In this document: positions 1 to 64,000 of the stretch, in pieces
Layout: each line of letters begins with the position of its first letter
Position numbering within the stretch: position 1 is the first letter of the stretch
Assembly (NCBI RefSeq): GCF_900109465.1
Contig: NZ_FOAZ01000005.1
Coordinates: 80,473 to 144,472 of the forward strand
Direction of reading: 5' to 3'
Origin: Streptacidiphilus jiangxiensis
GTDB lineage: Bacteria > Actinomycetota > Actinomycetes > Streptomycetales > Streptomycetaceae
Length of the DNA: 64,000 nucleotides
Position numbers and translations under genes: made by a program
Notes under the pieces: model-generated
What the model was told of the DNA's origin: nothing
Seen by the model: only the letters and a program-made list of their open reading frames with translations
The model's database searches: none

Positions 1-159
1 GTCGAGCGGGGCCGTGTGGCTCGCCAGCAGTGCCGCGTAGAGGAACGCGAGGGCCGTGCCGGCCGGGGCCCAGCGGGAGACCGCGTCGAGGCGCCGCGGG
101 GCACGCGCGGTGGTGGCGTCGGTCGTGGAGGCGGGAGCCTCGGCCTGGTGCGTGGCCAT
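1..159 (-). CDS. Membrane protein, N-terminal fragment (runs off window)
   Basis: Reading the minus strand from the ATG at 159-157 gives 53 codons open to the window edge. The visible part begins MATHQAEAP, has an Ala/Thr-rich cytoplasmic-looking stretch, then the start of a hydrophobic segment (about residues 34-47, AGTALAFLYAALLAS). It lies 9 nt downstream of the GT2 gene on the same strand, so it is probably in that operon. A membrane glycosyltransferase or lipid-linked sugar flippase would fit next to a polyprenyl-phosphate glycosyltransferase, but that rests on context only. Confidence 0.6.
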   Translation of the reverse strand, partial: MATHQAEAPASTTDATTARAPRRLDAVSRWAPAGTALAFLYAALLASHTAPLD

Positions 160-168
160 GGTCGCCGC

Positions 169-1164
169 TCAGCCGACCTGCGCCGGGACGGACACGGTGA
201 CGGCGGGGACCTCCACGACGTCCGCGAGGTCCGCCGAGTCGGAGCCGATGAAGTAGGCGGGCCGCCCCTGCACCGCGGAGTAGATACGGCCGACGTACTC
301 GCCGAGCAGTCCGACGCAGACCAGTTGGACCGCGCCGAAGAAGACGACGGCGACGAAGAGGGAGGACCAGCCGGGCACGGTGACCCCGCGGACCTGCTCG
401 ATCGCGGTGTAGACGCCGAGGAAGAAGGCGAGCACGAAGCTGCCGAGGCCCATCCAGGTCGCCAGGCGCAGCGGCGCGGCGGAGAAGTTGGTGATGCTGT
501 CGACGGCCAGCCGGACCATCTTGGACAGCGGGTACTTGGTGCTGCCGGCGACCCGCTCCTCGCGCTGGAAGGTCACCGAGGTGCTGCGGAAGCCCAGCCA
601 GGGCACCAGCAGCCGGTAGACCGGCTGCGCCTCGGGCAGGGAGGTGAGCGCGTCGACGGCGGCACGGCTGAGCAGGCGGTAGTCGCCCGCGTGCTTGGGT
701 ATCTCGCGGCCGACCAGACGGTGCATCAGCGAGTAGTAGGCGCCGGCGGTGCTGCGCTTGAAGAAGGTGTCGGAGCTGCGGTCGTCGCGGACGCCCTGGA
801 CGATGTCGTAGCCCTCGCGGGCCAGGGCCAGCATCTCGACGATCTTCTCCGGCGGGTCCTGCAGGTCGGCGTCGATGCTGACCACGTACTGGCCGAGCGC
901 GCGGTGCAGGCCCGCGGTGAGCGCGGCCTGGTGGCCGGAGTTGCGGCGCAGCCGCACCACCCGCAGCTGCGGCCACCGGGACTGGAGCAGGGTGAGCACC
1001 GCGGCCGTGTCGTCCGTGCTGCCGTCGTCCACGCCGACGACCTCGTAGGTCTCGCCGATCCCGTCCAGGATCGGTCGCAGTCGCTGCACGGTCAGCGGCA
1101 GCGCGTCCTGTTCGTTGTAGATCGGGATGACGACGGACAGCAGTGGCGCGGCTGGAGCGGACAT
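169..1164 (-). CDS. GT2 polyprenyl-phosphate glycosyltransferase (DPM1/GtrB-like)
   Basis: The 331-residue protein has a family 2 GT-A domain followed by two membrane helices, the layout of bacterial DPM1/GtrB-like enzymes that move a sugar from a nucleotide donor to undecaprenyl or polyprenyl phosphate at the inner leaflet. Visible signatures are the N-terminal strand LSVVIPIYNEQDALP, the nucleotide-site acidic stretch VVGVDDGSTDDT, the metal-binding DADLQDPPEKI motif near residue 99, and a membrane C-terminus (about 235-255 and 270-292) ending GEYVGRIYSAVQGRPAYFIG. The ATG start gives full family length. The product sugar is unknown; the GT87 and acyltransferase genes across the intergenic region suggest envelope glycan or lipoglycan synthesis. 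Confidence 0.88.
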   Translation of the reverse strand: MSAPAAPLLSVVIPIYNEQDALPLTVQRLRPILDGIGETYEVVGVDDGSTDDTAAVLTLLQSRWPQLRVVRLRRNSGHQAALTAGLHRALGQYVVSIDADLQDPPEKIVEMLALAREGYDIVQGVRDDRSSDTFFKRSTAGAYYSLMHRLVGREIPKHAGDYRLLSRAAVDALTSLPEAQPVYRLLVPWLGFRSTSVTFQREERVAGSTKYPLSKMVRLAVDSITNFSAAPLRLATWMGLGSFVLAFFLGVYTAIEQVRGVTVPGWSSLFVAVVFFGAVQLVCVGLLGEYVGRIYSAVQGRPAYFIGSDSADLADVVEVPAVTVSVPAQVG

Positions 1165-1498
1165 GAGGTTGAGACCCGTTCCGTTTCCGAGATGGGCGGC
1201 CTCACGGGCGTGTGGGAACGGCGCTCGTGGGGCTGAGGGCGCGTCAAAGTACCAGGCGTAAACGCTGTCTCCGTGAACGAATAGCGGCGAATGCGCAGTG
1301 TTTGACCGATCCCTGATGATTAGTTCGATTGGTTCTTATGTAATTCTTACCGCAGCACCAAATGTTCCACAGAAATTGCCGTTCTGTGCCCGGCCAAGAG
1401 GCCGGAAGTGGTGGATTTTCCGCGTCTTGTATGACTATCGTCTCCGGGCTAGTGGAGGGTGTACCGCCTTTCCCTGATCGCCGGATGCGAGAGTCGTC
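1165..1498. promoter_or_regulatory. Divergent intergenic region, A/T-richer than its surroundings
   Basis: These 334 bases separate the divergent GT2 (minus) and acyltransferase (plus) genes and hold no convincing ORF. The part from about 1260 to 1450 is clearly A/T-richer than the flanking genes, as expected for a two-way promoter region. A TTGACC at 1302-1307 could be a -35 element for the plus strand, but no strong -10 follows. A short perfect hairpin (CCGGCC, loop AAGA, GGCCGG) lies at 1390-1405. Confidence 0.45.
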
Positions 1499-2683
1499 TT
1501 GACCACTACGATCCCCCCGCAGGCCTCTTCGACAGACCCGAGGGCCGAGTCGGGTGCACCAGTCGGGCGTCTGCCGGAGCCGAACCCGAAGGCCCGTCCG
1601 CGCCTGTACGTCCTGGACGGTCTGCGGCTGGTCGCCGCACTCGCGGTGCTGTCCTGGCACTGGATGGGAGTCCAGCGCTGGCCGGCGATCTGGCACGGCA
1701 GGAGCGGCCACCTGATGCCGCTCGGGCAGTCGGTCGGCGCCTACGGCTGGCTCGGCGTCGAACTCTTCTTCCTGATCAGCGGCTTCGTCATCTGCATGAC
1801 CTGCTGGGGCCGTTCCGTCGGGGACTTCGTGACCTCCCGGGTCACCCGGCTCTTCCCCGCGTACTGGGTCGGGGTGCTGCTGACCTCCGCGGTGCTCTAC
1901 CTGGTGCCCAACCGGTGGGGCAACGACCCCACCCGTCCGTCGATCACCCGGGTCCTGACCAACCTGTCGATGGCCCACGCGCCGATGGGTGTGAGCGACA
2001 TCGACGCGGTCTACTGGACCCTCTGGATCGAGCTGCGCTTCTACATCATCTTCGGCGTCGTGGTGGCCTTCGGGCTCACCTACCGCCGCGTCCTGGCCTT
2101 CTGCGGAATCTGGGGCTTCCTGTCGCTGATCTCGGCCTCGGTGAACTTCCCCGTGCTCGACGCCGTGGTGCAGGCGCAGTACGCCTGGTACTTCATCGCC
2201 GGGATCGCGCTCTTCCTGATGTACCGCTTCGGCCAGAACCTGCTGCTGTGGGGCATCGTCGGATTCTGCTGGCTGATGGCGCAGAACAGGATCTCCATCC
2301 TGATGCACACCAACGAGGGCGGCGCGGGCTACCACCTGTCCTGGAAGGTCACCGCGGCCGTGGTGACGCTCTCCTTCGCGCTGGTCGCGCTGGCGGCCGT
2401 GGGCGCCTTCAACTGGATGAACTGGCGCTGGCTCACCGTCGCCGGGGCGCTGACCTACCCGCTCTACCTGATCCACCAGGAGATCGGGTTCGAGATCATC
2501 ACCCGCCTCAGCCGGCACCTGCCGCCCTACCCGACCGTCGCCGTCACGCTGGCCGTCATGCTGACCGTCGCCTACGTGCTGCACCGGCTCGTGGAACGGC
2601 CGTTGGCGCCGCTGCTCAAGCGCGGCCTGGCCTCGTCCTTCGCCGCCGTCCGCCGGAACGGGGCGCTGTCCGATGTCCGTTGA
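1499..2683 (+). CDS. Membrane acyltransferase, AT3 family
   Basis: This 394-residue integral membrane protein matches acyltransferase family 3 (OafA/Oac type), which O-acylates sugars of surface glycans or secondary metabolites. The family motif is near the N-terminus, LDGLRLVAALAVLSWHW (about residues 39-55) with the expected Arg and His, followed by FFLISGFVICMT and roughly ten hydrophobic helices. The start is TTG at 1499; no ATG gives the complete first motif with a better leader, and upstream Shine-Dalgarno similarity is weak. It overlaps the next gene by 11 nt, so the two are translationally coupled. Its acceptor is probably the glycan built by the neighbouring glycosyltransferases; that is inference. 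Confidence 0.85.
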   Translation: MTTTIPPQASSTDPRAESGAPVGRLPEPNPKARPRLYVLDGLRLVAALAVLSWHWMGVQRWPAIWHGRSGHLMPLGQSVGAYGWLGVELFFLISGFVICMTCWGRSVGDFVTSRVTRLFPAYWVGVLLTSAVLYLVPNRWGNDPTRPSITRVLTNLSMAHAPMGVSDIDAVYWTLWIELRFYIIFGVVVAFGLTYRRVLAFCGIWGFLSLISASVNFPVLDAVVQAQYAWYFIAGIALFLMYRFGQNLLLWGIVGFCWLMAQNRISILMHTNEGGAGYHLSWKVTAAVVTLSFALVALAAVGAFNWMNWRWLTVAGALTYPLYLIHQEIGFEIITRLSRHLPPYPTVAVTLAVMLTVAYVLHRLVERPLAPLLKRGLASSFAAVRRNGALSDVR

Positions 2684-3977
2684 GGCAGCCCCCCTCACGT
2701 CGGCCGCGCCGACCCCGGCGGGCCGGAGATCGCCCGGCTACGTGCTGCCCAACTGGCTGCTCTGGCCGGGCCTGGTGGCCGCGCTGTGCGCGATCGGCTC
2801 GTTCGTGGCCTACGAGCACGTCCACGACTTCGGCCTCCGCGACGACCAGCTCGACCTGCAGGTCTACCGCGACGGCGGCCTCGCACTGCGGCACGGACAC
2901 CGCCTCTACACCGCGAACTACACGTGGGTGAAGCTGCCGTTCACCTATCCGCCGTTCGCGGCGACCGTCTTCGCGGTCGCCTCGCACCTCTCCTTCGCGC
3001 ACCTGATCACCGTCATGACCACGGCCTCCGTGGCGGTGCTGTTCGCAACCGCCTGGCTGGCCTGGGGCCGGCTCGGCCACCCGGTCTCCGCCGGACGGGC
3101 CGGCGCCGCGCTGCTGCTGGGCGCCGCCGCGCTGTGGACCGAACCGGTTCAGCAGACACTCGGTTTCGGCCAGGTCAACCTGCTGCTGCTGTTCGCCGTC
3201 GTCGCCGACCTCTGCCTCCCGGACCGCTTCCGGGGCAAGGGCGTCGGCGTGGGCCTGGCCGCCGGCTTCAAGCTGGTGCCCGGCATCTTCATCGCCTACC
3301 TGCTGCTGACCCGCCGCTGGCGGGCCGCCGCGGTCTCGACGGGCACCCTGGCCGTCACCGTCCTCGGCGCCTACGCGCTCTTCCCGCACGAGTCGGGGCA
3401 GTACTGGGGCGGCCTGTTCTGGGACTCCTCCCGCGTCGGCGGCGTCGACTACCTGGGCAACCAGTCGCTGCACGGCATGATCGACCGCGCGCTGCGGGGT
3501 GGCGCCCAGGTCCAGCACCTGTGGATGCTGGCCGCAGCCGTCGTCGGCCTCGGCGGCCTGCTGCTCGCGGCCTGGCTGAGCCGCCGTGGCCAGGAGCTGG
3601 CCGCGATCTTCACCGCCGGCCTGGTCGGCCTGCTCGCCTCACCGATCTCCTGGTCCCACCACTGGGTCTGGATCCTCCCCGCCCTGGTCCTGGCCACCGA
3701 CTGGGCCCTGCGCCGCGCCGACCGCACCAACCGCCTGCTCGCCCTCCTCGCCCCGCTGTCCCTGCTCCTCCTCTTCGCGGCCTGGCCGCGCCAGGACCCG
3801 TCCCACGGCCTGCTCGCGTCGGGCCTGATCTGGTGGGTTCCGTACAACCAGAACCTCGAGTACCACTGGACCCTGTCGCAGATCCCGCTCGGCGAGATGT
3901 ACACCCTGCTGGGCGTGGCCTTCCTCGCCGGCCTGGCCCTCCATGCCTGGCGCACCCGAAGGCATCCGCGACGCTGA
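2673..3977 (+). CDS. GT87-family polyprenyl-phosphomannose-dependent mannosyltransferase
   Basis: A 434-residue multi-spanning protein of the GT-C fold, resembling GT87 (PimE-like, DUF2029) enzymes that use polyprenyl-phosphate-mannose on the outer membrane face. The early loop LDLQVYRDGGLALRHG followed by LPFTYPPFAA is the typical GT87 pattern of an acidic catalytic region and PPF box. LGFGQVNLLLLF and ISWSHHWVWILPAL are further family-like segments. Translation starts inside the end of the acyltransferase gene (11-nt overlap). The GT2 enzyme across the intergenic region could supply its lipid-linked donor. The C-terminus is short and basic (RTRRHPRR). Confidence 0.85.
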   Translation: MSVEAAPLTSAAPTPAGRRSPGYVLPNWLLWPGLVAALCAIGSFVAYEHVHDFGLRDDQLDLQVYRDGGLALRHGHRLYTANYTWVKLPFTYPPFAATVFAVASHLSFAHLITVMTTASVAVLFATAWLAWGRLGHPVSAGRAGAALLLGAAALWTEPVQQTLGFGQVNLLLLFAVVADLCLPDRFRGKGVGVGLAAGFKLVPGIFIAYLLLTRRWRAAAVSTGTLAVTVLGAYALFPHESGQYWGGLFWDSSRVGGVDYLGNQSLHGMIDRALRGGAQVQHLWMLAAAVVGLGGLLLAAWLSRRGQELAAIFTAGLVGLLASPISWSHHWVWILPALVLATDWALRRADRTNRLLALLAPLSLLLLFAAWPRQDPSHGLLASGLIWWVPYNQNLEYHWTLSQIPLGEMYTLLGVAFLAGLALHAWRTRRHPRR

Positions 3978-4004
3978 TCCCCCGACACTGATCCACAGAC
4001 CCGG

Positions 4005-4038
4005 TACACTGAGCCGGTGGCAGGGCCCTGGCCCTGCC
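4005..4038 (+). promoter_or_regulatory. Probable tRNA promoter -10 and leader stem
   Basis: A TACACT hexamer at 4005-4010 sits about 33 bases before the tRNA, a reasonable -10 element. It is followed by an inverted repeat, GGCAGGGCC (4019-4027) and GGCCCTGCC (4030-4038), which ends just before the tRNA 5' end and would pair in the precursor. No clear -35 element is visible. Confidence 0.4.
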
Positions 4039-4042
4039 AGTG

Positions 4043-4115
4043 GCCTCATTAGCTCAGGGGATAGAGCACGGCTCTCCTAAAGCCGGTGTCGCAGGTTCGA
4101 ATCCTGCATGGGGCA
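4043..4115 (+). tRNA. tRNA-Arg (anticodon CCT)
   Basis: A 73-base cloverleaf. The acceptor stem pairs GCCTCAT (4043-4049) with ATGGGGC (4108-4114), with one G-T pair and discriminator A at 4115. The D arm holds AGCTCAGGGGATAGAGC. The anticodon stem CGGCT/AGCCG closes a seven-base loop CTCCTAA, giving anticodon CCT, which reads AGG arginine codons. The T arm holds GGTTCGAATCC. No CCA is encoded, as is usual for many actinobacterial tRNAs. Confidence 0.96.
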
Positions 4116-4123
4116 CACGCGCG

Positions 4124-4158
4124 AACGCCCCGGACCGATCACGGTCCGGGGCGTTTCT
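4124..4158 (+). terminator. Rho-independent terminator after tRNA-Arg
   Basis: A perfect 14-bp stem, AACGCCCCGGACCG (4124-4137) and its complement (4142-4155), closes a four-base loop ATCA and is followed by a short T-rich run (TTTCT). It lies 9 nt after the tRNA and should end its transcript. Confidence 0.85.
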
Positions 4159-4241
4159 GCTGCCCTCTCCGGGTGCGGAGTGGGGCGGGCGGTGCTACTT
4201 GTGGGGTGAACACCGTGGTCGGCCCGGATGGGGTGATCGTC

Positions 4242-4883
4242 ATGGGTGCAGCCGGAAGTCCGTGGCCGTTGATCCACGCGGAGCGGAAGGCGTTGTTGGA
4301 CGACCTGGAGGGCGTCGGGTCCGCGCCCGGGGTGTGGGGGACGCGGTCGCTGTGCACCGAGTGGAGCGTGCACCAGGTCCTCGGGCACATGCTGTCGACC
4401 GCGATGATGACCCCGCCGAGGTTCCTGGGGGAGATGGCCAAGGCGGGGTTCAGGTTCCCCAGGTTCGCCGACGCCGGGGTCGCGGCGTGGACGAAGCCGA
4501 CGCCGCAGGAGACGATCACCGCGTTCCGGGCGGTGCAGGACCGAACGACCTCGCCGCCGGGGCCGGTCGAGGCGATGCTCGGGGAGGCCGTGGTGCACCC
4601 CGAGGACATCCGGCGCCCGCTGGGCCTGCGGCATGTGTACCCGGAGGAGTCGCTGGTGCGGACCGCGGACTTCTTCAAGGGGTCGAACCTGCTGATCGGG
4701 GCGAAGAACCGGATTGCCGGGCTCCGGCTGCGGGCCGACGACGTCGGTTGGACGCACGGGGACGGCCCGGAGGTGCACGGCCCGATGCTGTCGCTGGTGA
4801 TGACGATGACGGGCCGGGCCCCGCATCTGGACGACCTCGGCGGGGACGGGCTCGGGACGTACCGTGCCCGCTTCTCCCACTGA
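4242..4883 (+). CDS. Mycothiol-dependent isomerase-like DinB protein (TIGR03083-like)
   Basis: The 213-residue product resembles the actinobacterial maleylpyruvate isomerase / DinB four-helix family, many of which are thought to use mycothiol and a metal. Matching segments are TRSLCTEWSVHQVLGHML near the N-terminus, which supplies a metal-ligand-type His, and GEAVVHPEDIRRPLGLRH in the middle, a hallmark of the family. The ATG at 4242 follows a GGGG run 8 nt upstream; an in-frame GTG at 4206 is possible. Upstream extension would run into the tRNA terminator. The substrate is unknown. Confidence 0.78.
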   Translation: MGAAGSPWPLIHAERKALLDDLEGVGSAPGVWGTRSLCTEWSVHQVLGHMLSTAMMTPPRFLGEMAKAGFRFPRFADAGVAAWTKPTPQETITAFRAVQDRTTSPPGPVEAMLGEAVVHPEDIRRPLGLRHVYPEESLVRTADFFKGSNLLIGAKNRIAGLRLRADDVGWTHGDGPEVHGPMLSLVMTMTGRAPHLDDLGGDGLGTYRARFSH

Positions 4884-4884
4884 C

Positions 4885-4980
4885 GTTCGCCCGGTGACCG
4901 ACACGGGCGGGTGGGTTCTGTCCGTTTGTGTGTGATCCGTGCCCGATGCGTGTTGAACGAGGCGCCACCGCCGGGCGAAC
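4885..4980. repeat. Perfect 10-bp inverted repeat around a 76-bp spacer
   Basis: GTTCGCCCGG at 4885-4894 and its exact complement CCGGGCGAAC at 4971-4980 bracket the intergenic region that starts right after the stop codon at 4883. The arms are far apart for a terminator. The span also holds a T/G-rich stretch (about 4913-4935) that could include the promoter of the following gene pair. Confidence 0.35.
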
Positions 4981-5086
4981 AGCAGCTCGGGCACGAACAG
5001 GAAAGCTTCCTCCCACCTCACACTGGTCCAGCACCTGTTCCACAGACAACTGGGTCAGCCGAAGCACACTGAGGGGGGTGCCGGCA

Positions 5087-5482
5087 GTGGCGGAAGTGCT
5101 GGTCGGCAAGGGGCGGTGCACGGCCGGACGGGCGGGCAACGGTCTCTACGGCTGGCGGCTCAAGGCCGTCAACGGGCGTGTGGTCGGGGTCTCCCCGGCG
5201 CAGTACCGGACCGAGGAGGCCGCCTTGACGGCCTGCCGTCGCTTATCCGGTGAGGGGGTGGAGGCGCACGCCCGGATCGCGCACGTGCACGAGGGTGTGG
5301 GCTGGGTCTGGACGGTCACCAAGGGGGAGGGTCGGACACTGGCGCGCTCCCCGCGTGCGTACGAGCGGTACGCGACGTGCCGCAAGGCGCTCGGGGTCTT
5401 CATCGCGCTGCTGGACGCCGAGCGGGCCGAGCGGGTCGAGCGGGTCGAACAGGGCGAGAGAGCCGAACGGGGCGAGCTGTGA
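5087..5482 (+). CDS. Small protein with a YegP/DUF1508-like module, first of a pair
   Basis: This 131-residue soluble protein contains GWRLKAVNGRVVGVSPAQYRTEEAALTACRRL, which follows the pattern of the DUF1508/YegP beta-beta-alpha repeat (aromatic-x-L-x-A-x-N-G, a small residue, then an alpha helix). The C-terminus is a charged Glu/Arg repeat (AERAERVERVEQGERAERGE), probably helical. The GTG at 5087 is preferred because a GAGGGGGG Shine-Dalgarno lies about 9 nt upstream; a GTG at 5078 is an alternative. It overlaps the next gene by 4 nt. No role can be assigned; the family assignment rests on pattern only. Confidence 0.6.
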   Translation: MAEVLVGKGRCTAGRAGNGLYGWRLKAVNGRVVGVSPAQYRTEEAALTACRRLSGEGVEAHARIAHVHEGVGWVWTVTKGEGRTLARSPRAYERYATCRKALGVFIALLDAERAERVERVEQGERAERGEL

Positions 5483-5868
5483 GCGCGCGTCGTCCGGCCG
5501 TACGGATGCCGCGCGTGGTCACCGTGCGCGGCACCGGCGCCCAGATGACCTGGACGTTGTTGGCCGCCAACGGTCGGCCGCTCGCCACCTCGGCCCACCT
5601 CTTCGCCGGGGCCGAGGAGTTGGCTGCGGCGCTGCGCGAACTGCACGCTGACCGTAGGGAGTTGCGCTTCGGCCTGATGCAGCCGCCGAGCGGTCGCGCC
5701 TGGCACTGGACGGCGTACCTCCCGGCCCGCCGTAGTGACAGCCAGCAGCGGCAGGCGGTGGCCAGGAGCGCCCGAGGCTACCTGCGCATGGACCAGTGCC
5801 GACGCGGCGCCGAGGGGTTCACCGCGGCGCTGGAGTTGGTGAACATCGCGTGGCCCACAGGCACTTGA
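5479..5868 (+). CDS. Small protein paralogous to its upstream neighbour
   Basis: A 129-residue protein starting at GTG 5479 within the GTGA overlap of the preceding gene, which implies coupled translation. The core MTWTLLAANGRPLATSAHLF plus a following Ala/Leu/Glu helix aligns with GWRLKAVNGRVVGVSPAQY of the upstream protein, so the two look like diverged tandem copies of one DUF1508-like module. A second block, SGRAWHWTAYLPARRSDSQQR, matches WVWTVTKGEGRTLARSPRAYER of the first copy. There is no signal peptide or membrane segment. Function unknown. Confidence 0.6.
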   Translation: MSARRPAVRMPRVVTVRGTGAQMTWTLLAANGRPLATSAHLFAGAEELAAALRELHADRRELRFGLMQPPSGRAWHWTAYLPARRSDSQQRQAVARSARGYLRMDQCRRGAEGFTAALELVNIAWPTGT

Positions 5869-6072
5869 GTCCCCACCGGGAGAAGCACGCCCGGTGTGCC
5901 AGGGCTCCGACGAACCGCCGCTGAGCTGGGCGGACCTCCGCGGACCGGCGCCGACCGCGGGGGTCGGGTTCCTTGTCGGCCGTGGGCGCTCCGGCAAGGC
6001 TCTACCCCGGCCGGAGCCCGAACCGCGGCTCCGGGTACGCAGGTACGACCCGCCCTCGTGGAGGACCGGAAC

Positions 6073-7104
6073 ATGCGCACGCTCCGCCCGTCGAAGCCGC
6101 TCCTTGCTGCCGCCCTCGGCTGTGCCGCCGCCCTGCTCGCGGCCGGCCCGGCCCTGGCCGACCCGTCCGTGACCCCCGCCGCGACCGACATCGTCGGTGT
6201 CGGCTCGGACACCACCCAGGCGCTGTTCAACCAGCTGTCGACCGACTACACCGGCACCCCGCACCTGTACAGCTGGGACGCGACCGGCACCAGCCCGATC
6301 ACCCCGAAGACCGGCGCGAGCAGCATCGCCCGCCCGAACGGCTCCAGCGCCGGCATCACCGCGCTGGCCGCCAACACCAGCGCGACGATCGACTACGCCC
6401 GCTCCTCCCGCGGCCCGAAGATCGGCTCGGACCCGACCGGCCTGTCGTTCATCGCCTTCGCCAAGGACGCGGTCTCCTGGGCCTCCGAGAAGAGCGGCGA
6501 CGCGCCGACCAACCTCACCACGGCGGACCTGAAGTCCATCTTCACCTGCACCTACACCAAGTGGAACCAGATCACGGACATCTCCGGGTACACCGGTTCC
6601 GCCAACACCATCCAGGCGTTCCTGCCGCAGCTGGGTTCCGGCACCCGCTCGTTCTTCGAGTCGGTCATCGGGATCACGGACGCGCAGGTCGGCTCCTGCG
6701 TGAACCAGACGGTCGAGGAGAACGAGGGCACCAACACCCTGCTCCAGACCAAGGACTCGATCGTGCCCTACTCCGTGGGTCACTACATCGGCCAGGTCTA
6801 CGGCGGCCACACCACCACCACGGACGCCCCCGGCCCGCTGGTCGTCCAGGAGACGAACGGCATCGCGCCGATCGACACCACCAACAAGGTGATTTCCTCG
6901 GCCGAGGCGAGCAGCCCCTACGCCCGCACCCTCTACAACGTCGTCCGCACCGCGGACTGGAACAAGGGTGACGCGCACGCCACGGCGCTGAAGGCGATCT
7001 TCGGCTCCACCGGCTACGTCTGCAAGAACACGAAGGCCGTGGCCGACGTGAAGAGCTACGGCTTCCTGCCGCTCGGCCTGTGCGGCGGCATCACCACCAC
7101 CTGA
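6073..7104 (+). CDS. Secreted PstS-like phosphate-type substrate-binding protein
   Basis: The 343-residue protein has a Sec signal peptide (cleavage near ALADPS, residue 33) and a periplasmic-binding fold of PstS type. Ligand-loop motifs are visible: GVGSDTTQALFNQLS at the N-terminus, DYARSSRGPK, and LPQLGSGTRSFFESVIG, which matches the phosphate-binding SGTR segment. It has no lipobox and no C-terminal anchor, so it is probably secreted. It stands alone with its own start (ATG 6073), about 200 bp after the previous gene, and precedes a complete Pst-like ABC locus. I saw no clear PhoP box upstream. Phosphate or a phosphorylated ligand is the likely substrate. Confidence 0.82.
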   Translation: MRTLRPSKPLLAAALGCAAALLAAGPALADPSVTPAATDIVGVGSDTTQALFNQLSTDYTGTPHLYSWDATGTSPITPKTGASSIARPNGSSAGITALAANTSATIDYARSSRGPKIGSDPTGLSFIAFAKDAVSWASEKSGDAPTNLTTADLKSIFTCTYTKWNQITDISGYTGSANTIQAFLPQLGSGTRSFFESVIGITDAQVGSCVNQTVEENEGTNTLLQTKDSIVPYSVGHYIGQVYGGHTTTTDAPGPLVVQETNGIAPIDTTNKVISSAEASSPYARTLYNVVRTADWNKGDAHATALKAIFGSTGYVCKNTKAVADVKSYGFLPLGLCGGITTT

Positions 7105-7236
7105 TCCATCACGCCGTCTGATCGACACGGCATCCGACGGGTCGGCGCCTCGGCGCCGGCCCGTCACCTTCTGCCCGTGACCGTCCGCGTACGTCCCCTG
7201 GGTTCCCCGCGTTCCCGGCCTTTCCAAGGAGTGACC

Positions 7237-7827
7237 ATGCAGATCAAGCGCATCGCCGTCCCCGTCGCCGCCCTGGCCGTGATCGGCGCCGTCGCCGCGT
7301 CCGCGCCCTCAGCCATGGCGACCACCCCGGCCTCCGGCAGCCTGGTGCTCACCGCGAGCACGGCCTACGTCAAGAGCGCGCTGATCGAGGGCATCGGCGC
7401 CGTCGTCGGCACGCCCGCGTCGGCGAGCTACAGCACCACCGGCGGCGTCTCCGCGACCTTCCCCGTCACCGGCGGCGACCTCAACCTCAACGGGTACTCC
7501 GGTGCCGCGCAGTTCGGCGGCTCCATCGTGGTGATCGACGCGCGGCAGCACCGCACGGTGACCTTCACCCAGCTCGCCTTCGACGACCTGTCCGGCACCG
7601 TCACCGGCGTCCCGCAGGGCAGCACCACCCCGGTCGCACTGCTGGACCCGAGCGGCGACCTGAACGTCACGACGGACGCCACGACGGGCGCGCAGACGCT
7701 CACGGCCTCCGAGACCGACCTCGACCCGGCCGCGGCCACCTACCTGGACCACGCCCTGTGCACGGCCTTCTTCAAGGCGGGCACGGCCGTCGGCGCCCTG
7801 ACGCTGACCTTCACCCCGGCGTCCTGA
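7237..7827 (+). CDS. Small secreted protein, possibly HtaA-like fold
   Basis: A 196-residue protein with a clear signal peptide (MQIKRIAVPVAALAVIGAVAASAPSAMA) and a good AAGGAG Shine-Dalgarno. The mature part is Ser/Thr/Gly-rich and predicted beta. The succession NGYSGAAQFGGSIVVIDARQHRTVTFTQLAFDDLSGTV, then a paired central region and a final LCTAFFKAGTAVGALTLTF, loosely recalls HtaA surface domains, but the resemblance is weak. It lies between the soluble PstS-like gene and the stalked binding-protein operon and ends in a strong terminator, so it may be co-transcribed with the former. Function unknown. Confidence 0.6.
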   Translation: MQIKRIAVPVAALAVIGAVAASAPSAMATTPASGSLVLTASTAYVKSALIEGIGAVVGTPASASYSTTGGVSATFPVTGGDLNLNGYSGAAQFGGSIVVIDARQHRTVTFTQLAFDDLSGTVTGVPQGSTTPVALLDPSGDLNVTTDATTGAQTLTASETDLDPAAATYLDHALCTAFFKAGTAVGALTLTFTPAS

Positions 7828-7842
7828 ACCCACGCCCATGAC

Positions 7843-7875
7843 GGAGGGACGGCCCGTACCAGGGGCCGTCCCTCC
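7843..7875 (+). terminator. Strong hairpin terminator
   Basis: A 13-bp perfect stem, GGAGGGACGGCCC (7843-7855) with its complement (7863-7875), closes a 7-base loop, 15 bp after the stop of the small secreted protein gene. There is no T tract, as is common for high-GC actinobacterial terminators. Confidence 0.75.
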
Positions 7876-7977
7876 CGCCACGACCCGAGCCGTCACGTTG
7901 GCGCCTCATACACCTGGCGGACCGTCACATGTCATGTGCAGCAGGCGAAATAGGCCACTGACGAGAAGGGAGCGGGG

Positions 7978-10539
7978 ATGGGATCGAGACATGTGCGCGC
8001 GGGCGGACTGTTGGCCGCCATGTTCGGAGCGACGCTCCTTCTCGTGGCCGGAGTGCTGCCGCAGGCGGTGACGGCCCAGGCGGCCCCCGCGGCCGGAGCA
8101 GCGGTCGCAGCAGCGGGCGGGAGCGCGGTGACGGTGCAGGGGCCCCCGGTGTGGCAGCCGGCCAAGGGCACGTACGGGCCGCGCGGCACGGTGACCGTGG
8201 CGCAGACCCGGAACCTGACCGACCAGGTCGTGCACGTGAGCTGGACCGGGTTCACGCCGACGGTGAACAGCGACGGCTCGCCGGCCCTGGTCGACCCCGG
8301 TGTGGCCAACGTCCAGGTGGCCAGTTCCATCTTCTACGGCGTGCGGGTCTACGAGTGCCGCGGGACCACGCCCGCCGTCACCGACTGCTACGGGAGCACC
8401 CAGTACGGGGCGACCGCGAGCAAGGGCTTCCAGCAGCCGCAGCCGCCGGCCGGGTCGACGACGCCCGAGTTCCCCTCGAACGAGGTGCTGGCCGTCACCC
8501 GGCCCGACGGCACCGGCGAGGCGGACATCGAGGTGTGGACCGCCCACGAGAGCCAGACCCTGGGGTGCGACCCCAAGCACGCGTGCTCCCTCGTGATCGA
8601 GCCCAACTACGGGGGCGACGCCATCGGTGTCGCCCAGTTCCTCGGGGCCGCCAACCCCGGCTGCGGCAACCACACCTGGGACACGGACATCCCGGACGGA
8701 GTGACGGAGGCATCCGACGCCAACTTCGCGGCCTCGGACTTCGAGACGACGAACGCGGACGGGGAGCAGTGCGCCTGGAACAACCGGGTCGTCGTGCCGT
8801 TGGGCTTCGCCTCGACACCCACGGACTGCCAGGCGCGGGCGGCCGACTTCTCCGTGCAGGGTCTGGAGATGGCCTCGCGCATCATGCAGTCGTGGCGGTC
8901 CGGCTTCTGCCAGGGGAGCAGCCCGATCTCGGTCCAGTACACCTCGACCGGCGGTGAGCCGCAGGCCCGGCAGGCGTTCCTCAACCGGGTCGGCCCGGAC
9001 GTCGCGCTGACCGCCTACCCCGACACCTCGCCGGCGCCGCGCCCGTACGTCTACGCGCCGCTGGCGACGAACGGGATCGTGGTGGCGTTCCGGGTCGACG
9101 ACAGCAAGACCGGGGTGCCCATCACCTCGATGAAGCTGAACGCCCGACTCCTGGCCAAGCAGCTCACGCAGTCGTACGTGGGCAGCATCAACCCCGACGA
9201 GTACGACTCGACCAAGGGCAATCCGGCCTGCATCTACGAGGACCCCGAGTTCCTCAAGCTGAACCCGACGGGGACCGACGGGCCGAACTGGCCCTCCTGT
9301 TCCTCGGCCAACGCGGGCGCCGCGCTGCCGATCGTGGTCGGCGGCACCACGGACCTGGTCCAGCAGCTCACCAGCTGGATCGCGGCGGATCCGGACGCGG
9401 CGTCGTTCCTGGCGGGGCAGCCCGATCCCTGGGGCATGCACGTCGACACGCACTACCTGAAGCCGGCCTTCGCCGGGTATCCGGTCAACGCGTTCATCCC
9501 GCAGGACCAGTCGGCGTCCACCGGGACCGGTGACCCGAAGCCGAGCAAGACCTACGAGTGGGTCCCGCAGCTCGGTGGGCTGGTCCAGGTCGCGCGCGGC
9601 ATCCTGGCGGCGCAGCCGGCCTCCCTGCAGTGGTCCCCGGACCAGACCGGTAACCACCCCCGGATCACCCCCGAACTGGTGGGCAGCCGCTCGGTGATGG
9701 CCGTCGTGGACGCGGGCCAGGCCGCCGCGTTCTCGCTGCCGCAGGCGCAGTTGCTGAACCCGGCCGGCGCGTACGTCGGGCCGGGCACCGCGTCGCTCGG
9801 CGCTGCCGTCGGCGACATGGCGACGAACCCGTCGACCGGTACCGCGATGCTGCCGTACACCTCCCCGTCCAGCACCGGGTTCGCCACGGACAAGCAGGCG
9901 TATCCGCTGACCACCGTGCAGTACGCGATGCTGCCGACGCAGGGGGTCCAGGCCGCGAAGGTCGCGAAGATCGTGGCCTTCCTCGACCGGGCCGGCAGCC
10001 CCACCGGGGGTCAGCAAGCAGGCTTCCAGCCGGGCCAGTTGGCGCCGGGGTTCGTGCCGCTCACGGCCGCGCAACGGGCGCAGCTGACCGCGGCGACCTG
10101 TGACCTGCAGCGGCAGGACGGGCAGAAGCCGGGTAACCAGAGCGCCACCTCTCCCTGCTCGAACCGGTCGGGCTCCGGTGGCGGCGCCGGAACCGCCGGG
10201 ACCACCGGCGGGGGGACCGCCGGCGGCACGACCGGCGGGACCGCGGCGGGAACGACCGGCGGAGCCACCGGCGGGACGGCGTCGGGAACGGGGACGTCCG
10301 GTGGGGCCAAGCCGCAGGCGCTCGCCTCGACGCAGCCGGTGGCCGTCGGGACGCCCGACCTGAACCGGGTGGGGGGACAGCGGCTGCTGCTGCCGATCCT
10401 GCTGATCGCCGGCGCGGTGCTGCTGGTCGGCGGCCCGGCGACGCTGGTGCTGACCGGGACGGACGCGGGCACGCAGCTGTGGCGCGGCAGCCGGCGGACG
10501 TGGCGGTCGCTGCGCGGGCGGGTGACCCGTCGTGGCTGA
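7978..10539 (+). CDS. Large membrane-stalked substrate-binding protein of the Pst-like locus
   Basis: An 853-residue exported protein with signal peptide (cleavage near AQAAPA, residue 37), an N-terminal beta-rich region (about 45-150), a PstS-like binding region (about 280-660; for example QGSSPISVQYTSTGGEPQARQAFLNRVG and YVYAPLATNGIVVAF), a Gly/Thr-rich stalk (about 730-785) and one C-terminal membrane helix (about 800-822) with an Arg-rich cytoplasmic tail. It is more than twice the length of ordinary PstS and anchored at the wrong end, with no lipobox. It overlaps pstC by 8 nt and so belongs to the transporter operon. The ligand is presumed to be phosphate or a phosphorylated compound. 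Confidence 0.75.
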   Translation: MGSRHVRAGGLLAAMFGATLLLVAGVLPQAVTAQAAPAAGAAVAAAGGSAVTVQGPPVWQPAKGTYGPRGTVTVAQTRNLTDQVVHVSWTGFTPTVNSDGSPALVDPGVANVQVASSIFYGVRVYECRGTTPAVTDCYGSTQYGATASKGFQQPQPPAGSTTPEFPSNEVLAVTRPDGTGEADIEVWTAHESQTLGCDPKHACSLVIEPNYGGDAIGVAQFLGAANPGCGNHTWDTDIPDGVTEASDANFAASDFETTNADGEQCAWNNRVVVPLGFASTPTDCQARAADFSVQGLEMASRIMQSWRSGFCQGSSPISVQYTSTGGEPQARQAFLNRVGPDVALTAYPDTSPAPRPYVYAPLATNGIVVAFRVDDSKTGVPITSMKLNARLLAKQLTQSYVGSINPDEYDSTKGNPACIYEDPEFLKLNPTGTDGPNWPSCSSANAGAALPIVVGGTTDLVQQLTSWIAADPDAASFLAGQPDPWGMHVDTHYLKPAFAGYPVNAFIPQDQSASTGTGDPKPSKTYEWVPQLGGLVQVARGILAAQPASLQWSPDQTGNHPRITPELVGSRSVMAVVDAGQAAAFSLPQAQLLNPAGAYVGPGTASLGAAVGDMATNPSTGTAMLPYTSPSSTGFATDKQAYPLTTVQYAMLPTQGVQAAKVAKIVAFLDRAGSPTGGQQAGFQPGQLAPGFVPLTAAQRAQLTAATCDLQRQDGQKPGNQSATSPCSNRSGSGGGAGTAGTTGGGTAGGTTGGTAAGTTGGATGGTASGTGTSGGAKPQALASTQPVAVGTPDLNRVGGQRLLLPILLIAGAVLLVGGPATLVLTGTDAGTQLWRGSRRTWRSLRGRVTRRG

Positions 10540-11524
10540 GGCGGTGGTGGCGCCGGGGGAGGCGGCGGAGGACCGGCCGCGGCGGATCGTCGCACCGGTG
10601 ACCCCGGCGGACCGGCTGTTCCGCAGCGGGCTGCGGGCCGCGGGGATGTCGGTGTTCGTGATCATGGGCCTGGTCGCGCTCTTCCTGCTGCTGCGCGGAC
10701 TGCAGGCGCTGCGGGTGGCCGGGGGGTCCTTCTTCACGCAGACCGCCTGGAAGCCGGGGTCGTTCGGGGTCGCGTCGGTGCTGCCGGACGGCGTCATGAT
10801 CGCTGTGGTGGCACTGCTGATCGCGGTGCCGGTGTCGCTCACCACCGCGGTCTTCATCTCCGAGTACGCGCCGCTGTGGCTCCGTTCGTTCCTGATCAGC
10901 CTGGTGGACCTGATGGCGGCGATCCCCAGCATCGTGTACGGCCTGTGGGGGTTGGTCTTCCTCCAGCCGAACATCGTGGGCCTGGTCCGGTGGATGGCCC
11001 TGCACCTGGGCGGGTTCCTGCCGTTCCTGCACGTGCCCGAGGCGGACATCCCGTCCTCCTACACCTCCTCGACCTTCATCGCGGGCGTGGTGGTGTCGCT
11101 GATGATCACCCCGTACATCACCTCGCTCAGCCGCGAGGTGATGTCCCAGGCGCCGCGCGGCGAGCGGGAGGGCGCCTACGCGCTGGGCAGCACCCGGTGG
11201 GGGATGGTGCGCAGCGTGGTGCTGCCGTACTCGCGGGGCGGGATCGTCGGCGCGGTGATGATCGGCTTCGGCCGGGCGATGGGCGAGACCATCGCCGTCG
11301 CGCTGATCATCTCGCCGAACTTCTCGGTCACCTGGCACGTGCTGCAGAACGGCGCCAACTCGATCCCCTCGCTGATCGCCCTGCGCTTCGGCGAGTCCGA
11401 CGACCTCGGCCTCTCCGCGCTGATGGCGGCCGGCCTGGTGCTGTTCGCACTGACCCTGGGCGTCAACGTGCTGGCCTCGACGATCATCAGCCGCTCGCGC
11501 ACCGGCGCGGCGACCGCCGACTGA
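10532..11524 (+). CDS. pstC: PstC-like ABC permease
   Basis: A 330-residue permease of the phosphate importer type with about six membrane helices. The EAA loop that contacts the ATPase is seen as EREGAYALGSTRWGMVRSVVLPYSRGGI, and the segment MGETIAVALIISPNF is typical of PstC. The start is GTG 10532 inside the end of the stalked binding-protein gene. It forms a heterodimer with the PstA-like protein encoded next, with PstB supplying ATP hydrolysis. It is annotated as PstC by family; the substrate of this unusual locus is not proven. Confidence 0.88.
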   Translation: MAEAVVAPGEAAEDRPRRIVAPVTPADRLFRSGLRAAGMSVFVIMGLVALFLLLRGLQALRVAGGSFFTQTAWKPGSFGVASVLPDGVMIAVVALLIAVPVSLTTAVFISEYAPLWLRSFLISLVDLMAAIPSIVYGLWGLVFLQPNIVGLVRWMALHLGGFLPFLHVPEADIPSSYTSSTFIAGVVVSLMITPYITSLSREVMSQAPRGEREGAYALGSTRWGMVRSVVLPYSRGGIVGAVMIGFGRAMGETIAVALIISPNFSVTWHVLQNGANSIPSLIALRFGESDDLGLSALMAAGLVLFALTLGVNVLASTIISRSRTGAATAD

Positions 11525-11543
11525 CGGGCAGGGAGGGGGAGAG

Positions 11544-12668
11544 ATGGCGACGACCACGTCGCAGGCGCCGGTGGAGTCCGGGGCCGAGCCGCGACCCGAG
11601 GCGCCGGCTCCGGCGGCACCCGAGCGGCGGATCCGCGTCGGCGGGCTGACCGGACCGGGGGTGGCCTCGCTGCTGGGTGCCCTGGGCGGCAGCCTCGCGC
11701 TGACCTGGCTGCTCTACGAGCGGATCCTGCCGCTCAGCGGCGGACAGGGATTCCTGCTCGCCTGGTTCCTGCTCTTCAACGCGCTGTACTTCCTGGTCGG
11801 CCGGACCCAGTGGGATCCGCGCACGGCCCGGGAGAACTCGGTGCGGGCGCTGGCGGTGAGCGCGGGCGCGCTCGTCGTCACCATGATCGGCTTCCAGATC
11901 GGGTTCGTGGCCTGGAAGGGCTGGGACGCGGCCCACCACCAGAACTTCTACACCCAGGACATGGAGCACTCGGGCGCGCTCTCGCCACTGGACTCCGGCG
12001 GGGCGTTCGACGCGATCGTGGGCACGCTCGAGCAGTTGGGCCTCGCCACGCTGTTCTCGGTCCCGCTCGGGATCGCCACGGCGGTCTACCTCTCGGAGGT
12101 CGGCGGGCGGGCCGCGCGGGCGGTGCGGACGGTCGTCGAGGCGATGACGGCGCTGCCGTCGATCGTCGCCGGCCTGTTCGTGCTCGGCGTGGTGATCCTG
12201 ACGCTGGGCCTGCAGAAGAGCGGTTTCGCGGCTTCGCTCGCGCTGTCGGTGATGATGATGCCGATCATCACCCGCGCCGCCGAGGTGGTGCTCCGGCTCG
12301 TGCCGGGCACCCTGCGGGAGGCCTCCTACGCGCTGGGCTCCAGCCACTGGCGCACGGTGTGGACGGTCGTGCTGCCGACCGCAAGGCGCGGCCTGGTCAC
12401 CGCCGTGCTGCTGGGCATGGCCCGCGGCGTCGGCGAGACCTCGCCGGTGCTGCTGACCTCGGGCTTCACCTCGCACACCAACTGGAACCCGTTCAGCGAC
12501 CACCAGGTCAGCCTGCCGCTCTACATCTGGAACTACGTCCGTCAGCCCTACCCGTACATGGTGGCCCGCGGCTTCGCGGCCGCGATGGCGCTGATGGGGA
12601 TCGTGCTGCTGCTGTTCGTCACCGCCCGCCTGCTCGGAGGGCGCACCACCAAGGAGGGGACGCGGTGA
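11544..12668 (+). CDS. pstA: PstA-like ABC permease
   Basis: A 374-residue permease, longer than typical PstA (about 290) because of an N-terminal Ala/Pro/Glu-rich extension (about 35 residues) and extra early helices. The EAA motif REASYALGSSHWRTVWTVVLPTARRGL and the PstA-like MARGVGETSPVLLTSGF are present. ATG 11544 follows a GGGAGGGGGAGAG Shine-Dalgarno. It overlaps the next binding-protein gene by 4 nt (GTGA), which fixes it inside the operon. Confidence 0.88.
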   Translation: MATTTSQAPVESGAEPRPEAPAPAAPERRIRVGGLTGPGVASLLGALGGSLALTWLLYERILPLSGGQGFLLAWFLLFNALYFLVGRTQWDPRTARENSVRALAVSAGALVVTMIGFQIGFVAWKGWDAAHHQNFYTQDMEHSGALSPLDSGGAFDAIVGTLEQLGLATLFSVPLGIATAVYLSEVGGRAARAVRTVVEAMTALPSIVAGLFVLGVVILTLGLQKSGFAASLALSVMMMPIITRAAEVVLRLVPGTLREASYALGSSHWRTVWTVVLPTARRGLVTAVLLGMARGVGETSPVLLTSGFTSHTNWNPFSDHQVSLPLYIWNYVRQPYPYMVARGFAAAMALMGIVLLLFVTARLLGGRTTKEGTR

Positions 12669-14344
12669 GAAGGCATCGCACGCGAAGCACACGAGCCCGG
12701 CTGCTTCTGCTGCTGGCGCTGCTGCCGGCCCTGCTGATGACCCAGAGCCAGCAGAGCTGGGCGTCGACCTCGCTCAACGGCGACGGCTCCAGCTGGGCCG
12801 GGCCCGCGCTGGACCAGTGGCGCCAGGACGTGGAGCCGCAGGGCATCGTCATCAACTTCACGCCGATCGGCTCGGCGGCCGGACGCAACCAGTGGGAGCT
12901 GGGCCAGGACGACTTCACCGCCTCCGACGTGCCGTTCCGCACCACCGCCGACGCGGGCGCCGGCTCGGGCGGCACCAGCGGGGCCGGACAGCCGGAGAAC
13001 CCGACCTTCGGGTACTCCTACGTGCCGGTCACCGCGGGCGGCACCGCGTTCATGTACAACCTCAAGCTCGCCGGGCAGCAGGTGCGCAACCTGCGGCTCT
13101 CGCCCGACACCATCGTCAAGATCTTCACCGGCAAGATCCAGTACTGGGACGACCCGGCGATCACCAACGACTACGGCACCCAGCTGCCGCACATCCCGGT
13201 CACCCCGGTGGTGCGCTCCGACGGCTCCGGCGCCACCGCCCAGTTCACGCGGTGGATGGAGCACACCCACCAGAGCGAGTGGGACGCCTACTGCCGGGCC
13301 ACCGTCGGCGTGCCCTGCGGCGACTACACCGAGTTCTACCCGCCGTCCGGCCGCATGGTCGCGCAGAACGGCTCGGACGTCGTCGCCAACTACATCCAGT
13401 CGCCGACCGGGCTCGGCACCATCGGCTACGACGAGTACGCCTACGCGCTGCGCGCCAACTGGCCCGTGGTCAAGGTGCTCAACCCCGCCGGGTACTACTC
13501 GCTGCCCACCGCCTCCAACGTGGCCGTCGCGCTGACGGCCGCGAAGATCCGCGGCGTCGACGACAGCACCCCGCCGAGCGACCCGAACTACCTGCAGCAG
13601 AACCTCGACGGCGTCTACACCAACAGCGACCCGCGCTCCTACCCGATCTCCAGCTACAGCTACCTGATCGTGCCCCGCGCCGGGGCCGCGCTGCCGGTAC
13701 CGCCGCGCTTCGACAACGCCAAGGGTGCGGCGCTCAGCCAGTACATCGACTACATCCTGTGCGCCGGGCAGGGCGAGGCGCCCCAGCTGGGGTACTCACC
13801 CATCCCGCGCGGGCTGGTGCGGGGTGGACTGCTGCAGGTCCAGCACGTCCCCGGGCAGGTCGGCGGCGTCGACCCGAACACCCTGCGCAACTGCCCCAAC
13901 CCGACGTTCAACTCCGCCGGACAGCTGACCATCCTGCAGAACGCTCCGCAGCCCAACCCCTGCGACAAGCTGGGCGCGCCACTGACCTGCGGCGGCAGCA
14001 GCGGCGGGACCAGCGGCGGGGCGTCCGGCGGGACCGGGGGCAGCGGCGGCGCGAGCGGGGGGACGGGCGGGACCGGCGGCAGCGGCGGCGCCTCCGGCGG
14101 CAGCGCCGGGACCGGCGGGACCATGATCGACCCGCAGACCGGCCTGGTCGTCCCGGTCGGGGGCGGCGGCACCGGGGGCGGCGCTGCTGCGGCGCCGGGG
14201 ACGGTCGTGGAGTTGGCGGGCCGTCAGGACGACTGGACGCTGACCTCGTTGACGGCCGTGGAGCTGATCGCGGTGGTCTCGGTGCCGCCGATCCTCGGCG
14301 CCTACCTGCGGCGGCGGCGCCGGAGCGGGGGAGCGGCCGGATGA
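12665..14344 (+). CDS. PstS-like binding protein with Gly-rich stalk and C-terminal anchor
   Basis: A 559-residue exported protein: signal peptide (about 1-35, ending QQSWAS), PstS-fold domain (about 40-420) with SAAGRNQWELGQDDFTASDVPF, FTGKIQYWDDPAI and VVRSDGSGATAQFTRWM, then a Gly/Ser/Thr repeat stalk (about 438-500) and a terminal helix (about 524-545) ending in Arg/Gly residues. FTGKIQYWDD and SDGSGAT are classic PstS elements, so this is the more canonical of the operon's two binding proteins. Like the 853-residue protein it replaces a lipid anchor with a stalk and helix. The GTG start overlaps pstA by 4 nt, and the stop overlaps the sortase-like gene by 4 nt. Confidence 0.82.
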   Translation: MRRHRTRSTRARLLLLLALLPALLMTQSQQSWASTSLNGDGSSWAGPALDQWRQDVEPQGIVINFTPIGSAAGRNQWELGQDDFTASDVPFRTTADAGAGSGGTSGAGQPENPTFGYSYVPVTAGGTAFMYNLKLAGQQVRNLRLSPDTIVKIFTGKIQYWDDPAITNDYGTQLPHIPVTPVVRSDGSGATAQFTRWMEHTHQSEWDAYCRATVGVPCGDYTEFYPPSGRMVAQNGSDVVANYIQSPTGLGTIGYDEYAYALRANWPVVKVLNPAGYYSLPTASNVAVALTAAKIRGVDDSTPPSDPNYLQQNLDGVYTNSDPRSYPISSYSYLIVPRAGAALPVPPRFDNAKGAALSQYIDYILCAGQGEAPQLGYSPIPRGLVRGGLLQVQHVPGQVGGVDPNTLRNCPNPTFNSAGQLTILQNAPQPNPCDKLGAPLTCGGSSGGTSGGASGGTGGSGGASGGTGGTGGSGGASGGSAGTGGTMIDPQTGLVVPVGGGGTGGGAAAAPGTVVELAGRQDDWTLTSLTAVELIAVVSVPPILGAYLRRRRRSGGAAG

Positions 14345-15234
14345 GCGCCGTCGTCACCGAGCCGTCCACGGCGCCGGTCGCCGCGCCGGCCCCCGCCCAG
14401 GCCGCTCCGGCGCCGCGTTCGCGGCTGCGGCGGGCGGTGCTCGGCATCGCCTACGCGGCCAGCCTGCTCGGCACGCTGCTGTTGGGCTTCGGAGCCTTCC
14501 TGTTCACCCTGAGCGGGTTCCAGGAGGAGCACTACCAGGCCACCGTGCACCGATCGTTCGCCAACGACCTCGCAGGCGCCGTCGCGCCGACCGGCAGCGC
14601 CCCGGACGGCGACCCGGTGGCGGTGCTCGACATCGGCGCGATCGGGCTGCGCGACGCCGTCGTGGTCGAGGGCACCACCGCCCGCGACCTGATGCGCGGG
14701 CCCGGCCACCGGCGCGACACCGCGCTGCCCGGTCAGAGCGGCGCCGCGGTGCTGTTCGGGCGGCGCACCGCCTTCGGTGGCCCGTTCGCGCACCTCGGCG
14801 CGCTGCGGCCCGGTGACCACATCCAGGTCACCACCGGGCAGGGCCGGTTCAGCTACGTCGTCGACGGCGCGGGGACCGGCAGCCGGCCGTTCCACGACGC
14901 GGCGACGAACCTGCTGGTGCTCGCCACCGCCGACGGGTCCTGGATCCCGACCGACACGGTGCTCGTCGACGCCCACCTGGAGGGCACGCCCGTGCCGAAC
15001 CCCGGCGGGCGCCCGGCCGTCGTCCCGGCCGACAAGGCGCTGGTCGGCCAGCCGGACGCGGTGGCCCCGCTCCAGCTGTGGACGCTGGCGCTGGTCGCGG
15101 CCGTGGTGCTGACCGTCCTCGGGGTCTTCCGCTGGCGGCGCTCGGCCACCTGGCTGGCGCTGACGCCGGTGCTGCTGGCCCTGCTGTGGGCCGTGTACGA
15201 GAACGCCGCCGCGCTGCTGCCCAACCTCTACTGA
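14341..15234 (+). CDS. Sortase-fold membrane protein lacking all catalytic residues
   Basis: A 297-residue protein with an N-terminal helix (about 33-58), an extracellular domain that follows class E/D sortase sequence (GPGHRRDTALPGQSGAAVLFGRRTAFGGPFAHLGALRPGDHI) and two C-terminal helices (about 223-243 and 250-272). In an active sortase the GHR box gives the His; here it is Gly140-Arg141-Arg142. The TLxTC box, which gives the Cys, is LVLATADG with Ala197. The later Arg is also missing (TDTVLV). It is therefore a pseudo-sortase, presumably a structural or binding partner rather than a transpeptidase. It lies between the anchored binding protein and pstB with 4-nt overlap upstream. Confidence 0.78.
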   Translation: MSAVVTEPSTAPVAAPAPAQAAPAPRSRLRRAVLGIAYAASLLGTLLLGFGAFLFTLSGFQEEHYQATVHRSFANDLAGAVAPTGSAPDGDPVAVLDIGAIGLRDAVVVEGTTARDLMRGPGHRRDTALPGQSGAAVLFGRRTAFGGPFAHLGALRPGDHIQVTTGQGRFSYVVDGAGTGSRPFHDAATNLLVLATADGSWIPTDTVLVDAHLEGTPVPNPGGRPAVVPADKALVGQPDAVAPLQLWTLALVAAVVLTVLGVFRWRRSATWLALTPVLLALLWAVYENAAALLPNLY

Positions 15235-15286
15235 CGACCCTCACGACACTGACGACACCGACGACGCTGACGAGCGGGAGAACCTG

Positions 15287-16126
15287 ATGACCGACGCCGA
15301 TCTCGCCCCGACGGTCCAGATGCCCGCGGTCCAGGCCGCGACCGCGACCGGTACGCACGGGCTGGAGACGCGGGCCGTCTCCGCCTGGTTCGGCGAGCGC
15401 AAGGTGCTCGACCGGGTCTCGCTGACGATGCCCGCCGGGCAGGTCACCGCCCTGATCGGCCCGTCCGGCTGCGGCAAGTCGACCTACCTGCGGCTGCTGA
15501 ACCGGATGCACGAGATGGTCCGCGGCGCGGGCCTGGCCGGGGAGGTGCTGCTGGACGGTGACGACGTCTACGCCCCCGGCCGCCTGCCGGCCTCGGTGCG
15601 GCGCCGGATCGGCATGGTCTTCCAGCGGCCGAACCCCTTCCCGGCCATGTCGATCTACGACAACGTCGCCAGCGGGCTCAAGCTCGCCGGGATCAAGGTC
15701 ACCCACCAGGAGCGCGACGAGCTGGTGGAGACCAGCCTGGTGCGGGCCGGCCTGTGGACGGAGGTCCGGGACCGGCTGAAGACGCCCGGCGGCGCGCTCT
15801 CCGGCGGCCAGCAGCAGCGCCTGTGCATCGCCCGCTCCCTCGCCGTCTCCCCGGACGTGCTGCTCATGGACGAGCCCTGCTCGGCGCTGGACCCGACCTC
15901 GACCCGCCGTGTCGAGGAGACCATCGAGCTGCTGCGCGGTCGTCTGACGATCGTCATCGTCACCCACAACATGCAGCAGGCGCAGCGCGTCTCGCAGCGC
16001 TGCGCCTTCTTCCTGGCCTCGCACGACACCCCCGGGCGGGTGGTGGAGTCGGGGCCGACCGAGCAGCTCTTCGACAGCCCGCGTGACGAGCGCACCTCCG
16101 ACTACGTCAACGGGCGTTTCGGCTGA
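15287..16126 (+). CDS. pstB: PstB-like phosphate-type ABC ATPase
   Basis: A 279-residue ATPase with Walker A GPSGCGKST (about 59-67), Q-loop MVFQRPNPFPAMSIYDNV, signature LSGGQQQR, Walker B VLLMDEPCSALDP and switch His in VTHNMQQAQR. QRPNPFPMSIYDNV and DEPCSALDP are diagnostic of PstB. It closes the operon 52 nt after the pseudo-sortase gene; the gap is made of GACGAC-type repeats followed by a CGGGAGAAC Shine-Dalgarno. No phoU follows. The N-terminus has about 30 extra Thr/Ala-rich residues before the ABC domain. Confidence 0.93.
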   Translation: MTDADLAPTVQMPAVQAATATGTHGLETRAVSAWFGERKVLDRVSLTMPAGQVTALIGPSGCGKSTYLRLLNRMHEMVRGAGLAGEVLLDGDDVYAPGRLPASVRRRIGMVFQRPNPFPAMSIYDNVASGLKLAGIKVTHQERDELVETSLVRAGLWTEVRDRLKTPGGALSGGQQQRLCIARSLAVSPDVLLMDEPCSALDPTSTRRVEETIELLRGRLTIVIVTHNMQQAQRVSQRCAFFLASHDTPGRVVESGPTEQLFDSPRDERTSDYVNGRFG

Positions 16127-16148
16127 GCCCCACCCGGCTCGGTGCGGC

Positions 16149-16176
16149 TGACCCGGTGCCGGTGACCCGGTGCCGG
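16149..16176. repeat. Two tandem 14-bp copies
   Basis: TGACCCGGTGCCGG occurs twice head to tail (16149-16162 and 16163-16176), with a decayed third copy after it. The repeat fills the short gap between the converging pstB and Rv1733c-like genes. Probably slippage-generated; no role is evident. Confidence 0.7.
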
Positions 16177-16180
16177 TCGC

Positions 16181-16753
16181 TCAGTGCCGGTGCGTCCACT
16201 CCGGCTCGACCTTGGCCCACTCGGCCTCCCACGACTTCCACGCACAGGCGTCGATGCGGTGGCGGGCCAGGGCGTAACCGCCGGAGAGCAGCAGGACCGA
16301 GCCGGAGAAGATCGCCAGGGAGTAGGTGGCGGCGCTGCCGGCGCTCTGCACGGCGGGGATCGGGTCCGGTTGCGGGACCTCCTTGGCGTCGACCCACAGC
16401 GGCACGTGGTCGCCCGGGGCGGTCGCGGGTGGCACGGGGGCCTGGGCGCGGTGCGCGCCGGTCGCGTCGCTCCAGGTGAGCGTCGCCACCCAGGCGTCCA
16501 CTCCGGCGGAGACGGGCTGGCTCGCGGCGACGGTGTCGACGCGGTGCAGTCCGGCGGCCTGCCGGGCCGCGTCGGCGCGGCCGTCGGCGTAGAGACGGAG
16601 CCCGAGCAGGACCGTGAGCGCGACGGCGAGGGCCAGGGCCGAGGCGAAGAGCACGCGCACCCAGAACCGCAGCGAGTCCGTGCGACGGCGCAGGGGGTTG
16701 CCGCGGCGCGGCACCGGCGCCGAGGGTTGTGGCGCTACCGACGGTGTGGCCAT
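16181..16753 (-). CDS. Rv1733c-like two-helix membrane protein
   Basis: A 190-residue protein with two hydrophobic helices (about residues 30-50 and 140-162) bracketing an external domain with DAWVATLTWSDATGAHRAQAPVPP and GDHVPLWVDA. This two-helix layout with an R-R-R-x-D-x-x-R entry motif (RRRTDSLRFWVR) matches the actinobacterial Rv1733c family, of unknown function. ATG 16753 is chosen because GGGAGG lies 7 nt upstream; an in-frame ATG at 16780 lacks such a site. It converges on pstB. Confidence 0.72.
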   Translation of the reverse strand: MATPSVAPQPSAPVPRRGNPLRRRTDSLRFWVRVLFASALALAVALTVLLGLRLYADGRADAARQAAGLHRVDTVAASQPVSAGVDAWVATLTWSDATGAHRAQAPVPPATAPGDHVPLWVDAKEVPQPDPIPAVQSAGSAATYSLAIFSGSVLLLSGGYALARHRIDACAWKSWEAEWAKVEPEWTHRH

Positions 16754-16847
16754 CCCACCGCCTCCCAACCGCTCCGTCATGTGCAGCGGGGACACCGGGT
16801 GCACCCGACCGCATCCGGTTCTATGGTCATGCCCGAGGGCGCCGGAT

Positions 16848-17318
16848 TCAACCCTTGGGGGTGGGCGGCCACTCGATCTTCGTGCCGAAGCCGCGGCCGT
16901 TGTCGATCAGGCGCAGCCAGGTGGGCCGCAGCTCCCACAGGGCCGTGGCGGCCAGGGCGGCACCGAGCCGTGCGTCCTGCGTGACGAAGGGGAAGCGCTC
17001 CGTGTACGCGGCCCAGGCGGCGGCGCGCTCCTCGCCGCCCTCCGGCAGGCGGCGGACCAGGCCGCGGCCCTGGACGCCGGTCAGTCGCGTCCACTCCTGG
17101 CCGTCGGCCTGAGCGGTGAGGGCGACCCGGGGGTCGTCGGCGAAGGCGCGGCCGTGGCGGGTGGTGGCGGCCGTGACGAAGACCAACGCCCCCGCGCCGG
17201 TGACCGCGTAGAGGACCGCGCAGGCCTGTGGGCCGTCCGTGTCGGCGTAGGCGAGGGTCAGCGTGGTGTGGGCACGGAGGGCCGTGAGGACGGCGTCGTC
17301 GATCGTCACGGCCCCCAT
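16848..17318 (-). CDS. Pyridoxamine-5'-phosphate-oxidase-fold flavin protein
   Basis: The 156-residue protein has the split-barrel flavin (FMN or F420) fold: TALRAHTTLTLAYADTDGPQACAVLYAVTGAGALVFVTAATTRHGRAFADDPRVALTAQ is the standard N-terminal barrel with the strand and helix used for cofactor phosphate binding. The C-terminus (WLRLIDNGRGFGTKIEW) resembles YhbP/HugZ-like members. ATG 17318 follows an AGAGGTGG site. It lies 26 nt downstream of the alpha-galactosidase gene on the same strand, which may read into it. The reaction is unknown. Confidence 0.75.
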   Translation of the reverse strand: MGAVTIDDAVLTALRAHTTLTLAYADTDGPQACAVLYAVTGAGALVFVTAATTRHGRAFADDPRVALTAQADGQEWTRLTGVQGRGLVRRLPEGGEERAAAWAAYTERFPFVTQDARLGAALAATALWELRPTWLRLIDNGRGFGTKIEWPPTPKG

Positions 17319-17344
17319 GCAACCACCTCTGCTTTCCGCGGGAC

Positions 17345-19462
17345 TCATTCGGGGGCGAGCAGGCTCCAGGTCTGGTTGCTGCCGCCGTCGGCGGGCCACT
17401 GGAGCACCGAGGTGCCGTCGGAACGGCCGCTGTTGCTCAGATCGATCAGCTGCCCGTCGTAGGAGCTGCGGAACTGGACCAGGTCGGGGCCCGCGTCCAG
17501 GACGGTCCAGCGGGAGTTGCTGTTGCCGTCGTCGTGGTACTGGATCAGCTGCGTGCCCTGGGTCGTGGTCGGCCCGGGGATGTTGAGCAGCTTGCCGCTG
17601 TTCGCGTTGACGACGGTGACGGCTCCGCCGGACTGGGCGACGAAGGACCAGCGCTGGTCGGCCTGGCCGTTGTCCTGCCACTGCAGGATCGAGGCGCCGT
17701 CCGCGGTGGAGTCGTTGTTGACGTCGATCCGGCCGCCGGTGGCGCCGTTGACGATCCGGTACTGCTGCCCGGGCACGAGGACCGGCACCAGCTTCCAGGT
17801 CTGCGAGGCCGTGCCGTTCGCGGACTGCTCCACGACGGAGGAACCGCTGACGCCGACCACCTGGCCGTCCAGCCGGGAGGTGACGGTGTAGGCGCCGGAG
17901 CCGTTCGGGGTGAACGTCCACAGCGAGTTGCCGCCCAGGGCGGCCACCTGGCCGTTGCCGACGTTCGCGATCCGGTAGGACTGGTTGCCGGTCGGCGGCA
18001 GCTGCCACTGCTGGTCGGTGCCGCCGTCGGCGGCGGCGGTGACCAGCGAGGAGCCGCTGGTGGCGAGGTACTGGCCGGTGCCGGCGTTGACGAGGTCGTA
18101 GTGCAGGGTGGCGAAGGCGGCCCCGGCCGCCGGGGTGACCTTCAGCAGCATCGAGGCGTGGCTCGCCAACGAGGCGGAGAACGAGCCGGTGGAACTGCCG
18201 AGGTCGGTGCCGGCCCACAGGTCCTGGACGTCGGCTGCGCCGGTGAAGCCGAGGTCGGCGAAGTGCGCGGTGACCGTCGCGGTGCCGGAGCCGAGGTTGA
18301 ACAGCGCCACGGTGTGGCTGCCGTCGCTGTTCGCCGCCGTCCACACCTGCTGCTGGGCCACCTGGTCCACCGGGTGCGCCGGGACCCCGGCCTGGTCGAC
18401 GGCGATGACGCGGTCGTTGGTGAGCAGCGCGAGGTCGGCCGGGTCGAGGTTGGTCAGGTCGGTGCCGAGCAGCAGCGGCGCGCCCTCGGCGGCCCACAGG
18501 GTGAGCTGGGTGCGGCGCTCGTCGGCCGTCAGGCCGTCGTTCGAGCCGTTGCCGACCTCGACGGAGTCGAGGTCGTTCCAGCCGCCGGGGCCTCCGAACG
18601 GGACCCACCTGGGCGCGTCCGTGAACCGCGAGGAGACGCTGTTCCAGCTCGTGAGAGGGTACGAGCCGGAGCCGCAGTAGCACTCCACGTCGCCGTCGAT
18701 CCGCCAGCCGTTGGCGTACTGGCGCCAGGTGGCGGCGCTCGCGGGGTCGAGGCTGTTGGACAGCTCCAGATGGATCGGGCGGCCGGACTGGTTCAGCGCG
18801 GCGGACCAGTGCTGGATGTCGGCCACGTCCCAGTCGCCCACACCGTCGATCTTGAGGTAGTCGACACCGTAGGAGGCCAGCTGGTCGGCCCAGGAGTTCA
18901 GGTAGGCCTGCGCGGCGGCCGGGTTCTTGCTGTAGTCGATGTAGTACATCGACCCGGAGCCGTAGTTGTAGTTGGTCTCGTAGGACGAGGTGTTGGAGAC
19001 GATGTCGCGCGCGTGCCAACTGGTGCCGGCGATGGGCGTGTTCTGGTTGTAGGCGGCGACGGGGATGCCCGGGGTGAGGTACATCCCGAACTTCTCGCCG
19101 AGGTTGTGGACATAGGCGCCGACCGCGCCCATGCCGTCGGGGAAGCGGCTGGTGTCGGTGGCCCAGCGGCCGTTCGCGTCCACGGAGTTCGCGGGGTTCA
19201 GGTACCAGAAGTCGTCGATGTTGACGTACTGGTAGCCATGGGCGAGCAGGCCGCTGTTCTTCAGCGCCAGGGCCTGGGCCTCGATGTTGGATTCAGTGGG
19301 GTTCTTCCGGATGAAGCTCCAACTGCTCCATCCCATGGGCGGCGTGAGAGCGACGCCGTTCGACTCGGCATGCGCCGCAACGGCGCTGCCGGGAACAAGT
19401 CCCAGCAGCGCCGTTGCGGTGACGGCCCAGCCGGTCAGGAGTGTGCGGACCCTTCGGTGCAT
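17345..19462 (-). CDS. Secreted GH27 alpha-galactosidase with ricin-type lectin domains
   Basis: A 705-residue exported glycosidase: signal peptide (about 1-33), GH27 barrel (about 36-330) beginning LTPPMGWSSWSF, a beta-sandwich domain (about 330-430), then two ricin-B trefoils (about 435-705) marked by QxW-type repeats (DQQW, SQTW, DQRW, NSRW, NQTW). The nucleophile is Asp206 in YLKIDGVGD; the acid/base is in WRIDGDVE (Asp256 or Asp258). It should remove terminal alpha-galactose (or alpha-N-acetylgalactosamine or beta-L-arabinopyranose) from plant polymers, with the lectin part binding galactose-type sugars. ATG 19462 has a GGAGGA site; in-frame codons upstream lack one. Confidence 0.92.
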   Translation of the reverse strand: MHRRVRTLLTGWAVTATALLGLVPGSAVAAHAESNGVALTPPMGWSSWSFIRKNPTESNIEAQALALKNSGLLAHGYQYVNIDDFWYLNPANSVDANGRWATDTSRFPDGMGAVGAYVHNLGEKFGMYLTPGIPVAAYNQNTPIAGTSWHARDIVSNTSSYETNYNYGSGSMYYIDYSKNPAAAQAYLNSWADQLASYGVDYLKIDGVGDWDVADIQHWSAALNQSGRPIHLELSNSLDPASAATWRQYANGWRIDGDVECYCGSGSYPLTSWNSVSSRFTDAPRWVPFGGPGGWNDLDSVEVGNGSNDGLTADERRTQLTLWAAEGAPLLLGTDLTNLDPADLALLTNDRVIAVDQAGVPAHPVDQVAQQQVWTAANSDGSHTVALFNLGSGTATVTAHFADLGFTGAADVQDLWAGTDLGSSTGSFSASLASHASMLLKVTPAAGAAFATLHYDLVNAGTGQYLATSGSSLVTAAADGGTDQQWQLPPTGNQSYRIANVGNGQVAALGGNSLWTFTPNGSGAYTVTSRLDGQVVGVSGSSVVEQSANGTASQTWKLVPVLVPGQQYRIVNGATGGRIDVNNDSTADGASILQWQDNGQADQRWSFVAQSGGAVTVVNANSGKLLNIPGPTTTQGTQLIQYHDDGNSNSRWTVLDAGPDLVQFRSSYDGQLIDLSNSGRSDGTSVLQWPADGGSNQTWSLLAPE

Positions 19463-19537
19463 CGATCGTCCTCCGATGACATAAGCCAACAGGACCAAAC
19501 GAAGTTCAACGCACCGGCATTTCACAGGCTCCGCATG

Positions 19538-19560
19538 CCTGCGTCAAGAGTTGACGCAGG
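19538..19560. promoter_or_regulatory. Perfect 10-bp palindrome before the alpha-galactosidase gene
   Basis: Arms CCTGCGTCAA (19538-19547) and TTGACGCAGG (19551-19560) flank a GAG centre. It is 76 bp upstream of the GH27 start and 28 bp past the stop of the phosphoesterase gene on the same strand. On the minus strand its right arm contains TTGACG, a possible -35 element. It fits an operator for a LacI- or ROK-type sugar repressor; a terminator for the upstream gene is the alternative, but no T run follows. Confidence 0.55.
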
Positions 19561-19597
19561 GTCAGCTCGCCGGGTCAGCCTGCCGGGTCAGCCGACG
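19559..19597. repeat. Three tandem 13-bp repeats across a stop codon
   Basis: A GGGTCAGC-led unit recurs three times with exact 13-bp spacing (19559, 19572, 19585). The third copy supplies the stop codon of the phosphoesterase gene (19588-19590), so the C-terminus of that protein may have shifted by slippage. Confidence 0.65.
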
Positions 19598-21396
19598 GTG
19601 AGGCGGAACGGGCCCGCGAGGACGCCGTAGCCGTCGTTGGCCAGGTAGTACACGTCGTAGCTGCCGGCCCCGTTCAGCTTGCCGGTGGAGAAGGTGGCCG
19701 TGCCGCTCTGGTTGGGGGTGTAGGCCCAGGTGAGCGAGGACTGCGCGCCCGGCTTCACGCCCGCCGGGTAGATGCCGATCCAGTTCTTCGCGCTCACCTG
19801 CGAGGTGTCCGGCAGGGTGTAGCGGAAGGTCACGTTGCCACCGTTGCTGACCGCGTTCAGGTCACCGGTCAGCGTCGGGGTGGTCGCGGTGGACGGCACG
19901 AACGCGTCGTTCAGCGGCGTCGCGTAGGTGTCGTTCGCGGTCAGGCCCGGCAGGCCGAGCGCCGACTCGATGGTGCGGCCGATGCTGTAGTGGTCGTAGT
20001 GGCTCGCGCTGCTGGTGCCGGCCGGCACGGTGCCCTGCGAGCCGACCGCGATGGTGGCGACGTGGTCGTAGCCCTCGTTCTCGCTCTCGTCCCAGGTCAG
20101 CAGGATCAGCGAGCGCTGCTGGGTCCAGGCCGGGGAGGACATGATCGGCGCCAGGGTCTGCTGCAGCCAGCCGTCCTGGGTCTTCAGGCTGGTGGAGCTG
20201 CCGTTGCCGGAGGACTCGCCGTCGTAGTAGTCGTCGGCGGCGATCCAGGAGAAGTTCGGCGTGGTCGCGGCCGACTTGAGGTCCGTGGTCAGCTGCGTGG
20301 TGTCGAACAGGTGCGCCGCGCAACGGGCCTGGTTGCCCGCGATGTCGCTGTAGTTGATGAAGGGCGCGTCGTCCGGCTCGTAGTAGCTGTCGCTGCCGCC
20401 CTTGCTGGCGTTGCAGGGCGTCACCATGCCCTGCTCGTAGGCCTTCCAGGTCTTGCCGGCGGCCTCGATCGTGTCGCCCAGGTTCTTCTCGGGCGAGTTG
20501 ATGTTCGGCCAGTAGGTGGCGCCCTTGGTGTAGGTGTCGCCGCCCGCGATCGCCAGGTAGTTCTCGTCGCTGGGGTGGTAGACGCCGTGCGAGTCGGTCA
20601 GCGTCGCGCCCTGCGCCATCAGGCTGTGGATGAACGGCGTGTCCGTCGGGTCGTTCATGACCTCGGAGTAGTCCGTGTTCTCCATCATCACGGTGAACAC
20701 GTGGTCGTAGCCGGGCACCTGCGAGGCGGGCGCGGCGAGCGGCGCCGGGGCGGTGACGGGGGTGTCCAGGGTCAGCGACAGGTTGTCCAGGTAGCCGGTC
20801 TCGCTGGAGGTGGACAGGAACTGCACCTCGACCTGGATGCTGCGGGTGCCGGCCGGGACCGAGCCGGTGGCGGTGCGGGAGAGGAACTTGGTGGCCAGGC
20901 CGCGGTCCGTGGCGGAGACCGTCGGCAGCTTGGCCGTCGCGCCGACCGGGTTGCCGTTCGCGTCCTGGAAGTGCAGGCTCACCGCGGCGTAACCGCCGTA
21001 GGTGGTCCAACCGCCCAGCCAGCCCGCGAGGTTGTAGTGCACGCCGCCGCCGTCGATCGCGGTGGCCGCCGAGGAGACGTCGACGGTCTGGCTCATCGAG
21101 CCGTCGCCGAAGTTGCCGGGGGCGAAGAAGGCCTTGCCCGGGGTGTTGCCGTCGCTCGGGTAGCCGAACGAGCCGATGGAGGAGCACGCCACGTCGATGG
21201 CGCCGGCCTGGACCGTCCAGCCGGGCACGGTGGTGGCCGCGCTCCAGTCGTTGGTGCAGAAGCCGCCGGCCTCCGCGTTCCCGTTCACGATCAGGTTGCC
21301 GCTGGTCCCCGCCGCCTGGGCGGGGGCGGGGATGGCGACGATCAGTGTGCCGAGGAGGGTGAGCAGTCCGCCAAGAGCGCTTCGGCGCAGTCGCAT
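19588..21396 (-). CDS. Secreted PF04185 phosphoesterase (acid phosphatase type)
   Basis: A 602-residue exported protein: signal peptide (about 1-34), an N-terminal carbohydrate-binding-like beta sandwich (about 38-215; NLIVNGNAEAGGFCTNDWSA to GYLDNLSLTLDTP), a phosphoesterase domain of the phospholipase C/acid phosphatase superfamily (about 230-500) and a C-terminal beta domain (about 515-600, KNWIGIYPAGVKPGAQSSLTWAY). Metal-site segments include VMMENTDYSEV, LTWDESENEGYDHV and HYDHYSIGRTIES. Targets could be phosphate esters of inositol or lipids. ATG 21396 follows GACGAGGT. Three operator-like repeats lie 100-160 bp upstream. Confidence 0.87.
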   Translation of the reverse strand: MRLRRSALGGLLTLLGTLIVAIPAPAQAAGTSGNLIVNGNAEAGGFCTNDWSAATTVPGWTVQAGAIDVACSSIGSFGYPSDGNTPGKAFFAPGNFGDGSMSQTVDVSSAATAIDGGGVHYNLAGWLGGWTTYGGYAAVSLHFQDANGNPVGATAKLPTVSATDRGLATKFLSRTATGSVPAGTRSIQVEVQFLSTSSETGYLDNLSLTLDTPVTAPAPLAAPASQVPGYDHVFTVMMENTDYSEVMNDPTDTPFIHSLMAQGATLTDSHGVYHPSDENYLAIAGGDTYTKGATYWPNINSPEKNLGDTIEAAGKTWKAYEQGMVTPCNASKGGSDSYYEPDDAPFINYSDIAGNQARCAAHLFDTTQLTTDLKSAATTPNFSWIAADDYYDGESSGNGSSTSLKTQDGWLQQTLAPIMSSPAWTQQRSLILLTWDESENEGYDHVATIAVGSQGTVPAGTSSASHYDHYSIGRTIESALGLPGLTANDTYATPLNDAFVPSTATTPTLTGDLNAVSNGGNVTFRYTLPDTSQVSAKNWIGIYPAGVKPGAQSSLTWAYTPNQSGTATFSTGKLNGAGSYDVYYLANDGYGVLAGPFRLTVG

Positions 21397-21493
21397 GGTG
21401 TACCTCGTCCCGTCGAGAGGTGGTGCTGGCTGTGCGGCATGGACGGGACATAAGTACAGGCCGCCGTTGTCGGGCGGAAGAATGAACACCAAA

Positions 21494-21556
21494 CTTGGTC
21501 AGACAAGTGCGTGCGACTTGACTGGACAAGTGCGCACAGCTTGGCTGGACAAGTGG
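21494..21556. promoter_or_regulatory. Triple 23-bp direct repeat of ACTTG-N6-CAAGT
   Basis: Three imperfect units begin at 21494, 21517 and 21540, exactly 23 bp apart. Each contains a palindrome: ACTTG-GTCAGA-CAAGT, ACTTG-ACTGGA-CAAGT and GCTTG-GCTGGA-CAAGT. The array ends 2 bp from the stop codon of the methyltransferase gene and lies 100-160 bp before the phosphoesterase start on the same strand. The pattern is that of a multi-site operator for a dimeric regulator, and the phosphoesterase gene is the likely target. Confidence 0.65.
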
Positions 21557-21557
21557 C

Positions 21558-22301
21558 TCAGGAGATCTTGCGCCAGACGTAGGCGGCCGACACCGGGACC
21601 CCGCGGTACCGCTCCCACTTGGGCTTGCGCGCCACCCAGGCGTCGCCGACCTTCTCCTCGCGCAGCTCCGCCAACGTCCAGCCGGCTGCCAGGCCCGCCG
21701 CGACGTGGTCGCCGACGTAGTGGAGGTGGGTGGTGATGGCCGTCTCGGTGCCGTCGGCGGCGGTGAAGTGCGTGGGCATCCCGGCCGTCATGATGAACTG
21801 CGGGTGCAGTCCGACCAGCACGAACAGCCCGTCCGGCGCGGCCAGCCGGAACGCCTCCCGGTACAGCGGACGCAGGTCGGGCAGGTGCTCGTCCACCAGG
21901 GAGGTCACCACCAGCGGGTAGGCGCCGCCGGACAGCCCGGTGTGCGCGAGGTCCGCCTCGATCAGCTTCTCGTGCGCGCCGCGCGCCCGGGCCCGCTCCA
22001 GCATCTGCGGGGTCAGGTCCACGCCGTCCACCGCGCCCACACCCTGCCCGCGCAGCCAGGCGCCGGTGCGGCCGGTGCCGCAGCCCAGGTCGGCGGCGCG
22101 CACCGCCTCGTGCCAGCGCGGGACGGCGAGCGAGGCCAGGACGTCGACGTCCATCAGGTCCTCGACGGTCTCCTCGTAGCGCTCCACCCAGCCGGCGTAA
22201 CCGGTGCGCACGTCCACCACCGGATAGCCACGGGTGTCGAAGTGTGCGCTGAACGTCTGCGAGTGCTGAGAGGGTCGGGAATGCGAGGAGTGGGTGGCCA
22301 T
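21558..22301 (-). CDS. Class I SAM-dependent methyltransferase
   Basis: A 247-residue protein with a Rossmann methyltransferase domain. Motif I is AADLGCGTGRTGAWL (about residue 80), followed by VDGVDLTPQMLERARARG for the SAM ribose-binding acidic loop and KLIEADLAHTGL. The N-terminal 30 residues are Ser/His-rich and probably disordered. ATG 22301 is chosen; an in-frame ATG about 96 nt upstream adds only low-complexity sequence. It is the last gene of a minus-strand group after an ArsR repressor and an SRPBCC protein, suggesting it shares their stimulus. The acceptor is unknown. Confidence 0.8.
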   Translation of the reverse strand: MATHSSHSRPSQHSQTFSAHFDTRGYPVVDVRTGYAGWVERYEETVEDLMDVDVLASLAVPRWHEAVRAADLGCGTGRTGAWLRGQGVGAVDGVDLTPQMLERARARGAHEKLIEADLAHTGLSGGAYPLVVTSLVDEHLPDLRPLYREAFRLAAPDGLFVLVGLHPQFIMTAGMPTHFTAADGTETAITTHLHYVGDHVAAGLAAGWTLAELREEKVGDAWVARKPKWERYRGVPVSAAYVWRKIS

Positions 22302-22357
22302 GTCCGAAGTCTCCGCGACGGGCGGGGTGGTGCGCGAGCGAATTACCCGCGGGCGGC

Positions 22358-22831
22358 TCAGTCGTCCTCCTCCGCCTCCTCGGCCTCCTGCATCCACAGG
22401 TCGGGGCCGGGGTCGCCGCCTTCGGAGCGGACGGTGAGGCGCGCGAGGTAGTGCTCCCAGCCCGCCTGGTGCGGCTCGCGGGCCGGCTCGGGCAGGTTCG
22501 AGTGCGTGAGGGTGAGCATCGTCCCGTCGGCCTCGCGGGCGAGGTCGATCTGCACCTTGCTGCTGCCCGGAGGCACCGGGTCGCCCTCGTTCTCCCAGCC
22601 CCAGGTGAAGACGATCCGCCGGTAGGGCTGCAGGTCGGTGAAGGTGCCGGCGGCGATGGCGTCGCCGACCACCCGCATCCGGTACTCACCGCCGGGCCGG
22701 GGGTCGAAGAAGCCCTCGACGCCCTGCCAGGAGAGCCACCGGTCGTGGTCGGTGAAGAAGGTCCAGATCGTCTCGGGCGTGGCCCTGATCCGCCGTCGGA
22801 CGACGACGGTGCCCTCGGAGGTGATCGTCAC
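22358..22831 (-). CDS. SRPBCC (AHSA1-like) protein coupled to ArsR regulator
   Basis: A 157-residue START-like (AHSA1) protein: VVVRRRIRATPETIWTFFTDHDRWLSWQGVEGFFDPRPGGEYRM is the typical strand-helix-helix entry, and the terminal helix is HQAGWEHYLARL. The end is a run of acidic residues (EAEEAEEDD). GTG 22831 overlaps the stop of the ArsR gene by 4 nt, so the two are translated together. ArsR plus AHSA1 pairs are common in actinobacteria, and the AHSA1 partner is presumed to bind a hydrophobic ligand. Function unknown. Confidence 0.8.
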   Translation of the reverse strand: MTITSEGTVVVRRRIRATPETIWTFFTDHDRWLSWQGVEGFFDPRPGGEYRMRVVGDAIAAGTFTDLQPYRRIVFTWGWENEGDPVPPGSSKVQIDLAREADGTMLTLTHSNLPEPAREPHQAGWEHYLARLTVRSEGGDPGPDLWMQEAEEAEEDD

Positions 22832-23172
22832 GGCTCCGCCTCCTTCTCGCGCTGTGCCTTGTCGCGCTGCGCCTCTTCGCGCTGTGCCTCCTCGGCGAGG
22901 GCGGCCAGGGTGTCCAGCGAGGAGACCCACATGGACTCCAGATAGGAGGCCAGTGGTCCCATCCCAGCACGGTCCGCCCGGTAGTACCGCTTGGTGCCGT
23001 CCTTTCGGACGACGACCAGCCCGGCGTCCCGCAGCACCTTCAGATGCTGGGAGACCGCGCCGAAGGTGACCTCGAAGCTGTCCGCGATCTGCCCGGCGGA
23101 CATCTCGTCGTCCCAGATCAGCCGCAGTATCGCGCGACGCCTGGGCTCACTGATCGCCTTCACCTGGTCCAC
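22828..23172 (-). CDS. ArsR-family winged-helix repressor
   Basis: A 114-residue regulator with the ArsR fold: AISEPRRRAILRLIWDDEMSAGQIADSFEVTFGAVSQHLKVLRDAGLVVVRKDGTKRYYRADR holds the complete helix-turn-helix and wing. There are no metal-binding cysteines, so it is likely a non-metal member of the type paired with SRPBCC proteins. The C-terminal tail is a charged Glu/Gln/Arg/Lys repeat (EEAQREEAQRDKAQREKEAEP), probably helical. GTG 23172 has an AGGAG site just upstream. Palindromic elements in the divergent promoter (23179-23236) suggest autoregulation and control of the facing gene. Confidence 0.87.
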   Translation of the reverse strand: MDQVKAISEPRRRAILRLIWDDEMSAGQIADSFEVTFGAVSQHLKVLRDAGLVVVRKDGTKRYYRADRAGMGPLASYLESMWVSSLDTLAALAEEAQREEAQRDKAQREKEAEP

Positions 23173-23178
23173 GGCTCC

Positions 23179-23236
23179 TATTTTAGTCGCCGCTGCAGCT
23201 TGCCCCTCGGGAGGTCTTATTTTAGTGTCGACTAAA
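23179..23236. promoter_or_regulatory. ArsR operator region between divergent genes
   Basis: TATTTTAGTCG at 23179-23189 recurs as TATTTTAGT at 23218-23226. The second copy extends to the inverted repeat TTTAGT-GTCG-ACTAAA (23221-23236). These A/T-rich elements stand out in a G/C-rich region, and lie 7 bp before the ArsR start and 57 bp before the divergent SRPBCC gene. They fit a two-site ArsR operator controlling both directions. Confidence 0.6.
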
Positions 23237-23293
23237 GCAAGCGGGACCGGGACAACCCGGACAGACTGAACCACGCACCAGAAGGGACATCCG

Positions 23294-23713
23294 ATGGCCG
23301 ACATCGCGATGCAGCTGACCATCCAGGCCGACGCCGACACCGTGCGCGCCGCCGTCGCCACCGAGGCGGGCGTGCGCAGCTGGTTCACGGCCGACGCCGT
23401 CGTGGGCGAGGGCGTCGGGGCGGAGCACGCCCTCGGCTTTCCCGGCGTGCCGGAGCCCTGGCGGCTGACCGTCGTCGAGTCCGCGCCGCGCCGCCTGGTG
23501 CTCGCCGGGCAGAACGGACCGTGGACGGGCACCACCCAGACCTACGAACTGCGCGAGACGGACGGCGAGGGCGGGGTCACCCTGGTCTTCACGCACGCCG
23601 GCTTCCCCGCGCAGGACGACGCCTACCGCAGCTTCACCTACGGCTGGGCCACCAAGTTCACCGCCCTGAAGGCCTACGCCGAGACCGGCGAGTCCGCGCC
23701 GTTCTTCGAGTAG
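23294..23713 (+). CDS. SRPBCC-domain protein, divergent from ArsR operon
   Basis: A 139-residue START-like protein (MQLTIQADADTVRAAVATEAGVRSWFTADAVVG entry; YELRETDGEGGVTLVFTHAGFP in the core; C-terminal helix AYRSFTYGWATKFTALKAYAETG). It is a second, different member of the superfamily from the one in the ArsR operon. ATG 23294 follows GAAGGGAC. The start is 57 bp from the paired TTTAGT elements, so ArsR control is likely. Ligand unknown. Confidence 0.8.
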   Translation: MADIAMQLTIQADADTVRAAVATEAGVRSWFTADAVVGEGVGAEHALGFPGVPEPWRLTVVESAPRRLVLAGQNGPWTGTTQTYELRETDGEGGVTLVFTHAGFPAQDDAYRSFTYGWATKFTALKAYAETGESAPFFE

Positions 23714-23745
23714 CCGTTTCTCCGAGCAAGGGACAGACGACCGTC

Positions 23746-24318
23746 ATGACCGCCCCCACTCCTGTCGAGCTGGCCGACCAGCTCACCCGCGCCGCCCGCA
23801 ACCTGCAGGCCCACGCCACCGAGCGCGACCTCACCGGCAAGCGCGAGCGGCCCACTCCCTGTGCGGAGTTCACCGTCCACCAGCTGTGCGAGCACCTGCT
23901 CGGCGCCATGGTCGCCAGTGGCTACGCCGCCGCGAAGAAGCCGGTGCCGGCGGAGGCCCCCGTCAAGCTGACGGACGCGCCCTGGCGGGCCTACCCGCCC
24001 GTCGTGGACCGCCTGGTCGCCGCCTGGTCCAAGCCCGAGGCCTGGGAGGGCGAGGCGCCGTTCGCCGGTGAGGCCCGCCCGGCGCGCTTCGTCGGCATGG
24101 TCACCGTCATGGAGCTGACCGTCCACGGGTGGGACCTCGCGCAGGCCACCGGTCAGAGTTTCAAGGCCGAGGACGACGTCGTTGCCACGGCCGCCGACGT
24201 CGCCGCGCTGATCGCCGAGGGAGCCCGCGCCGGTGGTGCGTTCGGGCCCCAGGTGGCGGCGTCGCCCGACGCCACCGCGCTGGAGCGGCTGCTCGCCTTC
24301 ACCGGACGGCGCGTGTGA
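23746..24318 (+). CDS. TIGR03086-like DinB-fold metal-binding protein
   Basis: A 190-residue protein of the mycothiol-associated DinB superfamily: RPTPCAEFTVHQLCEHLLGAMVASGY carries the T-P-C-x-E-[FW]-x-V-x-x-L-x-x-H motif of TIGR03086 proteins, and FVGMVTVMELTVHGWDLAQATGQ carries the second His region. It follows the SRPBCC gene by 32 nt and overlaps the next gene by one base (TGATG), so the three form an operon. Enzymatic activity is unproven for most relatives. Confidence 0.8.
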   Translation: MTAPTPVELADQLTRAARNLQAHATERDLTGKRERPTPCAEFTVHQLCEHLLGAMVASGYAAAKKPVPAEAPVKLTDAPWRAYPPVVDRLVAAWSKPEAWEGEAPFAGEARPARFVGMVTVMELTVHGWDLAQATGQSFKAEDDVVATAADVAALIAEGARAGGAFGPQVAASPDATALERLLAFTGRRV

Positions 24319-24638
24319 TGGCCGCCGCGTCGGCGGAGGACCTCTTCGGCGAGCTGGCCGAGGAGCTGGCGCCGCAGGGCGCCGAGCGCGGGCGGATGTT
24401 CGGCATGGCCTGCTTGAAGGACCCGGGCGGCAAGGCCTTCGTGGGCCTTCACGGGGACGAGTTGGTGGTCCGGCTGAACCGCGACACGGACGAGCACGCG
24501 GCGGCGCTGGCGCTGCCCGGCAGTCACCTCTTCGACCCGATGGGCGGCCGCCCGATGAAGGACTGGATCTGCCTCGCACTCGCCCAGCGCGAGCAGTGGC
24601 TGCCGCTGGCCGAGGCGGCCCGGCGGATGCCCCGCTGA
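24318..24638 (+). CDS. TfoX N-terminal-domain protein
   Basis: A 106-residue protein consisting only of a TfoX-N-like domain: AERGRMFGMACLKDPGGKAFVGLHGDELVVRLNRD and FDPMGGRPMKDWICL match the family's compact alpha/beta fold. Competence regulation by TfoX is known for gammaproteobacteria and cannot be assumed here; actinobacterial copies are uncharacterised small proteins. The ATG shares its A with the preceding stop. Confidence 0.75.
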   Translation: MAAASAEDLFGELAEELAPQGAERGRMFGMACLKDPGGKAFVGLHGDELVVRLNRDTDEHAAALALPGSHLFDPMGGRPMKDWICLALAQREQWLPLAEAARRMPR

Positions 24639-24681
24639 TCGGCGGGCACGACCTTCGGGCGTGATCGTTAGGGTGGGCGGC

Positions 24682-25422
24682 ATGTCGACACCACCCACCC
24701 GGCACGTCGCGTTCGAGGCCGTGCACAACTTCCGTGACCTGGGCGGCTATCGCGCCGTCGACGGGCGCCCGGTCCGTTGGGGGCGGCTGTTCCGCTCCGA
24801 CTCGCTGGGCAAGCTCGCGAGCGACGCCGACCTCGCGGCGTTCGCCGCGCTCGGCGTACGCACCGTCATCGACCTGCGCTACGGCTTCGAGATCGACGCG
24901 CGCGGCCGCATCCCCGAGCAGACGGGCGTGGACTGGCACCACCTCAGCATCGAGCACCGCACCTACGACCAGGCGGCGCTCGGCCCGGAGGTGCAGACGG
25001 GGCCGTACCTGGCCGAGCGGTTCCGTGAGGTCGCCGAGGACGGCGTGGTCGAGATCCGGCAGGCCCTGGAGGTCATCGCCGATCCGCAGTCCGGGCCGCT
25101 GGTCTTCCACTGCGCCTCCGGCAAGGACCGCACCGGCCAGCTGGCCGCGACGGTCCTCGCGCTGCTCGGGGTGGACGAGCCCGACATCCTCGCCGACTTC
25201 GAACTCACCAACCGGGCCACCGCGTACCTCCGCGCCGCGCACGTCGCACACCACGGCAGTGAGCCGCGCTGGCCCGGCTACGGGACGGCACCGGCGGAGG
25301 TGCTGGAGCTCTTCCTTGCCGGCCTGGCCGCCGACTACGGCTCCGTGCAGGGTTACGCCGAGCAGCGGCTCGGACTGGGCGCCGCGTTCGTCGAGCGACT
25401 GCGCGCCACACTGCTGGATTGA
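24682..25422 (+). CDS. Tyrosine/serine protein phosphatase, PTP-like
   Basis: A 246-residue enzyme of the actinobacterial/fungal-type Y_phosphatase3 family. The P-loop is VFHCASGKDRTGQLA (about residues 141-155), with catalytic Cys and Arg in HCxxGKDRT. The family N-terminus NFRDLGGYRAVDGRPVRWGRLFRSDSL is intact, and the acidic IDLRYGFEIDARG segment lies between. Such enzymes dephosphorylate proteins or phosphoinositides. ATG 24682 is preferred over GTG 24661. The stop codon is embedded in the -35 element of the next gene's promoter. Together with the PP2C fusion downstream it makes two adjacent phosphatases. Confidence 0.87.
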   Translation: MSTPPTRHVAFEAVHNFRDLGGYRAVDGRPVRWGRLFRSDSLGKLASDADLAAFAALGVRTVIDLRYGFEIDARGRIPEQTGVDWHHLSIEHRTYDQAALGPEVQTGPYLAERFREVAEDGVVEIRQALEVIADPQSGPLVFHCASGKDRTGQLAATVLALLGVDEPDILADFELTNRATAYLRAAHVAHHGSEPRWPGYGTAPAEVLELFLAGLAADYGSVQGYAEQRLGLGAAFVERLRATLLD

Positions 25423-25449
25423 CCTTCCCCTTGGGGCAAGGCGCAGCAT
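25419..25449 (+). promoter_or_regulatory. MerR-type promoter with 19-bp spacer and dyad
   Basis: TTGACC (25419-25424) and CAGCAT (25444-25449) are separated by 19 bp, the overlong spacing typical of MerR-controlled promoters. The dyad CCTTCCCCTTGGGGCAAGG (25423-25441) fills the spacer. It precedes the MerR-PP2C gene by about 46 bp, which argues for autoactivation by that protein. The -35 overlaps the stop codon of the phosphatase gene. Confidence 0.75.
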
Positions 25450-25495
25450 CAAGGGCACCGGGTCCGCACGGGACCCGGTGCGAGGAGGGCGGGAC

Positions 25496-26512
25496 ATGGG
25501 CGAGCTGCTGACGATCGGCGCGTTCGCGCGCCGGGCGGAACTCTCGCCCAAGGCGCTGCGGCTCTACGACGAGCTCGGTCTGCTGCGCCCGGTCCACGTC
25601 GACCCGGTCTCCGGCTACCGGTTCTACGCACCGGAGCAGTTGGAGCAGGCACAGCTGGTCGCCCGGCTCCGGCTGCTGGGCATGCCGCTGGCGCGGATCA
25701 CCACCGTCTGCACGCTGCCGCCGACCGCCGCGGCGGCCGAGGTGGCCGCGTACTGGGCCCAGGTCGAGCACGACACCGAGTCCCGGCGCCGGTTGGCGCG
25801 TTTCCTCGCGGACCATTTTGACGAGAAGGGTTCCGCCACCATGACCACTGCTTCATTCACCCTGCTCCACGCCTCGGCGAGCGACTCCGGCCTGGTCCGG
25901 GACACCAACCAGGACACCGCCCATGCCGCCCCCGGCCTCCTCGTCGTCGCCGACGGCTTCGGCCCGGAGGGCGCACGGGCGAGCGCCCTCGCCGTCGACG
26001 CACTGAAGGCCCTGACGGGCCCGCCGCAGGCCGCGCTCGCTGTCGCGAACCGCGAGATCGCCGCACTGGACGAGTCGGGCACGACGCTCACCGCCCTGCT
26101 GTGGACGGACGGTGAGGTCACCCTCGCCCATGTCGGCGACTCCCGGGCCTACCTGCTCCGCGACGGCGAGCTGCTGCGTCTCACGACGGACCACTCCCAG
26201 GTCCGCACGCTCATCGACGAGGGCCGGCTGACGGAGGAGGAGGCGGCGGCGCACCCGCAGCGCGCGCTGCTGACCCGGGCGCTGGACGGGCGGGAGGGCA
26301 GCGCGGTGGACGTGTCCACCCGCCAGGTGCAGGCCGGCGACCGCTACCTGCTCTGCACGGACGGCCTCTCGGCCGTGGTCCCGGAGCCGCAGATCCGCGC
26401 GACGCTCACGTCGTCCGCGGACCCGGAGGCGGCGGTCCGTGACCTCGTCGCGCTGGCGCGGCGGGCGGGCGGCCCGGACAACATCGCCGTCGTGGTGGCG
26501 GACGTCGAGTAG
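25496..26512 (+). CDS. MerR regulator fused to PP2C-type phosphatase
   Basis: A 338-residue fusion. Residues 1-70 are a MerR DNA-binding domain (LTIGAFARRAELSPKALRLYDELGLLRPVHVDPVSGYRFY), 71-120 a dimerisation-type helix, and 125-338 a PP2C Ser/Thr phosphatase. The phosphatase keeps its metal ligands: NQD near the start, VADGFG in place of the usual DGMGG, HVGDSRAYLLRDG, LLCTDGLS and GGPDN. It is probably active and could couple dephosphorylation to transcription. ATG 25496 follows an AGGAGG site. It lies directly after a tyrosine phosphatase gene and behind its own MerR-type promoter. Confidence 0.85.
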   Translation: MGELLTIGAFARRAELSPKALRLYDELGLLRPVHVDPVSGYRFYAPEQLEQAQLVARLRLLGMPLARITTVCTLPPTAAAAEVAAYWAQVEHDTESRRRLARFLADHFDEKGSATMTTASFTLLHASASDSGLVRDTNQDTAHAAPGLLVVADGFGPEGARASALAVDALKALTGPPQAALAVANREIAALDESGTTLTALLWTDGEVTLAHVGDSRAYLLRDGELLRLTTDHSQVRTLIDEGRLTEEEAAAHPQRALLTRALDGREGSAVDVSTRQVQAGDRYLLCTDGLSAVVPEPQIRATLTSSADPEAAVRDLVALARRAGGPDNIAVVVADVE

Positions 26513-26521
26513 GTTGCACAA

Positions 26522-26630
26522 CCCAGGGGCGCGAGGAACCGCGCGAGCAACCACCCTGTGCGGATGGCCCTGCTCGCTGAGCGACTCGCCACACAGGGTG
26601 GCTTGTCGCGCAGTTCCTCGCGCCCCTGGG
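26522..26630. repeat. Long Streptomyces-type intergenic palindrome, likely bidirectional terminator
   Basis: Two 39-bp arms (26522-26560 and 26592-26630) are inverted copies with one wobble and about four mismatches, around a 31-bp loop. The core (CAGGGGCGCGAGGAAC on both sides) resembles a palindrome often seen between Streptomyces genes. It fills the gap between the converging MerR-PP2C and acyl-CoA dehydrogenase genes, so a two-way terminator role is plausible. The loop holds a smaller TCGCTGAGCGA hairpin. Confidence 0.8.
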
Positions 26631-26640
26631 GACAGTGCGG

Positions 26641-27798
26641 CTACAGGCCCAGCGACTTGGCGATGACCATCTTCATGACCTCGCTCGTGCCACCGTAGAT
26701 GCGGAACACCCGGTTGTCCGCGTACAGGCGCGCGATCGGGTACTCCAGGATGTAGCCGTAGCCGCCGTGCAGCTGGAGGCAGCGGTCGACGACGCGGCTG
26801 CAGACCTCCGTCGTGAACAGCTTGGCCTTGGCGACGTCCGACGCCGTCAGCTCGCCGGTCTCGAAGGACTCCAGCGCGCGGTCCACGACCGCCTGCGCCG
26901 CGTCGACCTCGGCCTCGCAGGCCGCCAGCTCGAACTTGGTGTTCTGGAAGGACGCGACCGACTGGCCGAAGACCTTGCGGTCCTTGGTGTACGCGACCGC
27001 CAGGTCCACCGCCGCGCGGGCCGAGGCGTACGCGCCGACCGCGATGGCCAGGCGCTCCTGGACGAGGTTGTGGGCCAGGTACGAGAAGGCCTTGCCCTCC
27101 TCGCCCAGCAGGTCCTCGACGGGGACCTTGACGTCGACGAAGGAGAGCTCGCCGGTGTCGGAGGTGCGCAGGCCGATCTTGTCGAGCTTGCGGCCGACGG
27201 AGTAGCCCGGGAGGGTCGTGTCGACGCAGAGGATGGAGAGGCCGGCGCGGCGGTCCTCCGGCGTGGCCGGGGAGGTGCGGGCGATGACCAGCACCAGGTC
27301 GGCCTGGACGCCGCCGGTGATGAAGGTCTTGGCGCCGTTGAGGACGTAGTGGGCGCCGTCCTCGGAGAGCTTGGCGGTGGTGGTCATGCCGGCCAGGTCC
27401 GAGCCGGTGCCGGGCTCGGTCATGGCGATGGCGGTCATCATCTCGCCGGAGACGAACTTGGGGAGCCAGCGCTTCTTCTGCTCCTCGTTCGCGTACTCCA
27501 TGATGTACGGCAGGCAGAGGCCGGTGTGGACCCCGGCGGAGCCGAAGCTGACGCCCGCGCGGGCGCACTCCTCGGTGACGATCGCCTGGTACTTGAAGCC
27601 GGTCATGCCCGCGCCGCCGAACTCCTCCGGCACCTCGATGCCGAACACGCCCAGCTCGCCGAGCTTCAGGTAGAAGTCCTTGGGCGCGTGGCCGGCCTTC
27701 TCCCACTCCGGGTAGACCGGGACGACCTCCTTGGCGATGAAGTCGCGGATGGTCTCCCGGAACGCCTCGTGGTCCTCGGTGAAAACGGTGCGGCGCAC
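26641..27798 (-). CDS. Acyl-CoA dehydrogenase, long-chain-type active site
   Basis: A 385-residue flavoenzyme that introduces the alpha-beta double bond in acyl-CoA thioesters. FAD-site segments are present (AIAMTEPGTGSDLAGMTTTA, NGAKTFITGG) and the C-terminal CLQLHGGYGYILEYPIARLYADNRVFRIYGGTSEVMK. The short/medium-chain Glu in YEGT is Gly here (IYGGT); the candidate base is instead the Glu in LVQERLAIAV, the arrangement of long-chain and isovaleryl-CoA dehydrogenases. GTG 27798 is chosen for its AGGAGAGGAG site. An A/T-rich TTAAGTTAA element lies upstream (about 27838-27846). Substrate length is not readable. Confidence 0.92.
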   Translation of the reverse strand: MRRTVFTEDHEAFRETIRDFIAKEVVPVYPEWEKAGHAPKDFYLKLGELGVFGIEVPEEFGGAGMTGFKYQAIVTEECARAGVSFGSAGVHTGLCLPYIMEYANEEQKKRWLPKFVSGEMMTAIAMTEPGTGSDLAGMTTTAKLSEDGAHYVLNGAKTFITGGVQADLVLVIARTSPATPEDRRAGLSILCVDTTLPGYSVGRKLDKIGLRTSDTGELSFVDVKVPVEDLLGEEGKAFSYLAHNLVQERLAIAVGAYASARAAVDLAVAYTKDRKVFGQSVASFQNTKFELAACEAEVDAAQAVVDRALESFETGELTASDVAKAKLFTTEVCSRVVDRCLQLHGGYGYILEYPIARLYADNRVFRIYGGTSEVMKMVIAKSLGL

Positions 27799-27964
27799 GA
27801 CGGCGCTCCTCTCCTGGAAAGCTTGTCGAACGAACGTTAAGTTAATCCCCGGTAGCCCTCCTGTCCAGAGTGCCTCCATGTGAGGCTGCGCGCTATTTGA
27901 GGAGATCGCGCGCACGCCGACGTCCCGGTCGTGCACCGTGGCGCGACCGGGACTGAACGAGCGC

Positions 27965-30067
27965 TCAGTGCGCGGAGGGGCTCGCCGTCGAGCTCGACGA
28001 GGAGCCCGCCGACGGCGACGGCAGCGGGGCCGGCGTGATCAGCTGGACGTCCGAGGCGCGGACGTAGGCGAGCCGGTGGTCGAAGCTGATCGGGTAGTAC
28101 TGCGTCGTCCCGATCACCACCGCGCAGCCCGTCGGGCCTGCGCAGTCGAAGCTCGCGGCGTAGAAGTCACCGCTCAGCTGCGTGCCGGCCGGGTAGGCCT
28201 GGCCCGGGGCGATCGTGGCGGCCAACGGGGTGAGCTGCTGCGCGGGGGAGGCGGCCAGCGCCGACAGCCCGGAGGGGTACGCCGAGGCTTCGGGATAGGC
28301 GCGGCCGTACACCGGGATCGGCTGGTCGCCGACCGGCGCGACCAGGGTCAGCGAGGCGCCGGCGGCCGGATCGGGCACGAGGGTGTCGCGCCACTGCGGG
28401 TCCTCGAACCAGGCCTCCTGGCCGCCGTACCAGACGCCGACCCAGTCGCCCGACAGGCCGGCGACGACGAAGGTCTGCCCGTAGTCGGCCTTGTCCGTCA
28501 CGTCCGACGCCCGCGTGGTGCCGCCGCCGAGCAGCGGGGCGTCCGCGGCGGGCTCCTCGCGCAGGTAGACGAAGTTCGCCGGGTGGGAGGGGCAGGCGCG
28601 CCGGGCCGCACCGCAGCCGGTGAGCTCGGGCTCGGTGGTGCGGTCGTACGGCGGGGCGATGGTGACGGTGCCGCCGACCGCGGGCTGCGTGTGCAGGCCC
28701 GTCAGCGGCGCGCCGACCAGGTCCAGCAGGTGGCTCCAGTCCCAGTACGGGCCCGGGTCCGCGTGCGTGGCCGAGGCCGTGCCCGGAACCGGTGCCGGGA
28801 CGTCGTCGTGGCCGATGACGTGCTCGCGGTCGAGCGGGACGGAGAACCGGGCGGCCAGGTAGCGGATCAGCGCCGCCGAGGACTGGTACTCCGACTCGGT
28901 GTACCAGCTGCCCGTGCGCAGCGCGTAGCCCTCCTGCTCGATGCCGATCGAGTGCGCGTCGACGCTCGCGTTGCCCGCGTGCCAGGCCACGTCCTTGGTC
29001 GGCACCAGCTGCGTCACCGAGCCGTCCCGGCCCACCAGGTAGTGGGCGGAGGCGTGGGCGGTCGGGTCCTGGAAGAAGGCGAGGGCGCCGCCGCGCGAGC
29101 CCCCGGTGTCGTGCAGCACCAGGTACTGGATGCCGTCGCCGTCGGTGGGGCGGTCGGCCTGCGCGTAGTTGCCGGCCCTGCCGGCGGCGGCCGGGGTGAA
29201 GGTGCAGGCCAGCCCGGAGGGGCACTCCGCGGCCCCGCCGTCGAAGGACATGGCGGACGCCGGCTGCGCCGGGCGTACCGAGGGTGAGGCCGCGAGCGTG
29301 ACCTGCTGGTTGTCGTCGGTGAGCCGGGTGGCGCCCTGCTGGATCACGCCGTAGACGCGGGCCGCGAACTGCTTGCCCGCCGCCGGGGTCTCCGCCTGCG
29401 CGTAGGCGACGACGGCCGGCCACCACTGGGCCGGGTCGTCGGGCAGCGCCGCGGGTGTGGCGGACTGCGGGTGCAGCCGCAGCTCGTAGGAGGCGAGCAG
29501 CGCGGCACCGCCGCGCACGCTCTGGCGCATGTCCGTCCGCAGGCGTTTCGCGGCCACCCCGGCCAGCGCGGCGGCCGTCTGCAGGGTGTGCAGCGCGGGC
29601 GAGGCGGTGTCGACGCTGTGCAGCTCGGCGAGGGCCTTGGCGGAAGAGCGGAGCGCCGTGCTCCCGTCTCCGGAGCCGCCGAGATCGGCGGCCGCGTTCG
29701 GGACCAGGTCGGTCGGGGAGACCTCGGTCAGGCCCATCACGTTGTAGTTGCCGGTGGTGCTCGGGCGCCCGCCGTGGGACTCCCAGAGTGTCTCCTCGTA
29801 GGAGACGCCCAGCAGCACCTGCACCGGCACGCGGAACTCGGCCGCGGCCGTCTCGAAGTCGTGCTGCAGGGCCGTGGACGGCTTGGCCGGGACGCTCGGC
29901 CAGGCGAGCGAGCCGACGGCGGGCGCGGCGGTGGGTGTCGCGCCCTTGGTCGTCCCCCGGTTCGGCGCGGCCTCGGCCACGGCGCCGACCACCAGGGCGC
30001 CGGCCGCGAGCACCACGCCCATGCCGATCCAGCGCCGTGACCGTCTGCGGACGTGTCGAGCCGTCAA
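27965..30067 (-). CDS. Secreted N-acetylmuramoyl-L-alanine amidase (Amidase_2)
   Basis: A 700-residue exported protein. After a basic leader and signal helix (RRWIGMGVVLAAGALVVGA) there is an all-alpha region (about 55-290, with EFRVPVQVLLGVSYEETLWESH and GNYNVMGLTEVS, lysozyme/Slt-like in flavour), then an Amidase_2 zinc domain (about 320-500) with ligands in YLVLHDTGG, HVIGHDDVP and ATHADPGPYWDW, and a C-terminal SH3-like or beta region with a Ser-rich tail. It should cleave the amide between muramic acid and the stem peptide. The start is TTG 30067 with AGAGG upstream; an in-frame TTG at 30166 is less likely. Confidence 0.85.
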   Translation of the reverse strand: MTARHVRRRSRRWIGMGVVLAAGALVVGAVAEAAPNRGTTKGATPTAAPAVGSLAWPSVPAKPSTALQHDFETAAAEFRVPVQVLLGVSYEETLWESHGGRPSTTGNYNVMGLTEVSPTDLVPNAAADLGGSGDGSTALRSSAKALAELHSVDTASPALHTLQTAAALAGVAAKRLRTDMRQSVRGGAALLASYELRLHPQSATPAALPDDPAQWWPAVVAYAQAETPAAGKQFAARVYGVIQQGATRLTDDNQQVTLAASPSVRPAQPASAMSFDGGAAECPSGLACTFTPAAAGRAGNYAQADRPTDGDGIQYLVLHDTGGSRGGALAFFQDPTAHASAHYLVGRDGSVTQLVPTKDVAWHAGNASVDAHSIGIEQEGYALRTGSWYTESEYQSSAALIRYLAARFSVPLDREHVIGHDDVPAPVPGTASATHADPGPYWDWSHLLDLVGAPLTGLHTQPAVGGTVTIAPPYDRTTEPELTGCGAARRACPSHPANFVYLREEPAADAPLLGGGTTRASDVTDKADYGQTFVVAGLSGDWVGVWYGGQEAWFEDPQWRDTLVPDPAAGASLTLVAPVGDQPIPVYGRAYPEASAYPSGLSALAASPAQQLTPLAATIAPGQAYPAGTQLSGDFYAASFDCAGPTGCAVVIGTTQYYPISFDHRLAYVRASDVQLITPAPLPSPSAGSSSSSTASPSAH

Positions 30068-30269
30068 CGCGTGCCTCTGCTGTCTGTTGGCTGTCTGTGC
30101 TGTGTGTCGACCGTGCCACCCGTGTCCCCCGCGGAGCTGATGGTCCGTGAGAGATGACGGTCGCAAGTGAGCGTGAGGTTAGCACTGGTGCGCCCACGTG
30201 TTGTCCGGGGGGTGAGATCGCCGGTTCGGCGGGCCGACGGGCGGGGGCCGCGGATGCGAGGATGGCCGC

Positions 30270-31211
30270 ATGGCTGACGCGCATCTCTCCCCGAACGGGC
30301 CGCAGCAGGTGATCGAGGCCGGCGACTACCGGGCGGTGATCAGCGGTGTGGGCGCCGGCCTGCGCGGACTGAGTCACCGCGGGCGCCCGCTGGTGGTCAA
30401 GTACCCGGCGGAGGCCCAGCCCCCCGGCGGGGCCGGACAATTGCTGATCCCGTGGCCCAACCGGGTCCGTGACGGCCGCTACCGCTGGCGGGACGAGGAC
30501 CGCCAGCTGGACCTCAGCGAGCCCGTCACCGGCAACGCCAGCCACGGCTTCACCCGGTTCCTGCCCTGGCGCGTGGTCGCCGAGGACGCCGGCCTCGACT
30601 CCGCGTACGTCCGCTACGGACTGCGGCTCTACCCGATGCACGGCTACCCGCACATCCTGGAGCTCACCGCCCACTACGAGCTGAGCGAGGCGGGGCTGTC
30701 CGTCGAGGTCGCCGCCCGCAACGTCGGCGAGACCGTCGCCCCCTACGGCTTCGGCGCGCACCCGTACCTGACGCTCGGTCGCGGACCGGGCAGCATCGGG
30801 GACGCCCAGCTGGAGGTCCCGGCCGACACCTGGCTGCCCGTCGACGACCGGAAGATCCCCACCGGACGCGAGTCGGTGGAGGGCACGCAGTACGACTTCC
30901 GCAAGCCGCGGCTGCTGGGCACCACCGAGCTCGACACCGCCTGCACGGGCCTCGCCCGCGACGGCGACGGCCTGGCCCGGGTGCGGCTGACCGAGCCGGA
31001 CGGCGGCCGGGGCGTGGAGCTGTGGCTGGGCGAGGGCCTGGACTGGGTGCAGCTCTACACCGGTGACACCCTGCCGTCGGGCTACCGCCGGGCCGGCATC
31101 GCCGTCGAGCCGATGAGCTGCCCGCCGAACGCCTTCGCGACCGGCGAGGACGTGGTGGCGATCGAGCCGGGTGCCCGGGTCGCGCACCGATTCGGTATCA
31201 GCGCCCGCTGA
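30270..31211 (+). CDS. Aldose 1-epimerase family protein
   Basis: A 313-residue GalM-like mutarotase: NASHGFTRFLPWRVV carries the substrate-binding His, YGFGAHPYLTLG the catalytic His, and the C-terminal WVQLYTGDTLP segment precedes the region expected to hold the catalytic Glu (around AVEPMSCPPNAF). It interconverts alpha and beta anomers of sugars. It stands alone, divergent from the amidase gene; ATG 30270 begins a full-length product. Sugar specificity is unknown. Confidence 0.88.
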   Translation: MADAHLSPNGPQQVIEAGDYRAVISGVGAGLRGLSHRGRPLVVKYPAEAQPPGGAGQLLIPWPNRVRDGRYRWRDEDRQLDLSEPVTGNASHGFTRFLPWRVVAEDAGLDSAYVRYGLRLYPMHGYPHILELTAHYELSEAGLSVEVAARNVGETVAPYGFGAHPYLTLGRGPGSIGDAQLEVPADTWLPVDDRKIPTGRESVEGTQYDFRKPRLLGTTELDTACTGLARDGDGLARVRLTEPDGGRGVELWLGEGLDWVQLYTGDTLPSGYRRAGIAVEPMSCPPNAFATGEDVVAIEPGARVAHRFGISAR

Positions 31212-31291
31212 GGCCGTGGCCGTCGGCCCCTCCCGCCCTACAGTGACGTTGAACGACGGTGGCCTCGAAGCCACGTGAGGGGGAGGGCCCG

Positions 31292-32017
31292 ATGGCCGAG
31301 CGACCGCTGTGGGCGCCGAAGGAACTGGACACGCCGGAGCTGATGCTCGCGGAGGCGCGCAAGGCGTTCTTCGTGATGTTCGGTTTCATGGTGGTGATCT
31401 GGGCGCTGCAGATCCTCAACTGGATCGACCACCAGGACCTCTCGCTGCAGTACGGGATCCGGCCGTGGGACGTGGGCCGCCTGCCGGACGTCTTCGCGGC
31501 GCCGTTCCTGCACTTCAGCTGGGCGCACATCGAGTCCAACTCCGGCCCGCTCTTCGTCTTCGGCTTCCTGGCGGCCTACCGGGGCGTGGTGCGCTTCCTG
31601 TGGCTGACGCTGCTGGTGACGCTCACCAGCGGCATGGCCGTCTGGTTCTTCCAGGGCACCGACACCGTCGGCGTCGGCGCGAGCGGCGTGATCTTCGGCT
31701 ACTTCGGCTACGTGGTGCTGCGCGGCGTGTTCGACCGGCACCTGATCGACACCCTGATCGGGCTGGTCATGGCGGCCTCCTTCGCCTATCTGGTCACCAT
31801 CGCCGTCCCCGGCACGCCCGGCGTCAGCTGGCTGGCCCACCTGGGCGGGCTGGTCGGCGGCATGGCGGGCGCGTGGCTGCTGCGGGACCGGCGGCCCCGC
31901 GCCCTCGCGGCGCCCGGGCCGGCGACGGCCGCCGCCCCCGCGGGCGGAGGCGTGCCCGCGGTGCCCGGCGAGCGCTCGGACCTGCACAAGGAGCTCGGCG
32001 ACCTGGGCCTGCTGTGA
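31292..32017 (+). CDS. Rhomboid-family intramembrane serine protease
   Basis: A 241-residue membrane protein with six or seven helices. The catalytic dyad is Ser in GVGASGVIFGYFGY and His in WLAHLGGLVGGMAG. HFSWAHIESNSGPLFVFG gives the HxxxN oxyanion motif of the second rhomboid helix. The 45-residue C-terminal tail is Ala/Pro-rich and cytoplasmic. ATG 31292 follows GGAGGG; an in-frame GTG at 31259 is possible. Substrate unknown. Confidence 0.9.
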   Translation: MAERPLWAPKELDTPELMLAEARKAFFVMFGFMVVIWALQILNWIDHQDLSLQYGIRPWDVGRLPDVFAAPFLHFSWAHIESNSGPLFVFGFLAAYRGVVRFLWLTLLVTLTSGMAVWFFQGTDTVGVGASGVIFGYFGYVVLRGVFDRHLIDTLIGLVMAASFAYLVTIAVPGTPGVSWLAHLGGLVGGMAGAWLLRDRRPRALAAPGPATAAAPAGGGVPAVPGERSDLHKELGDLGLL

Positions 32018-32116
32018 GCCTCCCATGAGGGAGCTGAGGAAAACTCCCAGGGAACTCACAGGAGCGACGTAGCGCCACCTCATCGATTTCTCATTCAACA
32101 TCGGCACCGTGTCCGC

Positions 32117-32878
32117 ATGACCACGACTCCGGCCGATGCCTCCTCCGAGCTCCGCCGTCCCGACGGCACCCCCGTGCGGGTGCTGGTCGTCGACGACGAG
32201 GCCCCGCTTGCCGACCTGCTCTCCATGGCCCTGCGCTACGAGGGCTGGCACACCACCACCGCGGGCGACGGCGCCGCGGCGATCCGTGCCGCCCGTGACT
32301 TCCGCCCCGACGCGGTGATCCTCGACGTGATGCTGCCCGACCTGAACGGGCTGGAGGTCATGCGCCGCCTCCGTGCCGAGCAGCACGACGTGCCGGTGCT
32401 CTTCCTGACCGCGAAGGACGCCGTCGAGGACCGCATCGCCGGCCTGACGGCCGGCGGCGACGACTACGTCACCAAGCCGTTCAGCCTGGAGGAGGTCGTC
32501 GCCCGCCTGCGCGGCCTGCTGCGCCGCAGCGGCGCGGCCGCGGCACGCAGCGAGTCCCTGCTCGTCGTCGGCGACCTGACGCTGGACGAGGACAGCCGCG
32601 AGGTCCACCGCGCCGGCACGTCCATCCGCCTGACGGCGACCGAGTTCGAGCTGCTGCGCTTCCTGATGCGCAACCCGCGCCGGGTGCTGAGCAAGCCGCA
32701 GATCCTGGACCGGGTCTGGAACTACGACTTCGGCGGGCAGGGCAACGTCGTCGAGCTGTACATCTCCTACCTGCGCCGCAAGATCGACGCCGGTCGCACC
32801 CCGATGATCCACACCATGCGCGGCGCGGGCTACGTCCTCAAGCCCGCCCCGGCGGAGAGCGCCGTCGCGGCGTCATGA
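32117..32878 (+). CDS. OmpR-family response regulator
   Basis: A 253-residue regulator: receiver domain (about 20-135) with acidic pocket VVDDEAP, phospho-acceptor Asp70 in VILDVMLPDLNG and Lys in FLTAKDAV; winged-helix output (about 150-245) with LTATEFELLRFLMRNPRRVLSKPQILDRVWNY and VVELYISYLRRKID. It overlaps the histidine-kinase gene by 4 nt (ATGA), so they are a cognate pair. The GT39 gene 58 nt after the kinase gene is probably a target or operon member. Confidence 0.95.
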   Translation: MTTTPADASSELRRPDGTPVRVLVVDDEAPLADLLSMALRYEGWHTTTAGDGAAAIRAARDFRPDAVILDVMLPDLNGLEVMRRLRAEQHDVPVLFLTAKDAVEDRIAGLTAGGDDYVTKPFSLEEVVARLRGLLRRSGAAAARSESLLVVGDLTLDEDSREVHRAGTSIRLTATEFELLRFLMRNPRRVLSKPQILDRVWNYDFGGQGNVVELYISYLRRKIDAGRTPMIHTMRGAGYVLKPAPAESAVAAS

Positions 32879-34323
32879 TCCGCCCCTGGTCGACCTGGCC
32901 CCTGCGGGTCCGGCTGGTCGTGACGATGACCGTGCTGTTCGCGGCCGTGCTGGGAGCCGTCGGCGTCGCCAGCACGGCGCTGCTGCGCGAGAACCTGATG
33001 GCCACCCTCGACGGCAAGGTGCAGGACACGATCGGTCGCGCCAGCGCTCCCATGGGCCAGGACCACTTCATGCTGGCTCCGGGCCTGGACCAGGACGCGG
33101 TCGGTGCGGTCTTCGACCAGAGCGGCACCGTGCAGCAGAGCGGCCGGTCCAACTTCGACACCAGGACGCTGACCACCGCTCAGATCAACGCCCTGGCGGC
33201 GGTCCCCGACGACGGCTACTACCACGACGTCAACGTCCCCGGTCTGGGGACCTATCGCGCGTTGGCGCAGCACAGCCCCGGTGGCCAGTCCGGCGGTCGG
33301 GTCGTGGTGGCCCTCCCCATGGCCCGGGTCAGCAGCACCGTGCAGGACCTGATCGCCACCGAGGCGGTGCTCGGTGTCGCGGGCGTGATACTGGTCGGCT
33401 TCGTCGGGTTCGGGCTGATCCGGGTCTCGCTGCGGCCGCTGGACCGGGTCGCGGCGACCGCCGCGCGGATCTCGATCGTGCCGTTGCACGAGGGCGAGGT
33501 CGGGCGGCTCGGTCGGGTGCCCGCGCAGGACACCGACACGCGGACCGAGTCCGGGCTCGTCGGGGCGTCGCTGAACCGCATGATCGACCACGTCTCCGCC
33601 GCGCTGGAGGCGCGGCACGCCAGTGAGACGCGTGTGCGGCAGTTCGTCGCCGACGCCTCGCACGAGCTGCGGACGCCGCTCGCGTCGATCAAGGGCTACG
33701 CCGAGCTGACCCGGCGCAGCCGGGAGAACGTGCCGCCGGACGCGGCCTACGCGCTGCGACGCGTCGAGTCCGAGGCGACGCGGATGACCGCGCTCGTCGA
33801 GGACCTGCTGCTGCTCGCGCGGCTGGACGCCGGGCGGCCGCTGGAGCGGGATCCGGTGGACCTCGCGCCGCTGGTCGTGGACGCCGTGCGGGACGCGCAC
33901 GCCGCCGCGCCCGACCACAGGTGGGAGGTGCGGCTTCCCGACGCGGCCGCCGAGATCGTCGGGGACGAGAACCGGCTGCGCCAGGTGCTGGTCAACCTGC
34001 TCGCCAACGCGGGCAAGCACACCCCGTCGGGCACCACCGTCACGGCCTCGCTCGCGGTCGAGGACGGCTGTGCGGTGCTGGGCGTCGCCGACGACGGGCC
34101 GGGCATCCCGCAGGAGCTGTTGCCGGACGTCTTCGAGCGGTTCGCACGCGGGGACGGCTCGCGCTCGCGCAAGGCCGGCAGTACCGGGCTGGGGCTGGCC
34201 ATCGTCGCCGCCGTCGTGGCCTCGCACGGCGGACAGGTGTGGGTGACCAGCGAGCCGGGCGAGACGGTGTTCTGCGTCCGGCTGCCCCTCGCGCCGCTCG
34301 CCGCGGTCGCCGCCACGACCTGA
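32875..34323 (+). CDS. Membrane histidine kinase, cognate of upstream regulator
   Basis: A 482-residue kinase with two membrane helices (about 10-32 and 160-182) around an extracellular sensor of about 125 residues, a HAMP linker, HisKA with H-box FVADASHELRTPLASIKGYAELTRR (about residue 262), and an ATPase domain with N-box VNLLANAGKHTP, G1 VADDGPGIP and G2 GSTGLGLAIVAAVVASHGG. It is of the PhoQ/BaeS-like classical type. The signal is unknown; coupling to a GT39 mannosyltransferase gene suggests an envelope cue. Confidence 0.93.
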   Translation: MIRPWSTWPLRVRLVVTMTVLFAAVLGAVGVASTALLRENLMATLDGKVQDTIGRASAPMGQDHFMLAPGLDQDAVGAVFDQSGTVQQSGRSNFDTRTLTTAQINALAAVPDDGYYHDVNVPGLGTYRALAQHSPGGQSGGRVVVALPMARVSSTVQDLIATEAVLGVAGVILVGFVGFGLIRVSLRPLDRVAATAARISIVPLHEGEVGRLGRVPAQDTDTRTESGLVGASLNRMIDHVSAALEARHASETRVRQFVADASHELRTPLASIKGYAELTRRSRENVPPDAAYALRRVESEATRMTALVEDLLLLARLDAGRPLERDPVDLAPLVVDAVRDAHAAAPDHRWEVRLPDAAAEIVGDENRLRQVLVNLLANAGKHTPSGTTVTASLAVEDGCAVLGVADDGPGIPQELLPDVFERFARGDGSRSRKAGSTGLGLAIVAAVVASHGGQVWVTSEPGETVFCVRLPLAPLAAVAATT

Positions 34324-34381
34324 CGGCGGGCGCACAGGAACGGCACACCCGTCCGACAGTGTGCTCGGGGAGCGTGAGGGC

Positions 34382-36499
34382 ATGACCGCAACGCTCCCCG
34401 AACCGACTCTCGACCAGCCGGGCCCGCCCTCCTCCGAGCCGCCCCGGCCCCGCGACCCACGCTGGGCGCGGCCCGCGTTCCTCGGCCTGTTGGCACTGAC
34501 CGCGCTGCTCTACCTGTGGGATCTGGGCGCGTCCGGCTGGGCCAACCAGTTCTATGCGGCGGCCGTCCAGGCGGGCGCGCACAGCTGGAAGGCGATGTTC
34601 TTCGGCTCCTCGGACTCGGCGAACTTCATCACCGTCGACAAGCCTCCGGCCTCGCTGTGGGTGATGGAGCTCTCCGCCCGCGTCTTCGGCGTCAACTCCT
34701 GGTCGATCCTGGTGCCGCAGGCACTGGAGGGCGTCGCGGCCGTCGCCGTGGTGTACGCGGCGGTCAGGCGACGCCTGTCCGCCGGGCCCGCGCTGGTCGC
34801 GGGGGCGGCGCTCGCGCTGACGCCCGTCGCGGCGCTGATGTTCCGCTTCGACAACCCCGACGCGCTGCTCGCCCTGCTGCTCGCGCTGGCCGGTTACGCC
34901 GTGCAGCGCGCCCAGGAGCGGGCGGGGACGCGTTGGCTGGTGCTGGCGTCGGCCTGCATCGGCCTGGCGTTCCTGACCAAGACGCTGCAGGCGTTCCTGG
35001 TGCTGCCCGCGTTCGGTCTGGTCTACCTGCTGTTCGCGCCGACGGGCCTGTGGCGGCGGGTGCGGCAGCTGCTGCTGGCGCTCGTGGTGCTGGTGGTCAG
35101 CTCCGGCTGGTGGGTGGCGGTGGTCGAGCTGACCCCGGCCCAGTACCGGCCGTACATCGGCGGCAGCCAGCACAACGACTTCCTGGAGCTGACCTTCGGC
35201 TACAACGGCTTCGGCCGGATCACCGGCTCGGAGACGGGCAGCGTCGGCGGCGGTGGCGGCGGTGGCGGCAGCACCGGGATGTGGGGTGCCACCGGCATCA
35301 CCCGGCTCTTCGGCTCGGAGATGGGCGGTCAGATCGCCTGGCTGCTCCCGGCGGCCTTCCTGCTCCTCCTGGCCGGCGTGTGGTGGACCTGGCGCGCGCC
35401 GCGCGCGGACGCGCTGCGGGCGACGCTGCTGCTGTGGGGCGGCGCGCTGGTGACCACGTTCCTGGTCTTCAGCTTCATGGCGGGGATCTTCCACCCGTAC
35501 TACAACGTCGCGCTGGCCCCGTACCTCGCGGTGCTGGTGGGCCTCGGCGCGGGGCTGGTGTGGGAGCGGCGCGGCCAGTGGGCCGCCTCCGGGGTCGCGG
35601 CGGTGGTCGTCGCGGTGACGGGTGTCTGGTCCTACGTGCTGCTGGACCGCAGTGCGGACTGGCTGCCGTGGCTGCGCTGGACGGTGCTGCTGCTCGCCCT
35701 GGCGGCGACGCTGGTGCTGGCCTTCGGCCCGCTGGTCGGGCGTCGGCTGTGGGCGGCGGCGGCCGCCGCGGCGGTGCTGGCCTCGCTGGCCGGTCCGGCG
35801 GCGTACAGCCTGCAGACGGCGGGTACCGCGCACAGCGGCTCGCTGCCCTCGGCGGGCCCGTCCGTGCAGGGCGGCTTCGGCGGCGGGATGGGCGGCGGGT
35901 TCGGCGGCCCGGGCGGCGGCACGCGCGGCGCTTTCCCCGGTGGGACCCGGGGCGGCTTCCCCGGCGGCGGCGGGCAGGGCTCCGGTCAGGGGTTCGGCCA
36001 GGGCGGCTTCCCGGGCGGCACCGGCACCGGCACCGGCCGGACCGGCGGTGCGGGCGGCTTCACCGGCGGGACCGCGCGTCCCGGCGGCGGGATGGGTGGC
36101 GGCGGCGGAGCCGGGGGGCTGCTGGACGGCAGCAAGCCCGGTACCGCGCTGACGGCGCTGCTCAAGCAGGGCGCGTCCGGCTACACCTGGGTGGCCGCGG
36201 CCGTCGGCTCGCAGAACGCGGCGGGCTACCAGCTCGCGAGCGACGCGCCGGTGATGGCGGTCGGCGGTTTCAACGGCACCGATCCGGCACCGACCCTGGC
36301 CCAGTTCGAGAGCCTGGTCCGGGCCGGGAAGATCCACTACTTCCTCGGCGGCGCGCTGACCATGGGCGGCGGCGGTGGCGGGAGCAGCACGGGCGGGTCG
36401 AGCGACTCCGCGCAGATCGCCTCCTGGGTCGCCAAGACCTACAGCTCCACGACCGTGGACGGGGTGACGGTCTATGACCTGACGAAGGCGAAGAGCTAG
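34382..36499 (+). CDS. GT39-like lipid-linked glycosyltransferase with Gly-rich insert
   Basis: A 705-residue membrane enzyme of the ArnT/PMT GT-C group. The catalytic loop is WANQFYAAAVQAGAHSWKAMFFGSSDSANFITVDKPPASLWVMELSARVFG, with the acidic and DKPP residues of the family, followed by about ten further helices. Residues about 500-590 form a Gly-rich low-complexity linker (repeated G-G-F, G-G-G-M and G-G-T) before a C-terminal globular domain (GYTWVAAAVGSQNAAGYQLAS to VDGVTVYDL). Placement behind a two-component system suggests regulated transfer of mannose or another sugar to secreted proteins or glycolipids. ATG 34382 follows GTGAGGG. Confidence 0.87.
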   Translation: MTATLPEPTLDQPGPPSSEPPRPRDPRWARPAFLGLLALTALLYLWDLGASGWANQFYAAAVQAGAHSWKAMFFGSSDSANFITVDKPPASLWVMELSARVFGVNSWSILVPQALEGVAAVAVVYAAVRRRLSAGPALVAGAALALTPVAALMFRFDNPDALLALLLALAGYAVQRAQERAGTRWLVLASACIGLAFLTKTLQAFLVLPAFGLVYLLFAPTGLWRRVRQLLLALVVLVVSSGWWVAVVELTPAQYRPYIGGSQHNDFLELTFGYNGFGRITGSETGSVGGGGGGGGSTGMWGATGITRLFGSEMGGQIAWLLPAAFLLLLAGVWWTWRAPRADALRATLLLWGGALVTTFLVFSFMAGIFHPYYNVALAPYLAVLVGLGAGLVWERRGQWAASGVAAVVVAVTGVWSYVLLDRSADWLPWLRWTVLLLALAATLVLAFGPLVGRRLWAAAAAAAVLASLAGPAAYSLQTAGTAHSGSLPSAGPSVQGGFGGGMGGGFGGPGGGTRGAFPGGTRGGFPGGGGQGSGQGFGQGGFPGGTGTGTGRTGGAGGFTGGTARPGGGMGGGGGAGGLLDGSKPGTALTALLKQGASGYTWVAAAVGSQNAAGYQLASDAPVMAVGGFNGTDPAPTLAQFESLVRAGKIHYFLGGALTMGGGGGGSSTGGSSDSAQIASWVAKTYSSTTVDGVTVYDLTKAKS

Positions 36500-36583
36500 G
36501 CCCGTGCGCGCCTGCCGGGAATCTTTGATGACAAAAGCGACAATGCGGACAGAATATCGCCGTCCACAGTGAAGGTCGCCGTC

Positions 36584-37663
36584 ATGGAGTTCCCGGCCCG
36601 TCGCCTCCTCCCCGCCGTCGCCGCTGCGGCCCTGCTCATGCTCAGTGCGTGCACCAGCAGCGGCGGCGGTGGGAGCGCCGCGTCGTCCGCCCAGGCGGGC
36701 GGCGCGGCAGCCAGCCCGACCGTCGTCAACGACCTGCAGACCGACTACGAGAACACCGTCAAGGCGGTGCTGCCCTCGATCGTCCAGATCAACGCGGAGA
36801 ACAGCCTCGGGACCGGCATCGTCTACGACACCAAGGGCGACATCGTCACCAACGCCCACGTCGTCGGCACCGCCACCAGCTTCCAGGTGCTGCTGTCGGA
36901 CCAGTCCAACGCCCTGGCGGCGACCCTGGTGGCCAGCTATCCGGCGAACGACCTGGCGGTGATCAAGCTGACCAAGCCGCCGGCCAAGCTCACCCCCGCC
37001 GTGTTCGGCGACACCTCCCAGGTGAGCGTCGGGCAGATCGTGCTGGCCATGGGCAGTCCGCTCGGGCTGTCGTCCAGCGTCACCCAGGGCATCGTCTCGG
37101 CCACCGGGCGCACCGTCAGTGAGGCGAAGTCCGAGGAGAACCCGCAGGGCACCACCATTCCGAACATGGTGCAGACGAGCGCCGCGATCAATCCGGGCAA
37201 CAGCGGCGGCGCCCTGGTCAACCTCTCCAACCAGGTCATCGGCGTCAACACGCTCGCGGCCGTCAGCAACTCCGAGAGCGGGGCCCAGGCTCCCGGTATC
37301 GGATTCGCGATCCCGTCCTCGTCGGTGACCAATCTGGCCGACCAGATGATCAAGTACGGCAAGGTCGTCGACTCCGGTCGGGCCGCGCTCGGCGTCACCG
37401 TTCGGACCGTGCTCGTCACCAACAGCAACGGCAGTCAGACCTCCGGGGCCGGCGTGGTGTCGGTGACCAGTGGCGGACCGGCGGACAAGGGCGGGATCCA
37501 GTCCGGTGACGTGATCACCAAGCTCGCCGACACTCCCATCGACAGCTCGCAGGCCCTCTCCACGGCGCTGGCCACCCTCAAGCCGGGCCAGCAGGTCACC
37601 GTCACCTACCTCCGCGACGGGGCGAGCCGGACCGCCAAGGTCACCCTCGGCACCCTGTCCTAG
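36584..37663 (+). CDS. HtrA/DegP-like trypsin-PDZ protease lipoprotein
   Basis: A 359-residue protease. A lipobox LSAC at residues 20-23 follows a short signal peptide, so it is tethered outside the membrane. The trypsin-fold domain (about 55-250) has the triad His in VTNAHVVG, Asp in NDLAVIKL and Ser in INPGNSGGALVN; a PDZ domain (about 262-355) has TSGGPADKGGIQSGDVITKLADTPI. It likely degrades or refolds damaged exported proteins. ATG 36584 is chosen over GTG 36569; AAGG lies about 8 nt before it. The neighbouring sensor system may serve the same envelope-stress role. Confidence 0.92.
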   Translation: MEFPARRLLPAVAAAALLMLSACTSSGGGGSAASSAQAGGAAASPTVVNDLQTDYENTVKAVLPSIVQINAENSLGTGIVYDTKGDIVTNAHVVGTATSFQVLLSDQSNALAATLVASYPANDLAVIKLTKPPAKLTPAVFGDTSQVSVGQIVLAMGSPLGLSSSVTQGIVSATGRTVSEAKSEENPQGTTIPNMVQTSAAINPGNSGGALVNLSNQVIGVNTLAAVSNSESGAQAPGIGFAIPSSSVTNLADQMIKYGKVVDSGRAALGVTVRTVLVTNSNGSQTSGAGVVSVTSGGPADKGGIQSGDVITKLADTPIDSSQALSTALATLKPGQQVTVTYLRDGASRTAKVTLGTLS

Positions 37664-37713
37664 CCGGGTCGGCTCCGGCCGGTCGGGCTGCGCAGCCAGG
37701 GTCCACCAGGGTC

Positions 37714-37728
37714 CTGACGGATCGTCAG
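37714..37728. promoter_or_regulatory. Operator-like palindrome CTGAC-N5-GTCAG, site 1
   Basis: CTGACGGATCGTCAG, followed by ATTG, lies 21 bp before the start of the first amidohydrolase gene. The same 15-bp dyad recurs at 39921 and 40860. The spacing fits repression by a TetR-like dimer. A 12-bp perfect palindrome GGCTGCGCAGCC lies just upstream (37686-37697). Confidence 0.7.
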
Positions 37729-37749
37729 ATTGCGCGTAGCCTGACCGGC

Positions 37750-38982
37750 ATGGAGAGCTTCCCCTGGATCGTTTCGGTGGACGACCACACCGTCGAGCCG
37801 CCGCACGTGTGGCAGGACCGGTTGCCTGCCAAGTACCGCGAGCTCGGCCCGCGCATCGTCCGGGCCCCGCTCGCCGAGATGACCTTCGTCGGCGGGCGGT
37901 TCTCGCCCAGGATGGGCGCGCCGGGCAGCGACGGCCCGCTCGCCGACTGGTGGGTCTACGAGGACCTGCGCCGCCCGCTCACCCGCCTCGACACCGCCGT
38001 CGGCTACCCCCGCGAGGAGGTACGGCTGGAGGCGATCACCTACGAGCAGATGCGCCCCGGGTCGTTCTCCATACCCGAGCGGCTGGCCGACATGGACATC
38101 AACCACGTCCAGTCCGCACTCTGTTTCCCGACCTTCCCGCGGTTCTGCGGCCAGACCTTCACCGAGGCCAAGGACCACGAGCTGGGCCTGCTCTGCGTCC
38201 GCGCCTACAACGACTGGATGGTCGAGGAGTGGTGCGGCCCGGCCGCCCAGGGTCGGATGATCCCGCTCGCGATCGTGCCGCTGTGGGACGCCGAGCTCGC
38301 CGCCGCCGAGGTGCGGCGCAACGCCGCCCGCGGCGTGCGGGCCGTCTGCTTCAGCGAGATCCCCCCGCATCTGGGTCTGCCCAGCATCCACACCGACGAC
38401 TGGGACCCGTTCCTGCGCGCCTGCGAGGAGACCGGCACGGTCATCTCCATGCACATCGGCAGCTCCTCGCGGATGCCCTCCACCTCGGCCGACGCGCCGC
38501 CGGCGGTCGGGTCCACCATCACCTTCGCCAACTGCTGCTTCTCCATGGTCGACTGGCTGATGAGCGGCAAGTTCGACCGGTTCCCGGGCCTGAAGATCAT
38601 GTACGCCGAGGGTCAGATCGGCTGGATCCCCTACATCCTCGCCCGTGCGGACGTGGTCTGGGAGGAGAACCGAGCCTGGGGCGGCGTCGCCGACAAGGTG
38701 CTCACCCGACCCAGCGAGCTGTTCGCCCGGCACGTCTACGGCTGCTTCTTCGACGACCCGCACGGCCTGCGCAACCTCGACGCGATCGGCGCCGCCAACG
38801 TCCTGTACGAGACGGACTACCCGCACTCCGACTCCACCTGGCCGCGCAGCCGCGAGGTCGCCGAGGAGCAGATGGGCCACCTGGGGGCCCCGGTGGTCGA
38901 GCAGCTGGTGCGCGGCAACGCGATCGAGCTGCTGGGCCTGACCCCGGAGGGCCTGTGGGCGGGGGGCGGCGGCCGTGGCTGA
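37750..38982 (+). CDS. Amidohydrolase_2-family metal-dependent hydrolase
   Basis: A 410-residue TIM-barrel enzyme of the amidohydrolase_2 group (decarboxylases and hydrolases of cyclic or aromatic acids). The entry is VSVDDHTVEPPHVW in place of the usual D-x-H; VISMHIGSSSRMPS supplies a ligand His and the C-terminal LYETDYPHSDSTWPRS the catalytic Asp, both as in family members. It overlaps the LLM gene by 8 nt. The cluster of two amidohydrolases, two LLM oxidoreductases and an SDR suggests catabolism of a lactone, cyclic amide or aromatic compound. Confidence 0.85.
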   Translation: MESFPWIVSVDDHTVEPPHVWQDRLPAKYRELGPRIVRAPLAEMTFVGGRFSPRMGAPGSDGPLADWWVYEDLRRPLTRLDTAVGYPREEVRLEAITYEQMRPGSFSIPERLADMDINHVQSALCFPTFPRFCGQTFTEAKDHELGLLCVRAYNDWMVEEWCGPAAQGRMIPLAIVPLWDAELAAAEVRRNAARGVRAVCFSEIPPHLGLPSIHTDDWDPFLRACEETGTVISMHIGSSSRMPSTSADAPPAVGSTITFANCCFSMVDWLMSGKFDRFPGLKIMYAEGQIGWIPYILARADVVWEENRAWGGVADKVLTRPSELFARHVYGCFFDDPHGLRNLDAIGAANVLYETDYPHSDSTWPRSREVAEEQMGHLGAPVVEQLVRGNAIELLGLTPEGLWAGGGGRG

Positions 38983-39889
38983 GTTCGGGATCCAGCTGCC
39001 CGTCCAGGCGCAGAGCACCATGTTCGTCGAGCCCTGGGAGACGCGGGCCGGCCCGGTGGAGCTCGCCGCCGTCGCCCGGGCCGCCGACCGGCTGGGCTAC
39101 ACCTACGTCGCCTGCTGCGACCACGTCGCCATCCCGCGCCGCCTGGCCGGGCCGATGGGCGCCACCTGGTACGACCCGGTCTCCACGCTCGGGTACCTGG
39201 CGGCGCTGACCACGCGGACGAGGCTGCTCTCGCACGTCGCCGTCGCGCCGCTGCGGCACCCGCTGCTCAGCGCGAAGCAGTACGCCACGCTGGACCTGCT
39301 CAGCGGCGGCCGGCTGGTCCTCGGCGTCGGCGCCGGGCACGTCCAGGAGGAGTTCGAGACGCTCGGGGTCGAGTTCCACCGGCGCGGCGAGATCCTGACC
39401 GAGACCATCGCCGCGCTGCGCGTCGCGCTGACGGACGAGTACCCGGAGCACGCCGGGCCCAGGTTCCCGTTCCGGGACCTGGCGGTCAGTCCGCGGCCGG
39501 TGCAGGCGCCGCCGCCGATCTGGGTCGGCGGCTCGTCCCCGGCGGCGGTGCGGCGCGCGGCTGCGCACGCGGAGGGCTGGCTCTCGCAGGGCGACACCCT
39601 GGAGACCCTGCCCGCGCAGCTGGGTCTGATCCGTTCGGTGCGGGAGCGTGAGGGGCGCGAGGGGCCGTTCGCCGTCAACGCCATCGTGCCGCCGGTGTAC
39701 GTCGGCGAGCCGGGCTGGGAGATCGGGCGCCGTTCGGTGTCCGGCAAGGCGGAGGAGCTGGCGGAGCTGCTGCGCCGCTACGTCGCCGTCGGCGTCACCC
39801 ACGTGCAGCTTCGGCCGCGCAGCCGCGACGCGGAGGAGTACCTGGCGCAGCTGGAGTTGATCGCGCAGGACGTGCTGCCGCTGGTGTGA
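38975..39889 (+). CDS. F420/FMN-dependent luciferase-like oxidoreductase (TIGR03619-like)
   Basis: A 304-residue luciferase-like monooxygenase fold: FGIQLPVQAQST at the N-terminus, LGYTYVACCDHVAIP for the conserved His region, LSHVAVAPLRHPLLSAKQYATLDLLSGGRLVLGVGAGHVQEEFETLGVEFHRRG as the family core, and PPPIWVGGSSPAAVRRAA for the phosphate-loop strand. It resembles actinobacterial F420-dependent members. GTG 38975 starts inside the upstream gene, so both depend on operator site 1. Confidence 0.87.
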   Translation: MAEFGIQLPVQAQSTMFVEPWETRAGPVELAAVARAADRLGYTYVACCDHVAIPRRLAGPMGATWYDPVSTLGYLAALTTRTRLLSHVAVAPLRHPLLSAKQYATLDLLSGGRLVLGVGAGHVQEEFETLGVEFHRRGEILTETIAALRVALTDEYPEHAGPRFPFRDLAVSPRPVQAPPPIWVGGSSPAAVRRAAAHAEGWLSQGDTLETLPAQLGLIRSVREREGREGPFAVNAIVPPVYVGEPGWEIGRRSVSGKAEELAELLRRYVAVGVTHVQLRPRSRDAEEYLAQLELIAQDVLPLV

Positions 39890-39920
39890 GGTCTTCCCTT
39901 GTGCGGGCTCTCCCGTAAAA

Positions 39921-39935
39921 CTGACGGTCTGTCAG
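39921..39935. promoter_or_regulatory. Operator-like palindrome CTGAC-N5-GTCAG, site 2
   Basis: CTGACGGTCTGTCAG, followed by ATTG as at site 1, lies 28 bp before the SDR start and 31 bp after the LLM stop. It would give the SDR gene its own repressible promoter. Confidence 0.7.
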
Positions 39936-39963
39936 ATTGGTTTGTGTGAGGGGAGTCCGCACC

Positions 39964-40815
39964 ATGACCCAGCCCGCTGTGACCGAGCCCGCCGGTCGGC
40001 TGTCCGGCCGCACCGTCCTGATCACCGGCGCCGCGCGCGGCCAGGGCGAGGCGGAGGCCCGTCTCTTCGCCGCCGAGGGGGCGCAGGTCCTGCTCGGGGA
40101 CGTCCTGGACGACCGCGGCGAGGCGCTGGCCAAGGAGCTCCAACTGGAGCTCGGTGCCGACCGCGTCCGCTACCAGCACCTCGACGTCGGCAGTGAGGAG
40201 GGCTGGGCGGCGGCGGTGGAGACCGCTGTCGCCGCCTTCGGCAAGCTGGACGGCCTGCTGAACAACGCCGGCATCCTCCGCTTCAACGAGCTGACCAGCA
40301 CCCCCCTGGAGGAGTACCTGGCGGTGGTCCGGGTCAACCAGGTCGGCTGCTTCCTCGGGATGCGGGCGGCCGCGCCCGCCATCGAGGCGGCCGGTGGCGG
40401 GACGATCGTCAACACCGCCTCGTACACCGCCCTGACCGGCATGGCCCTGCTGACCTCGTACGCCGCCACCAAGGGTGCGATCGTCGCGATGACGCGCGTG
40501 GCCGCGCTGGAGCTGGCGCCGAAGGGCATCCGCGTCAACGCCATCTGCCCGGGCGCGGTGGACACCCCCATGTCGGACCCGGCCAACGCCTTCGCGGGGG
40601 CCGACGGCGCGCCCGTGCTGAGCGCGGAGGACGCGGCGGCACTGGCCTCGGCCACGGCCGAGCTCTACGGCAAGGCCGTCCCGCTCGGCCGGATCGGCCG
40701 ACCGGAGGAGATGGCGCGGCTGGCCCTCTTCCTGACCTCGGCGGACTCCTCCTACATCACCGGCCAGCCGCTGGTCGCCGACGGCGGCTGGATGAGCGGC
40801 GTCAGCATCGGCTGA
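39964..40815 (+). CDS. Short-chain dehydrogenase/reductase
   Basis: A 283-residue classical SDR: cofactor loop TGAARGQGEAEARLF, Asp in LGDVLDDRG (NAD rather than NADP preference), NNAGILRFNELT, catalytic Ser in IVNTASYTALTG, and Tyr-x-x-x-Lys in YAATKGAIVAMTR, ending with ITGQPLVADGGWMSG. It oxidises or reduces an alcohol/ketone, presumably an intermediate of the local pathway. ATG 39964 lies 28 bp from operator site 2. Confidence 0.92.
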   Translation: MTQPAVTEPAGRLSGRTVLITGAARGQGEAEARLFAAEGAQVLLGDVLDDRGEALAKELQLELGADRVRYQHLDVGSEEGWAAAVETAVAAFGKLDGLLNNAGILRFNELTSTPLEEYLAVVRVNQVGCFLGMRAAAPAIEAAGGGTIVNTASYTALTGMALLTSYAATKGAIVAMTRVAALELAPKGIRVNAICPGAVDTPMSDPANAFAGADGAPVLSAEDAAALASATAELYGKAVPLGRIGRPEEMARLALFLTSADSSYITGQPLVADGGWMSGVSIG

Positions 40816-40859
40816 CTCTTGACCGCGGTTGGCGCCGGTGCGAGAGTCGGAACCGCAAT

Positions 40860-40874
40860 CTGATGGGTCGTCAG
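40860..40874. promoter_or_regulatory. Operator-like palindrome CTGAC-N5-GTCAG, site 3
   Basis: CTGATGGGTCGTCAG (one arm CTGAT), followed by ATA, lies 17 bp before the ATG of the second luciferase-like gene, between promoter and Shine-Dalgarno. It matches the 15-bp consensus of sites 1 and 2. Confidence 0.68.
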
Positions 40875-40891
40875 ATATGGATAGGTGGACC

Positions 40892-42016
40892 ATGGAGTTC
40901 GGTGTCTTCATCCAGGGCTACGTGCCCAGAAGTCGCTCCCAGGCCGATCCGCTGGCCGAGCACCACGCTCTGATGGAGGAGATGGACTACGTCGTCCAGG
41001 CCGACAGGGCCGGCTTCAAGTACGCCTGGCTCACCGAGCACCACTTCCTGGAGGAGTACTCCCACCTCTCCGCGAACGACGTGGCCATCGGCTACCTCAC
41101 CCACGCCACCGAGCGGATCCACGTCGGCTCCGGCATCTTCAACCCGCTGCCCCGGGTCAACCACCCGGTCAAGGTCGCCGAACGCGTCGCCATGCTGGAC
41201 CACCTCTCCGGCGGCCGCTTCGAGTTCGGCACCGGCCGCGGCGCCGGGAGCCACGAGATCCTCGGCTTCCTCCCCGACGTGACGGACATGAACGCCACCA
41301 AGGAGATGTGGGAGGAGACCATCGGGGAGTTCCCCCGGATGTGGCTCCAGGACGAGTACCAGGGCTTCAGCGGCAAGCACTGGTCGCTGCCGCCGCGCAA
41401 GGTGCTGCCCAAGCCGTACGGCAAGGGCCACCCGGCCATGTGGTACGCCGCCGGCAGCCCCGCCTCCTACGAGATGGCCGCCCGCAAGGGCCTCGGCGTG
41501 CTCGGCTTCAGCGTGCAGAAGGTCTCCGACATGGAGTGGGTCGTCGAGAGCTACAAGCACGCGATCCGCGAGGCCGAGCCGGTCGGGGCGTTCGTCAACG
41601 ACAACGTGATGGTCACCTCCACCGCGATCTGCGCCGAGACGCGCGAGGAGGCCCGGCGCCTCGCCGCCCGCGGCGGGCTCAACTACCTGCAGTCGCTGCT
41701 CTTCCGCTATCACGACACCTTCCCGCGACCCGAGGGCATCCCGGAGTGGCCCGAGCTGCTGCCGGAGTACAGCGAGGAGCTGATCGACCTCCTCGTCGCG
41801 GAGGAGCTGATGATCTGCGGCGACCCGGACGACGTGCTGCGCCAGTGCAAGCGCTGGGAGTCCGCCGGCGCGGACCAGCTGGTCTTCGGCCTGCCGGTCG
41901 GCCTGCCGCCGGAGCAGACGACGCAGACGATCCGCCTGATCGGGAAGCACGTGATCCCCAAGATCGACACCGACCCGGTGCACCGCACCACAAGATTCCG
42001 GCAGGCGGTCCAGTAG
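40892..42016 (+). CDS. Luciferase-like monooxygenase, bacterial-luciferase type
   Basis: A 374-residue member of the luciferase-like superfamily but distinct from its neighbour: MEFGVFIQGYVPRSRSQADP, FKYAWLTEHHFLEEYSHLSANDVAIGYLTHATERIHVGSGIFNPLPRVNHPVKVAERVAMLDHLSGGRFEFGTGRGAGSHEILGF. TEHHF is the luxA-type signature. It probably uses FMN or F420 with a reductase partner not in the cluster. ATG 40892 has AGGTGG; ATG 40877 lies right against the operator and is less likely. Confidence 0.88.
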   Translation: MEFGVFIQGYVPRSRSQADPLAEHHALMEEMDYVVQADRAGFKYAWLTEHHFLEEYSHLSANDVAIGYLTHATERIHVGSGIFNPLPRVNHPVKVAERVAMLDHLSGGRFEFGTGRGAGSHEILGFLPDVTDMNATKEMWEETIGEFPRMWLQDEYQGFSGKHWSLPPRKVLPKPYGKGHPAMWYAAGSPASYEMAARKGLGVLGFSVQKVSDMEWVVESYKHAIREAEPVGAFVNDNVMVTSTAICAETREEARRLAARGGLNYLQSLLFRYHDTFPRPEGIPEWPELLPEYSEELIDLLVAEELMICGDPDDVLRQCKRWESAGADQLVFGLPVGLPPEQTTQTIRLIGKHVIPKIDTDPVHRTTRFRQAVQ

Positions 42017-42047
42017 ACAACGCCCCCACGTGGGACAGGAGTACAAA

Positions 42048-43787
42048 GTGCTCGACCATCTCATTCGAGGCGCGACGCTCGTCGACGGCACCGGCGCCCC
42101 CGCGCGCAGCGCCGACGTGGGTGTCAAGGACGGCAGGATCGCCGTCCTGGCCGCGGCGGGCGCCTGCCGGGAGCCCGCCGTCACCACCGAGGACGCGACC
42201 GGGCTGATGCTGACACCCGGCTTCGTCGACCCGCACACCCACTACGACGCCCAGCTCTTCTGGGATCCCTTCGCCACGCCCTCGCTGGGCCACGGCGTCA
42301 CCACCGTCGCGGGAGGCAACTGCGGGTTCACCCTCGCGCCGCTCAACCCGGACCGCCCGGACGACGCCGACTACACGCGGCGGATGATGGCCCGCGTCGA
42401 GGGCATGTCGCTGGCCGCGCTGGAGGGCGGCGTCCCGTGGGGCTGGTCCGGCTTCGGCGAGTACCTCGCCGCGCTGGAGGGGCGGATCGCCGTCAACGCG
42501 GGCTTCATGGTCGGCCACTGCGCGCTGCGCCGCCACGTCATGGGCCCGGACGCGATCGGCGGACAGCCCACGCCCGAGCAGCTCGCGCAGATGGTCGCGC
42601 TGCTCGAGCAGGCCATGGCGGACGGCGCGTGGGGCCTGTCCACCACCCAGTCCGGCACCCACTCGGACGGCGACGGACAGCCCGTCGCCTCCCGCCACGC
42701 CGGTCGCGAGGAGCTCCTCGCCCTGTGCCGGGCGGTCGGCGAGGCGCCCGGTACGCAGATCGAGGCGATCGTGGCCGGCTGCCTCGACACGTTCGCCGAC
42801 GAGGAGATCGACCTGCTCGTGCAGATGAGCGCGGTGGCCGGACGCCCGCTCAACTGGAACGTGCTGACCATCGACGCGGCCGTCCCCGACCGCGTGCCGC
42901 GCCAACTCCTCGCCTCCCGGCGGGCGCGGGAGGCGGGCGGCCGGATCGTCGCGCTGACCATGCCGATCCTGACGCCGATGAACATGAGCCTCGGCACCTT
43001 CTGCGCCCTCAACCTGATCCCGGGCTGGGGCCCGGTCCTCGGCCTGCCGGTCCCCGAGCGCATCGCGCAACTGCGCCGCCCGGAGGTGCGCGAGGAGATG
43101 CTGCGGCGTGCCGACAGTCCCGAGGCCGGCGTCTTCCGCCGCCTCGCGGACTTCGCCCGCTACGTCATCGGCGACACCTACTCGGCCGCCAACGAAGGCC
43201 TCTCCGGCCGCGTCGTCCGCGACATCGCCGCCGAGCGCGGCCAGGACCCCTTCACGACGCTCGTCGAGGTCTGCGTCAACGACGAGCTGCGGACCGTGCT
43301 GTGGCCGATGCCGACGGACAACGACCCCGCCAGCTGGGAACTCCGCCGCGACACCTGGCAGCACGAGGACGTCATGCTCGGCGGCAGCGACGCGGGCGCC
43401 CACCTGGACCGCATGTGCGGCGCGCCGTACACCACCCGCTTCCTCGCGGACTGCCTGCGGCGGCGCCGGCTGGTCCCGGTGGAGCAGGCGGTCCGGATGC
43501 TGACGGCGGACCCGGCCGAGCTGTTCGGCCTGCGCGGCCGTGGCACGGTGGCCGTCGGCAACCACGCGGACCTGGTCCTCTTCGACCCGGAGACGATCGA
43601 CGCGGGTCCGGCGACCCTGGTCCACGACCTCCCGGGCGAGAGCCCTCGCTTGGACTCCCGCCCGGAGGGCGTCGTCGCGGTCCGCGTCAACGGCGTGGAG
43701 ACGGTGCGGGAGGGCAAGCTCACCGGCGCGATCCCGGGCACGCTCCTGCGGTCGGGGAGGGACACCAGGACGGTGGCGACCCGCTGA
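42048..43787 (+). CDS. N-acyl-D-amino-acid deacylase-like amidohydrolase
   Basis: A 579-residue amidohydrolase_3/D-aminoacylase-like enzyme. VDPHTHYDAQLFWDP gives the HxH metal site; GLSTTQSGTHSDGDGQPV, MLGGSDAGAHLDRMCG (catalytic Asp) and TVAVGNHADLVLFDPETI are typical. It should hydrolyse an amide or cyclic amide. GTG 42048 is chosen for the ACAGGAG site 6 nt upstream; a GTG at 42030 is also in frame. It follows the LLM gene by 31 nt, in the operon controlled from site 3. Confidence 0.86.
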   Translation: MLDHLIRGATLVDGTGAPARSADVGVKDGRIAVLAAAGACREPAVTTEDATGLMLTPGFVDPHTHYDAQLFWDPFATPSLGHGVTTVAGGNCGFTLAPLNPDRPDDADYTRRMMARVEGMSLAALEGGVPWGWSGFGEYLAALEGRIAVNAGFMVGHCALRRHVMGPDAIGGQPTPEQLAQMVALLEQAMADGAWGLSTTQSGTHSDGDGQPVASRHAGREELLALCRAVGEAPGTQIEAIVAGCLDTFADEEIDLLVQMSAVAGRPLNWNVLTIDAAVPDRVPRQLLASRRAREAGGRIVALTMPILTPMNMSLGTFCALNLIPGWGPVLGLPVPERIAQLRRPEVREEMLRRADSPEAGVFRRLADFARYVIGDTYSAANEGLSGRVVRDIAAERGQDPFTTLVEVCVNDELRTVLWPMPTDNDPASWELRRDTWQHEDVMLGGSDAGAHLDRMCGAPYTTRFLADCLRRRRLVPVEQAVRMLTADPAELFGLRGRGTVAVGNHADLVLFDPETIDAGPATLVHDLPGESPRLDSRPEGVVAVRVNGVETVREGKLTGAIPGTLLRSGRDTRTVATR

Positions 43788-43794
43788 GGGAGGG

Positions 43795-44415
43795 TCAGCT
43801 CAGCAGCCCGCGGGCCATCGCGCCCCGCACCGCCGCCAGTCCCTTCACGACCTGGGTCGCGAGCAGCACCAGCACGATGCCCGCCACGCACGTCGCGGCG
43901 ATCTCCGGCAGCGTGGAGATGTAGTGGCTGTGCCCGTTGTTCTCCCACAGCCTGTAGCCGGGCCAGCCCACGTAGGTCGGGAAGACCCAGTGGTACAGCG
44001 GGTACAGCGTCGCCGAGAGGCCGACGCTCCACAGTGTCACCGCCAGGGTGAAGCCCAGCACGCCCATCGGCAGCAGCAGGAACGCGTACAGCGCGGCGCG
44101 CCAGTTCGCGCCGTCGGAGAGCATGCCGCGGATCCAGCCGATGAACCCGGGGCGCGAAGGGGTGACGGGGGCCGGCGCGGGGATGTCCTCGCCCAGCAGC
44201 GCCCGCGTCCGCGCGCGTTCCATCGTGCCGAAGGCGCGGGCACCGGCCACACAGGCGACCAGGACCGGGAGGCCGACGAAGGTCAGCACAGAGCCGACGC
44301 CGAACGAGAACAGTGCGACGACGTAGCTGAAGGAGAGGACCCCGAGCGGTAGATCGAGGACGAGGTGGAGGGTCGCGCGCCAGGTCCGGGCCGAGAGGAT
44401 CGCGGGTGTCTTCAT
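43795..44415 (-). CDS. Stand-alone PF13796-like sensor-domain membrane protein
   Basis: A 206-residue protein with about five helices that aligns along its length with the N-terminal sensor half of the histidine kinase at 45822-46979: ERARTRALLGEDIPAPAPVTPSRPGFIGWIRGMLSDGANWRAALYAFLLLPMGVLGF versus ERARARVLLGEDVPEPAPVQGRRPGFMQLVIATLTDGLAWRSVLYSVIMLPWGIIAF. It has no kinase domain. It may compete for, or hold, the signal of the kinase. ATG 44415 is chosen because the shared upstream element is then exactly 60 bp away, as for the kinase gene. Confidence 0.82.
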   Translation of the reverse strand: MKTPAILSARTWRATLHLVLDLPLGVLSFSYVVALFSFGVGSVLTFVGLPVLVACVAGARAFGTMERARTRALLGEDIPAPAPVTPSRPGFIGWIRGMLSDGANWRAALYAFLLLPMGVLGFTLAVTLWSVGLSATLYPLYHWVFPTYVGWPGYRLWENNGHSHYISTLPEIAATCVAGIVLVLLATQVVKGLAAVRGAMARGLLS

Positions 44416-44474
44416 GCCCTCCACCCTGCCGTTCGCGCGCCGCGCGGTCACTGGGGTGACTCGGTGTCCTCGGG

Positions 44475-44498
44475 GTGGGGGCAGCCCTACCAGTGCCC
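44475..44498. promoter_or_regulatory. Shared element upstream of sensor-domain gene
   Basis: A 24-bp segment with core GGGGCAGCCCTACC matches 21 of 24 positions of the element at 47039-47062. It begins exactly 60 bp upstream of the sensor-domain gene start. The imperfect dyad GTGGGG-GCAG-CCCTAC suggests a response-regulator operator. Confidence 0.72.
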
Positions 44499-44529
44499 GT
44501 CCTGCCGGCGCCCTCTGCCGGCGCCCGTC

Positions 44530-45108
44530 CTACCAGAGCTTGTCGACCGGGCCCGGGTAGAGCCCGATGCGGGCGTGCTCGAAGTGCGCCGAGGCGGCGC
44601 GGGCGCGCGGGGTGAGGAAGGCGCCCATGGTCACCTTGTCCCACTGGTCGCTGGGGAAGGGCGCTTCCGGGGTGCCGCCGACCAGGACGGTGCCAGGGAG
44701 CTCCTGCCACCCGGCGCTCGCGTAGAAGGCGCGCAGCGGGCGGTCGCAGGTGAACAGGCCGAGGTCGACGCCGTCGGCGCGGAGGTCCGCGAGCGCGGCG
44801 GACACCAGTGCGCGTCCGTGGCCCGCGCGTTGCCGTGCGCGGTCGGTGACGACCCGGCTGAGGCCGGAGGCGGTCCAGCGCTCGCCCGCGTGCTCGATCT
44901 CCTTGGTGAGCACGTCGAGCGAGGCCAGGACCGTCGCGTCGGCGCCGTCGCCGTCGACCAGCAGCAGGCAGCGCGGCCGCAGTGCGGGGTCGTGCGCGCT
45001 GTCGTCCGCCTCGCCGGGCTCGCCGGGCCACGCCTGCTCCTGCAGGGCGAGCGCCTGCGCACGGAGCGCCGACGGGACGTCGGCCTCGGCGAAGCGGACG
45101 ATGTGCAT
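44530..45108 (-). CDS. GNAT-family N-acetyltransferase
   Basis: A 192-residue GNAT protein: ASGLSRVVTDRARQRAGHGRALVSAALADLRADGVDLGLFTCDRPLRAFYASAGWQEL holds the acetyl-CoA pyrophosphate loop (R/Q-x-x-G-x-G/A equivalent QRAGHGRA) and the LRAFYASAGW motif near the C-terminus. The end, DKLW, is short after a His/Glu-rich loop. The acceptor is unknown. ATG 45108 is 17 nt from the LppU-like gene's stop and on the same strand. Confidence 0.82.
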   Translation of the reverse strand: MHIVRFAEADVPSALRAQALALQEQAWPGEPGEADDSAHDPALRPRCLLLVDGDGADATVLASLDVLTKEIEHAGERWTASGLSRVVTDRARQRAGHGRALVSAALADLRADGVDLGLFTCDRPLRAFYASAGWQELPGTVLVGGTPEAPFPSDQWDKVTMGAFLTPRARAASAHFEHARIGLYPGPVDKLW

Positions 45109-45125
45109 GCGGTGAAGCCTAGGGG

Positions 45126-45647
45126 TTACTTGTTGCCCAGGCAGAGGACCACGTCGCTGGTGTAGCGGCCACCGGACTGCGAGTAGCCGGCGACGGCGCC
45201 CGGGACACCCTGGCACTCGTTGTAGTCCGTGCCGTCCTTGACCTCGACGACCTTGTAGTTGGCGCTCGAGTCGGAGCAGGAGACGACGTGCAGGTCCGGG
45301 TTGCTGTTCGAGCCGCTGACGGAGACGCAGTCGCCGACCTTGGCGGTGTCCGCGCCACCCGACATGTGGTCGTAGATCGCGTAGCCGCCGCCGATGACGA
45401 CGAACGCCACGATGCTGCCGACCAGACGGATGCCGAGGATCTTCCCGAAGCGACCGGCGCGGCCGGACTTCGCCGTAGCCGGCGGAGCCGGGAAGCCGGC
45501 GGCCGGCGGGGCCGGGAAGCCGGCGGGCGGGGCGGCCGGGTAACCCTGCTGCGGGGGGATGTTGGCGTTCGGCGCCGCGTAGGGGTTCTGCGGGGCGGCC
45601 TGGCCGTCCTGCGGCGGGGTCTGGTACGGGTTCTGCGGCGTGGTCAC
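45126..45647 (-). CDS. LppU/SCO3897-like membrane-anchored protein
   Basis: A 173-residue protein with a Pro/Gln/Gly-rich cytoplasmic N-terminus (PQNPY, PAAPPAGFPAPPAAGFPAPP repeats), one helix (about 74-92, LVGSIVAFVVIGGGYAIY) and an external domain with four cysteines (VGDCVSVSG, VVSCSD, YNECQG, VVLCLG), likely two disulfides. Order and spacing match LppU/SCO3897-family proteins of Streptomyces, whose function is not established. ATG 45647. Confidence 0.78.
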   Translation of the reverse strand: MTTPQNPYQTPPQDGQAAPQNPYAAPNANIPPQQGYPAAPPAGFPAPPAAGFPAPPATAKSGRAGRFGKILGIRLVGSIVAFVVIGGGYAIYDHMSGGADTAKVGDCVSVSGSNSNPDLHVVSCSDSSANYKVVEVKDGTDYNECQGVPGAVAGYSQSGGRYTSDVVLCLGNK

Positions 45648-45821
45648 GGCTGGGTTCCCTCGTTAGGTCGTGCGAATCTGCAACAGGCAGTCGAACGCCG
45701 GACCCTAGTGGCTTTCAGGTGATTCATGCCTGACGGAGACCCAACCGAGGCTGTACAGCTCCTTAACCGTAACCAACATACGGTCAAAACCGGCATATGG
45801 CATGACTGGTGACGTGAACTC

Positions 45822-46979
45822 TCACCTGGCGGCCGTGCGCGTCCGCCACGGCAGCTCCGCGGTGACGTCGGTCGGGCCGCCGACGGGGCTGGCGACGACG
45901 AAGACGCCGTCCACGGCCCGGATCCGCTCGGCGAGCCCGGCCAGCCCGCCACCGGGCAGTTCCTGCGCCCCGCCCACGCCGTCGTCGCGGACCTGCAGCA
46001 TCAGCCGCTCGTCCGAGCGCCAGATCTCCACGCTCGCGCTCTGCGCGTGCGAGTGCTTGGCCGCGTTCGTCAGCAGCTCGCTGACGGTGAAGTAGGCGAT
46101 GCCCTCGATCGCGGAGTCGGGACGCTCGGGCAGCTCCACCTCGACCCGGACGCCGCCGGGCAGCGGGCAGCGGGCCGCGAGCGAGGAGAGCGCGGCGTCC
46201 AGGCCGCGGTCGGTCAGCACGGCCGGGTGGATGCCGCGGGCCAGGTCGCGCAGCTCCCGCAGGGCCAGCTTCACCTCGTTGTGCGCGTCCGACACCATGC
46301 GGGCCGCCGCGTCCGGGTCCTCCGTCAGCTTCTCCTTGGCCAGACCCAGGTCCATGGCCAAGGTCACCAGTCGGGCCTGCGCGCCGTCGTGCAGGTCCCG
46401 CTCGATCCGGCGCAGGTCGGCCGCCGCGGTGTCGACCACCGCCCCGCGGTCGTCCTCCAGCTCGCGCACCCGCTCGGTCAGCCGCCCGGGGGAGAGCAGC
46501 GAGCCGACGAGCGCCCGGTCCACCGAGGAGAGCCCGTGCACCACCCACGGCAGCAGCGGGAACAGCACCACCGAGGAGACCACCGTGCAGGTGAACGCGA
46601 TGATCCCCCAGGGCAGCATGATCACGCTGTAGAGCACCGAGCGCCAGGCCAGGCCGTCGGTCAGGGTCGCGATGACCAACTGCATGAAGCCCGGTCGGCG
46701 CCCCTGCACCGGCGCCGGCTCCGGCACGTCCTCACCCAGCAGCACCCGTGCCCGTGCCCGTTCCAGTGCCGAGCCCGCGCGCAGCAGCAGGAGCAGCGCG
46801 AAGAGCACCCAGAAGCCCACCACGGTGATCAGCAGGCCGACGCCGACCGAGAGCAACGGCACCGTGAGCGCGAACGCGGTGATGCCGATGGGCAGGTCGG
46901 CGAGCAGGTAGGCGGCCTGCCGGACCATCCGGGCGTCGAAGCGGGGGCGCCGCCGTGCGGCGGTGGTCGGCTCAGTCAT
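45822..46979 (-). CDS. NarL/DesK-type histidine kinase with PF13796-like sensor
   Basis: A 385-residue kinase. Residues about 15-170 are the membrane sensor domain shared with the protein at 43795-44415; then HisKA_3 with the phospho-acceptor in RIERDLHDGAQARLVTLAMDLGLAKEKL, and an HATPase domain with LLTNAAKHSHAQ, VRDDGVGG and GGGLAGLAERIRAVDG. Such kinases signal to LuxR-type response regulators, but none is encoded next to it: the downstream neighbour is the LppU-like gene. The regulator may lie outside the window. ATG 46979 is 60 bp from the upstream element. Confidence 0.9.
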   Translation of the reverse strand: MTEPTTAARRRPRFDARMVRQAAYLLADLPIGITAFALTVPLLSVGVGLLITVVGFWVLFALLLLLRAGSALERARARVLLGEDVPEPAPVQGRRPGFMQLVIATLTDGLAWRSVLYSVIMLPWGIIAFTCTVVSSVVLFPLLPWVVHGLSSVDRALVGSLLSPGRLTERVRELEDDRGAVVDTAAADLRRIERDLHDGAQARLVTLAMDLGLAKEKLTEDPDAAARMVSDAHNEVKLALRELRDLARGIHPAVLTDRGLDAALSSLAARCPLPGGVRVEVELPERPDSAIEGIAYFTVSELLTNAAKHSHAQSASVEIWRSDERLMLQVRDDGVGGAQELPGGGLAGLAERIRAVDGVFVVASPVGGPTDVTAELPWRTRTAAR

Positions 46980-47038
46980 GATCCAAGACTGGCCGGTGCG
47001 GGGTGCGTCGCGCCATGGTGCAGGGCAGACGCATGGAG

Positions 47039-47062
47039 GTAGGGGCAGCCCTACCCCTGCCC
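47039..47062. promoter_or_regulatory. Shared element upstream of kinase gene and nuo operon
   Basis: GTAGGGGCAGCCCTAC, a near-perfect dyad with GTAGGG and CCCTAC arms, followed by CCCTGCCC. It starts 60 bp upstream of the kinase ATG and 150 bp upstream of nuoA, so it could act on both. CCTACCCCTG is repeated once more right after it. Confidence 0.72.
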
Positions 47063-47211
47063 TACCCCTGTTGGTCCGCCCAACGGGTGGGCACGGTTCA
47101 CAGGTGGAAGCCCCTGGGACCTAGACTCCTGCCCCGTAAAGGCAAGGATTGCGTTAATAGCCCCACGCGCACCACGCGACCCGGACGAGCGACCCAATGG
47201 AGGCGAGCACC

Positions 47212-47613
47212 ATGCAGGCCGTGCAGGCACTGGCGGCGTCCCACCCGGGATACTTCCGCGCCTACTCCGTCGTCGGCCTGATGGCGCTGATCGGGGTCCT
47301 CTTCGTCGGTACGGCCTTCACCGCCAACCGGCTGCTGCGGCCCTTCGCGCCCACGCCGGAGAAGCTGCTCGCCTACGAGTGCGGGGTGGACCCGGTGGGG
47401 GAGGGCTGGGCCCAGACCCAGATCCGCTACTACGTCTACGCCTTCCTGTACGTGATCTTCGCGGTCGACGCGATCTACCTGTTCCCGTGGGCGACGGTCT
47501 TCTCCGCGCCCGGCTTCGGGGCGGGGACGCTGGTGGAGATGGGCGTCTTCATCGGCTTCCTCGCGGTCGGTCTGCTCTACGCCTGGAAGAAGGGTGTCCT
47601 GGAATGGTCGTGA
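47212..47613 (+). CDS. nuoA: NADH-quinone oxidoreductase subunit A
   Basis: A 133-residue subunit with three helices and the NuoA signature: [43 protein letters not shown], where YECG sits in the conserved loop next to the quinone tunnel. Canonical length is about 120-150. ATG 47212 is preferred: GGAGG lies 8 nt upstream, whereas ATG 47197 overlaps that site. First gene of the operon; overlaps nuoB by 10 nt. Confidence 0.95.
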
Positions 47614-48206
47614 ACCTCGGAACCCCGGACCCCTCGCGTCCCGGTGCTCTCGAAGTCCGCAAGCTCGGCCCGCTGGCCCGGATGGCACCCGACCCGATCA
47701 AGGTCGTGCTGAACTGGGGCCGCCGGTACAGCCTGTGGTGCTTCAACTTCGGCCTGGCCTGCTGCGCGATCGAGTTCATCGCCGCGTCCATGGCGAAGCA
47801 CGACTTCATCCGGCTCGGTGTCATCCCCTTCGCGCCCGGACCGCGGCAGGCGGACCTGATGATCGTGTCCGGCACGGTGACGGACAAGATGGCCCCGGCC
47901 GTCAAGCGTCTGTACGAGCAGATGCCGGAGCCCAAGTACGTCATCTCCTTCGGTGCCTGCTCCAACTCCGGCGGCCCCTACTGGGACTCCTACTCGGTGA
48001 CCAAGGGCGTCGACCAGATCATCCCCGTCGACGTCTACGTCCCCGGCTGCCCGCCGCGGCCGGAGGCGCTGCTGCAGGGCATCCTCAAGCTCCAGGAGAA
48101 GATCGCGCGCGAGTCGCTGCCGGCGCAGTACGCGGCGCCGGCGCCCGCCGCCGTGCTCTCCCGCCCGCTCGTGCAGGCGCCCGCCGAGGGGGGTGACGCC
48201 TCGTGA
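47604..48206 (+). CDS. nuoB: NADH-quinone oxidoreductase subunit B (N2 cluster)
   Basis: A 200-residue subunit with the four cysteines of the terminal [4Fe-4S] cluster N2: tandem Cys in [12 protein letters not shown], then [13 protein letters not shown] and [15 protein letters not shown]. The C-terminal 30 residues are an Ala/Pro tail. Conserved cluster ligands indicate a working electron path towards quinone, which makes the missing nuoD surprising. Overlaps nuoA by 10 nt and nuoC by 4 nt. Confidence 0.96.
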
Positions 48207-49606
48207 ACGCCGAGGACACCGCCGAGGAGACCGCCGCCGCGATCGGCCCGTGGGCCACGGCGAGCGAGGCGTACGCGCTGCTGACGGTCGACGTGCCCGC
48301 CGAGCACTGGATTGAGGCGCTCACCGCCTGCCGCGACGGCCTCGGCCTCGCCTACCTCGACTGGCTCTCCGCGGTGGACGAGCTGTCCGAGGGCTTCTCC
48401 GTCTCCGCGCACCTCGCCCACGCGGGCACCGCGGGCTCCGTCGTGCACCTGCTGCTGCGCACCCGCGTCCCGCGCGACGCCGCGAGCCTGCCGACGGCGA
48501 CCGGCGTGTACGCGGGCGCGGCCTGGCACGAGCGCGAGACGCACGAGATGTTCGGCATCGCCTTCGAGGGCCACCCGCACCTGGTGCCGCTGCTGCTGCC
48601 CGACGGTTTCGAGGGCCACCCGCTGCGCAAGGAGTTCGTCCTGGCCGCGCGCGTGGCCAAGGCCTGGCCCGGCGCCAAGGAGCCGGGCGAGTCCGACCAC
48701 GGCCCCGCGGAGGGCACCACGCGTCGCCGGATGCTGCCCCCGGGCGTCCCGGACCCGAACGAGTGGGGCCCCCTCAAGGGCACCCTGCCCCCGGCCCCGG
48801 AACGGCCCGCCCGCGGCGCCCGCGCCGCGGCCGCCGGCGGCCCGGCCGCGGACCGCCCCCGCCGCACCCGCTCCGTGGCAGCCGGCAGCGCGAGCCAGAC
48901 CGCGGACGCGGCAGCCACCGCGGCGACACCGGACGCGGCCACCCCGGCGACGCCGGACGCGACTTCCCCGGTCACCCCGGCCCCATCGCCCGACATGCCA
49001 TGGCAGACCCCGGACGCCGGCACAGCCCGCCCGCGCCGCTCCCGCTCGGTCTCCGCCGGCAGCGTCAGCCAGGCGCCCGAGCCGCCGTCCGAGGTCGCCG
49101 CGCCCACCGAGCCGACGCCTGAGGTTGCCGTGCCTGCCGCGCCGGAGGCGCGCGAGGCGGCCGAGCCGCCCGGCGAGCCCGAGGGCGCCGTGCGCGGCGC
49201 GCCCGCCGCGCCGACGCCTGAGGTTGCCGCGCCCGCTGCGCCGGAGGCGCGTGAGGCGGCCGAGCGGCCGGCCGAGTCGACGCCTGAGGTTGCCGCGCCC
49301 GCTGCGCCGGAGGCGCGTGAGGCGGCCAAGCCGTCCACCGAGCCGACAGCCGAGGTCGCCGTGCCCGCTGCGCCGGAGGCGCGTGAGGCGGCCGAGCCGC
49401 CCACCGAGCCGACGCCTGAGGTTGCCGCGCCCGCTGCGCCGGAGGCGCGTGAGGCGGCTGAGCCCGCGGAGGCCGGGGCGGCGTCGCCCCCCGCTGTGCC
49501 CGCCGCAGGCGGCAAGCCCGTCAGCACCGAACCTGCCGAACCCGCCGAACCCGCGGAACCCGCCGATGGCGGCGAAGGCGGCGAAGAGCCCGAGGAGGGC
49601 GCGTGA
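48203..49606 (+). CDS. nuoC: NADH-quinone oxidoreductase subunit C with long repeat tail
   Basis: A 467-residue protein. Residues 1-170 are the 30-kDa subunit domain ([14 protein letters not shown], and the family motif [38 protein letters not shown]). The following 290 residues are Ala/Pro/Glu/Thr-rich and low complexity, including five copies of a unit close to [17 protein letters not shown] (DNA repeat at 49115-49467). Canonical NuoC is about 200-240 residues. The tail stands where nuoD would normally follow, but has no resemblance to NuoD. The stop overlaps the nuoH start by 4 nt. Confidence 0.9.
49115..49467 (+). repeat. 66-bp tandem repeats inside nuoC
   Basis: Copies of a unit led by ACGCCTGAGGTTGCCG begin at 49115, 49214, 49280, 49346 and 49412; the last four are exactly 66 bp (22 codons) apart. 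Copies are highly similar at the DNA level, including third positions, implying recent slippage or recombination. Each unit encodes a Pro-rich stretch followed by a short charged PEAREAAE segment. Confidence 0.88.
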
Positions 49607-50565
49607 CCACCACGCTCGACGCGCTGGTGCGCTGCATCGCCGTGCTCCTCGTGTTCCTCGTCCTCCCCCTCGTGATCGGGCAGACCGAGCACAAGGTGAT
49701 GGCCCACATGCAGGGCCGCCTCGGCCCCATGTACGCGGGCGGATTCCACGGCTGGGCGCAGCTCGTCGCCGACGGGGTCAAGTTCGCGCAGAAGGAGGAC
49801 GTCGTCCCCTCCGGCGCGGACCGGAAGATCTTCCAGCTCGCCCCCGCGGTGGCGCTGCTGCCGTACCTGCTCGCGCTCGTCGCCATCCCGCTCGGGCCGG
49901 GGGACCTGCTCGGGCAGGACCTCGACGCCGGGTTGTTCTTCGTCCTGGCCGTGATGGGCGTCGGCGTGCTCGGCTCGCTCATGGCCGGGTGGGCGTCGGC
50001 GAACAAGTTCTCGCTGCTCGGCGGTATCCGTACCGCCGCCCAGCTGATGGCGTACGAGCTGCCGATGCTGCTCGCCGCCGCGTCCGTCGCGATGGCCGCC
50101 GGCACCGTCTCGCTGACCGGCATCCTGGGGGCGTTCCACTGGTGGTGGGTGCCCTGGCAGATCGTCGGCGGGTTCGTCTTCTTCGTCTCGGGCCTCGCCG
50201 AGCTCCAGCGGCCGCCGTTCGACATGCCGGTGGCCGACTCCGAGATCATCTTCGGCGCCTACACCGAGTACACGGGACTGCGCTTCGCACTGTTCCTGCT
50301 CTCCGAGTACGCGGGCATCCTCGTCGTCTCCGCGCTGACCGCCGTGCTCTTCCTGGGCGGTTGGCACGGACCCATGGCCGACAGCCTCGGCTGGCTGTGG
50401 ATGCTGCTGAAGACCTTCGCTCTCGCCTTCCTGGTGATCTGGATCCGCGTCACCTACCCGCGCCTGCGCGAGGACCAGCTGATGCGCTTTGCCTGGACCG
50501 TGCTCATCCCGCTCTCGCTCGCGCAGCTCGCGCTCACCGGCATCGTCAAGGTGGTGATCTCCTAA
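49603..50565 (+). CDS. nuoH: NADH-quinone oxidoreductase subunit H
   Basis: A 320-residue membrane subunit that lies beside the quinone chamber. Signatures: EHKVMAHMQGRLGPMYAGGFHGWAQLVADGVKFAQKED, FSLLGGIRTAAQLMAYELPMLLA, LAELQRPPFDMPVADSEIIFGAYTEYTGLRFALFLLSEYAG and VWIRVTYPRLREDQLM. Charged residues of the E-channel are intact. GTG 49603 overlaps the nuoC stop. Confidence 0.97.
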   Translation: MTTTLDALVRCIAVLLVFLVLPLVIGQTEHKVMAHMQGRLGPMYAGGFHGWAQLVADGVKFAQKEDVVPSGADRKIFQLAPAVALLPYLLALVAIPLGPGDLLGQDLDAGLFFVLAVMGVGVLGSLMAGWASANKFSLLGGIRTAAQLMAYELPMLLAAASVAMAAGTVSLTGILGAFHWWWVPWQIVGGFVFFVSGLAELQRPPFDMPVADSEIIFGAYTEYTGLRFALFLLSEYAGILVVSALTAVLFLGGWHGPMADSLGWLWMLLKTFALAFLVIWIRVTYPRLREDQLMRFAWTVLIPLSLAQLALTGIVKVVIS

Positions 50566-51129
50566 ATGGCTCCGATCCCCGGCCGCGGCCTGGCCAAGGG
50601 CCTCGCGGTCACCCTGCGCACGATGACGAGGAAGACCGTCACCGCGCAGTACCCCGACGTGCAGCCGGAACTGCCGCCGCGTTCGCGCGGCGTCATCGCG
50701 CTGCTGGAGGAGAACTGCACGGTCTGCATGCTGTGCGCGCGCGAGTGCCCGGACTGGTGCATCTACATCGACTCCCACAAGGAGACGCTGCCCGCCGTCG
50801 AGCCGAACGCCCGCGCCCGCACCCGCAACGTGCTGGACCGCTTCGCGATCGACTTCTCGCTCTGCATGTACTGCGGCATCTGCATCGAGGTGTGCCCCTT
50901 CGACGCGCTGTTCTGGTCGCCGGAGTTCGAGTACGCGGAGGAGGACATCCAGGACCTCACCCACGAGCGCGACCGTCTGCGCGAGTGGATGTGGACCGTG
51001 CCCGCGCCGCCCGCGCTCGACCCGGCCGCCGAGGAGCCGAAGGAGATCGCCGCCGCCCGCAAGGCCGCCGACAAGGCTCACGCGGCGGCGCTAGCGGCCG
51101 CCGAGGAGCCGAAGGAGGAAGAGGCGTGA
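50566..51129 (+). CDS. nuoI: NADH-quinone oxidoreductase subunit I
   Basis: A 187-residue ferredoxin-like subunit with two complete [4Fe-4S] motifs for N6a and N6b: [19 protein letters not shown] and [18 protein letters not shown]. The C-terminus (from about 140) is an Ala/Glu/Lys-rich tail beyond the usual fold. ATG starts immediately after the nuoH stop codon with no gap. These clusters normally receive electrons from NuoG, which this operon does not encode. Confidence 0.97.
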
Positions 51130-51680
51130 ACCTGGCCGTCACCGCCCTGGACTCCACCCGCGGCTTCCTGTCGCCCTCCGGCGCCGAGATCGTCTTCGTG
51201 CTCGTCGGCCTCGCGGTGCTCGGCGCCGCGCTGCTGACCGTCACCACCAAGCAGCTCGTCCACGCCGCGCTCTGGCTGGTCGTCGCGCTCGGCGGGCTGG
51301 CGATCGAGTACCTGCTGCTCACGGCGGAGTTCATCGCCTGGGTGCAGGTGCTGATCTACGTCGGCGCGGTCGTGGTGCTGGTCCTGTTCGGGCTGATGCT
51401 GACGCGTGCGCCCATCGGGGTCTCGCCCGACGCAGACTCGGGCAACCGCTGGATCGCGCTCGGCGTGGCCCTCGCCGCCGCCGCGACGTTGGTGACCCTC
51501 GTCGTGGACGCCTTCCGCAGCACCTGGATCGACCTCGGCACCGTCGCGGGCAGCACCAAGGCCAACGGCGTCACCCTGTTCCGCTACTGGGTGCTGCCCT
51601 TCGAGGCCCTGTCGGTGCTGCTGCTCGCCGCGCTCGTCGGTGCGATCGTCCTCTCCCGGCGTGAGAAGAAGGAGCCCTGA
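51126..51680 (+). CDS. nuoJ: NADH-quinone oxidoreductase subunit J
   Basis: A 184-residue subunit with five helices. [75 protein letters not shown] carries the conserved helix 3 pi-bulge region ([15 protein letters not shown]). GTG 51126 overlaps the nuoI stop by 4 nt. Confidence 0.95.
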
Positions 51681-51685
51681 GCGGG

Positions 51686-52042
51686 ATGCATCTCGTCTTC
51701 CCGGCCGTGCTCGCGGCCCTGCTCTTCTGCGTCGGGCTCTACGGCGTGCTCGCACGCCGCAACGCCGTGCTGATGCTGATGTCCGTCGAGCTGATGCTCA
51801 ACGCCGTCAACCTCAACCTCGTCGCCTTCGACGTCTGGCTGCGCGACACCCTGCACGCCGGTCAGGCGCTGACGCTGTTCACCATCACCGTGGCGGCCGC
51901 CGAGATCGGGCTGGGCCTCGCCATCGTCCTGCTGATCTTCCGCAACCGCGGCACCGCCGACATCGACAGGGTGGGCCGTCTCGCCGACGGCGACGAGAAG
52001 GCCGGCGTCGACGAGACCGAAGCGGAGACCACTGTCGGATGA
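51686..52042 (+). CDS. nuoK: NADH-quinone oxidoreductase subunit K
   Basis: A 118-residue three-helix subunit with the two conserved membrane glutamates: [18 protein letters not shown] and [25 protein letters not shown]. The last 25 residues are an acidic hydrophilic tail not found in shorter homologues (about 100 residues). Overlaps nuoL by 4 nt. Confidence 0.95.
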
Positions 52043-54021
52043 CCCTCACCCTCGCGATCCTCGTCCCGCTGCTGCCGTTCCTCGGCGCGCTCGCCGGCCT
52101 CGCCGCGGGCCGTCGCGCGCCCGGGCTGGTCCGGCCGCTGGCCGTGCTGCCGACCTTGGCCTCCGCCGTGCTCGCGGTGCTCGTCGCCGTCGACCTCGGC
52201 CCCGGGCACCGGCTGGACGCGTCCACCCAGCTGACGCCGACCGGCGGCCTGCCGATCACGCTCTCGCTGCACCTGGACGGCATCGCCGTGCTGCTGGCCG
52301 TGCTCGTCACGGTCGTGGCCGCCTGCGTGCAGATCTACTCCACCGCGTACCTGCGCGAGGACCCGCGCTACCCCTCCTACGCGGCGCTGGTCTCGCTGTT
52401 CACCGCCGCGATGCTGCTGGTCGTCTACTCCGGCGACCTGATCGTGCTGCTGGTCGGCTGGGAGGTCATGGGCGTCTGCTCGTACTTCCTGGTGGGTCAC
52501 CACTGGGAGCGCCCGGACGCCCGGTCCGCCTCGATCAAGGCGTTCCTGGTCACCAAGCTCGGCGACGTCCCCTTCCTCTTCGGCATCTTCGTGCTGGCCG
52601 CCGACGCCGGGACGTTCCGCATCGACGGCATCCTCGCCGCGGCGAGGACCGGTCAGCTGCACCACGCGACGCTCGCCGCAATCCTGCTGCTGTGCGGCGT
52701 CGCCGGGAAGTCCGCGCAGTTCCCGCTGCACACCTGGCTCCCGGACGCGATGGCCGGCCCCACGCCGGTCTCCGCGCTGATCCACGCCGCCACCATGGTC
52801 GCCGCCGGCATCTACCTGGTGGCCCGGCTCGAGCCGGTCTTCCTGCGCTCCACCGCCGCACTGGTGGTGCTCGGGATCATGGCCGTGATCACCATGATCG
52901 GCTCGGCGCTGTGCGCACTCGCCCAGGACGACCTCAAGCGCGTCCTGGCCTACTCGACGGTCGGGCAGCTCGGCTACATGGCCGGGGCCCTCGCCGTCGG
53001 CGACCGCGACGCCGCGCTGTTCCACCTGATCACCCACGGTGCGTTCAAGGCGCTGCTCTTCCTTGCCGCGGGTGTGGTCATCCATGCCGCGCACACCAAC
53101 TCGCTGACCGCGATGAGCCGCATGGACGGCCTGCGCCGCCGTGTCCCGGACGCCTACGCGACCATGGGCATCGGCCTGGCCGCGCTGGCGGGCATCCCGC
53201 CGTTCTCCGGTTTCTTCAGCAAGGACGCCGTCCTCACCGCCGCCGAGCACGCCGCCAACGGCGACGCGCTGACCGGCGGCCTCGGTCCGGCCGGGAACGT
53301 GCCGTGCTGGCTCGGCTGGACGGTGCTGATCGGCGGCCTGCTCACCGCACTGCTCACCGCCGCCTACGCCACCCGCCTGTGGCTGCTGGCCTTCTTCCCG
53401 CTGACGTCGGCGGCAGCCCAGGCGTCCGTCGCGCCGACCGCCGCGGCGGCGGCCGCCCTCGCCTCCGACGAGCCCGCCGGGCCCGTGGAAACGCCCGCGA
53501 TGCGCGGCCCGCTGTGGCTGCTGGCCGTGCCGAGCCTCGGTCTCGGCCTCGTCGGCCTGTGGCCGCACGCGCTGCCGCAGTGGCTCGACGGCGTCTCGCT
53601 CACCCCCTCCAGCGTCACCTGGCCGATCGCCGTCGCTGTCGCGCTGCTCGGCGCCGGTGCCACCTGGCTGGCCTGGCGTCGCGCCGCCGCCCGCGTGCAG
53701 GCCGAGGCGGAGACCGACACCGCAGCCGCCGCCGACCCGGCGCCGCTGCTGCTCGGCCCGCTGCTCGGGCCCGCCCGCACCGGCTTCGGCGTCGACACCC
53801 TCTACGACCGTGTCTTCGTCCGGCCCGTCGTCGCGGCCGCGCGACTGGTCTCCTTCCTGGACCGCGAGGTCGTCGAGACCTACGTCAAGGGCGCCGCCGG
53901 CACCCCCGGCCTGATCGGCCGCGCCGTCCGCCGCGCCCAGAACGGCAACACCCAGGACTACCTGAGCGCGCTGGCCGCCGGGGTCGTCGTGCTGGCCGTG
54001 ATCGTGGCGGTGGCGCAGTGA
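52039..54021 (+). CDS. nuoL: NADH-quinone oxidoreductase subunit L
   Basis: A 660-residue antiporter-like proton-pumping subunit. Key segments: [21 protein letters not shown] (conserved Glu), [14 protein letters not shown] preceded by [31 protein letters not shown] (central Lys/His region), [16 protein letters not shown] and [10 protein letters not shown]. The C-terminal part includes the lateral-helix region with a poorly conserved Ala/Glu-rich insert (about 455-480). Confidence 0.96.
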
Positions 54022-54055
54022 CCGGACAGCTGAACCGTACGGAGGCGACCGCCCG

Positions 54056-55606
54056 ATGACCGCCCTGCTCCTCGCCCTGCTCGCGCTGCCGTTGGCCGGT
54101 GGAGCCGCCACGCTGGTGCCGGCGCTCGGCGGGCGCCGCGCGCTCTGGCTCGGCGTCGCCGTCACCGGTGCGGACCTGGCCCTCGCGATCGCCCTGGCCG
54201 CCGGCTTCGACCTGCACCGCCCCGCCGCGATGCAGGCCGTCACCGACGTGGCCTGGATCCCCGCCCTGAACGTCCGCTTCCACCTCGGCGTCGACGGCAT
54301 CTCGCTGCCGCTGCTGGTGCTGACCGCGCTGCTGACCTTCCTGTGCTCGATCTACTCGCTCCGGAAGCTCCCCGCGGGCGGCAGCGAGCGCGCCTGGACC
54401 GGCCTGCTGCTGCTCCTGGCGACCGGCATGCTGGCCACCTTCGCGGTGCTGGACCTGCTGCTGTTCTTCCTGGCGTTCGAGATCGTGCTGGTGCCGATGT
54501 ACTTCCTCATCGCCCGGTGGGGCGGCGAGAACCGGGGCCCGGCAGCGTTCCGCTTCATCCTCTACACCCTGCTCGGCTCCGCTGTGATGCTGCTGGGCCT
54601 GCTGCTGCTCGGCCTCAAGGGCGGCACCTTCGACATGACCGCGCTGGCCGCCCACCACGGACTTGGCCTCTCCCGCGGCACCCAGGTGATCGTCGTCCTT
54701 GCCATCGGTCTCGGACTGGCCGTCAAGTCGCCGATGTGGCCGTTCCACAGCTGGCTCCCGGACGCCCACACCGCCGCGCCCACGGCCGGCTCCGTGCTGC
54801 TGGCGGGCGTGCTGCTGAAGATGGGCACCTACGGCTTCGTCCGGGTGCTGATCCCGAGCGCTCCGCTCGGCATGCACACCCTGGCCCCCTACCTGGGCGC
54901 CTTCGCCGTCGTCGGCATCCTCTACGGCTCACTCGCCTGCCTGGCGCTGGTCCGGCCCGGCGCCAAGGGCGACCTGAAGCGCCTGATCGCCTACTCGTCC
55001 GTCGGCCACATGGGCTTCGTGCTCCTCGGCATCGCGACGCTGACCGCCACCGGCATCAACGGCGCGCTCTTCGCCAACATCGGCCACGGCCTGATCACCG
55101 GCCTGCTCTTCTTCCTCGTCGGCGCCGTCAAGGACCGCTACGGCACCGCCGACCTCGACGCGCTCGCCGGGGCCGGCGCCGACAGCGGCGCCGCACTGTA
55201 CGGGCGGCTGCCACGCCTGGGCGGGCTGCTGGCCTTCGCCGCCGTCGCCAGCCTCGGCCTGCCGGGCCTCGCCGGTTTCTGGGGCGAGCTGCTGGCGATG
55301 CTCGGCTCCTTCCAGCCGGCCGCCGGCCTCTCCCGGCCGACCTTCCTCACCCTGATGGCCCTGGCCGGGCTCGGCACCCTGCTGACCGCGGCCTACCTGC
55401 TCTCCGTCGTCCGCCGCGTCTGCATGGGCGACCCGGCGCTGGAGAGCCCGGCCACCGCCAAGGCCCCTGCCCTCCTCGACGTCCGCGGCTACGAGGCCGC
55501 CGCCTGGACCCCGCTGGTCGTCCTGACCGTCGTGGCCGGGCTCTGGCCGGCGCTGCTGCTCTCGCTGACCACCCCCGCCGTCAAGGCCCTGCTCGGAGGC
55601 AGCTGA
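54056..55606 (+). CDS. nuoM: NADH-quinone oxidoreductase subunit M
   Basis: A 516-residue antiporter-like subunit: FHLGVDGISLPLLVLTALLTFL, LLLFFLAFEIVLVPMYFLIARWGG (conserved Glu), MWPFHSWLPDAHTAAPTAGSVLLAGVLLKMGTYGF (helix 7-8 region with Lys), LKRLIAYSSVGHMGFVLLGI. It lies 34 nt after nuoL. Confidence 0.96.
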   Translation: MTALLLALLALPLAGGAATLVPALGGRRALWLGVAVTGADLALAIALAAGFDLHRPAAMQAVTDVAWIPALNVRFHLGVDGISLPLLVLTALLTFLCSIYSLRKLPAGGSERAWTGLLLLLATGMLATFAVLDLLLFFLAFEIVLVPMYFLIARWGGENRGPAAFRFILYTLLGSAVMLLGLLLLGLKGGTFDMTALAAHHGLGLSRGTQVIVVLAIGLGLAVKSPMWPFHSWLPDAHTAAPTAGSVLLAGVLLKMGTYGFVRVLIPSAPLGMHTLAPYLGAFAVVGILYGSLACLALVRPGAKGDLKRLIAYSSVGHMGFVLLGIATLTATGINGALFANIGHGLITGLLFFLVGAVKDRYGTADLDALAGAGADSGAALYGRLPRLGGLLAFAAVASLGLPGLAGFWGELLAMLGSFQPAAGLSRPTFLTLMALAGLGTLLTAAYLLSVVRRVCMGDPALESPATAKAPALLDVRGYEAAAWTPLVVLTVVAGLWPALLLSLTTPAVKALLGGS

Positions 55607-55609
55607 GCC

Positions 55610-57112
55610 ATGCTGACCGTCGCCGCTCCCTCCATGATCCAGTCCGTCGACTGGGTCGCGATCGCGCCGCCGCTGGTGCCCGCGGCCCTGGCGCTCGTCG
55701 TCCTCGTCGCCGACCTCTTCCTGCCGCCGCGGCACAAGCCGCTGCTCGGCTGGCTCTCCGTCGCCGGGCTCGTCGCCGCGCTGGCCCTGCTGTTGCCGCT
55801 GGTCGACAGCCCCCGCAGCACCTTCTGCCTCCCCGGCTCCGCCCACGTGCCGACGTCCTGCTCGTACGTGGCCGACCACTTCGCGCTCGCCTTCCAGCTG
55901 CTGGTGCTCGGCGGGGCACTGGTCGTGGCGCTGCTCTCGATCGTCTCCGTCGAGGAGGACCGCCTCCCCACGGGCGAGTTCTGGTTCCTGCTGCTCGCCG
56001 CCACCTGCGGCGCGGCCCTGCTGCCCGCCTGCCGTGACCTCGCCTCGCTCGTCGTCGCGCTGGAGGTCGCCTCGCTGCCCGCCTTCGCGCTCGTCGCGCT
56101 GCGCCGCGACGGCCGCGGCGGGGAGGCCGCGCTGAAGTTCTTCCTGTCCTCGGTGACGGCCACCGCCGTCACCCTGCTGGGCGTGAGCTTCGTCTACGCC
56201 GCCACCGGCAGCCTCTACCTGGACCGGATCGCCGCGGCCCTGCCGGGCGTCCCCGGGCAGCTCCAGCCGCTGACCGCCGTGGGGACCGTGCTCACCCTGG
56301 TCGGCTTCGCCTTCAAGACGGCGGCCGTGCCGTTCCACTTCTGGGTGCCCGACACCTACGCGGGCGCCCCGGTGCCCGTCGCCGGATACCTCTCCGTGGT
56401 CGGAAAGGCTGCCGGACTCTCCGGCCTCGCCGCAATCGCCGTGCTCGGTTTTCACTCCTACGGGCGAGACTGGGGTCTGGCCCTGGCGGTGCTCGCGGCG
56501 CTCACCATGACGGTCGGCAACGTCGGCGCCCTGCGCCAGCGCGGCGACGCCCCGCACAGCGCGGTGCGCCTGCTGGCCTGGTCCTCGGTCGCCCAAGCCG
56601 GTTACCTGCTGGCCCCGATCGCCGCGGCGGGCTGGGGCGCCAGCGCCGCCGCGATCGGCGCGACGGTCGCCTTCGCCCTCGTCTACGGCGTGGTCAACCT
56701 CGGTGCCTTCGCCGTGGTCACCTCGGCCGGCAGTCGCCTGGACGACTACCGCGGCCTGTTCTCCCGCCGCCCCGCCGCGGCCCTGGCGATGGCCTTCTTC
56801 CTGCTGAACCTGGCCGGCCTGCCGCCGGGCGTGATCGGCCTGTTCGGCAAGGTCGTGGTCTTCCGCGCGGTCGTCGACTCCGGGATGGGCTGGCTGGCCG
56901 TCATCATGGCCGTCAACGTCGTGATCGCCCTCTACTACTACCTGGTGTGGACGGCGAAGCTCTTCCAGGCCGCACCCGAGGCCGTCGCGGTGCGCCGCCC
57001 GGTCCCGGTCGCGCTCGTCGGCGCGCTGGCCCTGGCGGCGGCGCTCGGCGTGGTGCTGTCGGTGGACCCGCAGCTCGTCCTGCAGCTGGCGTCGGGCTCC
57101 CTGTTCGGGTAG
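55610..57112 (+). CDS. nuoN: NADH-quinone oxidoreductase subunit N
   Basis: A 500-residue antiporter-like subunit. LVVALEVASLPAFALVALRRDG (conserved Glu), AAVPFHFWVPDTYAGAPVPVAGYLSVVGKAAG and RLLAWSSVAQAGYLLAPIAA are diagnostic. Ends the operon; the gap to the protease gene contains a 10-bp inverted repeat. All three pumping subunits plus H, J and K make a full membrane arm. Confidence 0.96.
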   Translation: MLTVAAPSMIQSVDWVAIAPPLVPAALALVVLVADLFLPPRHKPLLGWLSVAGLVAALALLLPLVDSPRSTFCLPGSAHVPTSCSYVADHFALAFQLLVLGGALVVALLSIVSVEEDRLPTGEFWFLLLAATCGAALLPACRDLASLVVALEVASLPAFALVALRRDGRGGEAALKFFLSSVTATAVTLLGVSFVYAATGSLYLDRIAAALPGVPGQLQPLTAVGTVLTLVGFAFKTAAVPFHFWVPDTYAGAPVPVAGYLSVVGKAAGLSGLAAIAVLGFHSYGRDWGLALAVLAALTMTVGNVGALRQRGDAPHSAVRLLAWSSVAQAGYLLAPIAAAGWGASAAAIGATVAFALVYGVVNLGAFAVVTSAGSRLDDYRGLFSRRPAAALAMAFFLLNLAGLPPGVIGLFGKVVVFRAVVDSGMGWLAVIMAVNVVIALYYYLVWTAKLFQAAPEAVAVRRPVPVALVGALALAAALGVVLSVDPQLVLQLASGSLFG

Positions 57113-57141
57113 CACCACCTCGACTTGCGCGCGGAGCCCGC

Positions 57142-57179
57142 ACGGGTGAGAAGGGAACCAACGAATCCGTCTCACCCGT
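57142..57179. promoter_or_regulatory. 10-bp perfect inverted repeat between nuoN and htpX
   Basis: ACGGGTGAGA (57142-57151) and TCTCACCCGT (57170-57179) flank an 18-bp spacer, followed by TGAAAA. It could be a terminator of the nuo operon or an operator for the HtpX gene 57 bp downstream. The long spacer and lack of T run favour an operator. Confidence 0.5.
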
Positions 57180-57236
57180 TGAAAACACCGAACGGGCTGT
57201 GAAAGACACCCCCCACGCACGTCTCGGAGGGCTTCC

Positions 57237-58124
57237 GTGCACCGCCAGCACAACGGTCTGAAGACGGCCGTACTCCTCGGCGCGATGTCCGCGCTGATCA
57301 TCGTGATCGGCAGCTTCTGGGGCCGTACCGGCCTGGTCGTCGGGCTGCTCCTCGCGCTGGCGACGAACGGCTTCGCCTACTGGAACAGCGACAAGCTGGC
57401 GCTGCGTTCGATGCGGGCCCGCCCGGTCAGCGAGATCGAGGCGCCGGTGATGTACCGGATCGTGCGGGAGCTCTCCACCTCCGCGCGGCAGCCCATGCCG
57501 AGGCTCTACATCTCGCCCACCGACGCGCCCAACGCCTTCGCCACCGGCCGCAACCCGCGCAACGCGGCGGTCTGCTGCACCCAGGGCATCCTCAACATCC
57601 TCGACGAGCGCGAGCTGCGCGGCGTGCTCGGGCACGAGCTGTCCCACGTCTACAACCGGGACATCCTGATCTCCTCGGTGGCCGGCGCGCTCGCCTCGGT
57701 GGTGATGTTCCTGGTCAACTTCGCCTGGCTGATCCCGATCGGCCGCAGCGACGACGACGAGGGCCCGGGCCTGGTCGGGATGCTGCTGATCATGATCCTG
57801 GGGCCGCTCGCGGCGAGCATCATCCAACTGGCCGTCAGCCGCTCCCGTGAGTACCAGGCCGACGCCTCCGGCGCCCAGCTCACCGGCGACCCGCTCGCCC
57901 TGGCGAGCGCGCTGCGCAAGCTGGAGCGCGGCACCCAGATGCTGCCGCTGCCCGCCCGGCCGGAGCTGGAGACGACCAGCCACATGATGATCGCCAACCC
58001 GTTCCGGGCCGGCTCCGGCGGCGGGCTGGCCACCAAGCTGTTCTCCACCCACCCGCCGATGCCGGAGCGCATCGCCCGCCTGGAGCAGATGGCCGGCTAC
58101 GACAGCGCCGCGGACCGGTCCTGA
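57237..58124 (+). CDS. htpX: HtpX-like membrane zinc metalloprotease
   Basis: A 295-residue M48 protease with two N-terminal helices (about 12-48), the zinc motif in [20 protein letters not shown] (HExxH) and third ligand Glu in [17 protein letters not shown], with two further helices between (about 140-160 and 180-200). C-terminal [20 protein letters not shown] is typical. It degrades misfolded membrane proteins. GTG 57237 follows a CGGAGGG site. Confidence 0.95.
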
Positions 58125-58133
58125 CCCGGGGCC

Positions 58134-59483
58134 TCAGCCCAGGCCGAACCAGCCGAGGACCGTGTCGACCAGCAGGACCGTCGACATCGTGGCCACGCCC
58201 ACGACCACGACCGTGGCGGCGATCCGGAAGCCGCGCTTGTTCGCGTGCTCGCCCAGCAGGCTGCGGCGGTTGGTCAGGATCAGCAGGTAGACCAGGACCA
58301 CGGGGGTGATCAGGCCCTGCAGCACCTGGGTGCCGATCAGCAGCTGGATCACGTCGATCGGCGTCATCGCGACCACCGCGCCCAGCGCGATCTGCGCGGT
58401 GAACAGGGTGAGGAAGAACGGCGCGTCGCGGAACGAGCGGGAGACCGAGCGCTCCACTCCGGCCGCCTCGCCGATCGCGTAGCTCGCCGAGAGCGGCACC
58501 ACCGCACCGGCCAGCGCGGAGGCGCCGATCAGGCCGAGCGCGAAGAGCAGCTCCGCGCTCTGCCCGGCGACGGGTTCCAGCGCCTTGGCGGCGTCCGCGG
58601 CCGAGTTCAGCGGACCGGTGCCGCCGATGGTGGTGGCGGTCGCGATGATGATCGTCAGGCTGATGCAGCAGGCGAAGACCGCGCCGATGATCGCGTCGGC
58701 GCGGATCAGGGGGTAGTCGATGGTGCGGGTGCCGCGGTCGACGACGCCGGAGGCGGCGTAGAACTGCATGTAGGGGCTGACGGTGGTGCCGATCAGGGCC
58801 ACGGCCAGCAGGATGAAGTCCTTGTCGCCGCTCAGGTGCGGGATCGCCAGGTTCTTGCCGACGGTGCCCCAGTTCGGCTTGCCCATGATCATCGCGATCG
58901 GGTAGGCGAAGAAGACCAGCGACATCACCAGGAAGATCCGCTCGGCGTAGCGGTAGGAGCCGAACAGCACCAGCCCCCACAGCAGCAGCGCGGCAGGCGG
59001 GATGATCGCCCACTTCGGCACGCCCAGCAGCTCGAAGCCCGCGCCGATCCCGGCGAACTCGGAGACCACCAGGCCGGTGTTGGCCAGCAGCAGACAGCCG
59101 AGCGCCAGGCCGGTCGCCCGCAGGCTGAACTGCTCGCGGATCAGCGCGCCCAGCCCCTTGCCGGTGAAGGCGCCGAGCCGGACCGCCATCTCCTGCACCA
59201 GCACCAGGGCGACGGTGACCAGCACCATGAAGAAGAGCGTCCCGTAGACGTACTGCGAACCGGCGCTCGCATAGGTGGCGATCCCGGCCGCGTCGTTGCC
59301 GGCGTTCGCCGCGACCAGGCCCGGCCCGGCCACGCCCATCAGGGCCACCAGTCGGGCCCAGCGGTTCCAGCGGGTGATCCGGCCCAGCACCGGTATCCGG
59401 GCCAGCCGGCTCGCCGGCAGTGCGCCCACGCCTTCCGTGGCACCGGCGGCCTCGGCCCGGCTCCTGTCGGTCTCGACGGTCAC
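58134..59483 (-). CDS. NRAMP-related permease with altered metal site (probable Mg2+ uptake)
   Basis: A 449-residue transporter with about eleven helices, related to NRAMP/MntH. In helix 1 the metal-binding DPGN is replaced by Asp64-Ala-Ala-Gly (GNDAAGIATYASAGSQYVYG), keeping Asp but losing Asn. In helix 6 the MPH motif is Ser236-Pro-Tyr (GTTVSPYMQFYAASG), losing the sulfur ligand and the His. Loss of the soft Met ligand points away from Mn2+/Fe2+ and towards Mg2+, as in NRAMP-related magnesium transporters. GTG 59483 overlaps by 4 nt the gene for an MgtE-type regulatory protein, supporting that reading. Confidence 0.82.
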   Translation of the reverse strand: MTVETDRSRAEAAGATEGVGALPASRLARIPVLGRITRWNRWARLVALMGVAGPGLVAANAGNDAAGIATYASAGSQYVYGTLFFMVLVTVALVLVQEMAVRLGAFTGKGLGALIREQFSLRATGLALGCLLLANTGLVVSEFAGIGAGFELLGVPKWAIIPPAALLLWGLVLFGSYRYAERIFLVMSLVFFAYPIAMIMGKPNWGTVGKNLAIPHLSGDKDFILLAVALIGTTVSPYMQFYAASGVVDRGTRTIDYPLIRADAIIGAVFACCISLTIIIATATTIGGTGPLNSAADAAKALEPVAGQSAELLFALGLIGASALAGAVVPLSASYAIGEAAGVERSVSRSFRDAPFFLTLFTAQIALGAVVAMTPIDVIQLLIGTQVLQGLITPVVLVYLLILTNRRSLLGEHANKRGFRIAATVVVVGVATMSTVLLVDTVLGWFGLG

Positions 59484-60901
59484 TGCAGGAACCTCCGGAA
59501 GTGCAGGCGGCCCCGGGCGGGCAGCAGGTAGTCCAGGACGTCGTCGGCCAGGATCCGGCCCACGGGACGTCGTTCGTCGTCCACGACCAGGAGCGAGGAC
59601 GCGCGCGAGGCGACCAGTCGCTCGGCCACCTCGCCGAGGCGGGCGGTGGCGGCCACCGCTTCGTCCCGGGTGAACTGGCTCAGCCAGTCCGCGACCTCGC
59701 CCATGGTGGTGCGGTCCTCGGCCACGGCCAGGTCGAACAGCGGGATGTCCGCCAGCAGCAGGCCGTCCTCGGTGACCAGCGCCACCGCGTCGATCTCGGT
59801 CCGGTGCTCGGCGGAGGTCGCCAGCTCGGCGCGGATCTCGCCGACGGTCTGCTCCCGGCGCGCGGTCACCAGCGTGGTCGTCATCGAGCCGCCCGCGGTG
59901 TCCTCCGGGTAGGCGAGCAGCTCGCGCAGCTGCGCCGCCTCGTCGTCGCCGATGTGGGTCAGCAGCTGCTCGCGCTCGTCGTGCTGGAGGTCGCGCAGGG
60001 CCTCGGCGGCCTCGTCCGGCTCCATCTCCTCGACGATCCGGGCGGCGCTCTCCGGCGGAGACTCGCGCAGCAGGTTCTCCAGCTCGGCGGGCTCCATCTC
60101 CTCCAGCGCGTCGGCGGCGTGGGCGGGGTCGAGCATGGCCAGCAGCTGCTGGCGCTCGGCGCGGCCGAGGTCCTCCAGCAGGTCGGCGAGCTCGGCGGGG
60201 CGCAGCCGGTGCAGCGCGGAGCGGGAGGCGTTCAGCTTCACCTCGGCCGGGCCGTCGGTGGCGTTCTCGGCGAAGGGGGCGACCGTCTGCCAGTCGACCA
60301 CACGATCGGGTGTCGCTCGCGTCTGCCAGCGCTTCGGGCCGAGCCGCCGCAGGAGGGTGGGGAGGCTGACATCGACACCGACGAGCAGCACGCGGCCGCC
60401 CACGGGCGCCAGGTAGAGGTCGGCGGCGCGGTTCACCTGGACGCCGTCCACGTCGACCAGTTGGTGGTCCAGCACATCGCGCCCGAGCAGCACCTCGCCG
60501 GGGCGGCGGACGAACTCACTGAGATCCATCCGGGCGCTCTTGAGCTGCACCCGGTCGGCGTGGATCTGGCCGATGGCGGAGGCGGTCAGGAACGAGCGGC
60601 GGCGTCCGACGCGGACGACCAGACCGGTGACGGGCGGGTAGGGCTCGTTGCCGTACAGCCGCGCGACGACGTCGACGACGCGGCCGACCTCGTCGCCCAC
60701 GGGGTTGAGCACGGGGCGTCCGGTCAGGCCGGCCAGGGAGACGAGCGCGTCCCGGACCGTCTTCGACGCGGTGGCCTGACGCACGAGCTGGACGCGACGG
60801 CCGCGCAGCTTGGCCGTGGTGCTCATCAGCAGCGCGGACGCGCCCGGTCCGGCGGCGGAGCCGGACGTGCGCGTGGTCGAGCGCGAGGTGGTGGAAGCCA
60901 T
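59480..60901 (-). CDS. Stand-alone MgtE_N/CBS regulatory protein
   Basis: A 473-residue soluble protein: PRC-barrel-like region (about 60-200, VGDEVGRVVDVVARLYGNEPYPPVTGLVV and repeats), MgtE N superhelical domain (about 255-360, LHRLRPAELADLLEDLGRAERQQLLAMLDPAHAADALEEMEPAELENLLRE) and paired CBS domains (about 362-465, AGGSMTTTLVTARREQTVGEIRAEL and VDDERRPVGRILADDVLDYLLP). It has the Mg2+-sensing cytosolic half of MgtE without its pore, and is coupled by a 4-nt overlap to the NRAMP-like permease, which it probably gates. ATG 60901 is chosen; 285 bases of leader precede it. Confidence 0.85.
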   Translation of the reverse strand: MASTTSRSTTRTSGSAAGPGASALLMSTTAKLRGRRVQLVRQATASKTVRDALVSLAGLTGRPVLNPVGDEVGRVVDVVARLYGNEPYPPVTGLVVRVGRRRSFLTASAIGQIHADRVQLKSARMDLSEFVRRPGEVLLGRDVLDHQLVDVDGVQVNRAADLYLAPVGGRVLLVGVDVSLPTLLRRLGPKRWQTRATPDRVVDWQTVAPFAENATDGPAEVKLNASRSALHRLRPAELADLLEDLGRAERQQLLAMLDPAHAADALEEMEPAELENLLRESPPESAARIVEEMEPDEAAEALRDLQHDEREQLLTHIGDDEAAQLRELLAYPEDTAGGSMTTTLVTARREQTVGEIRAELATSAEHRTEIDAVALVTEDGLLLADIPLFDLAVAEDRTTMGEVADWLSQFTRDEAVAATARLGEVAERLVASRASSLLVVDDERRPVGRILADDVLDYLLPARGRLHFRRFLQ

Positions 60902-61001
60902 GGCGGAGACACCCCCAGTAATCCGCAGTGAGGCGGAGCAGGGCAGCACGCAGCCGGACGGCCTCGGGCACAGAGGTGGGCGCGATTCGTTGGGAGCACG
61001 C

Positions 61002-61097
61002 CTACCGGCGCGGGGCGGTCGACCTCGTGCGGCGGGAGAAGGCGATGGACGGTTTCGGTGCGGGGTGGGGCCGACTATGGCCCGGACTACTGTCCAC
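61002..61097 (-). CDS. Proline/arginine-rich leader ORF of the Mg-transport operon
   Basis: A 31-codon ORF, GTG 61097 to TAG 61004-61002, preceded by a very strong Shine-Dalgarno GGAAGGAGG (61104-61112, 6-nt spacing) and ending 100 nt before the MgtE_N/CBS gene. The peptide has alternating prolines at positions 10, 12, 14 and 16 (PHPAPKP), then SIAF and an Arg-rich end (SRRTRSTAPRR). A proline-every-second-residue pattern is the hallmark of the Salmonella MgtL leader peptide, which senses Mg2+ through ribosome stalling. A cis-acting regulatory leader is the best reading; a small functional protein is less likely. Confidence 0.68.
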   Translation of the reverse strand: MDSSPGHSRPHPAPKPSIAFSRRTRSTAPRR

Positions 61098-61189
61098 TGT
61101 TCGCCTCCTTCCGGTCGGGACGCCGTAGGTGCGGGACGCCGCAGGTGCCGTTGACACAATGACAGCTCGACACGGTGGCAACCGGCCGG

Positions 61190-61195
61190 ATTCTA
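61190..61195 (-). promoter_or_regulatory. Candidate -10 element of the Mg-transport operon
   Basis: On the minus strand TAGAAT lies about 290 bp before the MgtE_N/CBS gene and about 90 bp before the leader ORF. No good -35 is seen at 16-18 bp. If used, it gives a long leader containing the proline-rich ORF. On the opposite strand a TTGACA at 61151-61156 could serve the YccF gene but lacks a clear -10. The rest of 60902-61340 holds no other gene that I can support. Confidence 0.4.
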
Positions 61196-61340
61196 CCCAG
61201 GTGGAGCACAGGCACGCCATCAGTCCAGCTCCGGGGCGGGTAAGGGCTCGAGTGGCGGCCTGCCCGGCGGGGAACCAGACTGGCTCGGACGGGCGTGTAG
61301 CCGAGTGGACGTGTCGGCATCGACGACATCGAGGAGAGAC

Positions 61341-61742
61341 GTGAAGCTGATCAACTTCGTCCTCAACGTCATCTGGCTCATCTTTGCCGGGCTGTGGATG
61401 TCCATCCTCTACGTGCTGGCCGGCATCGTCTGCACGATTCTGATCATCACCATCCCGTGGGGCATCGCCTCGTTCCGGCTCGCCGTCTACGTGCTGTGGC
61501 CGTTCGGTCGCACCACCCGGGTACGCGACGACGCGGGCGCGCCCTCCTGCGTCGGCAACGTGGTGTGGCTGGTCTTCGCCGGGTGGTGGCTCGCGCTCGG
61601 CCACCTCACCACGAGCATCGCCCTGGCCTGCACGATCATCGGCATCCCGTTCGCCTGGGCGAACCTGAAGATGATCCCGATCTCGCTGATGCCGCTCGGC
61701 CGCGAGATCGTCTCGACCGACCAGAGGTTCGCGGGCTGGTGA
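61341..61742 (+). CDS. YccF-domain inner membrane protein
   Basis: A 133-residue protein made of two YccF (DUF307) modules: FVLNVIWLIFAGLWMSILYVLAGIVCTILIITIPWGIASFRLAVYVLWPFGRT and VGNVVWLVFAGWWLALGHLTTSIALACTIIGIPFAWANLKMIPISLMPLGREIV. Four helices in two pairs. GTG 61341 has a GAGGAGAG site just upstream. Family function unknown. Confidence 0.9.
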   Translation: MKLINFVLNVIWLIFAGLWMSILYVLAGIVCTILIITIPWGIASFRLAVYVLWPFGRTTRVRDDAGAPSCVGNVVWLVFAGWWLALGHLTTSIALACTIIGIPFAWANLKMIPISLMPLGREIVSTDQRFAGW

Positions 61743-61756
61743 GACCCCGCTGACCT

Positions 61757-62329
61757 TCAGTCCACGGCGCGGTCCTCGTCCTCGACGGCCGCGCGCAGGC
61801 GGCGGAACTCCGCGGCGATGCCGTCCGGCGTGTAGTGGGCGTTGAGGCCGCTCGGGTTCGGCAGCAGCCAGACCAGGGTGTCCCCGGTCGCGCCGCCCAG
61901 GCCCAGGTCCTGCGGGCCGACGGTGGCCCTGGGTCGGCCGAAGGCGGCCCGGTAGGCGCCGATGCCGAGAACCGCCAGCACGCGCGGACGCCACCGTTCC
62001 ACCCGCTCGACCAGCGCCTTCCCGCCCTCCCGGTACTCCTCGGCGGTCAGCTCGTCCGCCTTGGCGGTGGTGCGGGCCACGACGTTGGTGATCCCGAGCC
62101 CGAGGCCGAGCAGCTCGTCCTGCTCCTCCGGCCGCAGTTGACGCGGCGTGAAGCCGGAGCGGTGCAGCGCCGGCCAGAAGCGGTTGCCCGGCCGGGCGAA
62201 GTGCCGGCCCGTCGCGCCGGACCACAGACCTGGGTTGATGCCGCAGAACAGCACCCGTAGATCCGGCCCGATCACGTCGGCGATGGTCGCGTCCTGCGCG
62301 GCGGCGAGCTGCTCGGCGGTCGGCTTCAT
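61757..62329 (-). CDS. mug: G/U mismatch-specific DNA glycosylase (Mug-like)
   Basis: A 190-residue member of the uracil-DNA glycosylase superfamily, Mug/TDG branch: VLFCGINPGLWSGATGRHFARPGNRFWPALHRSGF includes the GINPG catalytic loop with Asn, and LLPNPSGLNAHY the minor-groove intercalating loop. It removes U or ethenocytosine opposite G. ATG 62329; converges on the YccF gene. Confidence 0.92.
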   Translation of the reverse strand: MKPTAEQLAAAQDATIADVIGPDLRVLFCGINPGLWSGATGRHFARPGNRFWPALHRSGFTPRQLRPEEQDELLGLGLGITNVVARTTAKADELTAEEYREGGKALVERVERWRPRVLAVLGIGAYRAAFGRPRATVGPQDLGLGGATGDTLVWLLPNPSGLNAHYTPDGIAAEFRRLRAAVEDEDRAVD

Positions 62330-62358
62330 GCCCCTAGTGTGCCGACCGCCTCGGGCTC

Positions 62359-63660
62359 CTACTGGTCCGGCTCCGTCGGGATCCACTTGCTGCCGTCGTA
62401 GGAGTAGGCCGGGTCCCCCTTGAGCCCCACGGTGCGGAACGGTCGGCCGTTGTCGTTCACGAGGTACCGGCCCTGTTGGCCTCCGCTGCTCCAGACCAGC
62501 TCCAGGTACCAGCTGACGTCCTGCTGCACCGTGCTCGCGTCCACGTCGAGCACCTGCGGGTCGGTGGCGGAGATCTGGAAGGGGAAGTTCAGCAGTTGGG
62601 AGGTCTCGCCGTTGCCCACGGTGCCCGCGACGGGCGTCGTGGCGGGGGTCGTCCGATCGAGGTCCACCGCGAACGACGCCGGGTCGAGCCCGCCGCCGCA
62701 GCCGTCGGCCGGCGTGTAGGCGAGCCCCTTCGGCGCCGGCTTCCGGCTCAGGACGTGGATGTAGGCGGCGTGCAGCACCACCGACTGGCTGCCCAGTCCC
62801 TGCGCGGTCAGCTGCAGTCGCAGGTGCCCGGCCGGGATCCCGCCGAGCGCCGACGCCCACGCCTGCGCCTGCTCCAGGGAAGGGGGCGGCGGCACCTTGC
62901 CGGGCTGTTGGTTCATCAGGAACCACTGGCCGCATTGGGTGTCCCAGTTGTCCGCCAGCACGCTCACCCGGAACGGCGTCGGGCCGCCCGGCGTCGGTGC
63001 GGCGGAGGCGGAGCCGGAGGGGCTGCCGCTCGCGGCCGGGGAGGTGGGGGACGCCGTCGCGGAGCGGGACGCGGAGACAAGGGGGCTCGCCGAAGGTGTC
63101 CCTGCCGCGCCGGTGACGCTGCGACCCGGCACGGGGGAGGAGGCGCCGACGTCCTGGGGGGCGCCGGTGCCGTGAAGGGCCAGCGGGATCGCGGCGATGG
63201 CGGCGACGGCCGCGACCGCGCCGAGTGCGAGCACGGTCCGCCGGCTCCGAGGCCGTCGGGGCGGCGCCTCCAGGAGATCCTGCCGACCAGCCTCCGGTGC
63301 GGGCTCCGGTGCGGGCTCCGGTGCGGGCTCCGGTGCGGGCACGGGGGTCGGCCCGGGCGTCGCTTCGCGCCCCGGCTCGCGGTCCGGCTCGCGCCCCGGC
63401 TCGCGGTCCGGTTCGCGGCGGGCGGCGTCCGCGAGGAGCCAGCGGCGGTGCAGCGCCACCAGCTCGTCCGGGCTCGCGCCGCACAGGCGGGCAAGGCGCT
63501 CGACCGGGGCGTAGTCGGTGGGGACCGCGGCGCCGTTGCAGTAGCGGTGCAGGGTGGAGGTGCTGACGTGCAGTCGTGCGGCGAGCTGGCCGTAGCTGCG
63601 CCCCGACCGCTCCTTGAGTTCTCGCAGCGTCGCCGCGAAATCCTCGATGTGCGTGGCCAT
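62359..63660 (-). CDS. XRE-type HTH membrane protein with repeat linker
   Basis: A 433-residue protein: XRE helix-turn-helix (about 8-65, FAATLRELKERSGRSYGQLAARLHVSTSTLHRYCNGAAVP), a linker of Arg-Glu-Pro-Asp/Gly and Pro-Ala-Pro-Glu repeats (about 82-120), one membrane helix (about 140-160, TVLALGAVAAVAAIAAIPLAL), a Ser/Thr/Ala/Pro stretch, and an external domain (about 245-433; two Cys, VLADNWDTQCGQWFLMNQQPG and DGCGGGLD). It resembles Streptomyces transmembrane XRE regulators. It faces a lipoprotein gene across a shared regulatory region. ATG 63660 follows GAGGGGGAGG. Confidence 0.82.
   Translation of the reverse strand: MATHIEDFAATLRELKERSGRSYGQLAARLHVSTSTLHRYCNGAAVPTDYAPVERLARLCGASPDELVALHRRWLLADAARREPDREPGREPDREPGREATPGPTPVPAPEPAPEPAPEPAPEAGRQDLLEAPPRRPRSRRTVLALGAVAAVAAIAAIPLALHGTGAPQDVGASSPVPGRSVTGAAGTPSASPLVSASRSATASPTSPAASGSPSGSASAAPTPGGPTPFRVSVLADNWDTQCGQWFLMNQQPGKVPPPPSLEQAQAWASALGGIPAGHLRLQLTAQGLGSQSVVLHAAYIHVLSRKPAPKGLAYTPADGCGGGLDPASFAVDLDRTTPATTPVAGTVGNGETSQLLNFPFQISATDPQVLDVDASTVQQDVSWYLELVWSSGGQQGRYLVNDNGRPFRTVGLKGDPAYSYDGSKWIPTEPDQ
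63292..63418. repeat. Tandem 12-bp and 24-bp repeats in the XRE gene linker
   Basis: Four copies of a 12-bp unit (GGTGCGGGCTCC-type) at about 63296-63340 encode the PAPE repeats, and two 24-bp units at about 63365-63418 encode the RE-P-D/G repeats. Both keep frame, so linker length probably varies between strains. Confidence 0.75.
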
Positions 63661-63699
63661 GTCGTCCTCCCCCTCGTCCCGGACCGGCGTTCCAGGCAG

Positions 63700-63765
63700 T
63701 GCCATTCTCGCAGGTCAGGGCGGCAGGAACGTTCCAGCGTCCCCAACTGTCGCGAGACTGTGGCA
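63700..63765. promoter_or_regulatory. Inverted elements between divergent XRE and lipoprotein genes
   Basis: TGCCAT-TCTCGC (63700-63711) is repeated in inverted form as GCGAGACTGTGGCA (63752-63765), and GTTCCAG is repeated directly at 63689 and 63731. The elements sit 40-105 bp from the XRE start and 75-140 bp from the lipoprotein start, where divergent promoters must lie, so control of both genes by the XRE protein is plausible. Confidence 0.45.
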
Positions 63766-63839
63766 TCGGGGACGGGACGTGGACGACGGTTGCGGCAGAC
63801 CGATCGACCAGCTCTCTCAGACAGCGAAGGTTTGCCGCC

Positions 63840-64000
63840 ATGTCTCTGCGCACCCTGAAGTCCGCCCTGTCCTCCGCCGCCGTCCTCGCCCTCGGCGCGC
63901 TCGCCCTGACCGCCTGCCAGCCGGGCACGACCGGAACGGCGTCGGGCGCCTCGTCCGTGGCGGCGTCGAACCCGGCGTCCTCGAGCCCGGCCCCGGGCGG
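63840..64000 (+). CDS. Putative lipoprotein, N-terminal fragment (runs off window)
   Basis: Starts ATG 63840 and runs 53 codons to the window edge. The signal peptide MSLRTLKSALSSAAVLALGALALTACQ carries a lipobox LTAC with Cys26, followed by a Ser/Thr/Ala/Pro/Gly-rich spacer, so the product is a surface lipoprotein. In this Ser/Thr-rich class the globular domain usually follows, but it is not visible here. Divergent from the XRE membrane protein. Confidence 0.75.
   Translation, partial: MSLRTLKSALSSAAVLALGALALTACQPGTTGTASGASSVAASNPASSSPAPG

Follow-up and report, generated by a model that had tools for sequence, protein, structure and literature searches.

A leader open reading frame with a conserved N-terminal core ahead of an MgtE-N/NRMT-like operon in Streptacidiphilus and its relatives, with and without an M-box

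In Mycobacterium tuberculosis, the M-box riboswitch of pe20 controls a conserved upstream open reading frame, uORF2, in a leader that combines a translational platform with Rho-dependent termination (PMC12810186; here and below, the parts of that paper available to us). The uORF2 group (Rv1805A, Rv1535A and Rv0115A) is described there as specific to mycobacteria, and one member, Rv0115A, is a homologue free of any M-box. In enterobacteria, the short leader peptide MgtL of mgtA causes ribosomes to drop off at its EPDP motif when Mg2+ is low, whereupon the RNA changes and Rho cannot act (PMC11282234, in the portion consulted). At the level of the genes controlled, most NrmT genes have an MgtE-N-like gene as their neighbour, frequently with an M-box ahead (Shin 2014, PMC4072509, likewise in part). 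The leader ORF considered here is conserved, so far as sequence comparison indicates, in many actinobacteria, with or without an M-box, and what is conserved in it are the ten codons at its start, not a pattern of prolines.

The operon lies on the minus strand of a 64,000-nucleotide stretch of Streptacidiphilus jiangxiensis DNA, referred to as the window. Its first gene (59480..60901) encodes a protein of 473 residues with MgtE_N and CBS domains (Pfam, 6.7e-23 and 7.9e-8) and overlaps by 4 nt an NRAMP gene of an NRMT-like (Mg2+) type (58134..59483; Pfam Nramp, 9.3e-80). The best PDB match of the NRAMP protein, at 310 bits, is 7qia, which we take to be the NRMT of E. lenta; the next entries, MntH, score no more than 72 bits. 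Its metal site aligns as DAAG and TTVS, without a methionine. NRMT Mg2+ transporters are characterised by DxxG and TxxA/T and by the lack of the methionine in the section of PMC8806188 drawn on; DAAG fits DxxG and the methionine is absent, while TTVS has Ser where A or T is stated. A gene resembling the MgtE N-terminal domain stands beside the NRAMP gene, as in NRMT operons. What a preliminary description had called a split magnesium transporter operon is, by Pfam, PDB match and Shin 2014, no split MgtE but an MgtE-N-like gene paired with an NRMT-like NRAMP gene. This pair was already known, so it is the leader ORF that needs explanation: unlike the MgtE-fragment/NrmT operons of PMC4072509, which have the same gene pair and often an M-box, the window operon has none, and the parts of that paper available to us mention no leader ORF. 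The covariance model of the M-box (RF00380) found no match at the gathering cut-off between 58000 and 64000, and none up to E=5 between 60850 and 61500. Beyond the leader ORF lies a divergent YccF-family gene (61305-61742), whose start is so close that a complete M-box would probably hardly fit between the two.

The leader ORF itself (61002..61097, minus strand; MDSSPGHSRPHPAPKPSIAFSRRTRSTAPRR) consists of a GTG start at 61097, 31 codons in all and a TAG stop. It is preceded by the Shine-Dalgarno sequence GGAAGGAGG (61104..61112, minus strand), with a 6-nt spacer, CGAACA, and its stop lies 100 nt before the ATG of the MgtE_N/CBS gene at 60901. These elements had been recognised in the preliminary description and are confirmed, as is its account of the peptide, with prolines at positions 10, 12, 14 and 16 followed by I18-A-F20 and Arg-rich residues. 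A candidate -10 hexamer of the operon promoter, TAGAAT (61190..61195, minus strand), is common to the four nearest Streptacidiphilus leaders (L001-L004), and the leader length of about 285 nt proposed earlier is compatible with it. By eye, a 16-base near-repeat, CACCTRCGGCGTCCCG, is seen in two head-to-tail copies at 61116-61147, directly upstream of the Shine-Dalgarno sequence.

Conservation was followed in the best 80 of 126 ortholog loci from a protein search with MgtE_N. Among these, 43 are close Streptomycetaceae orthologues (L001-L039, L043, L044, L050 and L073), giving 44 with the window; they were picked by protein orthology, independently of the presence of a uORF. The other 37 comprise 36 loci from outside Streptomycetaceae and a diverged copy from Streptomyces, L079 (52% identity). 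L079 has neither uORF nor M-box and was kept out of the 44. All 44 have a GGAGG-like Shine-Dalgarno sequence, a start codon (34 ATG, 6 GTG, 4 TTG) and a peptide core with the consensus M-D-S-S-P-G-H-S-(R/Q)-P, with few exceptions; L023, whose uORF fell outside the initial search pattern, is counted among them. In the 40 peptides with no inserted codon before P5, residues D2, S3, P5, G6, H7 and S8 are invariant (40/40), S4 and P10 are kept in 39/40 and R9 in 36/40. In four loci from Kitasatospora a codon is inserted after M-D, and in L007 one is inserted at a later point, the frame being kept in each case; L007 was excluded from the hairpin-2 and profile counts below. Beyond the core the C-terminal part drifts, the length ranges from 23 to 44 residues, and between 4 and 529 nt separate the uORF from a gene start chosen by script.

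An alignment of leaders across Streptomycetaceae had been proposed as the test of the preliminary description. The start, the Shine-Dalgarno sequence and the N-terminal peptide are indeed kept while the 3' half varies, which bears out a leader ORF that is conserved, looks translated and is associated with genes for Mg2+ uptake; the alternating prolines are not kept. The P-x-P-x-P-x-P pattern occurs in 1 of 44 sequences, that of the window, and prolines 12, 14 and 16 are found in 11, 3 and 3 of the 40 ungapped peptides, window included. The conserved prolines are P5 (40/40) and P10 (39/40), within S-S-P-G-H-S-R-P. In the window this core, codons 2-10, D-S-S-P-G-H-S-R-P, is encoded at 61068..61094 (minus strand) as GAC AGT AGT CCG GGC CAT AGT CGG CCC. 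Over 39 sequences, the minor-letter fractions at the three codon positions of codons 2-10 are 0.003, 0.009 and 0.046, and changes from consensus amount to 16 synonymous and 4 nonsynonymous cells; codons 11-22 vary at all three positions (0.284, 0.256, 0.207). At the level of sequence, this shows coding constraint on the first ten codons. Not all of the family has the operon with its leader ORF: when up to two mismatches are allowed, the nucleotide pattern of the core is found in 16 of 150 Streptomycetaceae genomes, once in each.

The M-box comes and goes around this conserved ORF. Directly upstream of the uORF, 27 of the 44 close orthologues have an M-box at the Rfam gathering cut-off, the one in L024 only just (44.9 bits). 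The remaining 17, which include L011 with its M-box about 1.1 kb away, have no adjacent M-box, and all 17 keep the uORF, its Shine-Dalgarno sequence and the peptide core. At the level of sequence, then, the uORF is retained in leaders lacking a recognised M-box aptamer. On the MgtE_N protein tree, parsimony asks for 10 changes of the M-box label, or 9 if counting starts from the rows that lack one; 6 are forced by the well-supported branches alone. Losses account for at least some of these changes, because L009, L010 and L014 retain, by eye, M-box-like pieces below the cut-off; others could be gains, or weak copies that fall below it. L073 also has an upstream cobalamin riboswitch (816-1037), with which its M-box, uORF and MgtE_N gene share a strand.

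The adjacency in 27 of 44 loci, together with the M. tuberculosis precedent (PMC12810186, in part), is what one would expect if the uORF were a mere translated output platform of the M-box, its peptide irrelevant and the window copy a relic. Persistence of the Shine-Dalgarno sequence and peptide core in 17 of 17 operons without an adjacent M-box, and the fact that the core is the most constrained part, make this reading unlikely. It is also at odds with the other 37 of the best 80 of 126 ortholog loci, in which no M-box reaches the gathering cut-off (0/37) and 32 nevertheless have a Shine-Dalgarno-led uORF, of a different sequence class (L059, L066, L072, L079 and L080 have none). In this second class, the motif [EQ]-P-[PH] appears close to the start of 31 of 32 uORFs, the exception being L064 with GDIPHS; typical cores are M-x-x-G-E-P-P-S-S, MSPDQPPST and MKPSEPHST. 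The best hit of a profile of Streptomycetaceae cores coincides with none of the 32 second-class cores, and these uORFs are kept apart as either analogous or too diverged.

That profile, 18 nt long, was built from 10 distinct Streptomycetaceae cores, the window's included, and its best hit was sought in 420 nt. At the level of the class, M-boxes were found in 17 of 296 genomes (30 matches; L081 and L098-L126). A short Shine-Dalgarno-led uORF follows 28 of the 30, and 27 of the 29 outside Streptomycetaceae, some 50-160 nt beyond the aptamer; L116 and L121 keep a Shine-Dalgarno sequence after the M-box and show no standard uORF start codon at the expected place. The genes behind these uORFs, named from their translations, are NRAMP-, CorA-, MgtE- and PE/PPE-like, among others. 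In the 27 uORF-bearing loci outside Streptomycetaceae, the best profile hit falls inside the uORF in 25 and at codon 2 (19) or codon 6 (3) in 22, the hits of L111-L113 lying elsewhere within it and those of L104 and L110 outside it. By shuffles, 18 of the 27 reach p<=0.05, all at codon 2 or 6; the weaker hits inside a uORF are those of L099, L103, L107 and L111-L114. The closest matches are the CorA-like loci L105 and L106, the former agreeing by eye with the Streptomycetaceae consensus at 16 of 18 bases. In a family judged mycobacterial by its PE/PPE-like genes (f4/g20), the cores read, for example, MSPGDSPYP and MSSSDSPDR, most with a proline at position 7.

The window uORF thus appears to share the core of an actinomycete family of M-box uORFs, to which Rv1805A would belong. 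The equation with uORF2 is suggested by layout, by proline 7 in most loci and by PE/PPE-like neighbours rather than by published peptide sequences. Like the M-box-uORF2 arrangement in the available parts of PMC12810186, the family has a strong Shine-Dalgarno sequence, a short ORF after the M-box, Mg2+-linked genes downstream, a conserved N-terminus with proline 7 and an M-box-free homologue. The window uORF departs from uORF2 in belonging to Streptomycetaceae, in lacking the M-box, in the MgtE-N/NRMT-like operon that follows it and in the additional codons at its N-terminus ahead of S-P-G-H. We found no description of this uORF outside mycobacteria, and no paper joining the M-box riboswitch with Streptomyces, in the open-licence PMC literature.

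The window uORF has no M-box; its paralogue in the same genome does. The single M-box of that genome, at L081 (1..1669; G000:C76), is followed by the uORF MDCSPSPGHKRPHDTRLTSSSSGMR, which begins MDCSPSPGHKRP, and then by another NRAMP gene; this locus and the MgtE_N operon are the only two places in the genome with the combination of Shine-Dalgarno sequence, start and core. Of 14 genomes from the genus, 13 carry M-boxes, and in all of 21 further loci a short ORF with an S-P-G or similar core follows. The set includes two repeats (L162 of L156, L170 of L169) and two copies of the MgtE_N operon itself (L155, L157). Its exceptions are L150, with a weak Shine-Dalgarno sequence, L163, which reads SGPGR, and L156 and L162, which read SSPHP. 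In L163, judged by eye from the translation, M-box and uORF stand ahead of a gene resembling MgtC/SapB. Among 23 M-box loci deeper in the phylum (L127-L149), only four have, by reading, a uORF-like start (L129, L134, L144 and L147), and the best profile hits fall away from these. L131 has a match (p 0.015) some 22 nt downstream of its M-box, where a longer frame reads F-P-G-H-S-G, and L132 one (p 0.010) away from uORF-like starts.

The core codons are under additional constraint at the nucleotide level. The rare codon AGT accounts for 128 of 136 serine codons in the first 11 codons; further along the ORF it is used for 0 of 169, and in the downstream gene for 14 of 652. Two hairpins can be drawn on the minus strand. 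The first, a candidate beginning at the G of the start codon (GGAC-AGTA-GTCC, 61084..61095), has stem columns that are invariant in the 42-sequence alignment, so that no covariation signal is possible; its arms can be read by eye, with longer loops, in most of the B-operon uORFs inspected. The second (GGGCC-ATAGTC-GGCCC, 61068..61083) has one informative pair, next to the loop-closing pair, and there a compensatory change is seen. In 22 distinct segments this pair is C-G in 11, T-G in 3, T-A in 3 and G-C in 1, with 4 unpaired (G-G 3, C-C 1). It is formed in 18 of 22 segments, against 4 of 22 on a shift of +1, +2 or -2 and 15 of 22 on a shift of -1; owing to the -1 shift, the control is not clean. 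In L152, L154 and L166, GGT is matched by CGA with Gly and Arg unchanged; all three belong to one genus and may represent a single event. For the whole structure, the covariation score in the 42-sequence alignment is no better than that of column shuffles.

These features invite the suggestion that the core is an RNA element, namely tandem hairpins or a site for a protein or the ribosome, with the peptide a by-product. The AGT bias is what this would predict, and so is the compensation in hairpin 2, which is in part synonymous. In-frame insertions and the exchange of ATG, GTG and TTG at the start point instead to translation; covariation is confined to one pair, for which the -1 shift spoils the slide control, hairpin 1 is uninformative in this respect, and neither hairpin is evident by eye in the mycobacterial-type cores. 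The suggestion is accordingly judged improbable.

The reading preferred here, with a probability of roughly 0.6, is that of a cis-acting leader ORF which gates the Mg2+-uptake operon, partly through its N-terminal nascent peptide. Action in cis is likely, and whole-codon insertions that keep the frame and mostly synonymous change in the core speak for it; a part for the peptide is somewhat more probable than its absence, and sensing of Mg2+ is inferred. By sequence, relatives of the leader ORF are found ahead of Mg2+-linked genes. The leader ORF would be translated, and the progress of the ribosome would decide whether transcription reaches the transporter genes. Rho is the probable mediator, because a C-rich, G-poor stretch which could load it follows the core; this variable 3' part (codons 12-31; 61005..61064, minus strand) would be covered only by ribosomes that get past the core. 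Less surely, the core, with its Pro, Gly and Ser accompanied by Asp or His and its one or two small hairpins, may be an obstacle at codons 4-10, its passage depending on ribosome stability and hence on Mg2+. Where there is an M-box, the uORF might be the output gate of the riboswitch; elsewhere it might act alone.

Position, the company of Mg2+ genes and persistence without an M-box suggest that the window uORF could work like the M. tuberculosis uORF or like MgtL. As in mgtA, a short proline-containing leader ORF precedes an Mg2+ transporter, and the destabilising part of MgtL and the conserved core of the window both fall within the first ten codons. Unlike MgtL, the window's MDSSPGHSRP has D2 and two prolines, with neither EPDP nor alternation of acidic residues and prolines. 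For MgtL, the route is a drop-off of ribosomes that depends on Mg2+, a refolded RNA and Rho (PMC11282234, in part); for the window ORF such a route would be conjectural. The preliminary description had allowed for homology with MgtL; the window ORF is an analogue at most.

Several points weigh against the gating mechanism, among them the missing acidic-proline repeat and the restricted occurrence of the operon in the family noted above. If ribosomes simply masked a Rho site, their loss would silence the operon, the opposite of what uptake at low Mg2+ requires. In M. tuberculosis, the main termination site is upstream of the uORF (PMC12810186, in part). The C-rich 3' part also follows from Ser, Pro and Leu codons. 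C exceeds G there in 44 of 44 sequences, with a mean C-G skew of 0.198; the mean over 4180 windows from the downstream genes is 0.055, but 8.8% of these windows are at least as skewed as the 3' part. RNA refolding could correct the sign, and a helix between the Shine-Dalgarno sequence and the 3' part is a candidate, though it did not surpass its controls. RNAalifold pairs the former with a candidate anti-Shine-Dalgarno sequence inside the leader ORF, TCGCCTTCTCCCG (61033..61045, minus strand). Positional pairing is 96.4% compared with 47-64% when slid, but the mean duplex energy of -21.5 kcal/mol is no stronger than under synonymous resampling (-21.0) or with permuted codons (-20.1 kcal/mol). 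Covariation does not beat column shuffles save in cells changed on both sides (4 versus 0.9; 6 of 500 shuffles reach 4). Folding was also compared between a ribosome at codon 10 and one at the stop. The latter left the MgtE_N start, picked by script, the more accessible in 17 of 42, which is no consistent change; L009 and L036 had no gene start and were dropped.

A wider proposal is tentative, with the odds against it: an old actinomycete Mg2+ gate of peptide plus hairpin, placed downstream of and in series with the M-box, may repeatedly have been left alone after riboswitch loss, a separate EPP-type version doing the same job in Acidimicrobiia-like bacteria. The comparison suggests that the unexplained mycobacterial uORF may belong to a family spread over several Actinomycetes lineages. 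Harmless relatives of Streptomyces would make such a family accessible, among them natural strains in which the riboswitch has gone and the leader ORF alone is left; such M-box-free strains would separate the role of the one from that of the other. The leader ORF also offers a test of nascent-peptide control by Mg2+ outside enterobacteria.

A small protein acting in trans, for example on the transporter, has been proposed for Rv1805A by the mycobacterial authors (PMC12810186, in part), and the conserved N-terminus would suit such a role here. Only about ten residues are conserved, however, with the C-terminal part and the length drifting, and neither the AGT codon constraint nor the hairpin compensation is expected of a trans-acting peptide, which renders this explanation quite improbable. 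For the question of chance, an ORF was required to have GGAGG, a start, 15-50 codons and a core motif within 14 residues, the motif list having been drawn up after the peptides had been inspected. When the core motif was ignored, any Shine-Dalgarno-led ORF of that size was found in 70 of the 80 leaders on the coding strand and in 7 on the reverse. That the ORF arose by chance in a leader rich in GC, or is a piece of an MgtE_N gene extended upstream, its frame being open up to 61159, is scarcely credible given rule-matching ORFs in 68 of 80 leaders (best 80 of 126) on the coding strand versus 0 of 80 on the reverse, the variable distance to the script-picked gene starts, and ortholog matches whose first residue, numbered from the ATG at 60901, lies in the range 1-48.
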